Source: a virus. From it: 32,318 nt of DNA. The notes below the pieces were generated by a model that was given only the letters and a program-made list of their open reading frames with translations, did no database searches and was not told the origin of the DNA. The position numbers were made by a program, and so were the translations under genes. Positions 1 through 32,318 of this stretch are shown piece after piece. Where the stretch lies: positions 1 to 32,318 of IMG/VR virus record IMGVR_UViG_3300031255_000001; one strand, given 5' to 3'. Position 1 is the first letter of the stretch; every line of letters starts with the position of its first letter.

Positions 1-1310
1 CCCGTGTCAGAAGTAGCTGTCTCCGAGAAATTGACTTTAAAGTCATTTGTTGCACCCAAATCCTCATCATCTGGAACAAGCTTCCTCATACAACCCTCGC
101 CCAGCGTAGTATCCCATACGGTGTAATACCATTTTGGATCTTCCCTATCTCGATGGAGATGATTAACTACCTGGTTGGAATCGGAAAAGTCATAAGCTAT
201 CTGGACACCCGATTGGGCAGAACGTGATCCCCACTCACCCGAAGCAAATGCAGACTTGTAAAAATATACATCCTCATCGGGACAGCCGACAAAGATAAAA
301 GTATTGTATTCCGGCATATAACGCCAGCGGTTATAAATCTTAGTAGAAGTCCCCACACAACTTGTGGGTGGATTATTGGCCAGGTCTCTTGTCGTCCAGA
401 CATTAGTTGTCATGTTCATTTCGTAGATTATACCACCAGTATATCCGATTAATTTATCTTCTATCGGAGAAAAATCAATGCCGGGTGCTTGAGCATTTAT
501 AATCGAACTGCCGCCGGTCGATGAAATATTATGGGGAGATAATGGAGTCGATTCGTCAAGATCGAAATACCAGAAGTCTCCCTCGCCACAGGCGATATAC
601 CAATTCCTACTGGTATCAATACAGGCCGTCCTACCATAGCTCTGTGCATGATAATCACTGATTAGAGTAACGGATTGACCCACAAGATCAAATTTATAAA
701 GATAGTGTTCGTCATGCAGATAGAAACAAGTATCTTTGGGGCTGAAATGGCTATTCATGCCAAGATAAGTATCGGTCTCATCAGAAAGTCCACCAATATT
801 AGTCCACGTATCTGTAGTTGGGTTCCACTCCCAGAATTGATCTGATCCACCACCTGTTTGGCAAGCTAACGAACCACCATATTCCAAAAACCTATTTCTG
901 ATATAATCAAATTCAAGACCATCGTAAGTATGTCTTTGGTTCGGGATTCCACCGACAGATTCAACACAGCTTCCACCATAACTGTTGAGTCCATTCCTAT
1001 CCCATGCAAAACGCCAGGCCAAATCAACCAAATCAAAATAATATCCTTCTGTACCGTAGTAATCATTATGACCGCCACCAGTAATATACATCCTATGAGT
1101 AACTGGATCATATGCACCGCTATTCCATGCCCCTATCATATTCTCAATGTCATTACCATAGCCGTCATTTGCATAGGAGATGCAATTCATCTTGCTTGAA
1201 TCATTGCTTACCTGATACCAGGTATGTTCCTGCATCTCAACAAATTTAGAGAACGTTGCGCTTAATGAAATGCAATAATTAATCAGTATGAATATCAATA
1301 TTTTTTTCAT
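1..1310 (-). CDS. Secreted kelch/beta-propeller-like protein, 3' end cut by the window edge
   Basis: An open frame of 436 codons runs from ATG at 1310 to the left edge with no stop, so the C-terminus is missing. The N-terminus MKKILIFILINYCISLSA is a signal peptide, probably cut after the second Ala-type small residue. The mature part has kelch-like blades: YDPVTHRMYITGGGH, FWEWNPTTDTWTNIGGL, IIYEMNMTTNVWTTRDL and YMPEYNTFIFVG, each an aromatic/Gly strand pair. This suggests a beta-propeller used for binding, for example to glycans, though no catalytic site is visible. The start overlaps the stop of the LamG-like gene as ATGA, so the two are translationally coupled. It is the fifth gene in a row with a signal peptide. 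It could be a virion fibre or a secreted lysogeny factor; I cannot tell which. Confidence 0.8.
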   Translation of the reverse strand, partial: MKKILIFILINYCISLSATFSKFVEMQEHTWYQVSNDSSKMNCISYANDGYGNDIENMIGAWNSGAYDPVTHRMYITGGGHNDYYGTEGYYFDLVDLAWRFAWDRNGLNSYGGSCVESVGGIPNQRHTYDGLEFDYIRNRFLEYGGSLACQTGGGSDQFWEWNPTTDTWTNIGGLSDETDTYLGMNSHFSPKDTCFYLHDEHYLYKFDLVGQSVTLISDYHAQSYGRTACIDTSRNWYIACGEGDFWYFDLDESTPLSPHNISSTGGSSIINAQAPGIDFSPIEDKLIGYTGGIIYEMNMTTNVWTTRDLANNPPTSCVGTSTKIYNRWRYMPEYNTFIFVGCPDEDVYFYKSAFASGEWGSRSAQSGVQIAYDFSDSNQVVNHLHRDREDPKWYYTVWDTTLGEGCMRKLVPDDEDLGATNDFKVNFSETATSDT

Positions 1311-2233
1311 GGATTAATCTCCACTCTTGTTGCTTTTGTCGCTCCGGCCCAACTGAAAGCATGCCCCGTTCCATAATCATCCGTTAAATCATCAACCGAA
1401 TCAAAGGTATTTTTGCCCCACCAAATATATGAGTTTCCGTCTGTTGTTTGAAGCCCTGACATATCAGCGGCCTCGGTTAACATATCTGCGGATGATAGGC
1501 AATGATTAAATATTTTTACCCTGCCAAGCGTTCCCGATAAGCGTTCATGTTGATAATCACCATACCAGGGAGAATCGCCAAAAGTGACTGCGGGATAGGG
1601 GGGATCGGTTTCTCCATAACCGCTCGAAACAGTGGTTTCTATTACATAACTGTTTGATGTATCGGGCAAATTGGCGTAAAATATAACTGTTTTTGTCCCA
1701 CTTACAACGACCCTACAGGCCTGTAAATACCAATTATCCTTTACTACGGTATATGTTCCACTGGCTCTTGTGGAGGTTTCATCACCGCCATCTATTGAAA
1801 TGTTCCAATAATGAGAAGTCCCACTGCTTGATCCATTTGTCGGATATGGAGTACAACCGTAATATGTATTAGGACTTCCGCTATCCCAAATGAATGTACC
1901 ATTATTAGACCACCACCAGACAATATAATAACCTGTTTGCTGAACGGGGTAATATTCCCATATCCATGTCGTACCCGCATCAGAGGCTCCCCATATCGGG
2001 AATCCATTATCCTGCGGATCATCAAATTGAATTGCCACAAAAGCATCTGATGGTGAATCACCATTAGAGGGGAAATCTAAACCATATATTGTTTCGGGTG
2101 GGGGTTCTTCAGCATCAGTAATAACTGTATCTATTATGCCTGGGCCAAGCTCCATTGTTCCAGGGCCAGGTTCTATTGTCTGAGGATGAACCCTAAAACA
2201 CAATAAACTAAGGAGCATTAAGAGAAAACGCAT
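1307..2233 (-). CDS. Secreted LamG/concanavalin A-like lectin domain protein
   Basis: 308 residues. The N-terminus MRFLLMLLSLLCF is a short signal sequence, followed by a Pro/Gly/Glu-rich linker with near-repeats (TIEPGPGTMELGPGIIDT). The rest resembles a LamG_3-type jelly-roll domain: W-rich strands, a Gly-rich middle and the family's typical end, GRVKIFNHCLSSADM, near residue 235. Such domains bind carbohydrate or protein and are common on phage fibres and on secreted bacterial proteins. The start at 2233 lies 26 bases inside the preceding gene and has an AAGGATGGGG ribosome-binding sequence just upstream. The downstream kelch-like gene is coupled by ATGA. The family call is by pattern only; ligand and location are unknown. 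Confidence 0.75.
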   Translation of the reverse strand: MRFLLMLLSLLCFRVHPQTIEPGPGTMELGPGIIDTVITDAEEPPPETIYGLDFPSNGDSPSDAFVAIQFDDPQDNGFPIWGASDAGTTWIWEYYPVQQTGYYIVWWWSNNGTFIWDSGSPNTYYGCTPYPTNGSSSGTSHYWNISIDGGDETSTRASGTYTVVKDNWYLQACRVVVSGTKTVIFYANLPDTSNSYVIETTVSSGYGETDPPYPAVTFGDSPWYGDYQHERLSGTLGRVKIFNHCLSSADMLTEAADMSGLQTTDGNSYIWWGKNTFDSVDDLTDDYGTGHAFSWAGATKATRVEINP

Positions 2234-2975
2234 ATATTCCCCATCCTTGCTGGTAGCCAGTACCGCTTATTGTCCATGACATTGTGGTACTCGCTCCGGT
2301 TGCAGTTTCATGTGAGGCACCGGCACCTTCATTCGGATTAAATGCCCCGCCACCTAAATTAGCAGATTGAACTTGATTTGCTCCTATTGTACATGTATAG
2401 CTATCTCCATCTAATTCAAGCCAACTCATAAAATCTAAAACCAAATCATTGGCAGAACTGATTGCATTTACTGTTGGTGCAGCATTTGTACCTGTAGCCG
2501 TAGCTATAGTATTGTTGGGTGTTGATTGATCGCAGTTTTCAATAGCAAAAGCAATTATCCAGCGTTCATCTTGACTCGAACCCCACGTTACATAAACAGT
2601 TGAAGTTTGGGCAGTTGGTGCAATCAAACGCCATAGGGTCATTCTTCCATAATCTGCTTGCATATTAAGAGTTGTACTGATCTGCGTTAATGAAGTACCG
2701 CCAGAACCGCCCCATTCTACACTATTAGCAGTTACTGGTGAACTCGCACCACTACCAGCCATTACATATAAAACTCTATTCTCTCCGCTAACTGTAAAAG
2801 AAGCGGATTCAAGACTTGTTCCTCCCCCATTATCTCCCACAGACGTTGAATCGACTATTGCTGGTGATCCTCCACCACCTCCTCCACCTCCAGGAATACC
2901 TCTACGTGTAATAATAACCTGACTATCTGCAATAGTAAAAATGATGATTGCTAATAATAAAATAAATCTTTTCAT
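2208..2975 (-). CDS. Secreted beta-rich protein with poly-glycine hinge
   Basis: 255 residues. A signal peptide (MKRFILLLAIIIFTIADSQ) is followed by a run of eight glycines at about residues 30-37 and then a beta-rich domain high in Thr, Ser, Gly and Asn, with strands such as ENRVLYVMAGSG and TVYVTWGSSQDERWIIAFAIE. The domain ends with YQQGWGIYAFSLNAP. This layout (flexible glycine hinge plus one globular beta domain) is common in phage receptor-binding and fibre-tip proteins, but the signal peptide is not expected there. A GGAAGGTGGG ribosome-binding site precedes ATG 2975. It sits within the five-gene signal-peptide run. No specific family is recognised. Confidence 0.7.
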   Translation of the reverse strand: MKRFILLLAIIIFTIADSQVIITRRGIPGGGGGGGGSPAIVDSTSVGDNGGGTSLESASFTVSGENRVLYVMAGSGASSPVTANSVEWGGSGGTSLTQISTTLNMQADYGRMTLWRLIAPTAQTSTVYVTWGSSQDERWIIAFAIENCDQSTPNNTIATATGTNAAPTVNAISSANDLVLDFMSWLELDGDSYTCTIGANQVQSANLGGGAFNPNEGAGASHETATGASTTMSWTISGTGYQQGWGIYAFSLNAP

Positions 2976-2976
2976 T

Positions 2977-4425
2977 TTAGTAATCCCACCTTCCTATTGC
3001 ATAGGCACATAATTTGTATTTAGATGGAATTGATGTTACCGCTGGAGTAGTGGCGTAGCATCTTCCTGCAAGACCAGTAGCATCGTCAAAAGTAGTGAGT
3101 TTTGTTGTCCCAAGAGTATTAATTGTCTGTGCGGATGCGAATAAGGCCGTGCCGTCACTATGGTAGAATTGTAGAGTATGATTTGGAGCCGCTGCTCCAT
3201 AAGTTACTATTACAAGCGTATCTATGGTAAACCCTCTTGGCGCATATCCAGCAGGCAAAGTATCGGTAGTGCTTATACAGGACGTATCCCCAACCGTATA
3301 AAGTGGAAGTAACTCAGGCTCGGTTCTAACAAGGCTATCAACCTGAATATAATTAAATCCAAGCAACCTACCTATTCCCTTTATTGCAGCTTGAAATATC
3401 GAAGGAAGAGTAAAAATTGTTGAATCATCATCTGTAGTTTTTGACAAGCCATAGGTTGCCAGACTTTCTTTTAAAGCTGTTGCCTGCATACCGGTTCCAG
3501 CAGGTAAATCTCCAATATCTATACCATATAAAGTTCCATCCCTTACCATTGGAAGAGTGTCACCTGTAGTAGGACTTGATCCCGCAGCAAGATGTTTCAT
3601 CACACTTAAAACAGAATCTTCAAAAAGAGAGGCCATAAAATCACCAGTTCCACTTGTAGGCCAAAGTGCTCTCCTCCATCCAACTCCAACTTCATAGTAG
3701 ATTGTAGAATCTGTGCCAGGATTTAATGTCCCATCAGTCGTACCAGCAAAATTCAATAAGTCAATATCTATTGAACTTACAACTAAACCGCCTGAAAATT
3801 TACCAACGCCTCTAAAATTAAAAGTATCTCCTGTTTCTGGTCTAAAGTTTGTGATCCTCCCAGTATCAGTAACAGTAATGTCGAGCCAGGAAGATTCAGC
3901 GGTAGCAGAAGGAGCTACCCATGTAAAATTAGTACCAGCCAAATTATAGGAAAGCAAATAGTTGTCTGTTGGAGAATTGGTTACATTGAGATCCGGCTCA
4001 TCTATTGATCCAGCAGCATATTGACCAGCTGCAACACTACCCTCAATCTCTGAAAAGTTATCATGAGCTGCATCTGTTTCATTCGCTGGTACAACCGTAG
4101 AAAGTTCACTGTTCTCCACACGAGCACCTAGGGCTTGAGCTAACATAGCTCCCGCCGTGTCTGCATCTACTGCTGGATTATTTACCGGAAGTCTATTCCC
4201 AAGAGCATCCGCAATTTTCGTCTGGTTAGTATCAGCATCAACTCCACCAAGAGCATTTAGCGAATCTATAATATTCTGGACATATAGAACAAGTCGATTA
4301 AACTCCCAATCATAACAAGAGTCAACTCCCGCAACCTTATTCGTAGGAATATCGGCAAGGTTCTGCTGAGATAATCCTATGCTGAATAAGACGAGGATCG
4401 TTAAAATAACGGTTAATATTTTCAT
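2977..4425 (-). CDS. Secreted tail-fibre-like protein
   Basis: 482 residues. The signal peptide is MKILTVILTILVLFSIGLSQ. The N-terminal third has a helical Asp/Ala-rich section with repeated DADTNQTKIADALGNRLP and DADTAGAMLAQALGARVE units, possibly a trimeric stalk. The rest is Thr/Asp/Gly-rich and beta-like, with fibre-type stretches such as TDTGRITNFRPETGDTF and TLPMVRDGTLYGIDIGDL. The composition matches phage fibre or appendage proteins, yet the export signal is clear. An AGGAATAAGG ribosome site lies just before ATG 4425. Neighbours on both sides also have signal peptides. Function is unknown; fibre-like or host-surface protein is an inference. Confidence 0.7.
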   Translation of the reverse strand: MKILTVILTILVLFSIGLSQQNLADIPTNKVAGVDSCYDWEFNRLVLYVQNIIDSLNALGGVDADTNQTKIADALGNRLPVNNPAVDADTAGAMLAQALGARVENSELSTVVPANETDAAHDNFSEIEGSVAAGQYAAGSIDEPDLNVTNSPTDNYLLSYNLAGTNFTWVAPSATAESSWLDITVTDTGRITNFRPETGDTFNFRGVGKFSGGLVVSSIDIDLLNFAGTTDGTLNPGTDSTIYYEVGVGWRRALWPTSGTGDFMASLFEDSVLSVMKHLAAGSSPTTGDTLPMVRDGTLYGIDIGDLPAGTGMQATALKESLATYGLSKTTDDDSTIFTLPSIFQAAIKGIGRLLGFNYIQVDSLVRTEPELLPLYTVGDTSCISTTDTLPAGYAPRGFTIDTLVIVTYGAAAPNHTLQFYHSDGTALFASAQTINTLGTTKLTTFDDATGLAGRCYATTPAVTSIPSKYKLCAYAIGRWDY

Positions 4426-4434
4426 GCCTTATTC

Positions 4435-5739
4435 CTACTTTAAAACAAAATTTAGTAAATAATTGAAAGTCCCAGCATATGTTTCTACCACTGGATAAAC
4501 CAGAGTATCTAAAGCAATTCTTGCACTCTTTCTGGTCACGGAATATCCAGCTTTTGGATGATTGGGAACATAAATACTTGTATAAATGCAAAAAAATAGT
4601 GAATCTCCTGGATATGGGTGATCGGCTTCCCCTCCCCAATAAACCCAATCAGTTTCGTCCAACGGAAAATTGAGAATATCATTATCTATATCTCCATCAC
4701 TTACCAAAAGTTTTATCGGAAAAGCCTGTCCACCCAAAGAATCCATATATGTATCTTTGTCGTCAATCCAGTAGCCATAATAGGAGGTCACAACAAAGTA
4801 ATCAGTAGCAACTCCATAAGGGTATTTTAAGTTAGTAACACTTGCCCAGGTATTTTTAAGTGTCGGATTGCCGTCTATCCTTACGAAAATTGAATCTCCA
4901 TTAGTTGAAATCCATATAGAATCAACCGCTAAATCTTCTTCTTTATGACAGTAGAATGTATCTTTGACTGTTGAAGTATTAATGCTATTATTTAAAGAAT
5001 CCCTTAATTGTAAATACCAATCAGCAAAGGCAACGGTATCGTCTTCAAGGTAACTGGGATTAAATGCGTTTATGGTAACTATCAAAGTAGAGTCAAAAAC
5101 ACCATTTCCATTTGTATCTGCGTACAAAGTTGCTTTCGGAAGAGTAAAACCAGTAGCAAATGACTTTGCTCCAAAATTTCCACCAGAAAGTGTATAATAA
5201 ATCCTAACATCCTTGAAATCTCGTGCGGAAACCTTTCCCGGATTGAAAGCCATGATAAGACTATTTGGCTCTACAATTGTCCCATCTACAGCAATAAGGG
5301 CTGTATCTGGCGGGACGGCATCGGCTTTTAATATTTGCCCGTATGTTGAATTGGGGATGGTATCCTGAACGAAAACTCTAACATAAACGGTATGAGAAGA
5401 ATAAGCCAAATCATAGTCCCACTTGATCAGATTGACAGTATCTCCAATTCCTCCAGTTAAAAGCTCACTACCAGCCGCTTTGGAGGCAGGATAATCAGTT
5501 GTATCCCAGCGAGCAAAGAAACTATCAAGAGTAGCATCTCCCCTGAAATTTAATGTCAATTGAGTAGAATCTGTACCGAGCGTATCTAAAGCAAGAATCG
5601 GAGATCTGGGTGGAATTATATCAGATGATAAGCCGATAAGGCCAAATTCAGGCCATTCCGGGAATATTAGGAATTCAGGGAATTGAGCAAAAAGCGAAGA
5701 AGTTAAAAAGAATAAAAAAAAATATTTATATATTTTCAT
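4435..5739 (-). CDS. Secreted protein with fibronectin/Ig-like repeats
   Basis: 434 residues. The signal peptide MKIYKYFFLFFLTSSLFAQ has the SLFAQ end typical of FCB-group exported proteins. It is followed by an odd Pro/Glu/Phe-rich patch (FPEFLIFPEWPEFG). The mature protein reads as two to four beta-sandwich domains of Ig/fibronectin III type (for example SPILALDTLGTDSTQLTLNF, then HTVYVRVFVQDTIPNSTYG), with TLYADTNGNGVFD resembling a calcium-binding loop. No enzyme motif is seen. It is the first of the five-gene signal-peptide run, directly after the lysis genes. It could be surface-exposed on infected or lysogenic cells, or a virion protein processed in an unusual way. Confidence 0.7.
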   Translation of the reverse strand: MKIYKYFFLFFLTSSLFAQFPEFLIFPEWPEFGLIGLSSDIIPPRSPILALDTLGTDSTQLTLNFRGDATLDSFFARWDTTDYPASKAAGSELLTGGIGDTVNLIKWDYDLAYSSHTVYVRVFVQDTIPNSTYGQILKADAVPPDTALIAVDGTIVEPNSLIMAFNPGKVSARDFKDVRIYYTLSGGNFGAKSFATGFTLPKATLYADTNGNGVFDSTLIVTINAFNPSYLEDDTVAFADWYLQLRDSLNNSINTSTVKDTFYCHKEEDLAVDSIWISTNGDSIFVRIDGNPTLKNTWASVTNLKYPYGVATDYFVVTSYYGYWIDDKDTYMDSLGGQAFPIKLLVSDGDIDNDILNFPLDETDWVYWGGEADHPYPGDSLFFCIYTSIYVPNHPKAGYSVTRKSARIALDTLVYPVVETYAGTFNYLLNFVLK

Positions 5740-5756
5740 ATTTATGGACCAAATGA

Positions 5757-6038
5757 TTAAGTTTTTTCTCTTAAATGACTATTCAGATCGTTTTGCATTT
5801 GGAGAATATCCTGTTTATTCCCCTCAATGGCATCCCAAACCCTTTTTAATTTTTCAGATAAATGAGATATGTTTACAAATCCTTCGAGAGATTTTTCCAA
5901 TCGCGATATGGTTTGAGTTAGAAAATTGAGATTTGAGTTTAGCTTCGATAAAAACCATATTAAACCACCTGTTTGAATTAAAAGAAAAATAACAATGGTA
6001 ATTCCAAGCTGAAATACTTCTTTAGGTATCGAAAACAT
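5757..6038 (-). CDS. Membrane-anchored coiled-coil protein (spanin-like?)
   Basis: 93 residues from ATG 6038, chosen because GAGG lies six bases upstream; ATG 6050 (preceded by AGGGA) would add four residues. One N-terminal membrane helix (about residues 9-31: FQLGITIVIFLLIQTGGLIWF) is followed by a long amphipathic helix with heptad-like hydrophobics (LNFLTQTISRLEKSLEGFV and onward). The start lies inside the end of the amidase gene. This position next to the endolysin, with a single N-terminal TM plus coiled coil, fits an inner-membrane spanin, but the protein is short and no outer-membrane partner with a lipobox is seen. An accessory lysis protein is the working guess. Confidence 0.65.
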   Translation of the reverse strand: MFSIPKEVFQLGITIVIFLLIQTGGLIWFLSKLNSNLNFLTQTISRLEKSLEGFVNISHLSEKLKRVWDAIEGNKQDILQMQNDLNSHLREKT

Positions 6039-6951
6039 TAAAAGCCTCATATATTCCCTGAGCAATTGCCTTACTCAATCTCTCGGTGTAAATAAAAGAA
6101 AGAAGCTGCTCGCGCTCTTTCTCATTGCTTAAAAATCCTAATTCAAGCAAAATGGCCGGCATACGGGTCTTTCGCAGAACAGCAAAATCAGCTTCTTTAT
6201 CAGTATCTCCATCACTGAGATCAATTCTTAGGGCTAATTCCGGGATCAATTTGCTAACCGAATTAAAAACAGAATCAGCGAATCGATCGGCATCTGTTTC
6301 ACCCCGGCTGGTCCATATTTCAAAACCGTGAGCTCCCGGATCCTCGGAAGCGTTACAATGTACAGATATGAATAGGTCGGCCTCATTTTCATTTGCGATT
6401 TCGGCCCGCTTTATGAGATCTTTACTCAAGATATGAGATAAATGATTATCAGAGATCCGGGTCCAGATTATATCAAAATGCAACCGCAGGAGAGATGATA
6501 ATCGATGAACATATCTGAAATTGACATTTGCTTCTTTTACTCCTGCTGAAACTGCGCCCGGGAATTTTCCTCCATGACCGGGATCCAGACAGATGAGCAG
6601 CCGGTTCCTTTGGGGAACAAAGAGAGGAATTATTGCCAGGTGAACCAGATAATACCAGGAATCCCCCCAGAGAAAAATAGTGGCCGTTAAATATCCAAAA
6701 ATGGCCATAATAAGATCTTCAACTGCACCCTGGCGGGTTTCATTTTTCTGGCTTAACTGCCATACTTCATATCCACTGGCCACAAAAATGAGAACGAGCG
6801 TATAAATACCAAAATACCATTCCCAAACATTTTTGATGCCCATGATCCTTATAAAAATTATTGTGACCAGACAGGAAATGATATAATGCCAGGGCGCTCC
6901 CCAATTCCGCTTTGTTAAATCAAAAAAGAATTTATTAATATTTTTAAACAT
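6022..6951 (-). CDS. Multi-TM domain fused to N-acetylmuramoyl-L-alanine amidase (endolysin)
   Basis: 309 residues. The C-terminal part (about 118-305) is an Amidase_3-type zinc amidase that cleaves the bond between N-acetylmuramic acid and L-alanine in peptidoglycan. Expected ligands are present: His126 in CLDPGHGG, Glu140 in VKEANVN, His198 in ISVHCNA, and the catalytic Glu270 in LLELGFLSN. The first 115 residues are hydrophobic with about four membrane helices (about 21-38, 44-64, 77-95, 99-113). A membrane domain fused to an endolysin is unusual: it may act as a built-in holin or tether. It sits between a small membrane protein gene and a TM/coiled-coil gene, forming a lysis cassette. The enzyme call is confident; the role of the membrane part is inferred. 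Confidence 0.9.
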   Translation of the reverse strand: MFKNINKFFFDLTKRNWGAPWHYIISCLVTIIFIRIMGIKNVWEWYFGIYTLVLIFVASGYEVWQLSQKNETRQGAVEDLIMAIFGYLTATIFLWGDSWYYLVHLAIIPLFVPQRNRLLICLDPGHGGKFPGAVSAGVKEANVNFRYVHRLSSLLRLHFDIIWTRISDNHLSHILSKDLIKRAEIANENEADLFISVHCNASEDPGAHGFEIWTSRGETDADRFADSVFNSVSKLIPELALRIDLSDGDTDKEADFAVLRKTRMPAILLELGFLSNEKEREQLLSFIYTERLSKAIAQGIYEAFNVFDT

Positions 6952-6953
6952 AA

Positions 6954-7280
6954 TTATCCCGGCAATTTTTTAGATTGGAAATGAATAAATAGATTTTTGA
7001 TGAATGAATCCAGGGAATAGCCAATAAAAGCATAGAATGGCCAGACATAGTGCTGGAATGCGCCCTGAATATCCTGCTGTATCGGGGTGAGGCCGATCCA
7101 GACTGCGGCTGCAACAAACAGCACCATCCTGGCCAGAATAAGTTTCAACTGGGATTTAAAATAATAGAGAAAGCTATCCTCCGGCTCCTCTATCTGATTA
7201 TTTTTGAATTCCACCCATTTGAAATAAATATGGATGTATTGACCTATTAGCAGAGCCAACAGAATATAAAGGATTTGCAT
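6954..7280 (-). CDS. Small membrane protein, possible holin
   Basis: 108 residues with an N-terminal hydrophobic helix (MQILYILLALLIGQYIHIYF), a charged segment, a second helix (ARMVLFVAAAVWIGL) and a third near YVWPFYAFIGYSL. The end is basic (FQSKKLPG). A GAGGTGG ribosome-binding site lies just before ATG 7280. Placement directly upstream of the amidase gene suggests a holin or a regulator of lysis, but the family is not recognised and the amidase carries its own membrane domain. Confidence 0.6.
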   Translation of the reverse strand: MQILYILLALLIGQYIHIYFKWVEFKNNQIEEPEDSFLYYFKSQLKLILARMVLFVAAAVWIGLTPIQQDIQGAFQHYVWPFYAFIGYSLDSFIKNLFIHFQSKKLPG

Positions 7281-7353
7281 AATCCACCTCTTTAATTTAT
7301 GATTTTAGAACCCGGCAATTATCAATTTATTTTTAGCCGGATAATTTCAATAA

Positions 7354-7830
7354 TTAAGCAGCGGGAATGGCAAATCTTGTGCGGAAATCAGATTTTGCAC
7401 TGAGATTTTCCGCTTCATATTTTGCCGGTACAGCTTCAATGTCACCAGAGAGAACAGATTCACCGAAAAATAAAAGGGCATTGGGTAAATAAATCGCTCG
7501 GCTCAGAGTCTCATCTACTATTAAAATATCCTGCGCAATATTCTCAATAGCCTCATAAGCGGTATAATCGGCTTCCATACTCTGCAATAATGTAAATTCC
7601 AGCACAGCATTATAACCCAATTTTAATTTGGTTCCATCATCGAGGATCTCTTCATCCCCTTCGGTAAATTCCAGCTTTATGGTCTTATCTCGACAATAAC
7701 CAATTTCGGTGAAGGTCGCCAATAAGGTAATCCATGCCGCATTATCTGCCGGGGGGACATCCCCCGTATCTGGTGTTCGATGCATTACGCGATAATGCGG
7801 TTTTTTGATATTCGCAGCGGTTCGTGCCAT
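7354..7830 (-). CDS. Putative major tail tube protein
   Basis: 158 residues, soluble, beta-rich, no signal peptide. It begins MARTAANIKKPHYRVM and has an acidic central turn (LEFTEGDEEILDDGTKLKLGYNAVLEFTLLQ) of the kind found in siphophage tube subunits, where strand pairs flank a charged loop. It follows the head-tail connector genes and has an AAGGAGTG ribosome site before ATG 7830, consistent with high expression. The call rests on size, fold pattern and position; I do not recognise a named family. A 70-bp gap then leads to the lysis genes rather than to tail chaperones. Confidence 0.5.
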   Translation of the reverse strand: MARTAANIKKPHYRVMHRTPDTGDVPPADNAAWITLLATFTEIGYCRDKTIKLEFTEGDEEILDDGTKLKLGYNAVLEFTLLQSMEADYTAYEAIENIAQDILIVDETLSRAIYLPNALLFFGESVLSGDIEAVPAKYEAENLSAKSDFRTRFAIPAA

Positions 7831-7845
7831 TTTAAATCACTCCTT

Positions 7846-8190
7846 CTATGAAATGTTGATAATGTGATCTATATAAAATATGATTCCTTCTGTATAGGGT
7901 AAACCAGTAAGGGTTGTACCTGGGTCATCATATGTAGCTTTTATAATCAATACCCGGAGATTATCATAAACATCAGGGAGAGCCAAATCATCTCCCTGGA
8001 GTACAATACTTATAGATGAAGCCGGTTCGGCTATCACAAAATCTTCCCGGCTGTTTATTACCCTCCCATATTTATCACTTAATGTCCAGGTAATAACCGT
8101 AGGGGTCACTGCAGTACCGGAAAGATCAAGAAAATCATGAGTAATCTTAAAGGAGCCCTCTTCCGATGCATGTGAATCCCATCGAATCAT
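7846..8190 (-). CDS. Small beta-sandwich tail or connector protein
   Basis: 114 residues from ATG 8190, which overlaps the stop of the preceding gene as TGATG and has AGGTGG eight bases upstream (a GTG at 8202 would add four residues). The sequence reads as a single Ig-like domain: GSFKITHDFLDLSG, ITWTLSDKYGRVINS, SISIVLQGDDLAL and LRVLIIKATYDD. It lies between the putative tail terminator and tail tube genes. Comparable small beta domains are often found in this position in tailed phages, but no specific family is recognised. Confidence 0.55.
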   Translation of the reverse strand: MIRWDSHASEEGSFKITHDFLDLSGTAVTPTVITWTLSDKYGRVINSREDFVIAEPASSISIVLQGDDLALPDVYDNLRVLIIKATYDDPGTTLTGLPYTEGIIFYIDHIINIS

Positions 8191-8612
8191 CAGATATTCC
8201 ACCTTTCAGCATTATAAAGCACGCCCAGATGAATCACGGTTTTCATAAAACGCTTTTTCTGTTTTTCTACATCCTTTTCCAGGCCCAGCAATTCCGCCCC
8301 GGTAACGTAACTTTGATCCTCAATTGCTGAAGATGCAGTAATAATCTCCTGCACCCTGGCCCGATGGACCGCCGGAGTAGTGCCGCCGGCGCTAACATAA
8401 GTCAATTCAATGCTCAGGAGATGCTCCATCTCATCATCCTCAGCAGGAAGATTTGATATATCCCGGACCTCAACGGCATCCAATTCAGATTCGGCCAGAT
8501 CGGAATCACGCCATTCAACTATGCTTTTAAGATTAAAACTATAACCTTTAGCAATAGTGATATTACCTAAAAGAACAACGATCTTGGCAATGATTGTATT
8601 CTCTATTGTCAT
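8190..8612 (-). CDS. Putative tail terminator / neck protein
   Basis: 140 residues. The N-terminus MTIENTIIAKIVVLLGNITIAKGYSFNL, followed by a conserved-looking central part (LLSIELTYVS), matches the general pattern of tail completion proteins of the gpU or HK97 gp10-type group, which have an initial helix, a strand and a long loop. It starts four bases inside the preceding gene (ATGA) and ends TGATG with the next, so it belongs to a tightly coupled connector block. The call is positional and by pattern; alternative neck proteins are possible. Confidence 0.45.
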   Translation of the reverse strand: MTIENTIIAKIVVLLGNITIAKGYSFNLKSIVEWRDSDLAESELDAVEVRDISNLPAEDDEMEHLLSIELTYVSAGGTTPAVHRARVQEIITASSAIEDQSYVTGAELLGLEKDVEKQKKRFMKTVIHLGVLYNAERWNI

Positions 8613-8929
8613 CCTGCTGAATCCTCACTGAGGGTAAGTTCGGTTATACCTTCGTTATCCACCATAATGGCATCCACATAATAAGTGGTGCTATTTATGG
8701 TAAATGAACTGGTTTTGCTGATATTCCCGGCTACTGATGTTTTTACCAGGATCCGGGGCAGTGCATTGGCAACCGGGAGTGTCCCATCAAACGAAGGCTG
8801 ATAAGAATCATCCCAAAAGGCTTTTAGGTTTTCCTGGGAAGATCCATAATGATGGGTAATATCGACAGCCAGACCAGCCGCGAATATCGCATCAACATCA
8901 TTTAATATCTGCTCCCGGATAGTTGTCAT
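8609..8929 (-). CDS. Putative head-tail attachment protein
   Basis: 106 residues, beta-rich after an N-terminal helix (MTTIREQILNDVDAIFAAG). Strands such as SFTINSTTYYVDAIMVDNEGITELTLSE resemble the gpFII-like head-tail joining family (compact beta barrel). It is coupled by ATGA to genes on both sides (8926-8929 and 8609-8612) and lies between capsid and tail-tube genes, where connector proteins are normal. Family membership is not certain. Confidence 0.5.
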   Translation of the reverse strand: MTTIREQILNDVDAIFAAGLAVDITHHYGSSQENLKAFWDDSYQPSFDGTLPVANALPRILVKTSVAGNISKTSSFTINSTTYYVDAIMVDNEGITELTLSEDSAG

Positions 8930-9147
8930 TCAGGCTTTTCTGCCTTCTTTTCGGCCTTTTTTGGCTTATCATCCGCCAGATCTACTGCTTCATTGGCATA
9001 TTTCACTTTGTTGGCGGATTTCATTTCAAAAGCAAAAGCAGCTTTTAGAGAAACCTTCTCACCCTTTTCCAAAATTTTACCTTCATATTTAAAGGGACGA
9101 GTGACCACACAATCCCTTTTACCTTCAGGACCTTTAGTTGTTATCAT
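8926..9147 (-). CDS. Small charged head-module protein
   Basis: 73 residues from ATG 9147, chosen over the longer frame because AAAGGGAAATAGGAAC precedes it. It begins MITTKGPEGKRDCVVTRPFKYEGK, reads like a small SH3-type beta fold (YEGKILEKGEKVSLKA), and ends with a Lys/Ala/Glu-rich tail (DDKPKKAEKKAEKPE). Small proteins of this type in the head-tail junction of tailed phages may be adaptors or decoration proteins. Function is not known; the ATGA overlap with the next gene supports it being real. Confidence 0.55.
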   Translation of the reverse strand: MITTKGPEGKRDCVVTRPFKYEGKILEKGEKVSLKAAFAFEMKSANKVKYANEAVDLADDKPKKAEKKAEKPE

Positions 9148-9239
9148 GTTCCTATTTCCCTTTTTTTGTTTAACATGAGCTGCCGGATAATTCGGCAGCC
9201 CTTTTAATTTCCAGTTATTTAGCCACACATTTTCTGGGA

Positions 9240-9773
9240 TTATTGAGTATCTTTGGTCAATCCCACATTCATGCGTTCAAGGCCGGAAGGTTTACGAAAG
9301 CCGGCATAATAAGTAAGTACCGTTGAATTCATAGCCTGGCCAGCCACAAACTTAAATCGCATGAAATTAAAACAATGATAGACGACAGCATCAGCCCCCT
9401 GGACTATGCCAATAGTATCAGTTTTTGCAGTGGTGCCCACAGCGTCAAGATCGGTATCTGTGGTTCCCGCCACCCATGGTCCATCTTCGGTGGGAGCGTA
9501 TTCAACAAATACATTGACATCCTCGGTACCCACCTCAGAACATACAAAATAGGCATATCCATAATCCTCTGATACTGCACCAATGAACATAGCCTGGGTA
9601 TAATAGATGGCTCCAGATCCACTATCGGCAAAAGTTACGGTTCCATAGTAAGTGAGCTTCCCGGTTCTATCGATATAACTCACATCCTGATCATAATGAG
9701 TGGCGGCCATGGCAATATTTAAGGTCAGAATCACCAAAATTATGGTGATTAGAAAAAAGATTTTAGTTTTCAA
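9240..9773 (-). CDS. Signal-peptide protein in the head module (decoration-like position)
   Basis: 177 residues starting at TTG 9773, with a GGAGG ribosome-binding site eight bases upstream. The N-terminus (MKTKIFFLITIILVILTLNIAMA) is a classical signal peptide with an AMA cleavage site before ATHYDQDVSY. The mature part is beta-rich with stretches such as EDVNVFVEYAPTEDGPWVAGTTDTDLD and FMRFKFVAGQAMNSTVLTYYAGFR, resembling a capsid decoration or spike-like beta domain. The gene sits between the capsid gene and the head-tail genes, where decoration proteins are often encoded. A Sec signal there is unexpected and parallels the run of five signal-peptide genes at 1-5739. Confidence 0.65.
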   Translation of the reverse strand: MKTKIFFLITIILVILTLNIAMAATHYDQDVSYIDRTGKLTYYGTVTFADSGSGAIYYTQAMFIGAVSEDYGYAYFVCSEVGTEDVNVFVEYAPTEDGPWVAGTTDTDLDAVGTTAKTDTIGIVQGADAVVYHCFNFMRFKFVAGQAMNSTVLTYYAGFRKPSGLERMNVGLTKDTQ

Positions 9774-9845
9774 TTCTTAATCCTCCATTTAATGATTCAT
9801 GTTTATTTATAATTATCCTTTAAAAGCTTTATAGATCTTCTCTGA

Positions 9846-11729
9846 TTAATCGATGTCATCGGCATAACTGAAGGCAGTTGCCTGACGGACACCAATATCA
9901 CAACTTTGAAATGCCCGGATGTAAACACCACCATCCGCGGCATTGGTATATTGATCCGGCCAGATATCCAATCCACCCCAAAGTCCGAGTATCAATTGAG
10001 AAAATACACCGAAAATCATTGTAGCGCTTGGGACCTGATTACTCACTGCTACCGGATAACCATTCATCTGGCCATTCATAGCCAGAAATTGCGCCGTATT
10101 GGTTGCCTTTTCCCTGGTTTTAAGAAGTCCATTAACGGCAGCATTAGTCAAATAAGCCATTGAACCAATACCCGCATTTGCTGAAAGCACATCCGTTTCA
10201 AGTTCAACTACTTTAGCCCAATCAATGGAAGCCGCAACAACATTACCCACACCGTCGGTTTCAATAATTCCTGTGGGCTGGTTTGATAAACCGGTTCCGG
10301 CGATTCCTGCCAGATCAATGGCCAAGGCCAGTTCAGTTGCCAGATCATCCATGACAAGACCATCTATACTTGGATTTGATTGTAGAAGCATTGCCCGACT
10401 ATAAAGTGTGGCACCCACAACGGTTTTCAATGCCAGGGTTAATGCGATGAATGCGCTATCTGAAGGAGTTGAATCCCCGGATTCTGCCACCCAATAAGCA
10501 GTTGCTGCACCGCTCTGTTTGGGGATGGAAACATTACCAACCAAACCGGAAAGAATACGCATCCCTAATTGAGCCAGTAATGCCCGATTTCGCAAAAGAT
10601 CTATGAAAGATCCTGCCAGGCTGTCGGTTGCTATGAGGCCAGTTCCGCCTGAAGATGTGGTAATTTCACGCTTCGCCGATTTACCATTAATTTCCCGAAG
10701 AAGGACATCATGTGGAACAAAAAATCCCCGGGGTTCCTCTTTAAATCTTTTGGAAATCTCGGCGGATGCTTCCATTTCGAGCCCTGCCAATTCCGGTTTC
10801 TTTTTTAGAATCGCCTGAATTCCGCGCATGATGGAATAATTCTGGATCTCTTTTTCCGGCATTCCCAGATTGGCCTGCTGGGTATCGATATGCTGTTTAT
10901 TTGCGATTTTGTCCAGGACCTGTTGACGGAACTGATCCACGGTTACCTTGGAATCTTTTACTGCATTTGCAGCTTCCTGCTTCATATTGAATTGCTCACC
11001 CATAGCGATTATTTCCTGGATACGCTGCATTTCCTTTTCCCTGGCTTCGCGGGTGATTTTTTCTATGTCCACCGGATCAGCTGCGGCGGGTTTTACATCC
11101 TTTTGGGGCTGAACATTTTCTTCATTGAGTTCCATAATTTTATGGCTCCTTTCTTTTTGCTTGTTTATGTCAACAAATTCACGTTTTATTTTTGAGGCAT
11201 CATCCGCTCCAATGGGAACAAGGGAGCCTTCCTTCAACTTCCATTTATAAGAGATCCTGAGAATCCTATCAAAAGTATTTTTGAATTCGCGACCATTAAT
11301 TTTCAGCGATTGATCAGGCTTGATCTCTTTATATTCAATCACATTATAACCGGCTGAAATATCGGTTAAATGCTTTTGACGAACCAGGTTCCAGGCTTGA
11401 TCGGATTTCTCATTATTCTCGGCAAAAAATAATCTTCCGGCTGTATTTCCATTTTCTTTTTTAATATCCCGAATTGAGCCAAGAACGGATTCAATACCAA
11501 ATCTCATATGAGAATCAAGCATTACAACCTGAGTCTCTCCTTCAACTCGGCCGCTGGATAATAATATCTCATAGATCGGTTCCCATCTCTTCCAATCCAT
11601 TACCAGGACAGGATTCTCTGTAGTAATAATCGCCTCGACACTCCGCTCTTCCTCATTTATACTATCAGCTCTTAATTGCAATGAGCGGCATGTCATTTTT
11701 AATAAATCGTTTAAATTGCGATCTTCCAT
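9846..11729 (-). CDS. Fused HK97-type prohead protease, scaffold and major capsid protein
   Basis: 627 residues, about the sum of a prohead protease (about 180) and a capsid precursor (about 400). Residues about 15-190 are an HK97-family (U35-like) prohead protease with the expected His74 (LDSHMRFG) and Ser125 (LTDISAGYNV). Residues about 195-290 are charged and helical (IQEIIAMGEQFNMKQEA), like a delta/scaffold domain. The rest is the HK97-fold capsid shell: EEPRGFFVPHDVLL, SSGGTGLIATDSLAGSFIDLLRN, GNVSIPKQSGAATAYW, LDIWPDQYTNAADGGVYIRAF. Fusion would place protease, scaffold and shell in 1:1 ratio. GAGG lies just before ATG 11729. It follows the portal gene. Confidence 0.92.
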   Translation of the reverse strand: MEDRNLNDLLKMTCRSLQLRADSINEEERSVEAIITTENPVLVMDWKRWEPIYEILLSSGRVEGETQVVMLDSHMRFGIESVLGSIRDIKKENGNTAGRLFFAENNEKSDQAWNLVRQKHLTDISAGYNVIEYKEIKPDQSLKINGREFKNTFDRILRISYKWKLKEGSLVPIGADDASKIKREFVDINKQKERSHKIMELNEENVQPQKDVKPAAADPVDIEKITREAREKEMQRIQEIIAMGEQFNMKQEAANAVKDSKVTVDQFRQQVLDKIANKQHIDTQQANLGMPEKEIQNYSIMRGIQAILKKKPELAGLEMEASAEISKRFKEEPRGFFVPHDVLLREINGKSAKREITTSSGGTGLIATDSLAGSFIDLLRNRALLAQLGMRILSGLVGNVSIPKQSGAATAYWVAESGDSTPSDSAFIALTLALKTVVGATLYSRAMLLQSNPSIDGLVMDDLATELALAIDLAGIAGTGLSNQPTGIIETDGVGNVVAASIDWAKVVELETDVLSANAGIGSMAYLTNAAVNGLLKTREKATNTAQFLAMNGQMNGYPVAVSNQVPSATMIFGVFSQLILGLWGGLDIWPDQYTNAADGGVYIRAFQSCDIGVRQATAFSYADDID

Positions 11730-11860
11730 AAGTGCCTCATCATTTAAAATTATCTGATATAAAATATTTTAATACCGCATGAAAGTGCTCCATTTTTCAA
11801 CTCTCAATGACATTCCATTAAGCAGAAAAATGATCTTATCATGGAATTATTTTATATCAT
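11730..11860 (-). other. Gap between portal and capsid genes
   Basis: 131 A+T-rich bases with no credible gene. On the minus strand it ends with the GAGG ribosome site of the capsid fusion. I see TTGAAA about 19 bases before a GGTATTAAAATA stretch, which is too poor to call a promoter. Confidence 0.3.
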
Positions 11861-13324
11861 TTAGTTTCCATTTTGATTTGTCTCCGGGTTTATTTTTATT
11901 TCCGGTAATAAAATTCCATATTTCTTTAATAATTGCATTTCTCTCTGAAGCTGCTGATAAAGCTCTTCCAGGTCCTTTCCCTGTTCAGCAGCAATATCAG
12001 TAGCCGAATTTAGACCGGCATTGATTTCCATGATTTTAGCCTGGATATCCTTTTGCGGATCTACCCATTGCCAACCCCTGGGCTGCCATTTTGCTGCAGA
12101 GAATTTATCAAATTTGGATGACGGAAGTGCCACTTGTTGCGTAAGCAGAGCCATTTTTAACCATTCTTCAAAAACAATCATCAGAAAATGTTCAATAAGA
12201 AATGCTTGTAGATCTCTCCAGACATCCCGCTCATCCAGGACACCAGCGCGGATGGAGGAATAATTCACGCCTTCCAGATCATTGGCCAAATAATTATATG
12301 AAACATCCAAACCGGAAGAGATCCCTCTCAGAATTGCTTTTTCAAATGCTTCAAAAGCTGTAGTGGGATGTTGAGGATCATAAGCATGGAATTTCCAGCC
12401 TCGAGGTAATGCTTCAAGCATTCCCGGTTCAAGTTCTTGAATAGGCTGATCCCCTTCTTGATCGTCTCCGATATATTGACCTTCGGGATCTGTTTCATAA
12501 AACCCCCCCTTTGCAGCTGCCAGGCGAGCCGCCACAAGTTCAGCCTCTTCATATCCCCCGATCATATTAAGTCTGGTCATTGCAGCATGCATCCAGGGTA
12601 TCCCGCGTGTCTGGGAGATCCTCATGGGAAGGTAAAAGTGAATGACCTCATCGGCCGGGATCCTGATTTTCTCCCCGAATGTGGACCCATAGAAATAATC
12701 ACCGGGATGATTTTTATAGACATGATAGGCTATACGCCGATTCCATTGATCATATTCCACGCCCATTTTGACTTTATTTCCACTGGCCAGGTTATCATTC
12801 ATCTTTTCATCCAGATGATCGGCTTCAATAAGTTGGAGTGCAAAGTTAAAATCATTATCAAATCCCTGGATCTTCCTGATCAGGAGCTCCCCATCCCGGG
12901 CCGCGGAAGAGATCACCAGCTTCTGGATATCACGAAAACTATATTCTCCGGTAACATCACAGAAGCCTTTCTTAATCCACCGGGTCCAGGCTTCTTCAAT
13001 TTTCGTTCTTGCCTTTTCGTCTGGCTTACCTGAATCGTTTTTCACCTGGCTTTGCAATTTTATCCCATCCCTTCCAACCACATTGGTCTTAACCATTCTG
13101 AAAAACTTTTTAGCATAATCATTATTAGCCTCTAATTCCCGGGAGCGTGCCCGGAGAGAGGTAAGATTAAAACGGAGTTCTGCATCGGCGGATTGATTGG
13201 TGGTCGTCCAGGAATGATAAAGGCGGCCGGTCCCGGCACCCGCATAGGAGCGCTTTACCGGCATGGATGAATTTATTTGCCGTGATAATCCAAGCATTTT
13301 AAGGATCCGGTCCAATATAGTCAA
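11861..13324 (-). CDS. Portal protein, lambda gpB family
   Basis: 487 residues. The dodecameric portal forms the DNA entry vertex of the capsid and docks terminase and connector. Family features: early KRSYAGAGTGRLYHSWTTT with ADAELRFNLTSLRARSRELEANNDYAKKFFRM, then NVVGRDGIKLQSQVK; a middle part with VIHFYLPMRISQTRGIPWMH; and LEPGMLEALPRGWKFHAYDPQHPTTAFEAFEKAILRGISSGLDVSYNYLANDLEGVNYSSIRAG, all characteristic of lambda-type portals (PF05136). It ends Gln/Asn-rich. The start at TTG 13324 is two bases after the gpW-like gene; an internal ATG a few codons later is possible. It precedes the capsid gene as usual. Confidence 0.93.
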   Translation of the reverse strand: MTILDRILKMLGLSRQINSSMPVKRSYAGAGTGRLYHSWTTTNQSADAELRFNLTSLRARSRELEANNDYAKKFFRMVKTNVVGRDGIKLQSQVKNDSGKPDEKARTKIEEAWTRWIKKGFCDVTGEYSFRDIQKLVISSAARDGELLIRKIQGFDNDFNFALQLIEADHLDEKMNDNLASGNKVKMGVEYDQWNRRIAYHVYKNHPGDYFYGSTFGEKIRIPADEVIHFYLPMRISQTRGIPWMHAAMTRLNMIGGYEEAELVAARLAAAKGGFYETDPEGQYIGDDQEGDQPIQELEPGMLEALPRGWKFHAYDPQHPTTAFEAFEKAILRGISSGLDVSYNYLANDLEGVNYSSIRAGVLDERDVWRDLQAFLIEHFLMIVFEEWLKMALLTQQVALPSSKFDKFSAAKWQPRGWQWVDPQKDIQAKIMEINAGLNSATDIAAEQGKDLEELYQQLQREMQLLKKYGILLPEIKINPETNQNGN

Positions 13325-13325
13325 A

Positions 13326-13556
13326 TCAGAATCTCACTTTTATCATGCGCTTATTCTTCAAGCCCATCTTTAAGCGCTCCGCCTCTTCCTCCCGCGCAAC
13401 CTCTCCCTTATATTTATCATAAAGAACCAGCAATTCTGATATCGGAATCTTCGTTATCTGCCTGCCGGCAATAGTATATTGTTCAATATCTGAAGTAATC
13501 CGACCTTCAAGAACAGATTCAATCGCGGATAACATGGTTCGCGCATGTGAAGCCAT
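13326..13556 (-). CDS. Head-tail joining protein, gpW-like
   Basis: 76 residues, close to the length of lambda gpW (68). It contains MLSAIESVLEGR, then GRQITKIPISELLVLYDKYKGEVAREEEAERLK, matching the gpW pattern of two helices and a hairpin with a conserved IPISELL-type turn. gpW is added to the portal after packaging and allows tail joining. It lies immediately before the portal gene with a two-base gap, the same order as W-B in lambda. An AGGAGTC ribosome site precedes ATG 13556. Confidence 0.75.
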   Translation of the reverse strand: MASHARTMLSAIESVLEGRITSDIEQYTIAGRQITKIPISELLVLYDKYKGEVAREEEAERLKMGLKNKRMIKVRF

Positions 13557-13701
13557 AAGACTCCTTTCATCTAAATTTAATAATTATACCCCCTTATTTT
13601 CAAGGGGCCTAAAAACTATTATTTCTAAAATGTATAATTATATTAAAAACCAGGCCTAGATCTAGCTGGTTTACGGTAGGTTTTATTCAGAAAATTACAT
13701 A
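13557..13701 (-). other. Intergenic region with palindromes before the gpW-portal genes
   Basis: 145 A+T-rich bases without a gene. It holds a perfect palindrome CTAGATCTAG (13656-13665) nested between ACCAG (13649-13653) and CTGGT (13666-13670), and a second dyad CCCCTT/AAGGGG (13590-13595 and 13602-13607). On the minus strand a perfect TATAAT lies at 13588-13583, but no good -35 sits 16-18 bases before it. A late promoter or a regulator-binding site is possible; the nearby ribbon-helix-helix protein is a candidate ligand. Confidence 0.35.
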
Positions 13702-13899
13702 TTAATTTTTTTTAATAGATTCAATATATTGATTTAATGCCCTGTTAATATGATATGAAAGATATTTATCAGTCTCTTTTGCTAGACGAATAATTCTAAC
13801 CAGCGTAGTTTGTTGGATAACTACATTGGGAAGATGAACCCGGGGATCTTCCGCCCTGGGGCGGCCTATATTTCTTTTTCTTTTCATCTTTTCTTCCAT
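13702..13899 (-). CDS. Small ribbon-helix-helix-like DNA-binding protein
   Basis: 65 residues, very basic N-terminus (KMKRKRNIGRPRAEDPR) followed by LPNVVIQQTTLVRIIRLAKETDKYLSYHINRALNQYIES, which matches the strand-helix-helix layout of CopG/Arc-type repressors. It starts inside the end of the terminase gene (13884-13899) and is followed by a palindrome-bearing gap, so it could autoregulate or control late genes. Alternative: a small packaging or head protein. Operator and role are not known. Confidence 0.55.
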   Translation of the reverse strand: MEEKMKRKRNIGRPRAEDPRVHLPNVVIQQTTLVRIIRLAKETDKYLSYHINRALNQYIESIKKN

Positions 13900-15731
13900 C
13901 CATTAACCCAGTTATTTTTAGGTTTGGCTATGGTTTTTTTATTATCTTTATCTTCGTCTTTTTTGATTTCGCTAACTATTTTCTCAAAACTCTCAGCGAT
14001 CTTATCAAAATTCGGATTAAGTATTGCCAGGGCAGCCATGGCATAGACCCGGCAATCCAGGGCTTCATTCCTGGCCCTGGTTTTTACCCAAACTCTATGA
14101 GGAAAACCCTTGCTATATTTAGTAACTGCTTTTTCTGCTGTAAGCTGGGAGAAATATTCTTCATCATATTTATTTGGAAAATGCATATACCCGGGGCCCG
14201 GTTCATCCACTCCCAGCCGGGAATAAATTAATTCTTTTGCCGTATCGGTCCCGACAGTAAATAGTTTTATCTTTCCTTTATTAGATTTGGATGGCCTGGA
14301 TACCAGGGGACTTCCTATGGTATTTGATCCCTTAATTGCGAATATCCGTCGGGATTCCTTTCCGGCACAGAAACGATAAACATTATCTGTAAAATGTCCC
14401 CCGGAGTCTACGGTACCGCAGGAGATCCGAAGAGATACACCGGTTTCATGCTTATAGGTGGTCAATAATCTTTCACTAAGCTCATTCCAAACTTCTTCCC
14501 TTCCCGGATCTCCATGAGTTATGAAATATTCCACAGACCAGCTTTCAAATCCTTTCCCAAATGCCACTACTTCTGTTTCCAGGCGGTCATCCTGGACATC
14601 GGTTCCCGAGACTACTAACAGGCCACCGGCCGGTACCGTAGATTTATATTCTTCCCTCCGGCCGAATATCTGAAGATTATTGACGACCAATCCTTCATCT
14701 TCCCATTCTTCCCCCAGGACTGTATTTACAAAAACCTTCATACGTTCGGGGTTGCCTTTACTATCTAAAAAATTCTGAACTATATCTGGCAGTCTAACCC
14801 AGGGTGAGTAAGCTTCCCAAATATGAAATCCAACAATTTTTTTATCCCTGGGCGAGGCCGTTATAATCCATTCACCTTTCCGAATTGCATTTATCCTTTG
14901 AACATCATTCCATAAAGATCCGCATACTTCACATTTATATCGAGCAGTCTCGGGCATATGCTCTCCAGCATCATTCTTTTGCCAGATTACATTGCTCCAG
15001 GTTAAATATTGTTTATATCCGCATTCGGGGCAGGGGACAAAAAAGCGCCGCTGATCAGATTCCTCCCAGGCCGCCTGGATTCGGGAGAGATCTTTAATGG
15101 TAGGAGTAGATACCATTACGATTAATCGATTCCAGAATGTAGTGCTTCTTTTTATGGCAAGGCTTACCGGATCACCCTCAGAGCCGGCACTGGGCGGATA
15201 TCGATCAATCTCATCACATAGCACAATCCTGATGGGCCGGCTGGCCAGGGAAGCCGCAGAATTCGCGCCTGAAGCCGTAATATGACCCCCGGGGAAGGTT
15301 TTATGAAGAATGGTATTGTTAGAATCTTTTGATTTGGGGCTTTTTATTTTACCATGGAGCGCCCGGGTATCCCGAACCATGGGAGCAAAGCGATCTTTGC
15401 TCCAGGTCTGGGCCATTTCAATGGTGGGTTGAAGCATTAGGATGGGACAGGGATCCTGATCGATGAAACGGCCGATTATATTATTAAGGATCTCTGTTTT
15501 ACCAACTTGGGAAGATGTTTTGCAAACCACCGTTTCCACTCCGGGCTCACATATGGCATCCATCATTCCTCTCTGGAATTCAGCCAGAGATGTGAGCCAT
15601 TTACCAGGCATGGCGGCCGCCTCCGGGGATAGGATGCGATGATTATCAGCCCATTCGGAAACAGTAAGGCGTGGCGGTGGTTTTAAAGCAATTAAAGATT
15701 GCTCAATAATTTCCTGAATTTGTAAGTTCAT
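13884..15731 (-). CDS. Terminase large subunit, lambda gpA family
   Basis: 615 residues, near the usual length of gpA-type subunits (about 640). The ATPase pumps DNA into the prohead and its nuclease cuts packaged DNA. Motifs: LTVSEWADNHRILSPEAAAMPGKW (family start), Walker A SSQVGKTE with Lys78, Walker B RIVLCDEIDRYP with Asp173/Glu174, and a Cys4 zinc ribbon (CPECGYKQYL ... KCEVCGSLW). The nuclease part starts near VVSGTDVQDDRLETEVVAFG and includes TVDSGGHFTDNVYRF. The start at 15731 lies 29 bases inside the small-subunit gene. The gpA family usually cuts at cos sites, so cohesive ends are likely. Confidence 0.95.
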   Translation of the reverse strand: MNLQIQEIIEQSLIALKPPPRLTVSEWADNHRILSPEAAAMPGKWLTSLAEFQRGMMDAICEPGVETVVCKTSSQVGKTEILNNIIGRFIDQDPCPILMLQPTIEMAQTWSKDRFAPMVRDTRALHGKIKSPKSKDSNNTILHKTFPGGHITASGANSAASLASRPIRIVLCDEIDRYPPSAGSEGDPVSLAIKRSTTFWNRLIVMVSTPTIKDLSRIQAAWEESDQRRFFVPCPECGYKQYLTWSNVIWQKNDAGEHMPETARYKCEVCGSLWNDVQRINAIRKGEWIITASPRDKKIVGFHIWEAYSPWVRLPDIVQNFLDSKGNPERMKVFVNTVLGEEWEDEGLVVNNLQIFGRREEYKSTVPAGGLLVVSGTDVQDDRLETEVVAFGKGFESWSVEYFITHGDPGREEVWNELSERLLTTYKHETGVSLRISCGTVDSGGHFTDNVYRFCAGKESRRIFAIKGSNTIGSPLVSRPSKSNKGKIKLFTVGTDTAKELIYSRLGVDEPGPGYMHFPNKYDEEYFSQLTAEKAVTKYSKGFPHRVWVKTRARNEALDCRVYAMAALAILNPNFDKIAESFEKIVSEIKKDEDKDNKKTIAKPKNNWVNGWKKR

Positions 15732-16170
15732 TTAAGGCGCGATCGATCTCTTCGTCTAATTTTGATTTAATTTCATTAACCGTATCCAGACCTACAAGCT
15801 GCGGTGATAATTTGCTCGGCAGAGCCAGCAGCCTGGTTTTTACAATCGATAATATCTTTTGCCAGCTTTTCATGACATCTTCTTTTTCGAGAAGTTCCCC
15901 CCGCCTTGTCCCCACTTCCATCTCTTTTAAAAATGCCTCTGCCTGTTCTCTCCTCCGCCGGGCTTCATTTATGGCCATATCATTCTTATTGAATTTTTTC
16001 CTCTCCAGGTCAAGTTGATATGATAAATAATTCTGGACAGAATCAATGAGTTGAAATTTACCTCTTCCAATTTTCTTAAAAACATTTTCAGCTGCCAGCT
16101 GCTGAACCCGCCGCTCAGTCATCCCTAAGATCTCGGCAAGCCTTTTGGTATTAATTAATTCCTCGCTCAT
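15703..16170 (-). CDS. Terminase small subunit, Nu1-like
   Basis: 155 residues. The N-terminal winged HTH (INTKRLAEILGMTERRVQQLAAENVFKKIGRGKFQL) is the lambda gpNu1-type DNA-binding domain that recognises the packaging site. A long charged helix follows (LERKKFNKNDMAINEARRRREQAEAFLKEMEVGTRRGELLEKEDVM), then a helical C-terminus likely to bind the large subunit. AGGTGG precedes ATG 16170. It overlaps the large-subunit gene, giving the usual small-large order. Confidence 0.85.
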   Translation of the reverse strand: MSEELINTKRLAEILGMTERRVQQLAAENVFKKIGRGKFQLIDSVQNYLSYQLDLERKKFNKNDMAINEARRRREQAEAFLKEMEVGTRRGELLEKEDVMKSWQKILSIVKTRLLALPSKLSPQLVGLDTVNEIKSKLDEEIDRALNELTNSGNY

Positions 16171-16257
16171 GAAAATGAAGCCACCTCTTGCTGGCAGAGT
16201 CTAGCGGAATTCTGGGCTCGCCTGACCCTCACTGCTATTTGGCCAGGAAGGACCCGC
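16171..16257 (-). other. Gene-free G+C-rich segment just before the terminase; candidate cos region
   Basis: 87 bases without a gene between the GpZ-like gene and the terminase small subunit, richer in G+C than its surroundings (for example TGGCCAGGAAGGACCCGC on the plus strand). In lambda-type phages cos lies just upstream of the small-subunit gene. I see no clear cosN dyad or R-site repeats, so this is a positional guess only. Confidence 0.25.
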
Positions 16258-16764
16258 TCATCTTTTAAATTTTGACATCTCATAATCAATCTCATGCTGC
16301 AGAATCTTCCCGCCTTCACGTTCAATAAGAATATTTATTTCATTTACTCCCTGTTGCTCAAACATCTGAGCTGCAGATAAACTATATAATTGTTTGATCG
16401 GTAATCTCTTTTTTGTTTTGCGTTGAAATACACCAATATGTCCTGTTGGCATTGTTGCAATAAAGGCGTGACGAATAAGCTTTCTTCCTCTATCTCTTCT
16501 TATTCTTACAGTCACCCCAGTCCTGGTCTGCCTAGCCCCAAATGCATAGACGGCTACTCTTCTTCCTTTAATCTTTATTGTTGCTTCCATATTGGAATAA
16601 TTGGCTCGAGTAACTTTTGTCTGTCTATTTAGATCCGATGCTTTTATATAATAAATTTCCCGGACTCTTCTATTGGCATTCGTCTTACCTTTTGCAATTA
16701 ATTTATTAATAGTTCGCCTGGCAGCATTGGCCAGGGCTTTATCAAGATTAAATCTTTTTGCCAT
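16258..16764 (-). CDS. Minor tail protein, GpZ-like
   Basis: 168 residues from ATG 16764 (GGAGAGGATCAA upstream; the frame is open further). The pattern fits the prophage minor tail protein Z family: an N-terminal helix (ALANAARRTINKLIAKGKT), basic middle (RVREIYYIKASDLNRQTKV), then GVTVRIRRDRGRKLIRHAFIATMPTGHIGVFQRK and LPIKQLYSLSAAQMF. Lambda gpZ helps complete the tail for joining to the head. Odd feature: it lies before the terminase genes, not in the connector-tail block with genes 7354-8612. The C-terminus (ILIEREGGKILQHEI) may join the portal or tube. Confidence 0.75.
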   Translation of the reverse strand: MAKRFNLDKALANAARRTINKLIAKGKTNANRRVREIYYIKASDLNRQTKVTRANYSNMEATIKIKGRRVAVYAFGARQTRTGVTVRIRRDRGRKLIRHAFIATMPTGHIGVFQRKTKKRLPIKQLYSLSAAQMFEQQGVNEINILIEREGGKILQHEIDYEMSKFKR

Positions 16765-16891
16765 TTGATCCTCTCCTATATATAGAATCATATGCATCCC
16801 GATGCTGCCTTGCCCGGATCCCAGCAAAGATTAATATGGCTGATATAAATAATAATATGAATAAAGTTTCCATATTCTTTTTTCCAGCCAT
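16748..16891 (-). CDS. Small single-TM protein
   Basis: 47 residues, from ATG 16891 with GGAGAGGA five bases before it. It begins MAGKKNMETL, has one membrane helix (FILLFISAILIFAGI), then a basic tail (RARQHRDAYDSIYRRGS). It starts just after the stop of the HTH gene and ends 17 bases inside the GpZ-like gene. A good ribosome site and snug overlaps support it, but function is unknown. Confidence 0.6.
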   Translation of the reverse strand: MAGKKNMETLFILLFISAILIFAGIRARQHRDAYDSIYRRGSNGKKI

Positions 16892-16892
16892 T

Positions 16893-17087
16893 TCATTCCT
16901 CTCCTTTTATAATTCTCATTGCCTCTTCAAATTTTATTACATTCTCTGGATAGATCATCAATTCCCGGCCTATCTTCATTGGTTCAAGAATATCGGCGTA
17001 TCTATGAATTAAACGCCTTACCACAAATCTTGTTTTCTTGTTCCATCGCCGCCGGAGATCCTCGGTTGTAAATAATGCTTCAGTCAT
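16893..17087 (-). CDS. Small winged-HTH (MerR/excisionase-like) protein
   Basis: 64 residues: LFTTEDLRRRWNKKTRFVVRRLIHRYADILEPMKIGRELMIYPENVIKFEEAM matches the small HTH_17/excisionase-type fold (helix, turn, helix, then a wing ending in a DNA-facing strand). It overlaps the upstream tyrosine recombinase gene as ATGA (17084-17087), so it may be a recombination directionality partner of that enzyme or a late-gene regulator. Confidence 0.55.
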   Translation of the reverse strand: MTEALFTTEDLRRRWNKKTRFVVRRLIHRYADILEPMKIGRELMIYPENVIKFEEAMRIIKGEE

Positions 17088-17704
17088 ATAACTCCCACAT
17101 TTTCAATAGCCTTATCCACGTCCTCTTCCAGGAAGGATAGATATTGATCAGTGCTTTTTATATCTGAATGGCCCAGGGCTTTTGAAGTTGATCTGAATGC
17201 ATCAAGCGGTTCACCTGCGGCTACTTTAATCAAGAAATATTTATAAATATTATTGGCGAATGTTTTTCTCATGGAATGAGTACCGAGCTTACCATTTAAG
17301 TCTGCCTCACGGAAAGTATTTGTTAATATTTTCCATGCCTGGGTCCTGCTGATTGAATAATTGCCCCGGATAGAACGGAATATACAATCGTCTTTATGAA
17401 TGATATCCATTTTTGTGAGCTCCTTCAACCAGGGGAGAATCCCATCTCGGGCGGCCTTATTTAATAAGACGGTCCGGCTGGTCTTTTTGCCCTTCATATT
17501 TCGTTTAAAAACCGTTAATCTTTTTTTAAACTGGCCATCCTCTTCAAGGACATCTTCCAATCGGAGAGATAGGATCTCAGAAATTCTGAATCCGGTATTG
17601 GCTCCTAAAATAAATAAAGCATAATTCCGGTTTTTCATCGGACCTTTAAAAAGTTTCTTAACTTTCTTGATTTCTGATAATTCTAATGGTCTAGAGCCTC
17701 TCAT
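17084..17704 (-). CDS. Second tyrosine recombinase (short, catalytic domain only)
   Basis: 206 residues, only the catalytic domain of the phage-integrase/XerC-D family; no core-binding SAM-like domain precedes it. The set of active residues is intact: Arg40 (TGFRISEIL), a Lys in the hairpin near 74-77 (MKGKKTSRTVL), His143 and Arg146 (THSMRKTF), His179 (LGHSDI) and Tyr188 (TDQYLSF). It overlaps neighbours by ATGA on both sides. A second recombinase in one phage could resolve dimers, invert a segment or serve as a late accessory factor. No inverted-repeat target was found nearby. Confidence 0.85.
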   Translation of the reverse strand: MRGSRPLELSEIKKVKKLFKGPMKNRNYALFILGANTGFRISEILSLRLEDVLEEDGQFKKRLTVFKRNMKGKKTSRTVLLNKAARDGILPWLKELTKMDIIHKDDCIFRSIRGNYSISRTQAWKILTNTFREADLNGKLGTHSMRKTFANNIYKYFLIKVAAGEPLDAFRSTSKALGHSDIKSTDQYLSFLEEDVDKAIENVGVI

Positions 17705-18093
17705 AATTTTGAAATAAAATCCTCATATTCTTTTTTATAGAGATCTTCACCAGAAAAAAAACACCAAATCTCTTTTAATAATTTTTTAATTATAAATTTT
17801 TTATTTTCTGGGGGATCTGTATCTGGTCTTGGTCGTGAATGAGTATATGATTTTGTTAAATCCTCATATTCTTTTTTATAGAGATCTTCACCAGAAAAAA
17901 AACACCAAATCTCTTTTAATAATTTTTTAATTATAAATTTTTTATTTTTAATGTTTACACTTTTTAAGTGTTGGATTTCTTCCATGAGTTTTAAAACAAT
18001 CTTTCTTGCTAGATGTTTTTTGCATTTTCTCCAGTGAATTTTCGAATTTTTTACATCAACCCATTTTCGACAATGCACACATAAAATTTTCAT
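17701..18093 (-). CDS. Small zinc-finger-like protein with a recent internal duplication
   Basis: 130 residues. The N-terminus MKILCVHCRKW...HWRKCKKH has Cys-x2-Cys and later His/Cys ligands fitting a small zinc finger. The C-terminal half contains a segment twice (NKKFIIKKLLKEIWCFFSGEDLYKKEYED, shown here as first copy ending before LTKS and second copy ending before FISKL). A good GGAGG site precedes ATG 18093. It overlaps the recombinase gene by four bases (ATGA). Family unknown; the duplication may be a length polymorphism with an unclear effect on function. Confidence 0.65.
   Translation of the reverse strand: MKILCVHCRKWVDVKNSKIHWRKCKKHLARKIVLKLMEEIQHLKSVNIKNKKFIIKKLLKEIWCFFSGEDLYKKEYEDLTKSYTHSRPRPDTDPPENKKFIIKKLLKEIWCFFSGEDLYKKEYEDFISKL
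17717..17948. repeat. Perfect 91-bp direct repeat inside a coding region
   Basis: Bases 17717-17807 and 17858-17948 are identical by eye, with a 50-bp spacer; the offset of 141 bp is 47 codons, so the frame is kept. Perfect identity, including third positions, marks a recent duplication. A 91-bp A+T-rich element could also be lost by recombination between copies. Confidence 0.9.
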
Positions 18094-18566
18094 TTATTTC
18101 CTCCAAAATTCTATTTATTTAATGGCCCAAAGGCTATTACAATAAATCCTTAAATGAATATTTCTCCAATAATTAGCATTATTATATTCTTAACTTTCTG
18201 TTACATTTGGTTTACATAATCACTTTTTTCGTGTTAAAACCCATTTCGCATTTGGAGCACTTTTTGTACATCCGTTCACTATGCACTTTTTTTACAATCC
18301 TTTATTTATAATAAATTAAGCTTCAAAAAAAAAGAGGCCAAAAAATGCGAAATGGCTATTTTTGAAAGCGAAATGTATAGCATCCGCGTTACTTTCAGAG
18401 TAATCTGCATATACTCTGAGTTTGAGAAGGCAAAGTATCCCCAAATTGTTTCCTCTTTTCGAAAATGACCATTTTTTTGGCCAAACCTAATTTTGTCGTT
18501 TTGAATATTTTGTCTTTATTACTCAGTTCTCCAGACCCGATATTTCCCTTCCGGTAATTTCATTTT
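18094..18566. promoter_or_regulatory. Gene-free A+T-rich region with inverted and direct repeats; candidate origin or control region
   Basis: 473 bases with no credible gene. Perfect 13-bp inverted repeat CCATTTCGCATTT (18241-18253) and AAATGCGAAATGG (18343-18355), plus a third related TTTCGC box near 18364-18374. Perfect 8-bp dyad TCAGAGTA/TACTCTGA (18395-18402, 18412-18419). Two near-identical direct repeats start with GCACTTTTT at 18257-18270 and 18283-18296. The A+T-rich stretch between arms (18300-18340) could unwind easily. This suits an iteron-type origin or a control region for the genes below 18093. Confidence 0.5.
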
Positions 18567-18755
18567 CTACAAAATTTTCATCCAGCTGCCATAAGAAGTA
18601 TCGGTTATATATCCGCCGGCATTGGAAGTATCAATCACCGGAGAATTCTTGCCACTATTATTGACTTTAAAAATTAACAGGACCATGACTGATAATAGTA
18701 GCAGGACAAAAATCAAGAACTGAGATTTAAATTCAGACATGATCCTGCTTTTCAT
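18567..18755 (-). CDS. Small single-TM protein
   Basis: 62 residues from ATG 18755, which shares one base with the stop of the gene before (TAATG); ATG 18740, after GCAGGATC, is another option. One membrane helix (FLIFVLLLLSVMVLLIFKV) is followed by a short Ser/Asn/Thr-rich tail (VIDTSNAGGYITDTSYG). It could be a small exclusion or lysis-related membrane protein. Nothing more specific is visible. Confidence 0.55.
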   Translation of the reverse strand: MKSRIMSEFKSQFLIFVLLLLSVMVLLIFKVNNSGKNSPVIDTSNAGGYITDTSYGSWMKIL

Positions 18756-19081
18756 TATTCAATACACCAAATGCGAAATTTGCCATTAGCTAATTTCCGC
18801 CTCCGGGCTTTTTTTCCTATTTTCCTGAGATTAACTTCAATACGGATAGAAGATTTTAAGTCACGAACTTCTATGCTATCATTAATGTCCATCTTTTTAG
18901 CAATATTTTTCCATATTGGGCTTTTGCTTATCCTCTCAGGTACGGGTATCCCGGACTCAATCTTCAATTCAATTTTCTCGTCCCCATCAGATAAAATAAA
19001 TTTATCTTTCACAATTGTATTCTCCATTATTATTTCTTTGCATCTTTTTTTTAAATACCAATCAAATTGGCCCATGATCAA
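18755..19081 (-). CDS. Small basic protein, unknown
   Basis: 108 residues if it starts at TTG 19081; ATG 19075 and ATG 19027 (giving MENTIVKDKF) are also possible and no start has a good ribosome site. The reading is charged and soluble, with an acidic-basic beta-rich first half (ILSDGDEKIELKIESGIPVPERIS) and a basic end (RKIGKKARRRKLANGKFRIWCIE). It overlaps the next small membrane gene by one base. No family recognised. Confidence 0.55.
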   Translation of the reverse strand: MIMGQFDWYLKKRCKEIIMENTIVKDKFILSDGDEKIELKIESGIPVPERISKSPIWKNIAKKMDINDSIEVRDLKSSIRIEVNLRKIGKKARRRKLANGKFRIWCIE

Positions 19082-19085
19082 ATTA

Positions 19086-19490
19086 TTATTTGGATTTTAT
19101 TTTATATTTGTAATCATAGACAATATACCAGGCCACATTCCAGGCCATGGAAAGGATCACAAAAAGAATTAATGCTCCCCGCAGCATTTCAGTGATTGAA
19201 TTAATCCGGCCCATATAGAACAATTGCAGATAAATTCCCAGCGATGCCATGATTAAGACAGAGCCCACCAGGATCATCTTAAAAAAATGCCAGGCATCGC
19301 AGAAGGCGGATGGGATTATTTTAAAAATTTCCTTGTGATAAGCGAACCAACCATATTTCAAGAAATCATTAAAACTATATAACCATCCCGGGGCCTCTAT
19401 ACACCTGAATTTAATCGAATCCATTGCCCAGGAGCAGAAAAGAATCATGGCCGTCAAAAAGAAGAATATTGAAATAAATATTTGTTCCAT
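19086..19490 (-). CDS. Three-helix membrane protein
   Basis: 134 residues with hydrophobic helices at about 4-22 (IFISIFFFLTAMILFCSWA), 70-92 (MILVGSVLIMASLGIYLQLFY) and 103-125 (LRGALILFVILSMAWNVAWYIVYD). The middle loop is aromatic (APGWLYSFNDFLKYGWFAYHKEI). AAAGG precedes ATG 19490. It might be a superinfection-exclusion protein, but no family is recognised. It is the first gene after a repeat-bearing gap. Confidence 0.6.
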   Translation of the reverse strand: MEQIFISIFFFLTAMILFCSWAMDSIKFRCIEAPGWLYSFNDFLKYGWFAYHKEIFKIIPSAFCDAWHFFKMILVGSVLIMASLGIYLQLFYMGRINSITEMLRGALILFVILSMAWNVAWYIVYDYKYKIKSK

Positions 19491-19656
19491 TTTGTACCTT
19501 TCTTAATTTTAAGGTGGGGTTTTGAGCTCCCGCATTATTTAATTATTCCCCACCTAATTTGACTATTCACCAACAATTTTGACTATTCATATAATAACCT
19601 TTTTTCATCATCGTTTAATTTTATCCCCTTTCTGAAAGCTGAACATTTGCAGGAGC
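19491..19656. promoter_or_regulatory. Intergenic repeats upstream of a membrane-protein gene
   Basis: 166 bases with no gene. Perfect 8-bp inverted repeat AGGTGGGG (19512-19519) and CCCCACCT (19548-19555). Two direct copies of TTTGACTATTCA (19558-19569 and 19578-19589) spaced 20 bp, about two helical turns, so suited to cooperative binding of a regulator on one DNA face. Likely a control site for the gene starting at 19490; binding factor unknown. Confidence 0.4.
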
Positions 19657-20367
19657 TCAAAATATGAATCCTACTATTTTTTTTATCCGATCAAAATTAT
19701 AGCTTAACACAAAAACCCCGGCACCAGCACCTAGGGCTGTGCCTTCCCTGACATTAAGGCCAATTAAAATGGCTGTAGTTGCCGTGCCAATAAGAGCGCC
19801 CTGCAGGAGATCCTTTTGTCTGGATAGATGAATCACCAGGCGCTCAAAATTGCCATTAATTACCTGGTAATTCTTAATAACATTTTCCTGATCCGCCAAT
19901 ATAAGTTTTAGCTCGTTTTCGGCTGCCATTGAAATATCAAGGCGCTGGCTTAAATAATCACTGGCCCGGCGCACCCCGATATAATCAATGGCAATGGCCC
20001 GATCAATAAGCATTCGGGTTCCCGAAGCCATTACTCCGGGAATAGGTTCTTCCGGGTGTGCTGAGCGATATGTGATGGCTGTAAGCCTGGCCAGGCTGTC
20101 GGTAGTGAGATAGGGTAGTGTCTTAATATATTTTATCTCGGTAAGAATTAAGGTATCAACCAGCGACTTTTCAATTTCAAGGCTATCAATGATGGCTTTT
20201 TTAACAGCAATATCGGCGGTATATTTCGCAATTTCCTGATAGAGGCTATCGATTTCGCTATACAGGGCTGAACTATCTCCCCGATCCCCGGAAAGAAAAT
20301 AGCCGAGACAAAAGCCAGCAGCAATTAAAAGCAGGATGATTAGAACATTTACCAGGGTATTTTTCAT
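19657..20367 (-). CDS. Membrane-anchored coiled-coil protein, two terminal hydrophobic segments
   Basis: 236 residues. An N-terminal membrane helix (VLIILLLIAAGFCLGYFL, about 8-25) is followed by a coiled coil (SEIDSLYQEIAKYTADIAVKKAIIDSLEIEKSLVD) and further helices, ending in a Gly/Ala-rich hydrophobic part (LIGTATTAILIGLNVREGTALGAGAGVFVLSYN, about 195-228). It starts inside the end of the RuvC-like gene (ATGA). The layout resembles spanin-type or membrane-tethered scaffold proteins, but it lies in the replication block rather than beside the endolysin. Role unknown. Confidence 0.6.
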   Translation of the reverse strand: MKNTLVNVLIILLLIAAGFCLGYFLSGDRGDSSALYSEIDSLYQEIAKYTADIAVKKAIIDSLEIEKSLVDTLILTEIKYIKTLPYLTTDSLARLTAITYRSAHPEEPIPGVMASGTRMLIDRAIAIDYIGVRRASDYLSQRLDISMAAENELKLILADQENVIKNYQVINGNFERLVIHLSRQKDLLQGALIGTATTAILIGLNVREGTALGAGAGVFVLSYNFDRIKKIVGFIF

Positions 20368-20876
20368 TGAGCCACACCTTTTAATTTTTCAGATTTATAA
20401 CGCCTGATTGAATAAAAGGCTATATGAATAGCCGATGCTTCATCTATGGTAATATTCTGCTCGATGCTGGCCATGGACCTGGCCATAGATATAATTACCT
20501 GGTCCCGCATTAAACGTGATACCCGGCGAAAGCATGGGATTTTATTCTGCCAGGCGGTAGGGGCTACCTTTTCAAATTCTATGGCTGATAATATCGCAGC
20601 TCCCTGGATCCAGCCAAGAACCTGAGATAATTTCTGTAAGGTTGCGACATTTGTCCCCAACCAGTTGGCCTCACAGGCAATCCTATTAATTTTAAAACGG
20701 CGCTTATAATCGGCAATTTCCAAGCCCGCTAATTCATAGTTAAAATTTTCCAGGGCCAGAAGTTCTTCATTCTCATCCACAATGGCAATAGCGCAGGGCT
20801 TCCGATATGCCGGATCTATCCCGGCAATCCGGTAACCGGTATTTGAGATCTCAATTATGTTTTGAACAATTTTCAA
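20364..20876 (-). CDS. RuvC-like Holliday junction resolvase
   Basis: 170 residues, RNase H-like fold of the RuvC family. Acidic active-site positions: Asp21 in GIDPAYRK, Glu69 in ACEANWLG, and Asp145/Glu146 in TIDEASAIHIA; the DEASAIHIA pattern is the family's C-terminal signature. Such phage enzymes resolve recombination and replication branches before packaging. The start is TTG 20876 and no strong ribosome site is seen. It follows the replication gene by 12 bases and overlaps the next gene. Confidence 0.85.
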   Translation of the reverse strand: MKIVQNIIEISNTGYRIAGIDPAYRKPCAIAIVDENEELLALENFNYELAGLEIADYKRRFKINRIACEANWLGTNVATLQKLSQVLGWIQGAAILSAIEFEKVAPTAWQNKIPCFRRVSRLMRDQVIISMARSMASIEQNITIDEASAIHIAFYSIRRYKSEKLKGVAQ

Positions 20877-20888
20877 TTTTGGGGGCCC

Positions 20889-21878
20889 TTATGCGTTTAT
20901 AGATAATTTGATTTTTTCTTTTATTTCTTCCGGGCTAGAATCCGGGGACCCTTTATTGCGCTGGTCCATAACCAGTAATTCCCCATCGCGTTCAATGGCT
21001 TTATCTTTCAGTTTGCTATTGACCCAGCTTTCGGGATACATTCCCATTTCTTCTTTGCCATCTTTGCTGATGATTTTAACGGCCAGCCGTTTCATAAGCG
21101 GTTCATTGGTTTTTTTTTCGGACCGCATCATGGAAAGCCATTTATCAAAATATTTTACACGGGATTTATCTTTATCGCGGAGTTTCATGGGGCTCTGGAA
21201 TTGATCGGCCCAGCAGAAACCCTTATTTTTATCGGTTTGAGAAATTACCCAGGAAACCACTTCCCGGATCTGATCAGGTGGTCGCTTATCAATTCTGATC
21301 AGCTTATCGAAAACTTCATCAAAGCGCTGCAGATCGGATGCTGAAAATTCCAGAGCGGTATGATAGTTTTTAATTTTTTTGATTGAGAAAAGCGTCAATT
21401 CACGAAGAGGCGGGTCGAAATCGGCAGATTTTGACCCTTTATCTTTAACTTCTTCTTCTTCTTCTTCTTCTACTTCTATGGGGGGAGCCTCCTGGATTAA
21501 TCCCGTACACCCCCAGGAGGTTCCGGCGGAATCAGGATAATCGGGCAGATAATCTTCCCCCCGGCGGTCTACTCGAATATCCTGATGCTCATCCTGATTA
21601 ATGGAGTGTAGATAATACATCCCATCCAACTGAAACCATTTTACATTTGTATGCTGTCTGATTTCCTTTAAGCATTCAATAATCTTATTAATATTCAAAA
21701 AATCTATTAATGGTACTATTTCACCCTTAATATAATGAGGATTACCATTCATCTTGCCGTGAGCATTAAAATGCGGAATAAGTAAACAAAAAAGGGAAAG
21801 AGCCTCCGGTGATAGTTTAGCAACTTTTTTGCTTTGCGATATGCTCTTGCGAATCATCCGGCCTTCAATGCGTTTCAT
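20889..21878 (-). CDS. Replisome organiser-like replication protein
   Basis: 329 residues. The N-terminal domain (KAIEGRMIRKSI-type start; KVAKLSPEALSLFCLLIPHFNAHGKMNGNPHYIKGEIVPL) matches the winged-helix start of phage DnaD-like or replisome-organiser proteins that bind the origin and load helicase. A poly-Glu linker (about residues 136-143, coded by CTT repeats at 21449-21471) follows, then a helical part (FDKLIRIDKRPPDQIREVVSWVISQTDKNKGFCWADQFQSPMKLRDK) like the DnaD C-terminal domain. It starts in the end of the upstream gene (ATGA). Location next to RuvC fits replication. Confidence 0.7.
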   Translation of the reverse strand: MKRIEGRMIRKSISQSKKVAKLSPEALSLFCLLIPHFNAHGKMNGNPHYIKGEIVPLIDFLNINKIIECLKEIRQHTNVKWFQLDGMYYLHSINQDEHQDIRVDRRGEDYLPDYPDSAGTSWGCTGLIQEAPPIEVEEEEEEEVKDKGSKSADFDPPLRELTLFSIKKIKNYHTALEFSASDLQRFDEVFDKLIRIDKRPPDQIREVVSWVISQTDKNKGFCWADQFQSPMKLRDKDKSRVKYFDKWLSMMRSEKKTNEPLMKRLAVKIISKDGKEEMGMYPESWVNSKLKDKAIERDGELLVMDQRNKGSPDSSPEEIKEKIKLSINA

Positions 21879-22078
21879 GAATTCTCTTTATTATTCTTAT
21901 TATAATGGTTTGATATTCTATTATTTAATGATTGCATCCTGGAACAGCATGTTTCATAATGCTGATCATCATGGGTTACATGGAGATAATAATCCATCCG
22001 AGCTTGCAGCTGGCATCTTTGAGAAAGCAGTTCTCTTACATTTGAATTGAATATATTTAATTGAGCTATTCTGATCAT
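21875..22078 (-). CDS. Small helical protein, unknown
   Basis: 67 residues: VRELLSQRCQLQARMDYYLHVTHDDQHYETCCSRMQSLNNRISNHYNK. It is probably a two-helix hairpin with a Cys pair. It is coupled to both neighbours: it starts exactly where the wHTH gene stops (22078) and ends inside the start of the replication gene (ATGA). Function unknown. Confidence 0.6.
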   Translation of the reverse strand: MIRIAQLNIFNSNVRELLSQRCQLQARMDYYLHVTHDDQHYETCCSRMQSLNNRISNHYNKNNKENS

Positions 22079-22377
22079 CAGAATACTATTGCAGTTTGGT
22101 GAGAAAATCCCCTCATATAAGTAATCTGATATCTGCTTTTATGCCGCGAGAGCTGCTGATAATTAATAAGGCGTTCTTGTTTTAATAACCGCAGGATCCT
22201 GCCCGGGCTACCAGGTGTAACCTTCCGCTCCCCCATAACAAAAAGTTCCAATTCGATTAAAGAAAATGGACGGCCGATATTCCGGGAGCAAAAATCTAAA
22301 ACGAGATACCGGATATTTCGGTCTACTCTTTTCATGTTCTGGTAATGAGAATGTAAAGTTGGCATCTGCTGAGTCAT
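22078..22377 (-). CDS. Winged-helix-like small protein
   Basis: 99 residues. The part RYLVLDFCSRNIGRPFSLIELELFVMGERKVTPGSPGRILRLLKQERLINYQQLSRHKSRYQIT reads as a winged helix, with a recognition helix near SPGRILRLLKQERL and a wing near KSRYQIT. AGGAGGATATC precedes ATG 22377. It sits between the nucleotidyltransferase and replication genes. It may be a regulator or origin-binding accessory factor; no family is assigned. Confidence 0.6.
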   Translation of the reverse strand: MTQQMPTLHSHYQNMKRVDRNIRYLVLDFCSRNIGRPFSLIELELFVMGERKVTPGSPGRILRLLKQERLINYQQLSRHKSRYQITYMRGFSHQTAIVF

Positions 22378-22390
22378 GATATCCTCCTAG

Positions 22391-22906
22391 TTAAAAGCCT
22401 TCAATTCTTCGCTGGGGCGGTACCCAGTTTATTTTTAAAAGTTTGAATAAATCAATTTCCTCCCGGATAAAATGAGGCTGATATCCATAATAAAGGATCC
22501 CCCGGGCCGCATGATATCCCTGCTTGACCCATTCCCTGGCCAGGGAGTGAGAAAATTCGGCAGAACCTGTTCTGATGGCCAGAATAAGACCCCAATTATT
22601 ATTATTCGCGATGAAGATATCTGCTTTAATATTGCCGGGTAGAACCCGCTGGGTGTATTTACCGTTAGGCTCTCCCTTGACCTTTTCGTATTTATTTATG
22701 GCATTGATGAATCCGGGATGAACCTGCTCAATAGTAAAGAATAAATCACTCTGTTTTATGATGGTTTTAGGTATACAGACGATCTCAATATCCCGGCAAA
22801 GCTGTTTTTCGCGCCGGATAGATCCGGCAATTTCAATCCGTTCACAGAATGGTTTTAATTCCTCGAGCAGCAGCTGGGAATTATGTTTTGCATCTGCTAA
22901 AATCAT
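22391..22906 (-). CDS. Short DNA polymerase X-type nucleotidyltransferase
   Basis: 171 residues, the palm part of the Pol beta/PolX superfamily. Motifs: IEIAGSIRRE at 24-33 followed by Asp39/Glu41 (RDIEIV), third acidic Asp96 (IKADIFI), and the nucleotide-site RTGSAEFSHSLA at about 112-123, which mirrors the TGS motif of PolX enzymes. The 8-kDa and fingers domains are absent, so it is far smaller than bacterial PolX (about 560). It could fill gaps or add nucleotides in repair or recombination. It overlaps the upstream gene by four bases. The catalytic Asp-to-Glu at 41 is within the known range for this superfamily. Confidence 0.75.
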   Translation of the reverse strand: MILADAKHNSQLLLEELKPFCERIEIAGSIRREKQLCRDIEIVCIPKTIIKQSDLFFTIEQVHPGFINAINKYEKVKGEPNGKYTQRVLPGNIKADIFIANNNNWGLILAIRTGSAEFSHSLAREWVKQGYHAARGILYYGYQPHFIREEIDLFKLLKINWVPPQRRIEGF

Positions 22907-23196
22907 GCGGCATTTACCCCGGATATTTCAGATATTCGCCTTGCCCTTTTAACCAGATCCAAGCAATCCATGCATTCCCAGGTAATGTCAAATCGCTTAG
23001 AAAGATTAATCAGGGAAATCATCCAGGTTTCCATTTCTCTGAAATCATTCCTCATATTGCAGAAAAGAACATAGCGGATCCGGGTTGAAATATCCTCTTT
23101 TGCCGGATGATCTGTTTTTAATACCCGCGCCCATAGAGCGGTCATGTGATCATGAATCTTTTTTTTAAGATCGATTAATTCATTCTCATCCATCAT
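22903..23196 (-). CDS. Small protein of unknown function
   Basis: 97 residues, helical and charged: NELIDLKKKIHDHMTALWARVLKTDHPAKED, then RIRYVLFCNMRNDFREMETWMISLINLSKRFDITWECMDCLDLVKRARR. It starts with AGGA-A ribosome spacing at ATG 23196, and the next gene begins at its stop (ATGA). No motif is recognised. Confidence 0.6.
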   Translation of the reverse strand: MMDENELIDLKKKIHDHMTALWARVLKTDHPAKEDISTRIRYVLFCNMRNDFREMETWMISLINLSKRFDITWECMDCLDLVKRARRISEISGVNAA

Positions 23197-23243
23197 TTCA
23201 TCCTGAGTTTAATTTTAAGTTTTATTTTTATTTTTAGAATATG

Positions 23244-23480
23244 TCACCAATCTTTCGTTATTATCTGTTCAAGAGGTTTGGTTGATCTTATGATATTTTT
23301 GGCCTCCTGGAGCAAATCAACATAGGGTACCGCCGTTCTAAGCCAATGATCTATTTGGGGAAGGCTATATTTCGTTCTTGTTACAGGACCGGGGAAGTCA
23401 GGGCGAAGCTGGCGCAACTGCCGGAAAGTATCAGGATTAATATTTAGATATCTGGCCACTTCTTTGGAAGATAAAAGCAT
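23244..23480 (-). CDS. AlpA/excisionase-like HTH protein
   Basis: 78 residues: LLSSKEVARYLNINPDTFRQLRQLRPDFPGPVTRTKYSLPQIDHWLR matches the MerR-like winged helix of AlpA and phage excisionases (conserved SKEVARYLN, then the PQIDHWL end). GGAGG lies seven bases before ATG 23480. As excisionase it would partner with the integrase at 27486; as AlpA-like activator it would control early genes. Distance from attP is about 5 kb. Confidence 0.65.
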   Translation of the reverse strand: MLLSSKEVARYLNINPDTFRQLRQLRPDFPGPVTRTKYSLPQIDHWLRTAVPYVDLLQEAKNIIRSTKPLEQIITKDW

Positions 23481-23689
23481 TAAAATTCCTCCAGGATCCG
23501 GCGGACATTCTCCAAGCTCATGCGGATTTTCTCTTCATTAATCGATTTATATCCGGCCATGGCCCTGATCAATCCATTGAATAAATTTTCGTTATACTCC
23601 TTTATAATTGGAGCATCATAAGACACTTTAATCTTTTCTCCCACTTCCAGGGCATTATCAAAAAGGCGGATGAATTCAGGATTATGCAT
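23480..23689 (-). CDS. Small helical protein, unknown
   Basis: 69 residues from ATG 23689, beginning MHNPEFIRLFDNALEVGEKIKVSYD. AGGGAGAGAG precedes this ATG; upstream frame extends further but with no good start. It ends one base into the HTH gene start. The preceding 43-residue gene ends just inside its start. Function unknown. Confidence 0.55.
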   Translation of the reverse strand: MHNPEFIRLFDNALEVGEKIKVSYDAPIIKEYNENLFNGLIRAMAGYKSINEEKIRMSLENVRRILEEF

Positions 23690-23813
23690 GTTTAATTTCT
23701 CTCTCCCTGATTTTTTGCAATAAATAATTAGTTGCATCCTCCACACCATCGAGATAGGAATCCTGATGATTGCAGTTCAATAAATCCGGGTCCCCTTGTG
23801 CAACCCTTATCAT
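23682..23813 (-). CDS. Tiny coupled gene, 43 residues
   Basis: The frame starts at ATG 23813, which overlaps the stop of the gene before as ATGA, and ends at TAA 23684-23682, eight bases inside the next gene. The product starts MIRVAQGDPDLLNCNHQ and ends LLQKIREREIKHA. Perfect four-base overlap at one end and snug overlap at the other make it likely to be translated. No function seen. Confidence 0.55.
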   Translation of the reverse strand: MIRVAQGDPDLLNCNHQDSYLDGVEDATNYLLQKIREREIKHA

Positions 23814-24112
23814 AACGACTCACCGGTAGTGGTTTTGACATTGGTTTCCGCTTCGGAGCCGTTAAATTCCGAAGGGACGGTTTTGTACGATTCCTTGACC
23901 ATGAGTCCAAGCGTGGATAGCTTTTTACGGTCAACCGAGGTCCTTTTGTCGTTGTAGGTTCCTGCTCCGGTCGCGTGTACCGCGCAAGCTTGGTCCCGGA
24001 TAGCCACCAGCATTTCAACGCAAGCTTCGATTTCGGCCTTCTCTTCAATCAAGCGACATATGTCTGCCTGCATCCGGGTGATGACTTTATCGTAATGCTG
24101 CATCAGACTCAT
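23810..24112 (-). CDS. Small helical protein in the G+C-rich cassette
   Basis: 100 residues from ATG 24112 (GGGGGA upstream and ATGA overlap with the preceding gene). A helix MQHYDKVITRMQADICRLIEEKAEIEACVEMLVAIRDQA leads to a Thr/Ser/Lys-rich end. Codon choice is richer in G/C than the surrounding genes. No family recognised; it reads as a coiled-coil regulator-like or structural small protein. Confidence 0.6.
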   Translation of the reverse strand: MSLMQHYDKVITRMQADICRLIEEKAEIEACVEMLVAIRDQACAVHATGAGTYNDKRTSVDRKKLSTLGLMVKESYKTVPSEFNGSEAETNVKTTTGESL

Positions 24113-24633
24113 GCCGGTCCCCCTGTCATCTGGTGACATTCGCTACATTCAAGGTCAACCTGCGGCCACGTAGCCTCGACCGGTATTTCCACAACCCCTT
24201 GCCATGCGTGGCCGCATGTGCTGCATATGCATGGTCCTTGCCACCACCAGGTATCACTTGAAAATCCCCCCGCTGTCCTGATCGCCTGCCTGAGTTCGTG
24301 GTAAAGGTCCAGGTCATCGTGGTTGAAGTCGCAGGCCAGGGAGCATTCTTCCATCCACAACAGCAGCTTTTGGGCTACCTTGAGCAGAGGGGGAGCTGCA
24401 CAAATTAACCTTGCGTTTGCCTCGATTACGGAAAGCTCGCCACGATAGTAAGGCGAATCGGGCGCAAGCCGAGATTGGGTTGTAGGGGCACCTCTCTTAG
24501 ATGTAGCGGCAACAGCCCCAAAATCATGGGACTCAATAATTAGACGGCCGCCGCCTTCGGTACGTCCGACTACAGCTTGCCATGGTCCAGGCGTGGCATC
24601 ACAAACTAACATTGTGGGATCGGTTCGGATCAT
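24109..24633 (-). CDS. Cys-containing cassette protein, possible zinc-binding end
   Basis: 174 residues from ATG 24633 (perfect AGGAGG eight bases upstream). The first part (DPTMLVCDATPGPWQAVVGRTEGGGRLIIESHDFGAVAATS) resembles small phage ead/Ea22-like proteins, which begin with ATPGPW and include an ARLICAAPPLL block as here (VIEANARLICAAPPLLK). The C-terminus has CICSTCGHAWQG and LECSECHQMTGG, a Cys4 zinc ribbon. Phage genes with ATPGPW motifs lie in early regions and are of unknown role. Confidence 0.7.
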   Translation of the reverse strand: MIRTDPTMLVCDATPGPWQAVVGRTEGGGRLIIESHDFGAVAATSKRGAPTTQSRLAPDSPYYRGELSVIEANARLICAAPPLLKVAQKLLLWMEECSLACDFNHDDLDLYHELRQAIRTAGGFSSDTWWWQGPCICSTCGHAWQGVVEIPVEATWPQVDLECSECHQMTGGPA

Positions 24634-24994
24634 GTAGCACCTCCTGTTTCTTGAAAAGGTTTTTGAGCGGTTTTGCTTGCTGCTCATGTAACCAGTCAAG
24701 CATTGCGAAGACATTTCGCTTACTTACGTGTTGAATTGCTCCGTTGTAAATACCCCACCCTTTAGGGTACATCCGGAGGATAAAGCCAGTTTTCGCGTGC
24801 GGACCTTTGAGGCAGTCAATCGGGTGGTCGGCGTAGTCGTAGATGTTCGTGATTCGCCAATGAAAATACGGGAACTTTGGTTTTGATGGACAAATCGTAC
24901 TCTTTGATACCCGGCAAGGAAGCTGCTCAATAAGAGAGTCAACCCCGGCGTCAGGCATAACATCGAAAAGGGAAAGTTGGCGATACTGGATCAC
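24599..24994 (-). CDS. Cassette protein of unknown function
   Basis: 131 residues from GTG 24994, which overlaps the stop before as GTGA and has GAGG eight bases upstream (TTG 25000 is also possible). Sequence has RQLSLFDVMPDAGVDSLIEQLP and an aromatic core WRITNIYDYADHP, then FILRMYPKGWGIYNGAIQHVSKRNVFAMLDWLHEQQAK. It overlaps the next gene by 35 bases. The stretch PKGWGIYNG suggests a small beta domain. No family recognised. Confidence 0.6.
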   Translation of the reverse strand: MIQYRQLSLFDVMPDAGVDSLIEQLPCRVSKSTICPSKPKFPYFHWRITNIYDYADHPIDCLKGPHAKTGFILRMYPKGWGIYNGAIQHVSKRNVFAMLDWLHEQQAKPLKNLFKKQEVLHDPNRSHNVSL

Positions 24995-25206
24995 AGCCAA
25001 TACCTCACTTCTGGGTTAGTCCAGCCGAGTCGCTGTGCTTCACCGGCCAATAAATCTTTTTTGCGGATGTCCCATTCATTTTGACACCAAGCTATTGCTT
25101 CCTCCCAAGATTCAACCGTTCCGACAGCTATTTCCCGACCGTTGAAACACAATGCAACCCTGTGCATTACCGGGCCCACCACCACCCCATTGACGACCTC
25201 AATCAC
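24991..25206 (-). CDS. Small cassette protein, beta-hairpin plus helix
   Basis: 71 residues starting at GTG 25206 with GGGAGG six bases upstream. Strands MIEVVNGVVVG and HRVALCFNGREIAVGTVESWEEAIAWCQNEWDIRK lead to a C-terminal helix (LLAGEAQRLGWTNPEVRYWL). It overlaps the upstream 48-residue gene by eight bases and the next by GTGA. Function unknown. Confidence 0.6.
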   Translation of the reverse strand: MIEVVNGVVVGPVMHRVALCFNGREIAVGTVESWEEAIAWCQNEWDIRKKDLLAGEAQRLGWTNPEVRYWL

Positions 25207-25345
25207 TGTGACCTCCCTTCTCCGCGACTTGTCTTGTCACGGACGCGACACCTGCTGTCGCGTCACCATTCACGCTTCGTTCGAGAACGAAAGCAAGTCC
25301 AACGAAGCCATTTAGAGAAAATTTTCCACCTGTTAAAAACCTCAT
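25199..25345 (-). CDS. Small cassette protein, 48 residues
   Basis: Starts at ATG 25345, overlapping the stop of the Cys-rich gene as ATGA; it reads MRFLTGGKFSLNGFVGLAFV, then an Ala/Val/Thr-rich tail (VNGDATAGVASVTRQVAEK). An ATG further upstream would overlap the Cys-rich gene more. Could be a short membrane-active or regulatory peptide. Overlap pattern is the main support. Confidence 0.45.
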   Translation of the reverse strand: MRFLTGGKFSLNGFVGLAFVLERSVNGDATAGVASVTRQVAEKGGHSD

Positions 25346-25560
25346 GCCCATAGGTGACAACCCTCGCCAATCTTGAGCACATGAGCCAAATCGGCCTTCT
25401 CTTGCCCTTTTGCGGAGAGTACGAGTCCACACCAATACTTACCGGAGGACCTCACGAGTGCCGGACAGCGACCGCTATAAGTGCTTGTCATGCCGTGTTT
25501 TTCCGCCATTCCGCATGGCGATCCCATGCAACACTTACCGCAGTTTTTACATGGTTTCAT
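25342..25560 (-). CDS. Cys-rich small protein, YkgJ-like cluster motif
   Basis: 72 residues: PCKNCGKCCMGSPC near the start, then CPALVRSSGKYWCGLVLS and a final GEGCHL. The CxxCGxCC motif with later CP and C resembles YkgJ-family proteins thought to bind zinc or iron-sulphur clusters. GGAG lies ten bases before ATG 25560. It is coupled by ATGA at both ends. Exact role in the phage is unknown. Confidence 0.6.
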   Translation of the reverse strand: MKPCKNCGKCCMGSPCGMAEKHGMTSTYSGRCPALVRSSGKYWCGLVLSAKGQEKADLAHVLKIGEGCHLWA

Positions 25561-25832
25561 CGGTCATGTTCTCCGGCTGTTAAATTCGTTCTGCCGTTTT
25601 CTGGCTCCTGAAAAATATCTCTGACCAGCTGGTTCATGATTATGGTGCTCTTTTCGCGGATTACCCGGTAAAATTCAGGCAATAACGGAAGCAGGCTCGG
25701 GCTATTTGATTTCCCCTGGAGAACCAGCCAGGTCCAGCCGGCAGATTTTTTCATTATATTGTCCATCTGGTCCAATGATATCCCGCATTTTTTAAGAGCT
25801 GCCTCAACTGCATGATGAACGTGCGTTTTCAT
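25557..25832 (-). CDS. Small protein of unknown function
   Basis: 91 residues from ATG 25832 (GGAGGAG upstream; a TTG start at 25856 is less likely). It begins MKTHVHHAVEAALKKCGISLDQMDNIMKKSAGWTWLVLQGK and ends with RDIFQEPENGRTNLTAGEHDR. It is coupled to the Cys-rich gene. No family recognised. Confidence 0.55.
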   Translation of the reverse strand: MKTHVHHAVEAALKKCGISLDQMDNIMKKSAGWTWLVLQGKSNSPSLLPLLPEFYRVIREKSTIIMNQLVRDIFQEPENGRTNLTAGEHDR

Positions 25833-25881
25833 TTTCTCCTCCACATCAAAGACCAAGAAACAATAAATTCCTTTTCAATAC

Positions 25882-26019
25882 TTAACCCTCAAAATCTCCA
25901 GACTTATTGTTGCACATCGAATTCCAATCATCCCGGGATCGTTTGAGCAGCCAAAAAAATATGCCGGCCAGGGAAGCAAACAATCCCACCGATATGCCCG
26001 TTAATTCCCAGATATTCAT
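25882..26019 (-). CDS. Small single-TM protein, 45 residues
   Basis: Begins at ATG 26019 with GGGGGA upstream: NIWELTGISVGLFASLAGIF is a membrane helix, followed by a basic/polar tail (LLKRSRDDWNSMCNNKSG). Good ribosome site and TM pattern support a real gene. It lies directly after the zinc-ribbon gene. Function unknown. Confidence 0.6.
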   Translation of the reverse strand: MNIWELTGISVGLFASLAGIFFWLLKRSRDDWNSMCNNKSGDFEG

Positions 26020-26030
26020 AAGAATCCCCC

Positions 26031-26252
26031 TTATTGATAATCTTTTAAAAGAGCATTAGTGCAATCCTTACAGATCCCATGCGAATAGTTATCAGAATTG
26101 ATAAAATATTTCAGGATCCGGCTCCTCAATCCCATGGATCTATTGCACCAGGCACAGATTTTTACAATCCCCAGGCCCTCAAAAAACAACCGGACCCTAA
26201 AGTATCGATTTTTCTTGATATTTTTTTCTTGATTGGAATCCGATGGATGCAT
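26031..26252 (-). CDS. Small zinc-ribbon-like protein
   Basis: 73 residues from ATG 26252 (AAGGGA upstream; TTG 26267 would add five). The central part has CAWCNRSMGLRSR and later HGICKDCTNAL, a Cys4-type zinc ribbon. The start is very basic (KNIKKNRYFRVRLFF). May bind nucleic acid or be an early regulatory accessory protein. Lies next to the Cro-like gene. Confidence 0.6.
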   Translation of the reverse strand: MHPSDSNQEKNIKKNRYFRVRLFFEGLGIVKICAWCNRSMGLRSRILKYFINSDNYSHGICKDCTNALLKDYQ

Positions 26253-26290
26253 ATATTCCCTTGTCAATTAAATGTCTTATTAAGACGAAA

Positions 26291-26329
26291 CCGGCAGCGG
26301 GTTGAATTAAGGGACCGCCCGCTAACCGG
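26291..26329 (-). terminator. Imperfect hairpin after the Cro-like gene, possible attenuator
   Basis: Arms CCGGCAGCGGG (26291-26301) and CCCGCTAACCGG (26318-26329) pair with one bulge. On the minus strand the hairpin is followed by TTTCGTCTTAAT, not a clean T run, so it may attenuate rather than stop early transcription after the first two genes. Confidence 0.4.
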
Positions 26330-26338
26330 CTTCAGGGA

Positions 26339-26515
26339 TCAAGCAGATTTTTTCTGCCTGGTGAGTTCTTCAAAAGCTTTATCGATGCGCTCAGAATTGC
26401 GCTGCCCGGATATCCAACGGCTCACATGCGAATCATGGACGCCGGCTTTTTTGGCTAATTCTCTCTGCTCAATCCCTAATCTTCTTAAAATCGCCTGTTT
26501 ATCATATCTGTCCAA
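26339..26515 (-). CDS. Cro-like HTH protein
   Basis: 58 residues from TTG 26515, with AGGGGA seven bases upstream. HTH pattern: KQAILRRLGIEQRELAKKAGVHDSHVSRWISGQRNSERIDKAFEEL, with the recognition helix at HDSHVSRWISG. It is the second gene of the divergent early operon opposite the repressor at 26873, the position of Cro in lambdoid phages. It would compete at the operator at 26830-26862; that is inferred. A plus-strand frame over the same bases is a shadow. Confidence 0.75.
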   Translation of the reverse strand: MDRYDKQAILRRLGIEQRELAKKAGVHDSHVSRWISGQRNSERIDKAFEELTRQKKSA

Positions 26516-26576
26516 AATGGTCCCCTAAACATTTTTATTATGAAAGCAATTAAAATTCATCGAATATTATCTTGAT

Positions 26577-26777
26577 TTATTTTTTGACATCTTTGAGGGA
26601 ACCATCATCCCATTTAATTCCATGGGATTCAAGTAATTCTTTAAAATCTTCCATGGGTGCATTATGTAAACGTAGATTTAGATATTCTCTTTCAACCTCT
26701 TTAGGATGCGAACAGGAAGTATCATTAGGATCAAAAATCTCTTTAAGACGAGGATGTTCAGGATAATTTTTAAACAT
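26577..26777 (-). CDS. First gene of the early operon, unknown
   Basis: 66 residues: MFKNYPEHPRLKEIFDPNDTSCSHPKEVEREYLNLRLHNAPMEDFKELLESHGIKWDD. Charged, soluble and probably helical at the end. It starts about 32 bases after the predicted early promoter start; there is no clear ribosome site. Alternative: a small regulator such as an anti-repressor; not recognised. Confidence 0.55.
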   Translation of the reverse strand: MFKNYPEHPRLKEIFDPNDTSCSHPKEVEREYLNLRLHNAPMEDFKELLESHGIKWDDGSLKDVKK

Positions 26778-26816
26778 GATGAATTATTTTATTAATAATG
26801 ACAATTATTTGTCTGG

Positions 26817-26845
26817 AATATAAATCGGAATTACGATATTGTCAA
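26817..26845 (-). promoter_or_regulatory. Strong early promoter (PR-like), minus strand
   Basis: On the minus strand, -35 TTGACA (26845-26840) and -10 TATATT (26822-26817) are separated by 17 bases: 6/6 and 5/6 matches to the sigma-70 consensus. It would start the early operon near 26809, giving a short leader before ATG 26777. Confidence 0.75.
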
Positions 26846-26862
26846 GTAAAAAATATCGTAAT
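26830..26862. promoter_or_regulatory. Operator: perfect 11-bp inverted repeat
   Basis: ATTACGATATT (26830-26840) and AATATCGTAAT (26852-26862), spacer 11 bases. One arm lies in the -35/-10 spacer of the early promoter; the other just upstream of its -35. Binding by the CI-like or Cro-like protein would block that promoter. A putative repressor promoter, TTGTCA (26839-26844) with TATAAA (26863-26868), lies over the dyad, facing plus. Confidence 0.7.
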
Positions 26863-26872
26863 TATAAATTTT

Positions 26873-27316
26873 ATGATAAGTGATAGAATAAAAAAATTAA
26901 TGAAAGATAGACAAATTAATCAAAAACAATTATCTATAGGTGCTGGAATCCCCCAACCATCATTGAGTGAAATCTTAAAAAATAAATATGAACCAGGTGT
27001 TCATACAGTTAGAAGAATCGCAGAATATCTTAATGTTGATCTCAATTGGCTTATAACGGGAAAATATTTGGAAGAAAGAAGATTCGAATTCAAGCAGGAT
27101 ATTGAAGTATTAGGCAAGGATATATCTATGGGGAATATTCAAATAATTAAAGAGGGAAATATTATATATGAGAGAAGATCCGATTATAAGCTTGATAAAA
27201 TGTCTGAAATTATCGAAAAGGGTAGGGAGTTATCTCCTTCAAGTAGAGATGCAGTCATAAAAATAATGGATGTTTATCTTGATATTGATAAAAAACAAAA
27301 ACATGGAGATAAATAA
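26873..27316 (+). CDS. CI-like repressor, XRE HTH
   Basis: 147 residues from ATG 26873; upstream frame exists but begins before the operator. N-terminal HTH: MISDRIKKLMKDRQINQKQLSIGAGIPQPSLSEILKNKYEPGVHTVRRIAEYLNVDLNWLITG, typical of phage lysogeny repressors. No S24/LexA protease domain; the C-terminal 80 residues are probably for dimerisation. No ribosome site precedes the ATG, and the -10-like TATAAA at 26863-26868 would start transcription close to the ATG, like the leaderless cI message of lambda from PRM. It shares an operon with two genes below it. Confidence 0.8.
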   Translation: MISDRIKKLMKDRQINQKQLSIGAGIPQPSLSEILKNKYEPGVHTVRRIAEYLNVDLNWLITGKYLEERRFEFKQDIEVLGKDISMGNIQIIKEGNIIYERRSDYKLDKMSEIIEKGRELSPSSRDAVIKIMDVYLDIDKKQKHGDK

Positions 27317-27489
27317 TGGAAGGTGGTATTGCATGGATTTTGGTCTTTATAGGATTAGAAATATTTCTAGTTATTTACCATTTCACTTTACTTAAAGGGA
27401 TTCGTGATTATTCGAAAATATTTTCAGAAGATATTAAAAGAGAATTGGAATTGGTAAAATTTATTGCTAAAAAAATTGATAAATTATGA
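27316..27489 (+). CDS. Small membrane protein between repressor and integrase
   Basis: 57 residues. It starts on the last base of the repressor stop (TAATG) and ends with ATGA overlapping the integrase start. MEGGIAWILVFIGLEIFLVIYHFTLL is a membrane helix; the rest is a basic helix (KGIRDYSKIFSEDIKRELELVKFIAKKIDKL). In the lysogen it would be made with the repressor, so a superinfection-exclusion role is a natural guess. No family recognised. Confidence 0.65.
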   Translation: MEGGIAWILVFIGLEIFLVIYHFTLLKGIRDYSKIFSEDIKRELELVKFIAKKIDKL

Positions 27490-28613
27490 TCCCCCGAAAA
27501 GCCAGCCTCAAAAAACGCCGGAATTTTAAGAATCAAATCAAATTATCATTCCATGATGCAAATCCCCGATATTTCACTCCGGTCTGCGCTGAAGAAGAGA
27601 TACCAGGAATAATCTCACATATTAACCATCTGATAACGCTTGGTAAGTTCTCACCGGAAGATTTTATCCCAGGCCTCCAGGCGGAGCTTATGACTATGAT
27701 TCAGCTTTCGGAAGAATATTTACAATACCGTAAGAAGGCGGTGGGGCGGGACCAGATCAGCAAGGGAACTTATATCAATGATTATGATGCCCTTCATAAA
27801 TTTACCACTTTTATAGGGAAAGAAAAACCTATCCGGCGTATCGGCCGGGAGGATATTGAAAAGTTCGTGGAATATCTGCATAGTATAAAGAATAAGCATG
27901 ATCGGCATTATAAAAATGGGGGGATCATGGCCAAGATCCGGCACCTTAAAATTGCTTTCAGTTATGCCGTTCAGATGGATTATATCCCAAAGAATCCGCT
28001 GTTGCGTTTCAGCCTGCCCCGGGAGAATAAAATAAAAGAAACATTTAGGTATCTTTATGAAGATGAAATTAAAACATTCCGGGAATATTTCTCAAATAAA
28101 CCACCACATCAATTGGATATTTTCGATTTTGCGCTCAATACCGGGATGCGGGCAGGTGGGATCCTATCCGCCCAGTTCCGCTGGATCCGCAATGTTGATG
28201 ATGTTCAATATCTGAGGATTATTGAAAAAAGAAAGAAGGTACGCGATATCCCCCTTAATAATAAATGCATGGAAATAATCGAGCGCCGACGCTCCTGGAT
28301 AGAAAATGGTAAATATGCGGATATTCTCCGCAAAAGTATTGCACCAAATTATTGGAGATTAGCAGCAGGAAGGGCAAAGGCGGGGTTTATATTCTTCGAG
28401 GTTTCCTCTGTTTCCGGTATTACTCATTTCTTTATGCGTGCCAGGCGGCGCCTGGAGAGGGCAGGGAAGCTCCAACGCAATGATGGGATAATATTCCATT
28501 CAACGCGGCATACTTTTGCCACCAGGAGCCTTGAGGCGGGCAAATCAGTGGGTTGGGTGAGAGAAGTCATGGGACATTCTGATATAATTCCACCCAGATC
28601 TATGCGAAAATAA
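27486..28613 (+). CDS. Tyrosine integrase; catalytic Tyr lies in the -1 frame
   Basis: 375 residues as read. It has a basic N-terminus (RKASLKKRRNFKNQIKL, arm-binding), a SAM-like core-binding domain (about 74-155) and the catalytic domain: Arg222 (TGMRAGGIL), His338/Arg341 (HSTRHTFATRS) and His364 (MGHSD). The frame then leaves the family pattern and stops. In the -1 frame from about 28592 the expected ending appears, TQIYAKITGKHLKREFDKE, with the nucleophile Tyr at 28601-28603 and TAA at 28658-28660. So the full gene is 27486-28660 with a one-base deletion or a sequencing error near 28587-28592; I see no standard slippery site. It is coupled by ATGA to the membrane protein and ends next to attP. 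Confidence 0.85.
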   Translation: MIPRKASLKKRRNFKNQIKLSFHDANPRYFTPVCAEEEIPGIISHINHLITLGKFSPEDFIPGLQAELMTMIQLSEEYLQYRKKAVGRDQISKGTYINDYDALHKFTTFIGKEKPIRRIGREDIEKFVEYLHSIKNKHDRHYKNGGIMAKIRHLKIAFSYAVQMDYIPKNPLLRFSLPRENKIKETFRYLYEDEIKTFREYFSNKPPHQLDIFDFALNTGMRAGGILSAQFRWIRNVDDVQYLRIIEKRKKVRDIPLNNKCMEIIERRRSWIENGKYADILRKSIAPNYWRLAAGRAKAGFIFFEVSSVSGITHFFMRARRRLERAGKLQRNDGIIFHSTRHTFATRSLEAGKSVGWVREVMGHSDIIPPRSMRK

Positions 28614-28812
28614 CCGGCAAACATCTAAAGCGGGAATTTGATAAAGAACTGATTTATTAATCAAGAAACTTTTTGATAAATCGATTATAAAAATGAATGC
28701 TAGATTATAATGAGGAGCGTTTTGGGAGCGTGCTATTTTTTCATGTAATCTAGTGCACGCCTTAAATCATTAAAATTATAAAGCATAAAAGAAATATGGT
28801 TACCTGCGAGCG

Positions 28813-28857
28813 GGATTCCTAATCCGGTTGTCGCAGGTTCGAATCCTGCCTGGGGTA
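28813..28857 (+). other. attP core: 3' part of tRNA-Arg(CCT)
   Basis: From the anticodon stem to the end of the acceptor: loop TTCCTAA (anticodon CCT at 28818-28820), 3' stem TCCGG, T-arm GCAGG-TTCGAAT-CCTGC (28833-28849) and acceptor end CTGGGGT plus A (28850-28857). There is no D-arm or 5' acceptor (ACCCCAG) upstream, so it is not a working gene. The 5' anticodon stem has one mismatch at 28812, which likely marks the left edge of identity with attB. Integration would rebuild the host tRNA. Confidence 0.75.
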
Positions 28858-28978
28858 CTAATGAAAACCCAATATATACTTACTTTTAAGACCATCTTAT
28901 AATTGAGAATAATACGAAAAAGACCGAAATCAGCCGAAAATAGAAGGAGCGTTCCAGGAGCGTGTTTATAATTAATTT

Positions 28979-29006
28979 AAGCCCGGGACAGGCAACCCGG
29001 GCTTTT
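28979..29006. terminator. Rho-independent terminator between arm pairs
   Basis: Stem AAGCCCGGG (28979-28987) and CCCGGGCTT (28996-29004), loop ACAGGCAA, followed by TTTT on the plus strand. On the minus strand the T run is weaker (TTAAATTAAT). It probably ends plus-strand transcription from the integrase and the minus-strand tail operon. Confidence 0.75.
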
Positions 29007-29046
29007 GTGGAGGAGGAGCGCTCTGGGAGCGCGGGGGAATATAAAA

Positions 29047-29661
29047 TCAAGCGCTAACCGGTATGGCATAATCCGAATAATCATCTTTATCAATCATGAA
29101 AGATAAATTAATCAGATGAATGACAATTTTATTTCTATTAATAAAGGAATCATGATCCAGAAAATAATTCCTTGAACCAAGTGCAATTTTTTTGCTCTCT
29201 GCGGGAAAATACAATCTAAAATACCAGGTCCCTTTTGATAAAAAATAATTATCTAGCCATGAAGAAAATGCAATTATAGCATCACCATCACCTATAACAA
29301 CACCCAGATTACCAGAAGCTAAAGGATCATTTGTTCCACTATATCTAATACAGGCCAATGTCCCTGCTCCTCCGGTAAGATTAACTTCAATTATCTGAAA
29401 ACCACTGGAATTGTTTTCATAAATATCCCCAACAATCGGCGCATCTGTTATGCCGGATACCGTGAAAACAAAAAAATCAAGATTATATTCCATGGCATTG
29501 GCTTCCACAGCAACCTGATAACCAATAATTTCAGGATTCCCGGAGCGATCTTCTCCAAGTAATTTATTTATTTTATATTGTTTATTATTTTTAGATCGAA
29601 CAGATCCAATATTATAATATGTCCCGGATGCTGATGGGCTAAATTGAAGGTTTGCTCTCAT
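29047..29661 (-). CDS. Tail protein with shared beta module
   Basis: 204 residues. The middle (about 64-140) carries a beta module: FVFTVSGITDAPIVGDIYEN, GFQIIEVNLTGGAGTLACIRYSGTNDPLASG and GDGDAIIAFSSW, closely resembling one in the hub-like protein from 29984. It ends WYFRLYFPAESKKI, DHDSFINRNKIVIHLINLSF. It is last in a coupled tail operon; ATGA overlaps at its start. Probably a tail-tip or baseplate-associated protein. Confidence 0.55.
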   Translation of the reverse strand: MRANLQFSPSASGTYYNIGSVRSKNNKQYKINKLLGEDRSGNPEIIGYQVAVEANAMEYNLDFFVFTVSGITDAPIVGDIYENNSSGFQIIEVNLTGGAGTLACIRYSGTNDPLASGNLGVVIGDGDAIIAFSSWLDNYFLSKGTWYFRLYFPAESKKIALGSRNYFLDHDSFINRNKIVIHLINLSFMIDKDDYSDYAIPVSA

Positions 29662-29987
29662 GTTTCTTTATCCACGTTAATAACCGTTATATTCCCATCC
29701 CTGGGGTTTGCTTTTAAGTCTTTTATTTGTACATCATAAGTCGTAGAATTATAAATAAATTGAGGATTTTCCTCTATTGCCAATTCTTCCAGATAATCCA
29801 GCTGGGTAGATGTCAATATCCCAAAAGTGATTATCCATTTTTTCCATGCCGCATAAACTTTGCGGATCCTGGTCTTATCAGCGGCAGTAAATTCTTTCTC
29901 TTCTGTTTCGAATGAAGGGATAATTTTTACAGCCAAAAAGTCGGTAGCCGCGGATCCAGAATCCTTTTTAAATTGAAATGCTATCAT
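29658..29987 (-). CDS. Small tail protein, unknown
   Basis: 109 residues, soluble: FQFKKDSGSAATDFLAVKIIPSFETEEKEFTAADKTRIRKVYAAWKKWIITFGILTSTQLDYLEELA. It has a beta start, two helices and a beta end (FIYNSTTYDVQIKDLKANPRDGNITVINV). ATGA overlaps on both sides. The middle WKKWIITFG and strand end suggest a tail-tip accessory subunit; no family recognised. Confidence 0.55.
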   Translation of the reverse strand: MIAFQFKKDSGSAATDFLAVKIIPSFETEEKEFTAADKTRIRKVYAAWKKWIITFGILTSTQLDYLEELAIEENPQFIYNSTTYDVQIKDLKANPRDGNITVINVDKET

Positions 29988-31270
29988 ATTTCCAATACCG
30001 TTATGTCTGTGAAGAAATCAAAGATATGATTCTCCGCTTTTAATACTAGGAATTCTGTTCCATCGATAGAAACCTTTCTCCCGGGAGGAATGAATTCCAG
30101 GCATTGAGTTTTAAAATAATCTTTGTCTTTCCTGATATAATAATTATAAATGTCATCGAATGTCTGTGCAATCACAATATCTTTAACCCAGACATTCTGT
30201 ATGGCTCCAAAATCAGCCACCAGATTGAAATCTTTAAGGACATCTATATCATTTATTGATTCGCCGGTAGTGCTTCCCTGGGCTTCTATCCAGGACCATG
30301 AATCTGTCCAGGCTGAAAATGCTATTGTTGCATCGCCGGATCCCGATACGCGGGTTAAAGTCCCGGAAGCCGAAGGGTTATTTGTTCCAGAAGATCTGAT
30401 ACATACCAGGCTACCGATACCTCCTGATATCTTTACATCTCTTATAGTAAAATTACTGCTATTATTTGAATATATATCACCCGGAACCGGGGAAGTTGAA
30501 ACACTTGAAACAGAAAAGACAAAAATCCCGGAAATTTCTTCAGAATATTTAACTCCATCAACATAATTCTCTGTTACGAGTCCCTGCAGCTTTTTATTGA
30601 AAAGAGTTAATGCAATAGTTGAAGGAACTCCATACCATCCATACCAGGTTTTATATTGAAATTTGACACCGTCATAATTAAAGAACATGGCCCCAAAAAT
30701 CTGGCAAAGTTCATTTATAAATTCAGCTGTCTGCTTATTTGAAATGTAGGTTGTATAATCAACACCGGAATCATAATATTTAAAGCGAACACTACCGAAA
30801 TCAAATGCACCATGGACAGGATGAGTATAATGATTGCTGGGGAATATCCCGCCGCTGGAATCCCCCAGTGTAACGATAAAGGAACTTATGAGCAGTCTTT
30901 CAAAATTCCCGGAAAAATAAGTAGATAACCGCTCATTTTTAAAAGTAGTCAAAAATGGATTATAACAGTTAAAAGCTACTGTTTCCTCAATCCGATTATA
31001 TTCAACGCTTCGCGAATCTACCAAAAAAGACATATCAGGGTAAACCGGTGGATTAATGACCAGGTATTTATTATTCCAGTTCGCACCTGTCAGAATGGCA
31101 TCTACCCACCCCGCTTCATTTAATAATTCAATTGAAATATTCATCGGGATGATAAAGCCAAGGCGATCCTGATCTTCAAAGCTTATTGAAAAAGATTTAA
31201 TTAATGAGCCCTCAATATTGGTCCCATCGAGAGTAAGGCCCACATCACCTATTTGGCTGGGAATCGACAT
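29984..31270 (-). CDS. Putative tail hub / distal tail protein
   Basis: 428 residues, mainly beta. The start (IGDVGLTLDGTNIEGSLIKSFSISFEDQDRLGFIIPMNISIELLNEAG) and the later DYFKTQCLEFIPPGRKVSIDGTEFLVLKAENHIFDFFTDITVLEI are like baseplate hub or distal-tail proteins of siphophages, which have barrel-type domains. Between about residues 250-325 lies the module shared with the 29047 gene (VPGDIYSNNSSNFTIRDVKISGGIGSLVCIRSSGTNNPSASGTLTRVSG). ATG 31270 shares a base with the TMP stop (TAATG). Confidence 0.55.
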   Translation of the reverse strand: MSIPSQIGDVGLTLDGTNIEGSLIKSFSISFEDQDRLGFIIPMNISIELLNEAGWVDAILTGANWNNKYLVINPPVYPDMSFLVDSRSVEYNRIEETVAFNCYNPFLTTFKNERLSTYFSGNFERLLISSFIVTLGDSSGGIFPSNHYTHPVHGAFDFGSVRFKYYDSGVDYTTYISNKQTAEFINELCQIFGAMFFNYDGVKFQYKTWYGWYGVPSTIALTLFNKKLQGLVTENYVDGVKYSEEISGIFVFSVSSVSTSPVPGDIYSNNSSNFTIRDVKISGGIGSLVCIRSSGTNNPSASGTLTRVSGSGDATIAFSAWTDSWSWIEAQGSTTGESINDIDVLKDFNLVADFGAIQNVWVKDIVIAQTFDDIYNYYIRKDKDYFKTQCLEFIPPGRKVSIDGTEFLVLKAENHIFDFFTDITVLEI

Positions 31271-32318
31271 TAAAGGGTTTTCCTCCCTTCGAGTTCTTCT
31301 TGCTTCCTCACTACCAGATAAAGATCTCTCCCATCCCCGCGAATAGTTCCCATTATGCGTATATTACTTTTTTCAAAACCCCTTATAATAGCATCTTCCA
31401 ATTTATCAATATTAATTCCCATTGATATATTTGCTGGTTGCTGGACCTGGCCTCCCGCCTGATAACCTGGTGCAGTCCCCCGAGATCCCATTTTATTCAT
31501 AGCCTCGAGGAGCGGAAGAAACATCTTTGTTGAATACTGATTCATGACATATTCATCACGGCGAATTCCAATAATTCCATCCTCACCTGAAGGTGTGAAC
31601 ATACTCTGGAATAGATCAGCCTGAGTAATGAGACCCCCTGCGGCTTTTTTGGATGGTTCGTATTTAATAGATCTGATTTTTTCAACCTGAGCTAAACCAT
31701 TCGCTATTTTTATTGCGGCAACGGCTATGTCAATAGGAAATGGTAATTTCGCAATTGCAAGTGAAGCGCCTTCATAAGTATTAATTATCGCCTGGGCTAT
31801 TGATGCACCTTTACCAAATTCAAACAAGGATTTATATTGACCTTGAAAAGAATCCATCAGATTAGCGCCCTCATTAATCATTATTCTAACAGATTCTTTT
31901 GTCAGTTTCTTTTTTTCTGTTTCATAACTTAATTCTAATGCCCATTTTTTATCAACCAATTGTTTATATAAAGCCGATTCCTCTCCATATTGATTTTTTA
32001 CCATTTCCAGCTGATCATTTATGAGATTTGTCCTGTGGAAATATTCCCGGTCCATTTGATCTTCCCATAACCCGCTGAAATCCGTGCTTACCTGTGCGAG
32101 TGTCCCAAAGGTTTCAATTTCTTTGAAATTAACTTCATCAAGGCGGCTTTTAGCCAGATCAATTGAATCTTTTGATATAAGTTCTTGCGTTTTTGGTGTT
32201 TTTATTTTCAGTGGCGCTGCGCCTTCTCCTGAAAGTACAGATTCCAATAATCCTTTTTTAGAATATAATTCATCAATATTTTGGGCCATTTTACCAAGTT
32301 CCACATCAAAATTTTTAA
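31270..32318 (-). CDS. Tape measure protein, C-terminal part (N-terminus beyond window edge)
   Basis: 344 or more residues visible; the frame is open to the right edge, so the start seen at GTG 32304 is likely internal. The end has a hydrophobic stretch (ANLMDSFQGQYKSLFEFGKGASIAQAIINTYEGASLAIAKLPFPIDIAVAAIKIANGLAQVEKIR), then AAGGLITQADLFQSMFTPSGEDGIIGIRRDEYVMNQ and a Gly-rich part, characteristic of the C-terminus of siphophage tape measures. The first part is coiled coil (LAKSRLDEVNFKEIETFG, QLEMVKNQYGEESALYKQL). The protein sets tail length. It leads the tail-tip operon. Confidence 0.85.
   Translation of the reverse strand, partial: KNFDVELGKMAQNIDELYSKKGLLESVLSGEGAAPLKIKTPKTQELISKDSIDLAKSRLDEVNFKEIETFGTLAQVSTDFSGLWEDQMDREYFHRTNLINDQLEMVKNQYGEESALYKQLVDKKWALELSYETEKKKLTKESVRIMINEGANLMDSFQGQYKSLFEFGKGASIAQAIINTYEGASLAIAKLPFPIDIAVAAIKIANGLAQVEKIRSIKYEPSKKAAGGLITQADLFQSMFTPSGEDGIIGIRRDEYVMNQYSTKMFLPLLEAMNKMGSRGTAPGYQAGGQVQQPANISMGINIDKLEDAIIRGFEKSNIRIMGTIRGDGRDLYLVVRKQEELEGRKTL

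What the first reader, a model, noticed from the sequence alone, without database searches (positions are those of the whole stretch)
1..5739. Five consecutive signal-peptide proteins in a phage structural region
Each of the genes at 4435-5739, 2977-4425, 2208-2975, 1307-2233 and 1-1310 starts with a typical Sec signal (short basic start, 11-15 hydrophobic residues, small residues before the cut), followed by beta-rich binding domains: Ig-like, fibre-like, poly-Gly hinge plus beta domain, LamG-like and kelch-like. Tailed-phage virion proteins are assembled in the cytoplasm and do not need export. So either these are secreted or surface-displayed proteins made during infection or lysogeny (adhesion, surface conversion, glycan binding), or fibre-like proteins are processed in an unrecognised way. 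Five in a row with coupled translation suggest one system. I do not know a described system like this.
Basis: partly seen in the sequence, partly recalled or inferred. Interest (0 to 1): 0.82.

Follow-up and report, generated by a model that had tools for sequence, protein, structure and literature searches.

The report
Phage adhesins carrying export signals
An uncultured tailed virus of bacteria carries a row of adhesin-like genes whose proteins begin with export signals, as do experimentally detected tail fibres of some marine-bacterium viruses, which hints that such viruses send part of their particle out through the host's secretion route before assembly.

Summary
The observation largely holds. 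Five ORFs lie head to tail (gaps 9, 1, -26 and -4 nt) directly after an endolysin/spanin cassette. Four of the five have convincing Sec/SPI signal peptides; the fourth gene (1307-2233) has a hydrophobic start but a poor cut site. Three of the four cut at [A/S]|Q. The fifth gene is truncated by the contig end, which is also the end of this 32,318-bp IMG/VR record. No relatives of the five were found. The pattern has precedents. In cultured Cellulophaga phages (siphoviruses, a podovirus family, and phiSM with a sheath), consecutive fibre or tailspike genes carry the same type of signal. Fourteen such proteins in five phages are annotated as found in virions by MS/MS. One of these enzyme bodies also occurs with a virion-anchoring Mtd_N/collagen start in place of the signal. 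P. gingivalis phages are reported to carry similar genes. Most likely the window encodes late-expressed, Sec-exported adhesins that join virions at lysis. A purely secreted or surface role remains possible. Signals are shown by sequence, virion presence by annotation in other phages; cleavage, export and assembly here are inferred.

The parts
4435..5739 (-). Signal ORF 1 (434 aa): MKIYKYFFLFFLTSSLFA|QFPEF..., beta-rich sequence, rich in D[ST][AILVM] motifs
2977..4425 (-). Signal ORF 2 (482 aa): MKILTVILTILVLFSIGLS|QQNLAD..., fibre-like by appearance only
2208..2975 (-). Signal ORF 3 (255 aa): MKRFILLLAIIIFTIADS|QVII..., poly-Gly hinge then beta-rich domain
1307..2233 (-). ORF 4 (308 aa): hydrophobic N-terminus with weak cut site (HP|QTIE)
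   Evidence: AlphaFold model unusable
1..1310 (-). Signal ORF 5 (436 aa or more, cut by contig end): MKKILIFILINYCISLSA|TFSK..., sub-threshold kelch match
9240..9773 (-). Sixth signal ORF (177 aa, TTG start with GGAGG), directly after the capsid gene
5757..6065 (-). Spanin-like ORF (TM plus coiled coil), 17 nt before the array
6022..6951 (-). Endolysin, Amidase_3, with N-terminal membrane segment
6954..7280 (-). Small membrane protein, possible holin
7354..7830 (-). Probable major tail protein (80% identical in L003)
31270..32316 (-). C-terminal part of tape measure protein, cut by contig end

Best explanation
The five genes (plus 9240-9773) are a late-expressed set of phage adhesin or fibre-type proteins made as Sec precursors. 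They are translated together with the lysis genes, exported by the host Sec machinery, cut by signal peptidase I (often leaving an N-terminal Gln), folded in the periplasm, and joined to virions when lysis mixes the periplasm with the particles. They then serve in attachment to host surface glycans. Shown by sequence: signal peptides, gene order, operon-like packing. Shown by annotation in other phages: signal-bearing fibre proteins in virions. Inferred: export, cleavage, docking at lysis and binding function in this phage.
For: 1) Four of five consecutive ORFs, plus a sixth, carry good Sec/SPI signals, while capsid, portal, terminase and tail proteins of the same phage do not. 2) The signals follow the Gln+1 pattern: [A/S]|Q in three and P|Q in a fourth. 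It is also seen in 15 of 15 Cellulophaga fibre proteins, against 4.4% background (several of the 15 are close homologues). The Q-rule marks real SPI substrates (PMC5837995), so a cleavable signal is more likely than a bare membrane anchor. 3) Precedents annotated as found in virions by MS/MS: phi10:1 gp091-094, phi19:1 gp101-104, phi18:3 gp085-087, phi39:1 gp25-26 and phiSM gp08. 4) In phi10:1, phiSM and phi39:1 the only ORFs of 200 aa or more with signals are these fibre or lyase genes. 5) N-terminal swap: phiSM gp09 (signal) and phiST gp030 / phi13:1 gp24 (Mtd_N plus collagen, no signal; PF18454 E 1e-10 in phiST gp030) share the same SGNH/pectate-lyase body at about 63% identity; phi13:1 gp24 is annotated as part of the virion. 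6) In the gp094 family the signal plus about 20-40 following residues is the conserved module ahead of unrelated bodies, as expected of a docking segment. 7) The three tail ORFs after the window's tape measure are few and carry no recognised fibre, leaving these genes as the candidate adhesins.
Against: No relatives of the window's five proteins were found, so virion association is argued by analogy only. Virion preparations can carry free periplasmic proteins or vesicles, and the paper behind the MS/MS annotation (Holmfeldt 2013) could not be read. Many Bacteroidota phages lack such fibres: phi12:1, phi18:1, 11b (part read), B40-8. The five window proteins share no evident mature N-terminal docking motif (sequences, by eye). 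The window's host is unknown.
Confidence: 0.5

Rival explanations
1. Secreted or surface-displayed accessory proteins, not virion parts. The temperate phage exports them during late infection or lysogeny to change the cell surface, bind glycans, block superinfection or aid spread.
For: Signals and adhesin-like bodies; integrase and att-like sequence point to a temperate phage; this is the reading given for Q-rule genes of P. gingivalis phages (PMC10367356); no homology to proven virion proteins.
Against: The genes sit in the late operon straight after the lysis cassette rather than in a moron unit; comparable genes in Cellulophaga phages are annotated as virion proteins by MS/MS; no type IX secretion tail.
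Confidence: 0.33
2. The N-terminal hydrophobic helices are not cleaved or exported but are kept in the virion, for example as a fibre-docking or trimerising helix.
For: Virion proteins are normally assembled in the cytoplasm (general knowledge); the conserved N-terminal part of the Cellulophaga gp094 family includes the signal.
Against: Conserved SPI sites and Gln+1 in 15 of 15 Cellulophaga proteins and most window ORFs have no reason under this model; the related Mtd_N start is not hydrophobic.
Confidence: 0.1
3. Signals are relics of host secreted proteins captured by phages and have no phage function.
For: Bacteroides-type secreted lyases with signals are the nearest cellular-looking relatives of the phage lyases.
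Against: Non-enzymatic fibre proteins also carry signals; signals are kept across homologues in several phage families; five in a row in the window from unrelated bodies.
Confidence: 0.05
4. Start-site or chance artefact.
For: Met at residues 26-27 of ORFs 4 and 5 allows later starts.
Against: Chance about 1-4e-5; no close alternative start in ORFs 1-3; ribosome-binding matches before several starts.
Confidence: 0.02

Closest known systems
Signal-peptide fibre/tailspike modules of Cellulophaga phages (phi10:1 gp091-095, phi19:1 gp101-104, phi18:3 gp085-087, phi39:1 gp25-26, phiSM gp08-09, Nekkels gp53-55)
   Same: Consecutive long genes with Sec/SPI signals, nearly all ending [AGS]|Q, and fibre or lyase bodies in the late block, in several cases near lysis genes
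   Different: No sequence homology to the window proteins; virion MS/MS annotation exists only for Cellulophaga phages; one of their families shares a conserved mature N-terminus, the window set does not
Q-rule signal-peptide genes of Porphyromonas gingivalis prophages (proposed Nixviridae; PMC10367356)
   Same: Phage genes of unknown function with signals exposing an N-terminal Gln
   Different: Proposed there to modify the outer membrane; sequences not compared here; no virion link in the passages read
Mtd-type receptor-binding proteins (PF18454), as in phiST gp030 and phi13:1 gp24
   Same: Their enzyme body is shared with signal-bearing phiSM gp09
   Different: They begin with an Mtd_N/collagen N-terminus and no signal peptide; the window proteins have no Mtd_N
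Filamentous phage coat proteins pIII and pVIII (own knowledge)
   Same: Virion proteins made with Sec signals and assembled outside the cytoplasm
   Different: Membrane extrusion assembly, ssDNA phage, unrelated proteins

Membership tests
Sec/SPI substrates following the Bacteroidetes Q-rule | charged start, hydrophobic core, small residues at -3/-1 | tested here: met
   Met by four of five ORFs; 1307-2233 fails at -1
Sec/SPI substrates following the Bacteroidetes Q-rule | Gln directly after the cut | tested here: inconclusive
   Q after A/S in three ORFs, after P in one, Thr in one
Sec/SPI substrates following the Bacteroidetes Q-rule | host in Bacteroidota (or a high-Q lineage such as Ignavibacterium) | tested here: inconclusive
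   No host found; portal relatives in genomes only 33-51% identical and in mixed phyla
Signal-peptide fibre module of Cellulophaga phages | two or more consecutive signal-bearing long genes in the late block | tested here: met
Signal-peptide fibre module of Cellulophaga phages | sequence homology to those fibres | tested here: not met
   blastp E above 0.1 in all pairs with window proteins
Signal-peptide fibre module of Cellulophaga phages | conserved mature N-terminal segment | tested here: not met
   seen in the gp094 family, not among the window proteins
Signal-peptide fibre module of Cellulophaga phages | presence in virions by MS | not testable with these tools
   uncultured contig
Type IX secretion cargo | C-terminal Por_Secre_tail-type domain | tested here: not met
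   NCBIfam scan and TIGR04183 search of the record, no match; ORF 5 lacks its C-terminus
Lysogenic-conversion morons | own promoter and terminator apart from the late operon | tested here: inconclusive
   consensus scan gives no more sites than shuffles; gene spacing argues for one operon
Bacteroidota exports with general O-glycosylation | enrichment of D[ST][AILVM] motif | tested here: inconclusive
   11 vs 2.1 and 7 vs 2.4 expected in ORFs 1 and 2 only; not in the other three nor in Cellulophaga fibres

The most novel reading that the evidence does not exclude
Some tailed phages of Bacteroidota and related hosts build part of their virion from proteins that first leave the cytoplasm: receptor-binding proteins are Sec-exported, cut (N-terminal pyroglutamate), matured in the periplasm and docked onto particles only at lysis. 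This would be a second assembly route for tailed phages, used by different tail types and interchangeable with the classical Mtd_N/collagen anchor.
Probability: 0.4. Interest if true: 0.85.

Novelty: new variant of a known kind. Interest (0 to 1): 0.6.

Why it matters
Tailed-phage virions are taught to be assembled wholly in the cytoplasm. Signal-bearing fibre genes across several phage families, with MS/MS virion annotation and a swap between signal and classical anchor on one enzyme body, make that assumption directly testable, even by re-reading existing virion MS data for N-terminal peptides. It would also change how receptor-binding proteins are found (signal peptides are used as an argument against a virion role) and how they are expressed for study (they may need a periplasm).

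Tried and rejected
Relatives of the five proteins: four of the five were scanned against viral contigs and three against annotated phages, with no relative. Close host: the genome scan with the portal gave only 33-51% hits in mixed phyla. Single-sequence AlphaFold of two proteins: unusable, so no fold search was made. General O-glycosylation as the reason for export: motif enriched only in ORFs 1 and 2, not in the Cellulophaga fibres, so not a general explanation. Type IX secretion: no C-terminal domain. Fecal 'Bacteriophage sp.' records matching the lyase: they look like Bacteroides polysaccharide-utilisation loci (SusC/SusD-like neighbours), not phages, so not used as phage evidence. Start-codon artefact: rejected for the first three genes. 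An apparent signal on 19657-20367 is more likely a membrane/coiled-coil protein. Promoter and terminator scan: no better than chance.

Full report
What the window is. The window is a complete IMG/VR record of 32,318 bp. Read on the - strand it runs: C-terminal part of a tape measure protein (cut by the contig end), three short tail ORFs, a tRNA-3'-like sequence and a + strand integrase, early genes, terminase, lambda-type portal, protease-capsid fusion, head-closure protein, probable major tail protein, then a small membrane protein, an Amidase_3 endolysin with a membrane segment and a spanin-like ORF, and finally the five ORFs of the finding, which run into the other contig end. Both ends cut a gene. 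If the genome is circular or circularly permuted, the array lies between the lysis cassette and the tape measure gene, with an unread gap of unknown size.

Checking the observation. Coordinates and packing are right. With a rule-based Sec scorer four of the five ORFs have a charged start, a hydrophobic core and a good SPI site. 1307-2233 has the core but Pro at -1. A sixth ORF, 9240-9773, just after the capsid gene, has the strongest signal, with TTG start and GGAGG. The rate of such calls in ORFs of 200 aa or more is 3.8-5.3% in comparison phages, so four of five in a row is unlikely by chance (1-4e-5, independence assumed).

Precedents found here. No relatives of the proteins themselves were found, so I looked at cultured phages of Bacteroidota whose GenBank records mark virion proteins detected by MS/MS. 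In Cellulophaga phage phi10:1, gp091-gp095 are five consecutive signal-bearing genes and gp091-gp094 are marked as detected. phi19:1 gp101-104, all four with signals, are marked as detected. So are phi18:3 gp085-087, all three, in the family Pachyviridae, phi39:1 gp25 and the lyase gp26, and phiSM gp08, whose neighbour gp09 also has a signal. phi19:3, phi46:3, phi13:2 and Nekkels carry homologous sets. In phi10:1, phiSM and phi39:1 these are the only ORFs of 200 aa or more with signals in the stretches read. Prophages and phages of other bacteria with related portals or tape measures show no such array. The phenomenon is not universal: phi12:1, phi18:1, 11b (part read) and B40-8 lack it.

Two features tie the signals to virion proteins. 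First, the SGNH/pectate-lyase body of phiSM gp09, which follows a signal, is also found in phiST gp030 and phi13:1 gp24 (about 63% identity), where the start is an Mtd_N domain (PF18454, E 1e-10 in phiST gp030) and collagen repeats without a signal. The phi13:1 protein is marked as part of the virion. Signal and classical anchor therefore alternate on one receptor-binding-type body. Second, in the gp094 family the signal plus about 20-40 residues is conserved ahead of unrelated bodies (PHROG hits to residues 1-43). That is how anchoring modules of tail fibres behave, but here the module begins with a cleavable-type signal.

Cleavage is likely real. In Bacteroidota most SPI substrates expose Gln after the cut, which is cyclised (PMC5837995; PMC10653852). 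All 15 Cellulophaga fibre proteins examined have [AGS]|Q at the right place, against 4.4% in other ORFs (several are close homologues, so there are fewer independent cases). In the window three do, one has P|Q and one A|T. One later-read family (phi19:1 gp104 and phi19:3 gp090) has G|K instead. The Q pattern fits a Bacteroidota host or another high-Q lineage: Ignavibacterium album is reported at 77%. Mild Shine-Dalgarno usage (4.2 vs 3.6 shuffled) leaves the host open.

What was already known. Bartlau et al. note signal peptides on lyase proteins of Ingeline and Nekkels (PMC8776804). Matrishin et al. report five Q-rule signal-peptide genes in P. gingivalis phages and suggest outer-membrane modification (PMC10367356), repeated in PMC10653852. 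No paper found in the library explains signal-bearing virion proteins. The Holmfeldt 2013 paper behind the MS/MS annotation (attribution from my own knowledge) was not held.

Reading. The best-supported view is a late-expressed array of Sec-exported adhesins that become virion-associated, probably at lysis. Export signals, gene order and precedents are shown; cleavage, periplasmic stage, docking and binding are inferred. The main rival is that they act as secreted or surface factors. The window set works like the Cellulophaga modules but cannot be filed as a homologous member, because homology and a shared docking segment were tested and not met.

Noticed in passing
window 5602-5625 (- strand) and 28578-28601 (+ strand): A 24-nt exact inverted repeat joins signal ORF 1 and the 3' end of the integrase gene (chance about 2e-6 per genome). 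In the integrase it coincides with an apparent 1-nt frameshift at the GHSDI..QIYAKI motif that takes the expected catalytic Tyr out of frame; an assembly error, a gene conversion or a recombination site are all possible.
   Followed up: partly
window 28795-28860: tRNA-3'-half-like sequence next to the integrase, not called as a tRNA: candidate phage attachment site.
   Followed up: no
window 17717-17948: Two identical 91-bp direct repeats 141 bp apart.
   Followed up: no
window 17084-17704: A second, short integrase-family ORF (206 aa, PF00589 E 1e-18) lies on the - strand upstream of the terminase genes, apart from the main integrase.
   Followed up: no
window 29047-29661 and 29984-31270: Two tail proteins share an inserted stretch of about 62 aa at 61% identity, an internal duplication.
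   Followed up: partly
window 6022-6951: Endolysin with an N-terminal membrane segment (two hydrophobic stretches) fused to Amidase_3, suggesting a membrane-tethered endolysin or holin-endolysin fusion.
   Followed up: no
L003 4220-4729: A relative phage carries a signal-bearing M23-like peptidase gene (by appearance) on the opposite strand between terminase and portal.
   Followed up: no
L047 12853-13545: Riemerella phage RAP44 gp57, annotated as a structural protein with an Ig domain, also starts with a signal-like N-terminus.
   Followed up: no
L053-L056: Several 'Bacteriophage sp.' fecal records in the phage collection look like Bacteroides polysaccharide-utilisation loci rather than phage DNA.
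   Followed up: partly

Follow-up and report, generated by a model that had tools for sequence, protein, structure and literature searches.

A probable attP site with a tRNA-Arg(CCT) core and paired GGAGCG boxes in an uncultured temperate phage

The 386-base gap at 28661-29046 in the genome of an uncultured virus is very probably the attP of a temperate tailed phage, with the 3' part of a tRNA-Arg(CCT) gene as the core and with pairs of GGAGCG boxes as putative arm sites. The window analysed here is the whole stretch of DNA in an IMG/VR virus record (32,318 bases; G+C content, 40.6%). Judged by gene order, this record crosses the junction of the two prophage ends, and the arrangement supports a free circle, a virion, or a concatemeric or tandem form of the phage as opposed to a single integrated copy. 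The layout at the gap is the well-known attP layout; the phage itself is new.

Gene order around the gap and in related phages

On the minus strand of the window, the terminase, portal, capsid, tail tube, amidase and additional late genes follow one another up to the left end, and the tape-measure gene, d428, d109 and d204 extend inward from the right end as far as the gap. The coordinates first given are exactly those of the intergenic gap: it lies between the integrase tail, in which a stop codon in another frame ends at 28660, and the end of d204 at 29047, so that the integrase and the late operon converge on it. The tape-measure gene at the right end of the record lacks its start. The record is devoid of end repeats: no exact terminal repeat of 10-200 bases was found in it, and blastn detected no similarity between its first and last 3000 bases, so it is not a closed circle. 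The genes around the gap are as follows.

26798..27316, plus strand: CI-like repressor, upstream of the integrase (PF12844, PF01381, PF07022)
27486..28613, plus strand: tyrosine integrase, the in-frame product of which stops before the expected catalytic tyrosine (PF00589, E 3.9e-14; PF13102, E 1.7e-10; phrog_1, E 2.5e-39)
28583..28660, plus strand: C-terminal tail of the integrase in the other frame (three-frame translation)
29047..29661, minus strand: d204, final late-operon gene (in related phages, its relatives lie downstream of the tape measure)
29658..29987, minus strand: d109, tail-end gene (relatives at the same place in related phages)
29984..31270, minus strand: d428, between the tape measure and d109 (without a confirmed relative)
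31270..32316, minus strand: tape-measure protein, C-terminal part only, truncated at the record end (phrog_3336, E 1.1e-19)

Gene order was examined in 12 related records, 4 of which were informative and appear to represent two lineages; in the other 8, many of them short or more distant, no tape-measure match was found. In the four informative records, which form two pairs (L021 with L022, G069 with G070), the late genes make up a single uninterrupted series on one strand, in the order terminase, tail tube, tape measure, d109 and d204. In the window, these late genes are divided between the two ends, with the tRNA fragment lying between the integrase and the d204 end. In G069, d204 is followed by a gene encoding an NYN-domain protein, a CI-type repressor and further small early genes, and no match to the integrase of the window was found after d204. 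Thus, the order from the late end to the repressor in the window is native, with the window adding the integrase and attP in between. Given that related phages carry both sides in one run, the two sides of the window are parts of one genome. The sequence-only reading had maintained that the core has phage genes to its left and right and that the site is a complete attP, not an attL or attR, in a free, circular or tandem form, and the gene order of the related phages bears this out. Host DNA to the right of 29047, which was considered as a candidate, is ruled out by the same gene order.

Several other features of the record were noticed along the way. By eye, d204 (29047-29661) and d428 (29984-31270) contain an alike internal stretch, perhaps a repeated tail domain; a d428 query produced no match among viral contigs. 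A gene resembling minor tail protein Z (PF06763; 16258-16827) lies upstream of the terminase, apart from the tail genes, and is also kept in the related records L014 and L021. Between the early genes and the terminase, a second, short tyrosine recombinase (17084-17704; 206 amino acids) consists of the catalytic domain only and is 78% identical to its counterpart in L014, a record without a match to the first integrase.

The tRNA core and the paired boxes

The gap contains the following sites.

28714..28730, plus strand: left (P) GGAGCG pair, putative integrase arm-type sites (centres at -102.5 and -91.5 from the anticodon-loop centre)
28813..28857, plus strand: attP core, 3' part of tRNA-Arg(CCT) from the anticodon stem to the discriminator base (arm layout; pattern matches)
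28946..28962, plus strand: first right (P') GGAGCG pair, putative arm-type sites (centres at +129.5 and +140.5)
28980..29006, no strand assigned: GC-rich hairpin with a T run behind it on the plus strand, which may be a terminator where the integrase and the late operon converge (by eye; absent from the list given by a scan)
29015..29031, plus strand: second right (P') GGAGCG pair, putative arm-type sites (centres at +198.5 and +209.5)

From 5' to 3', the core comprises the anticodon arm GGATTCCTAATCCGG (28813-28827), the T arm (28833-28849) and the 3' strand of the acceptor stem with the discriminator base (28850-28857), without an encoded CCA. Core-type sites are often inverted repeats, and the anticodon arm is one (GGATT-CCT-AATCC); together with the 5' limit of the fragment, this suggests a crossover in the anticodon loop. 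As RNA, the core folds no better than its shuffled versions. ARAGORN reported no tRNA over the window, and an Rfam search of 28600-29100 gave nothing for tRNA at E<=1, as expected for half a gene; a full tRNA gene in the gap is thereby ruled out. When the core was turned into a pattern, leaving the variable loop and the first two acceptor positions unconstrained, and run against the genome collection, it retrieved 12 bacterial loci, 11 of which ARAGORN identified as tRNA-Arg(cct). The proposed 3' fragment of tRNA-Arg(CCT) without its 5' half is thus upheld by the position of the arms, the lack of a tRNA call and the pattern matches. The locus that ARAGORN missed is itself a tRNA 3' fragment: a Dehalococcoidia contig (L007, 5408-5444) carries a tRNA-Arg(CCT) 3' fragment without the 5' half, a likely integration scar.

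Searches of the genome collection for the host attB retrieved none. The acceptor stem of the phage is found in none of the 12 loci, a stricter core pattern had no match among genome contigs, and the core pattern had none among viral contigs. With up to 3 mismatches allowed, the core was absent from 8 genomes from the 12 loci, from 40 genomes of the phylum of G005 (Calditrichota) and from 18 genomes of the phylum of G008.

The GGAGCG boxes start at 28714/28725, 28946/28957 and 29015/29026, all on the plus strand, as direct pairs 11 bp apart, so that repeated boxes are present on both arms outside the core (one pair on the left and two on the right), in exactly the positions first described. The hexamer is overrepresented in the window: counting both strands, it is present 19 times, whereas 7.5 copies are expected, and none of 100 shuffles contains as many. 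The exact form GGAGCG-N5-GGAGCG occurs three times, always within the gap. With up to 3 mismatches, the pair is matched 13 times against 9.2 expected, a count reached by 13 of 100 shuffles; at this chance level, only the exact pair form is special. In none of 2000 dinucleotide shuffles of the 386-base region did three equally spaced identical 6-mer pairs appear (spacing, 7-20), the maximum being two such pairs, in 11 shuffles. Sliding along the real window uncovered one other triple-pair case, CTTCTT at spacing 9 in windows starting at 21101-21441, which is simple sequence. Taken individually, the left pair is reached by 36 of 3000 shuffles at spacing 11 and by 163 of 3000 when the spacing is left free at 9-13. 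Boxes scattered over the rest of the phage genome had been named beforehand as an argument against an attachment site; single boxes are indeed scattered, with 13 copies elsewhere in the window, and no exact pair lies elsewhere in the record. Scattered regulatory boxes are ruled out by the confinement of the exact pairs to the gap.

A search of viral contigs with the box pair and its flanking bases retrieved 35 loci. All of them lacked another pair and a tRNA T-loop within 400 bases as well as a relative of the integrase, and they were therefore taken as chance matches. The GGAGCG pairs most likely are arm-type sites for the N-terminal domain of the integrase; their binding by integrase, as dimers, is putative.

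The integrase and its relatives

The site adjoins the integrase gene, which ends at 28613 (with the tail, at 28660), upstream of the core start at 28813, in the order integrase, left pair, tRNA 3' half. The protein contains a catalytic and a SAM-like domain. Its reading frame is lost near 28583-28613, so that the catalytic tyrosine is not in frame in this record; the tail at 28583..28660 contains a motif typical of the catalytic tyrosine region. This copy of the integrase may be inactive, or it may be misassembled through an assembly indel.

Searches of viral contigs for the integrase, with the single protein and with a three-row alignment, produced no match, and neither 4 nor 36 related phage records contained one. 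Among 343 genomes from the G009 phylum, the alignment likewise had no match, and comparison with solved structures yielded none; the integrases found in phage records are only distant (22-26% identity). The best relatives come from two Calditrichota genomes (2 of 40), at 31% identity. In one of these, a Calditrichota chromosome (L109, 2929-4298), two copies of CAGTCAAA with an 11-bp spacing come after the integrase, and then a tRNA 3' fragment that by eye resembles tRNA-Thr; this stretch is likely an element end. In the other (L018), the integrase, with one stop, is followed by GTGAGA twice, 11 bp apart, and then by an intact tRNA-Arg(CCT). The wholeness of the latter tRNA is a poor fit to a simple junction, which predicts a 3' fragment. 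At spacing 11, the repeats are reached by 16 of 3000 shuffles for L109 and by 79 of 3000 for L018, and with the spacing free at 9-13, by 53 and 369 of 3000, respectively. The GGAGCG sequence itself is not shared with the repeats of either locus. For three more distant integrases from the same two genomes (L116-L118), no tRNA T-loop was found within 700 bases downstream; L117 has an 11-bp-spaced repeat of low complexity.

The 11-bp repeats in L109 and L018 are no more than suggestive. It is conceivable, although we would rather doubt it, that the integrase represents a small, little-described group (this phage and the two Calditrichota genomes) in which the geometry of an 11-bp pair between the integrase stop and the tRNA is fixed and the repeat changes (GGAGCG, CAGTCAAA, GTGAGA), with the box and the N-terminal domain co-evolving.

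Alternative readings, integration and known systems

Helix-phased direct repeats are also used by excisionases, such as lambda Xis and P2 Cox, so that the GGAGCG pairs, within a genuine attP, could be sites for an excisionase (recombination directionality factor) and not for the integrase; the sequence analysis does not tell binding by the two apart. We consider this unlikely, given that boxes on both arms, well off the core, fit integrase arm sites better and that no excisionase-type family was recognized among the small ORFs scanned near the integrase, one of which encodes a small HTH protein (26339-26515). The boxes could also be operators of a repressor or another regulatory repeat without a role in recombination, with a CI-like repressor gene close by. 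The copies nearest to this gene, at 28290 and 22226, lie away from its promoter, and the exact pairs all surround the tRNA core, which leaves such a role exceedingly improbable.

Two other readings concern the record and not the boxes. At the junction of two tandem prophages or in an integrated concatemer, the sequence would equal attP, and the record would be chromosomal, not free phage DNA. The recognised ORFs of the record are phage genes, and tandem arrays look uncommon, with 125 tandems of at least 2 beside 3919 islands in the excerpted Islander account (PMC4383910); this origin is accordingly quite improbable. tRNA cores are common to many elements and can mislead assembly, and a chimera of two unrelated phage pieces joined at the core would be compatible with the absence of the integrase from all 36 related records and with the loss of its frame. 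The same box pair is found on both sides of the core, and in the same related phages, relatives of genes from the two sides form one run, so that we assign only a very slim chance to such an artefact.

Under the attP reading, the integrase (27486-28613) would bring the tRNA-Arg(CCT) 3' core together with the identical stretch of a host tRNA gene, with the crossover probably in or near the anticodon loop (28816-28822), and the phage-borne 3' half would rebuild the host tRNA. The N-terminal domain of the integrase would occupy the three pairs, which lie at about -97, +135 and +204 relative to the centre of the anticodon loop. The DNA in between (68 and 72% AT, against 59% overall) would bend, allowing the same integrase molecules to hold the core. 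The 11-bp step would place both boxes of a pair on approximately one face of the helix. The pairs may be bound by integrase dimers; in such complexes, two neighbouring arm sites can also belong to separate protomers.

Paired arm sites around tRNA cores are already known in mycobacteriophages and oenophages, and the mechanism holds nothing new. The argW gene of E. coli is a tRNA-Arg(CCU) gene. In the excerpts of the cited papers on which these comparisons draw, the KplE1 prophage of E. coli (IntS, argW) likewise combines a tyrosine integrase, arm-type and core-type sites, and a tRNA gene target, but its duplicated core is 16 nt, whereas the shared stretch here reaches the anticodon stem (PMC2951348). 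In the Cluster K mycobacteriophages CrimD and Pixie and also in Giles and L5, the core derives from a tRNA or tmRNA 3' end, and pairs of putative arm-type repeats lie on either side of it (PMC3203893). The phage described here is like Pixie in its direct sites (in Pixie, a pair on the left and three on the right, around a 47-bp tRNA-Lys core), like L5 and Giles in that the pairs are direct, and, in its possible terminator, like CrimD, which has a stem-loop terminator between the core and the right sites; the right sites of CrimD are inverted relative to the left ones (PMC3203893). It differs from these phages in box sequence, target tRNA and integrase, and in having two full pairs on the right (PMC3203893). 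Phages of Oenococcus oeni similarly have tRNA 3'-end cores and direct repeats on both arms, for example, 2 on the left and 4 on the right, which have been proposed as integrase arm sites; the box sequences and hosts differ, and lysogen attL and attR are known for the oenophages (PMC8074189). The tRNA-gene islands of Islander also resemble the site, with an attP of about 250 bp that carries a tRNA fragment; the anticodon-centred site is a common class there (2083 of 3919 islands), and 3' fragments account for 3760 of 3919 (PMC4383910). Unlike these islands, which were mapped in chromosomes, the present phage is seen only in the attP form (PMC4383910).

Judging by the integrase relatives, large-genome Calditrichota or their neighbours are a place to seek the host, but the Calditrichota tRNAs seen have an acceptor stem other than that of the phage core. 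With this site, an uncultured phage without a close isolate is recognized as temperate, its target being a tRNA-Arg(CCT) gene, and the 45-base core provides a sequence tag for tracing the host.
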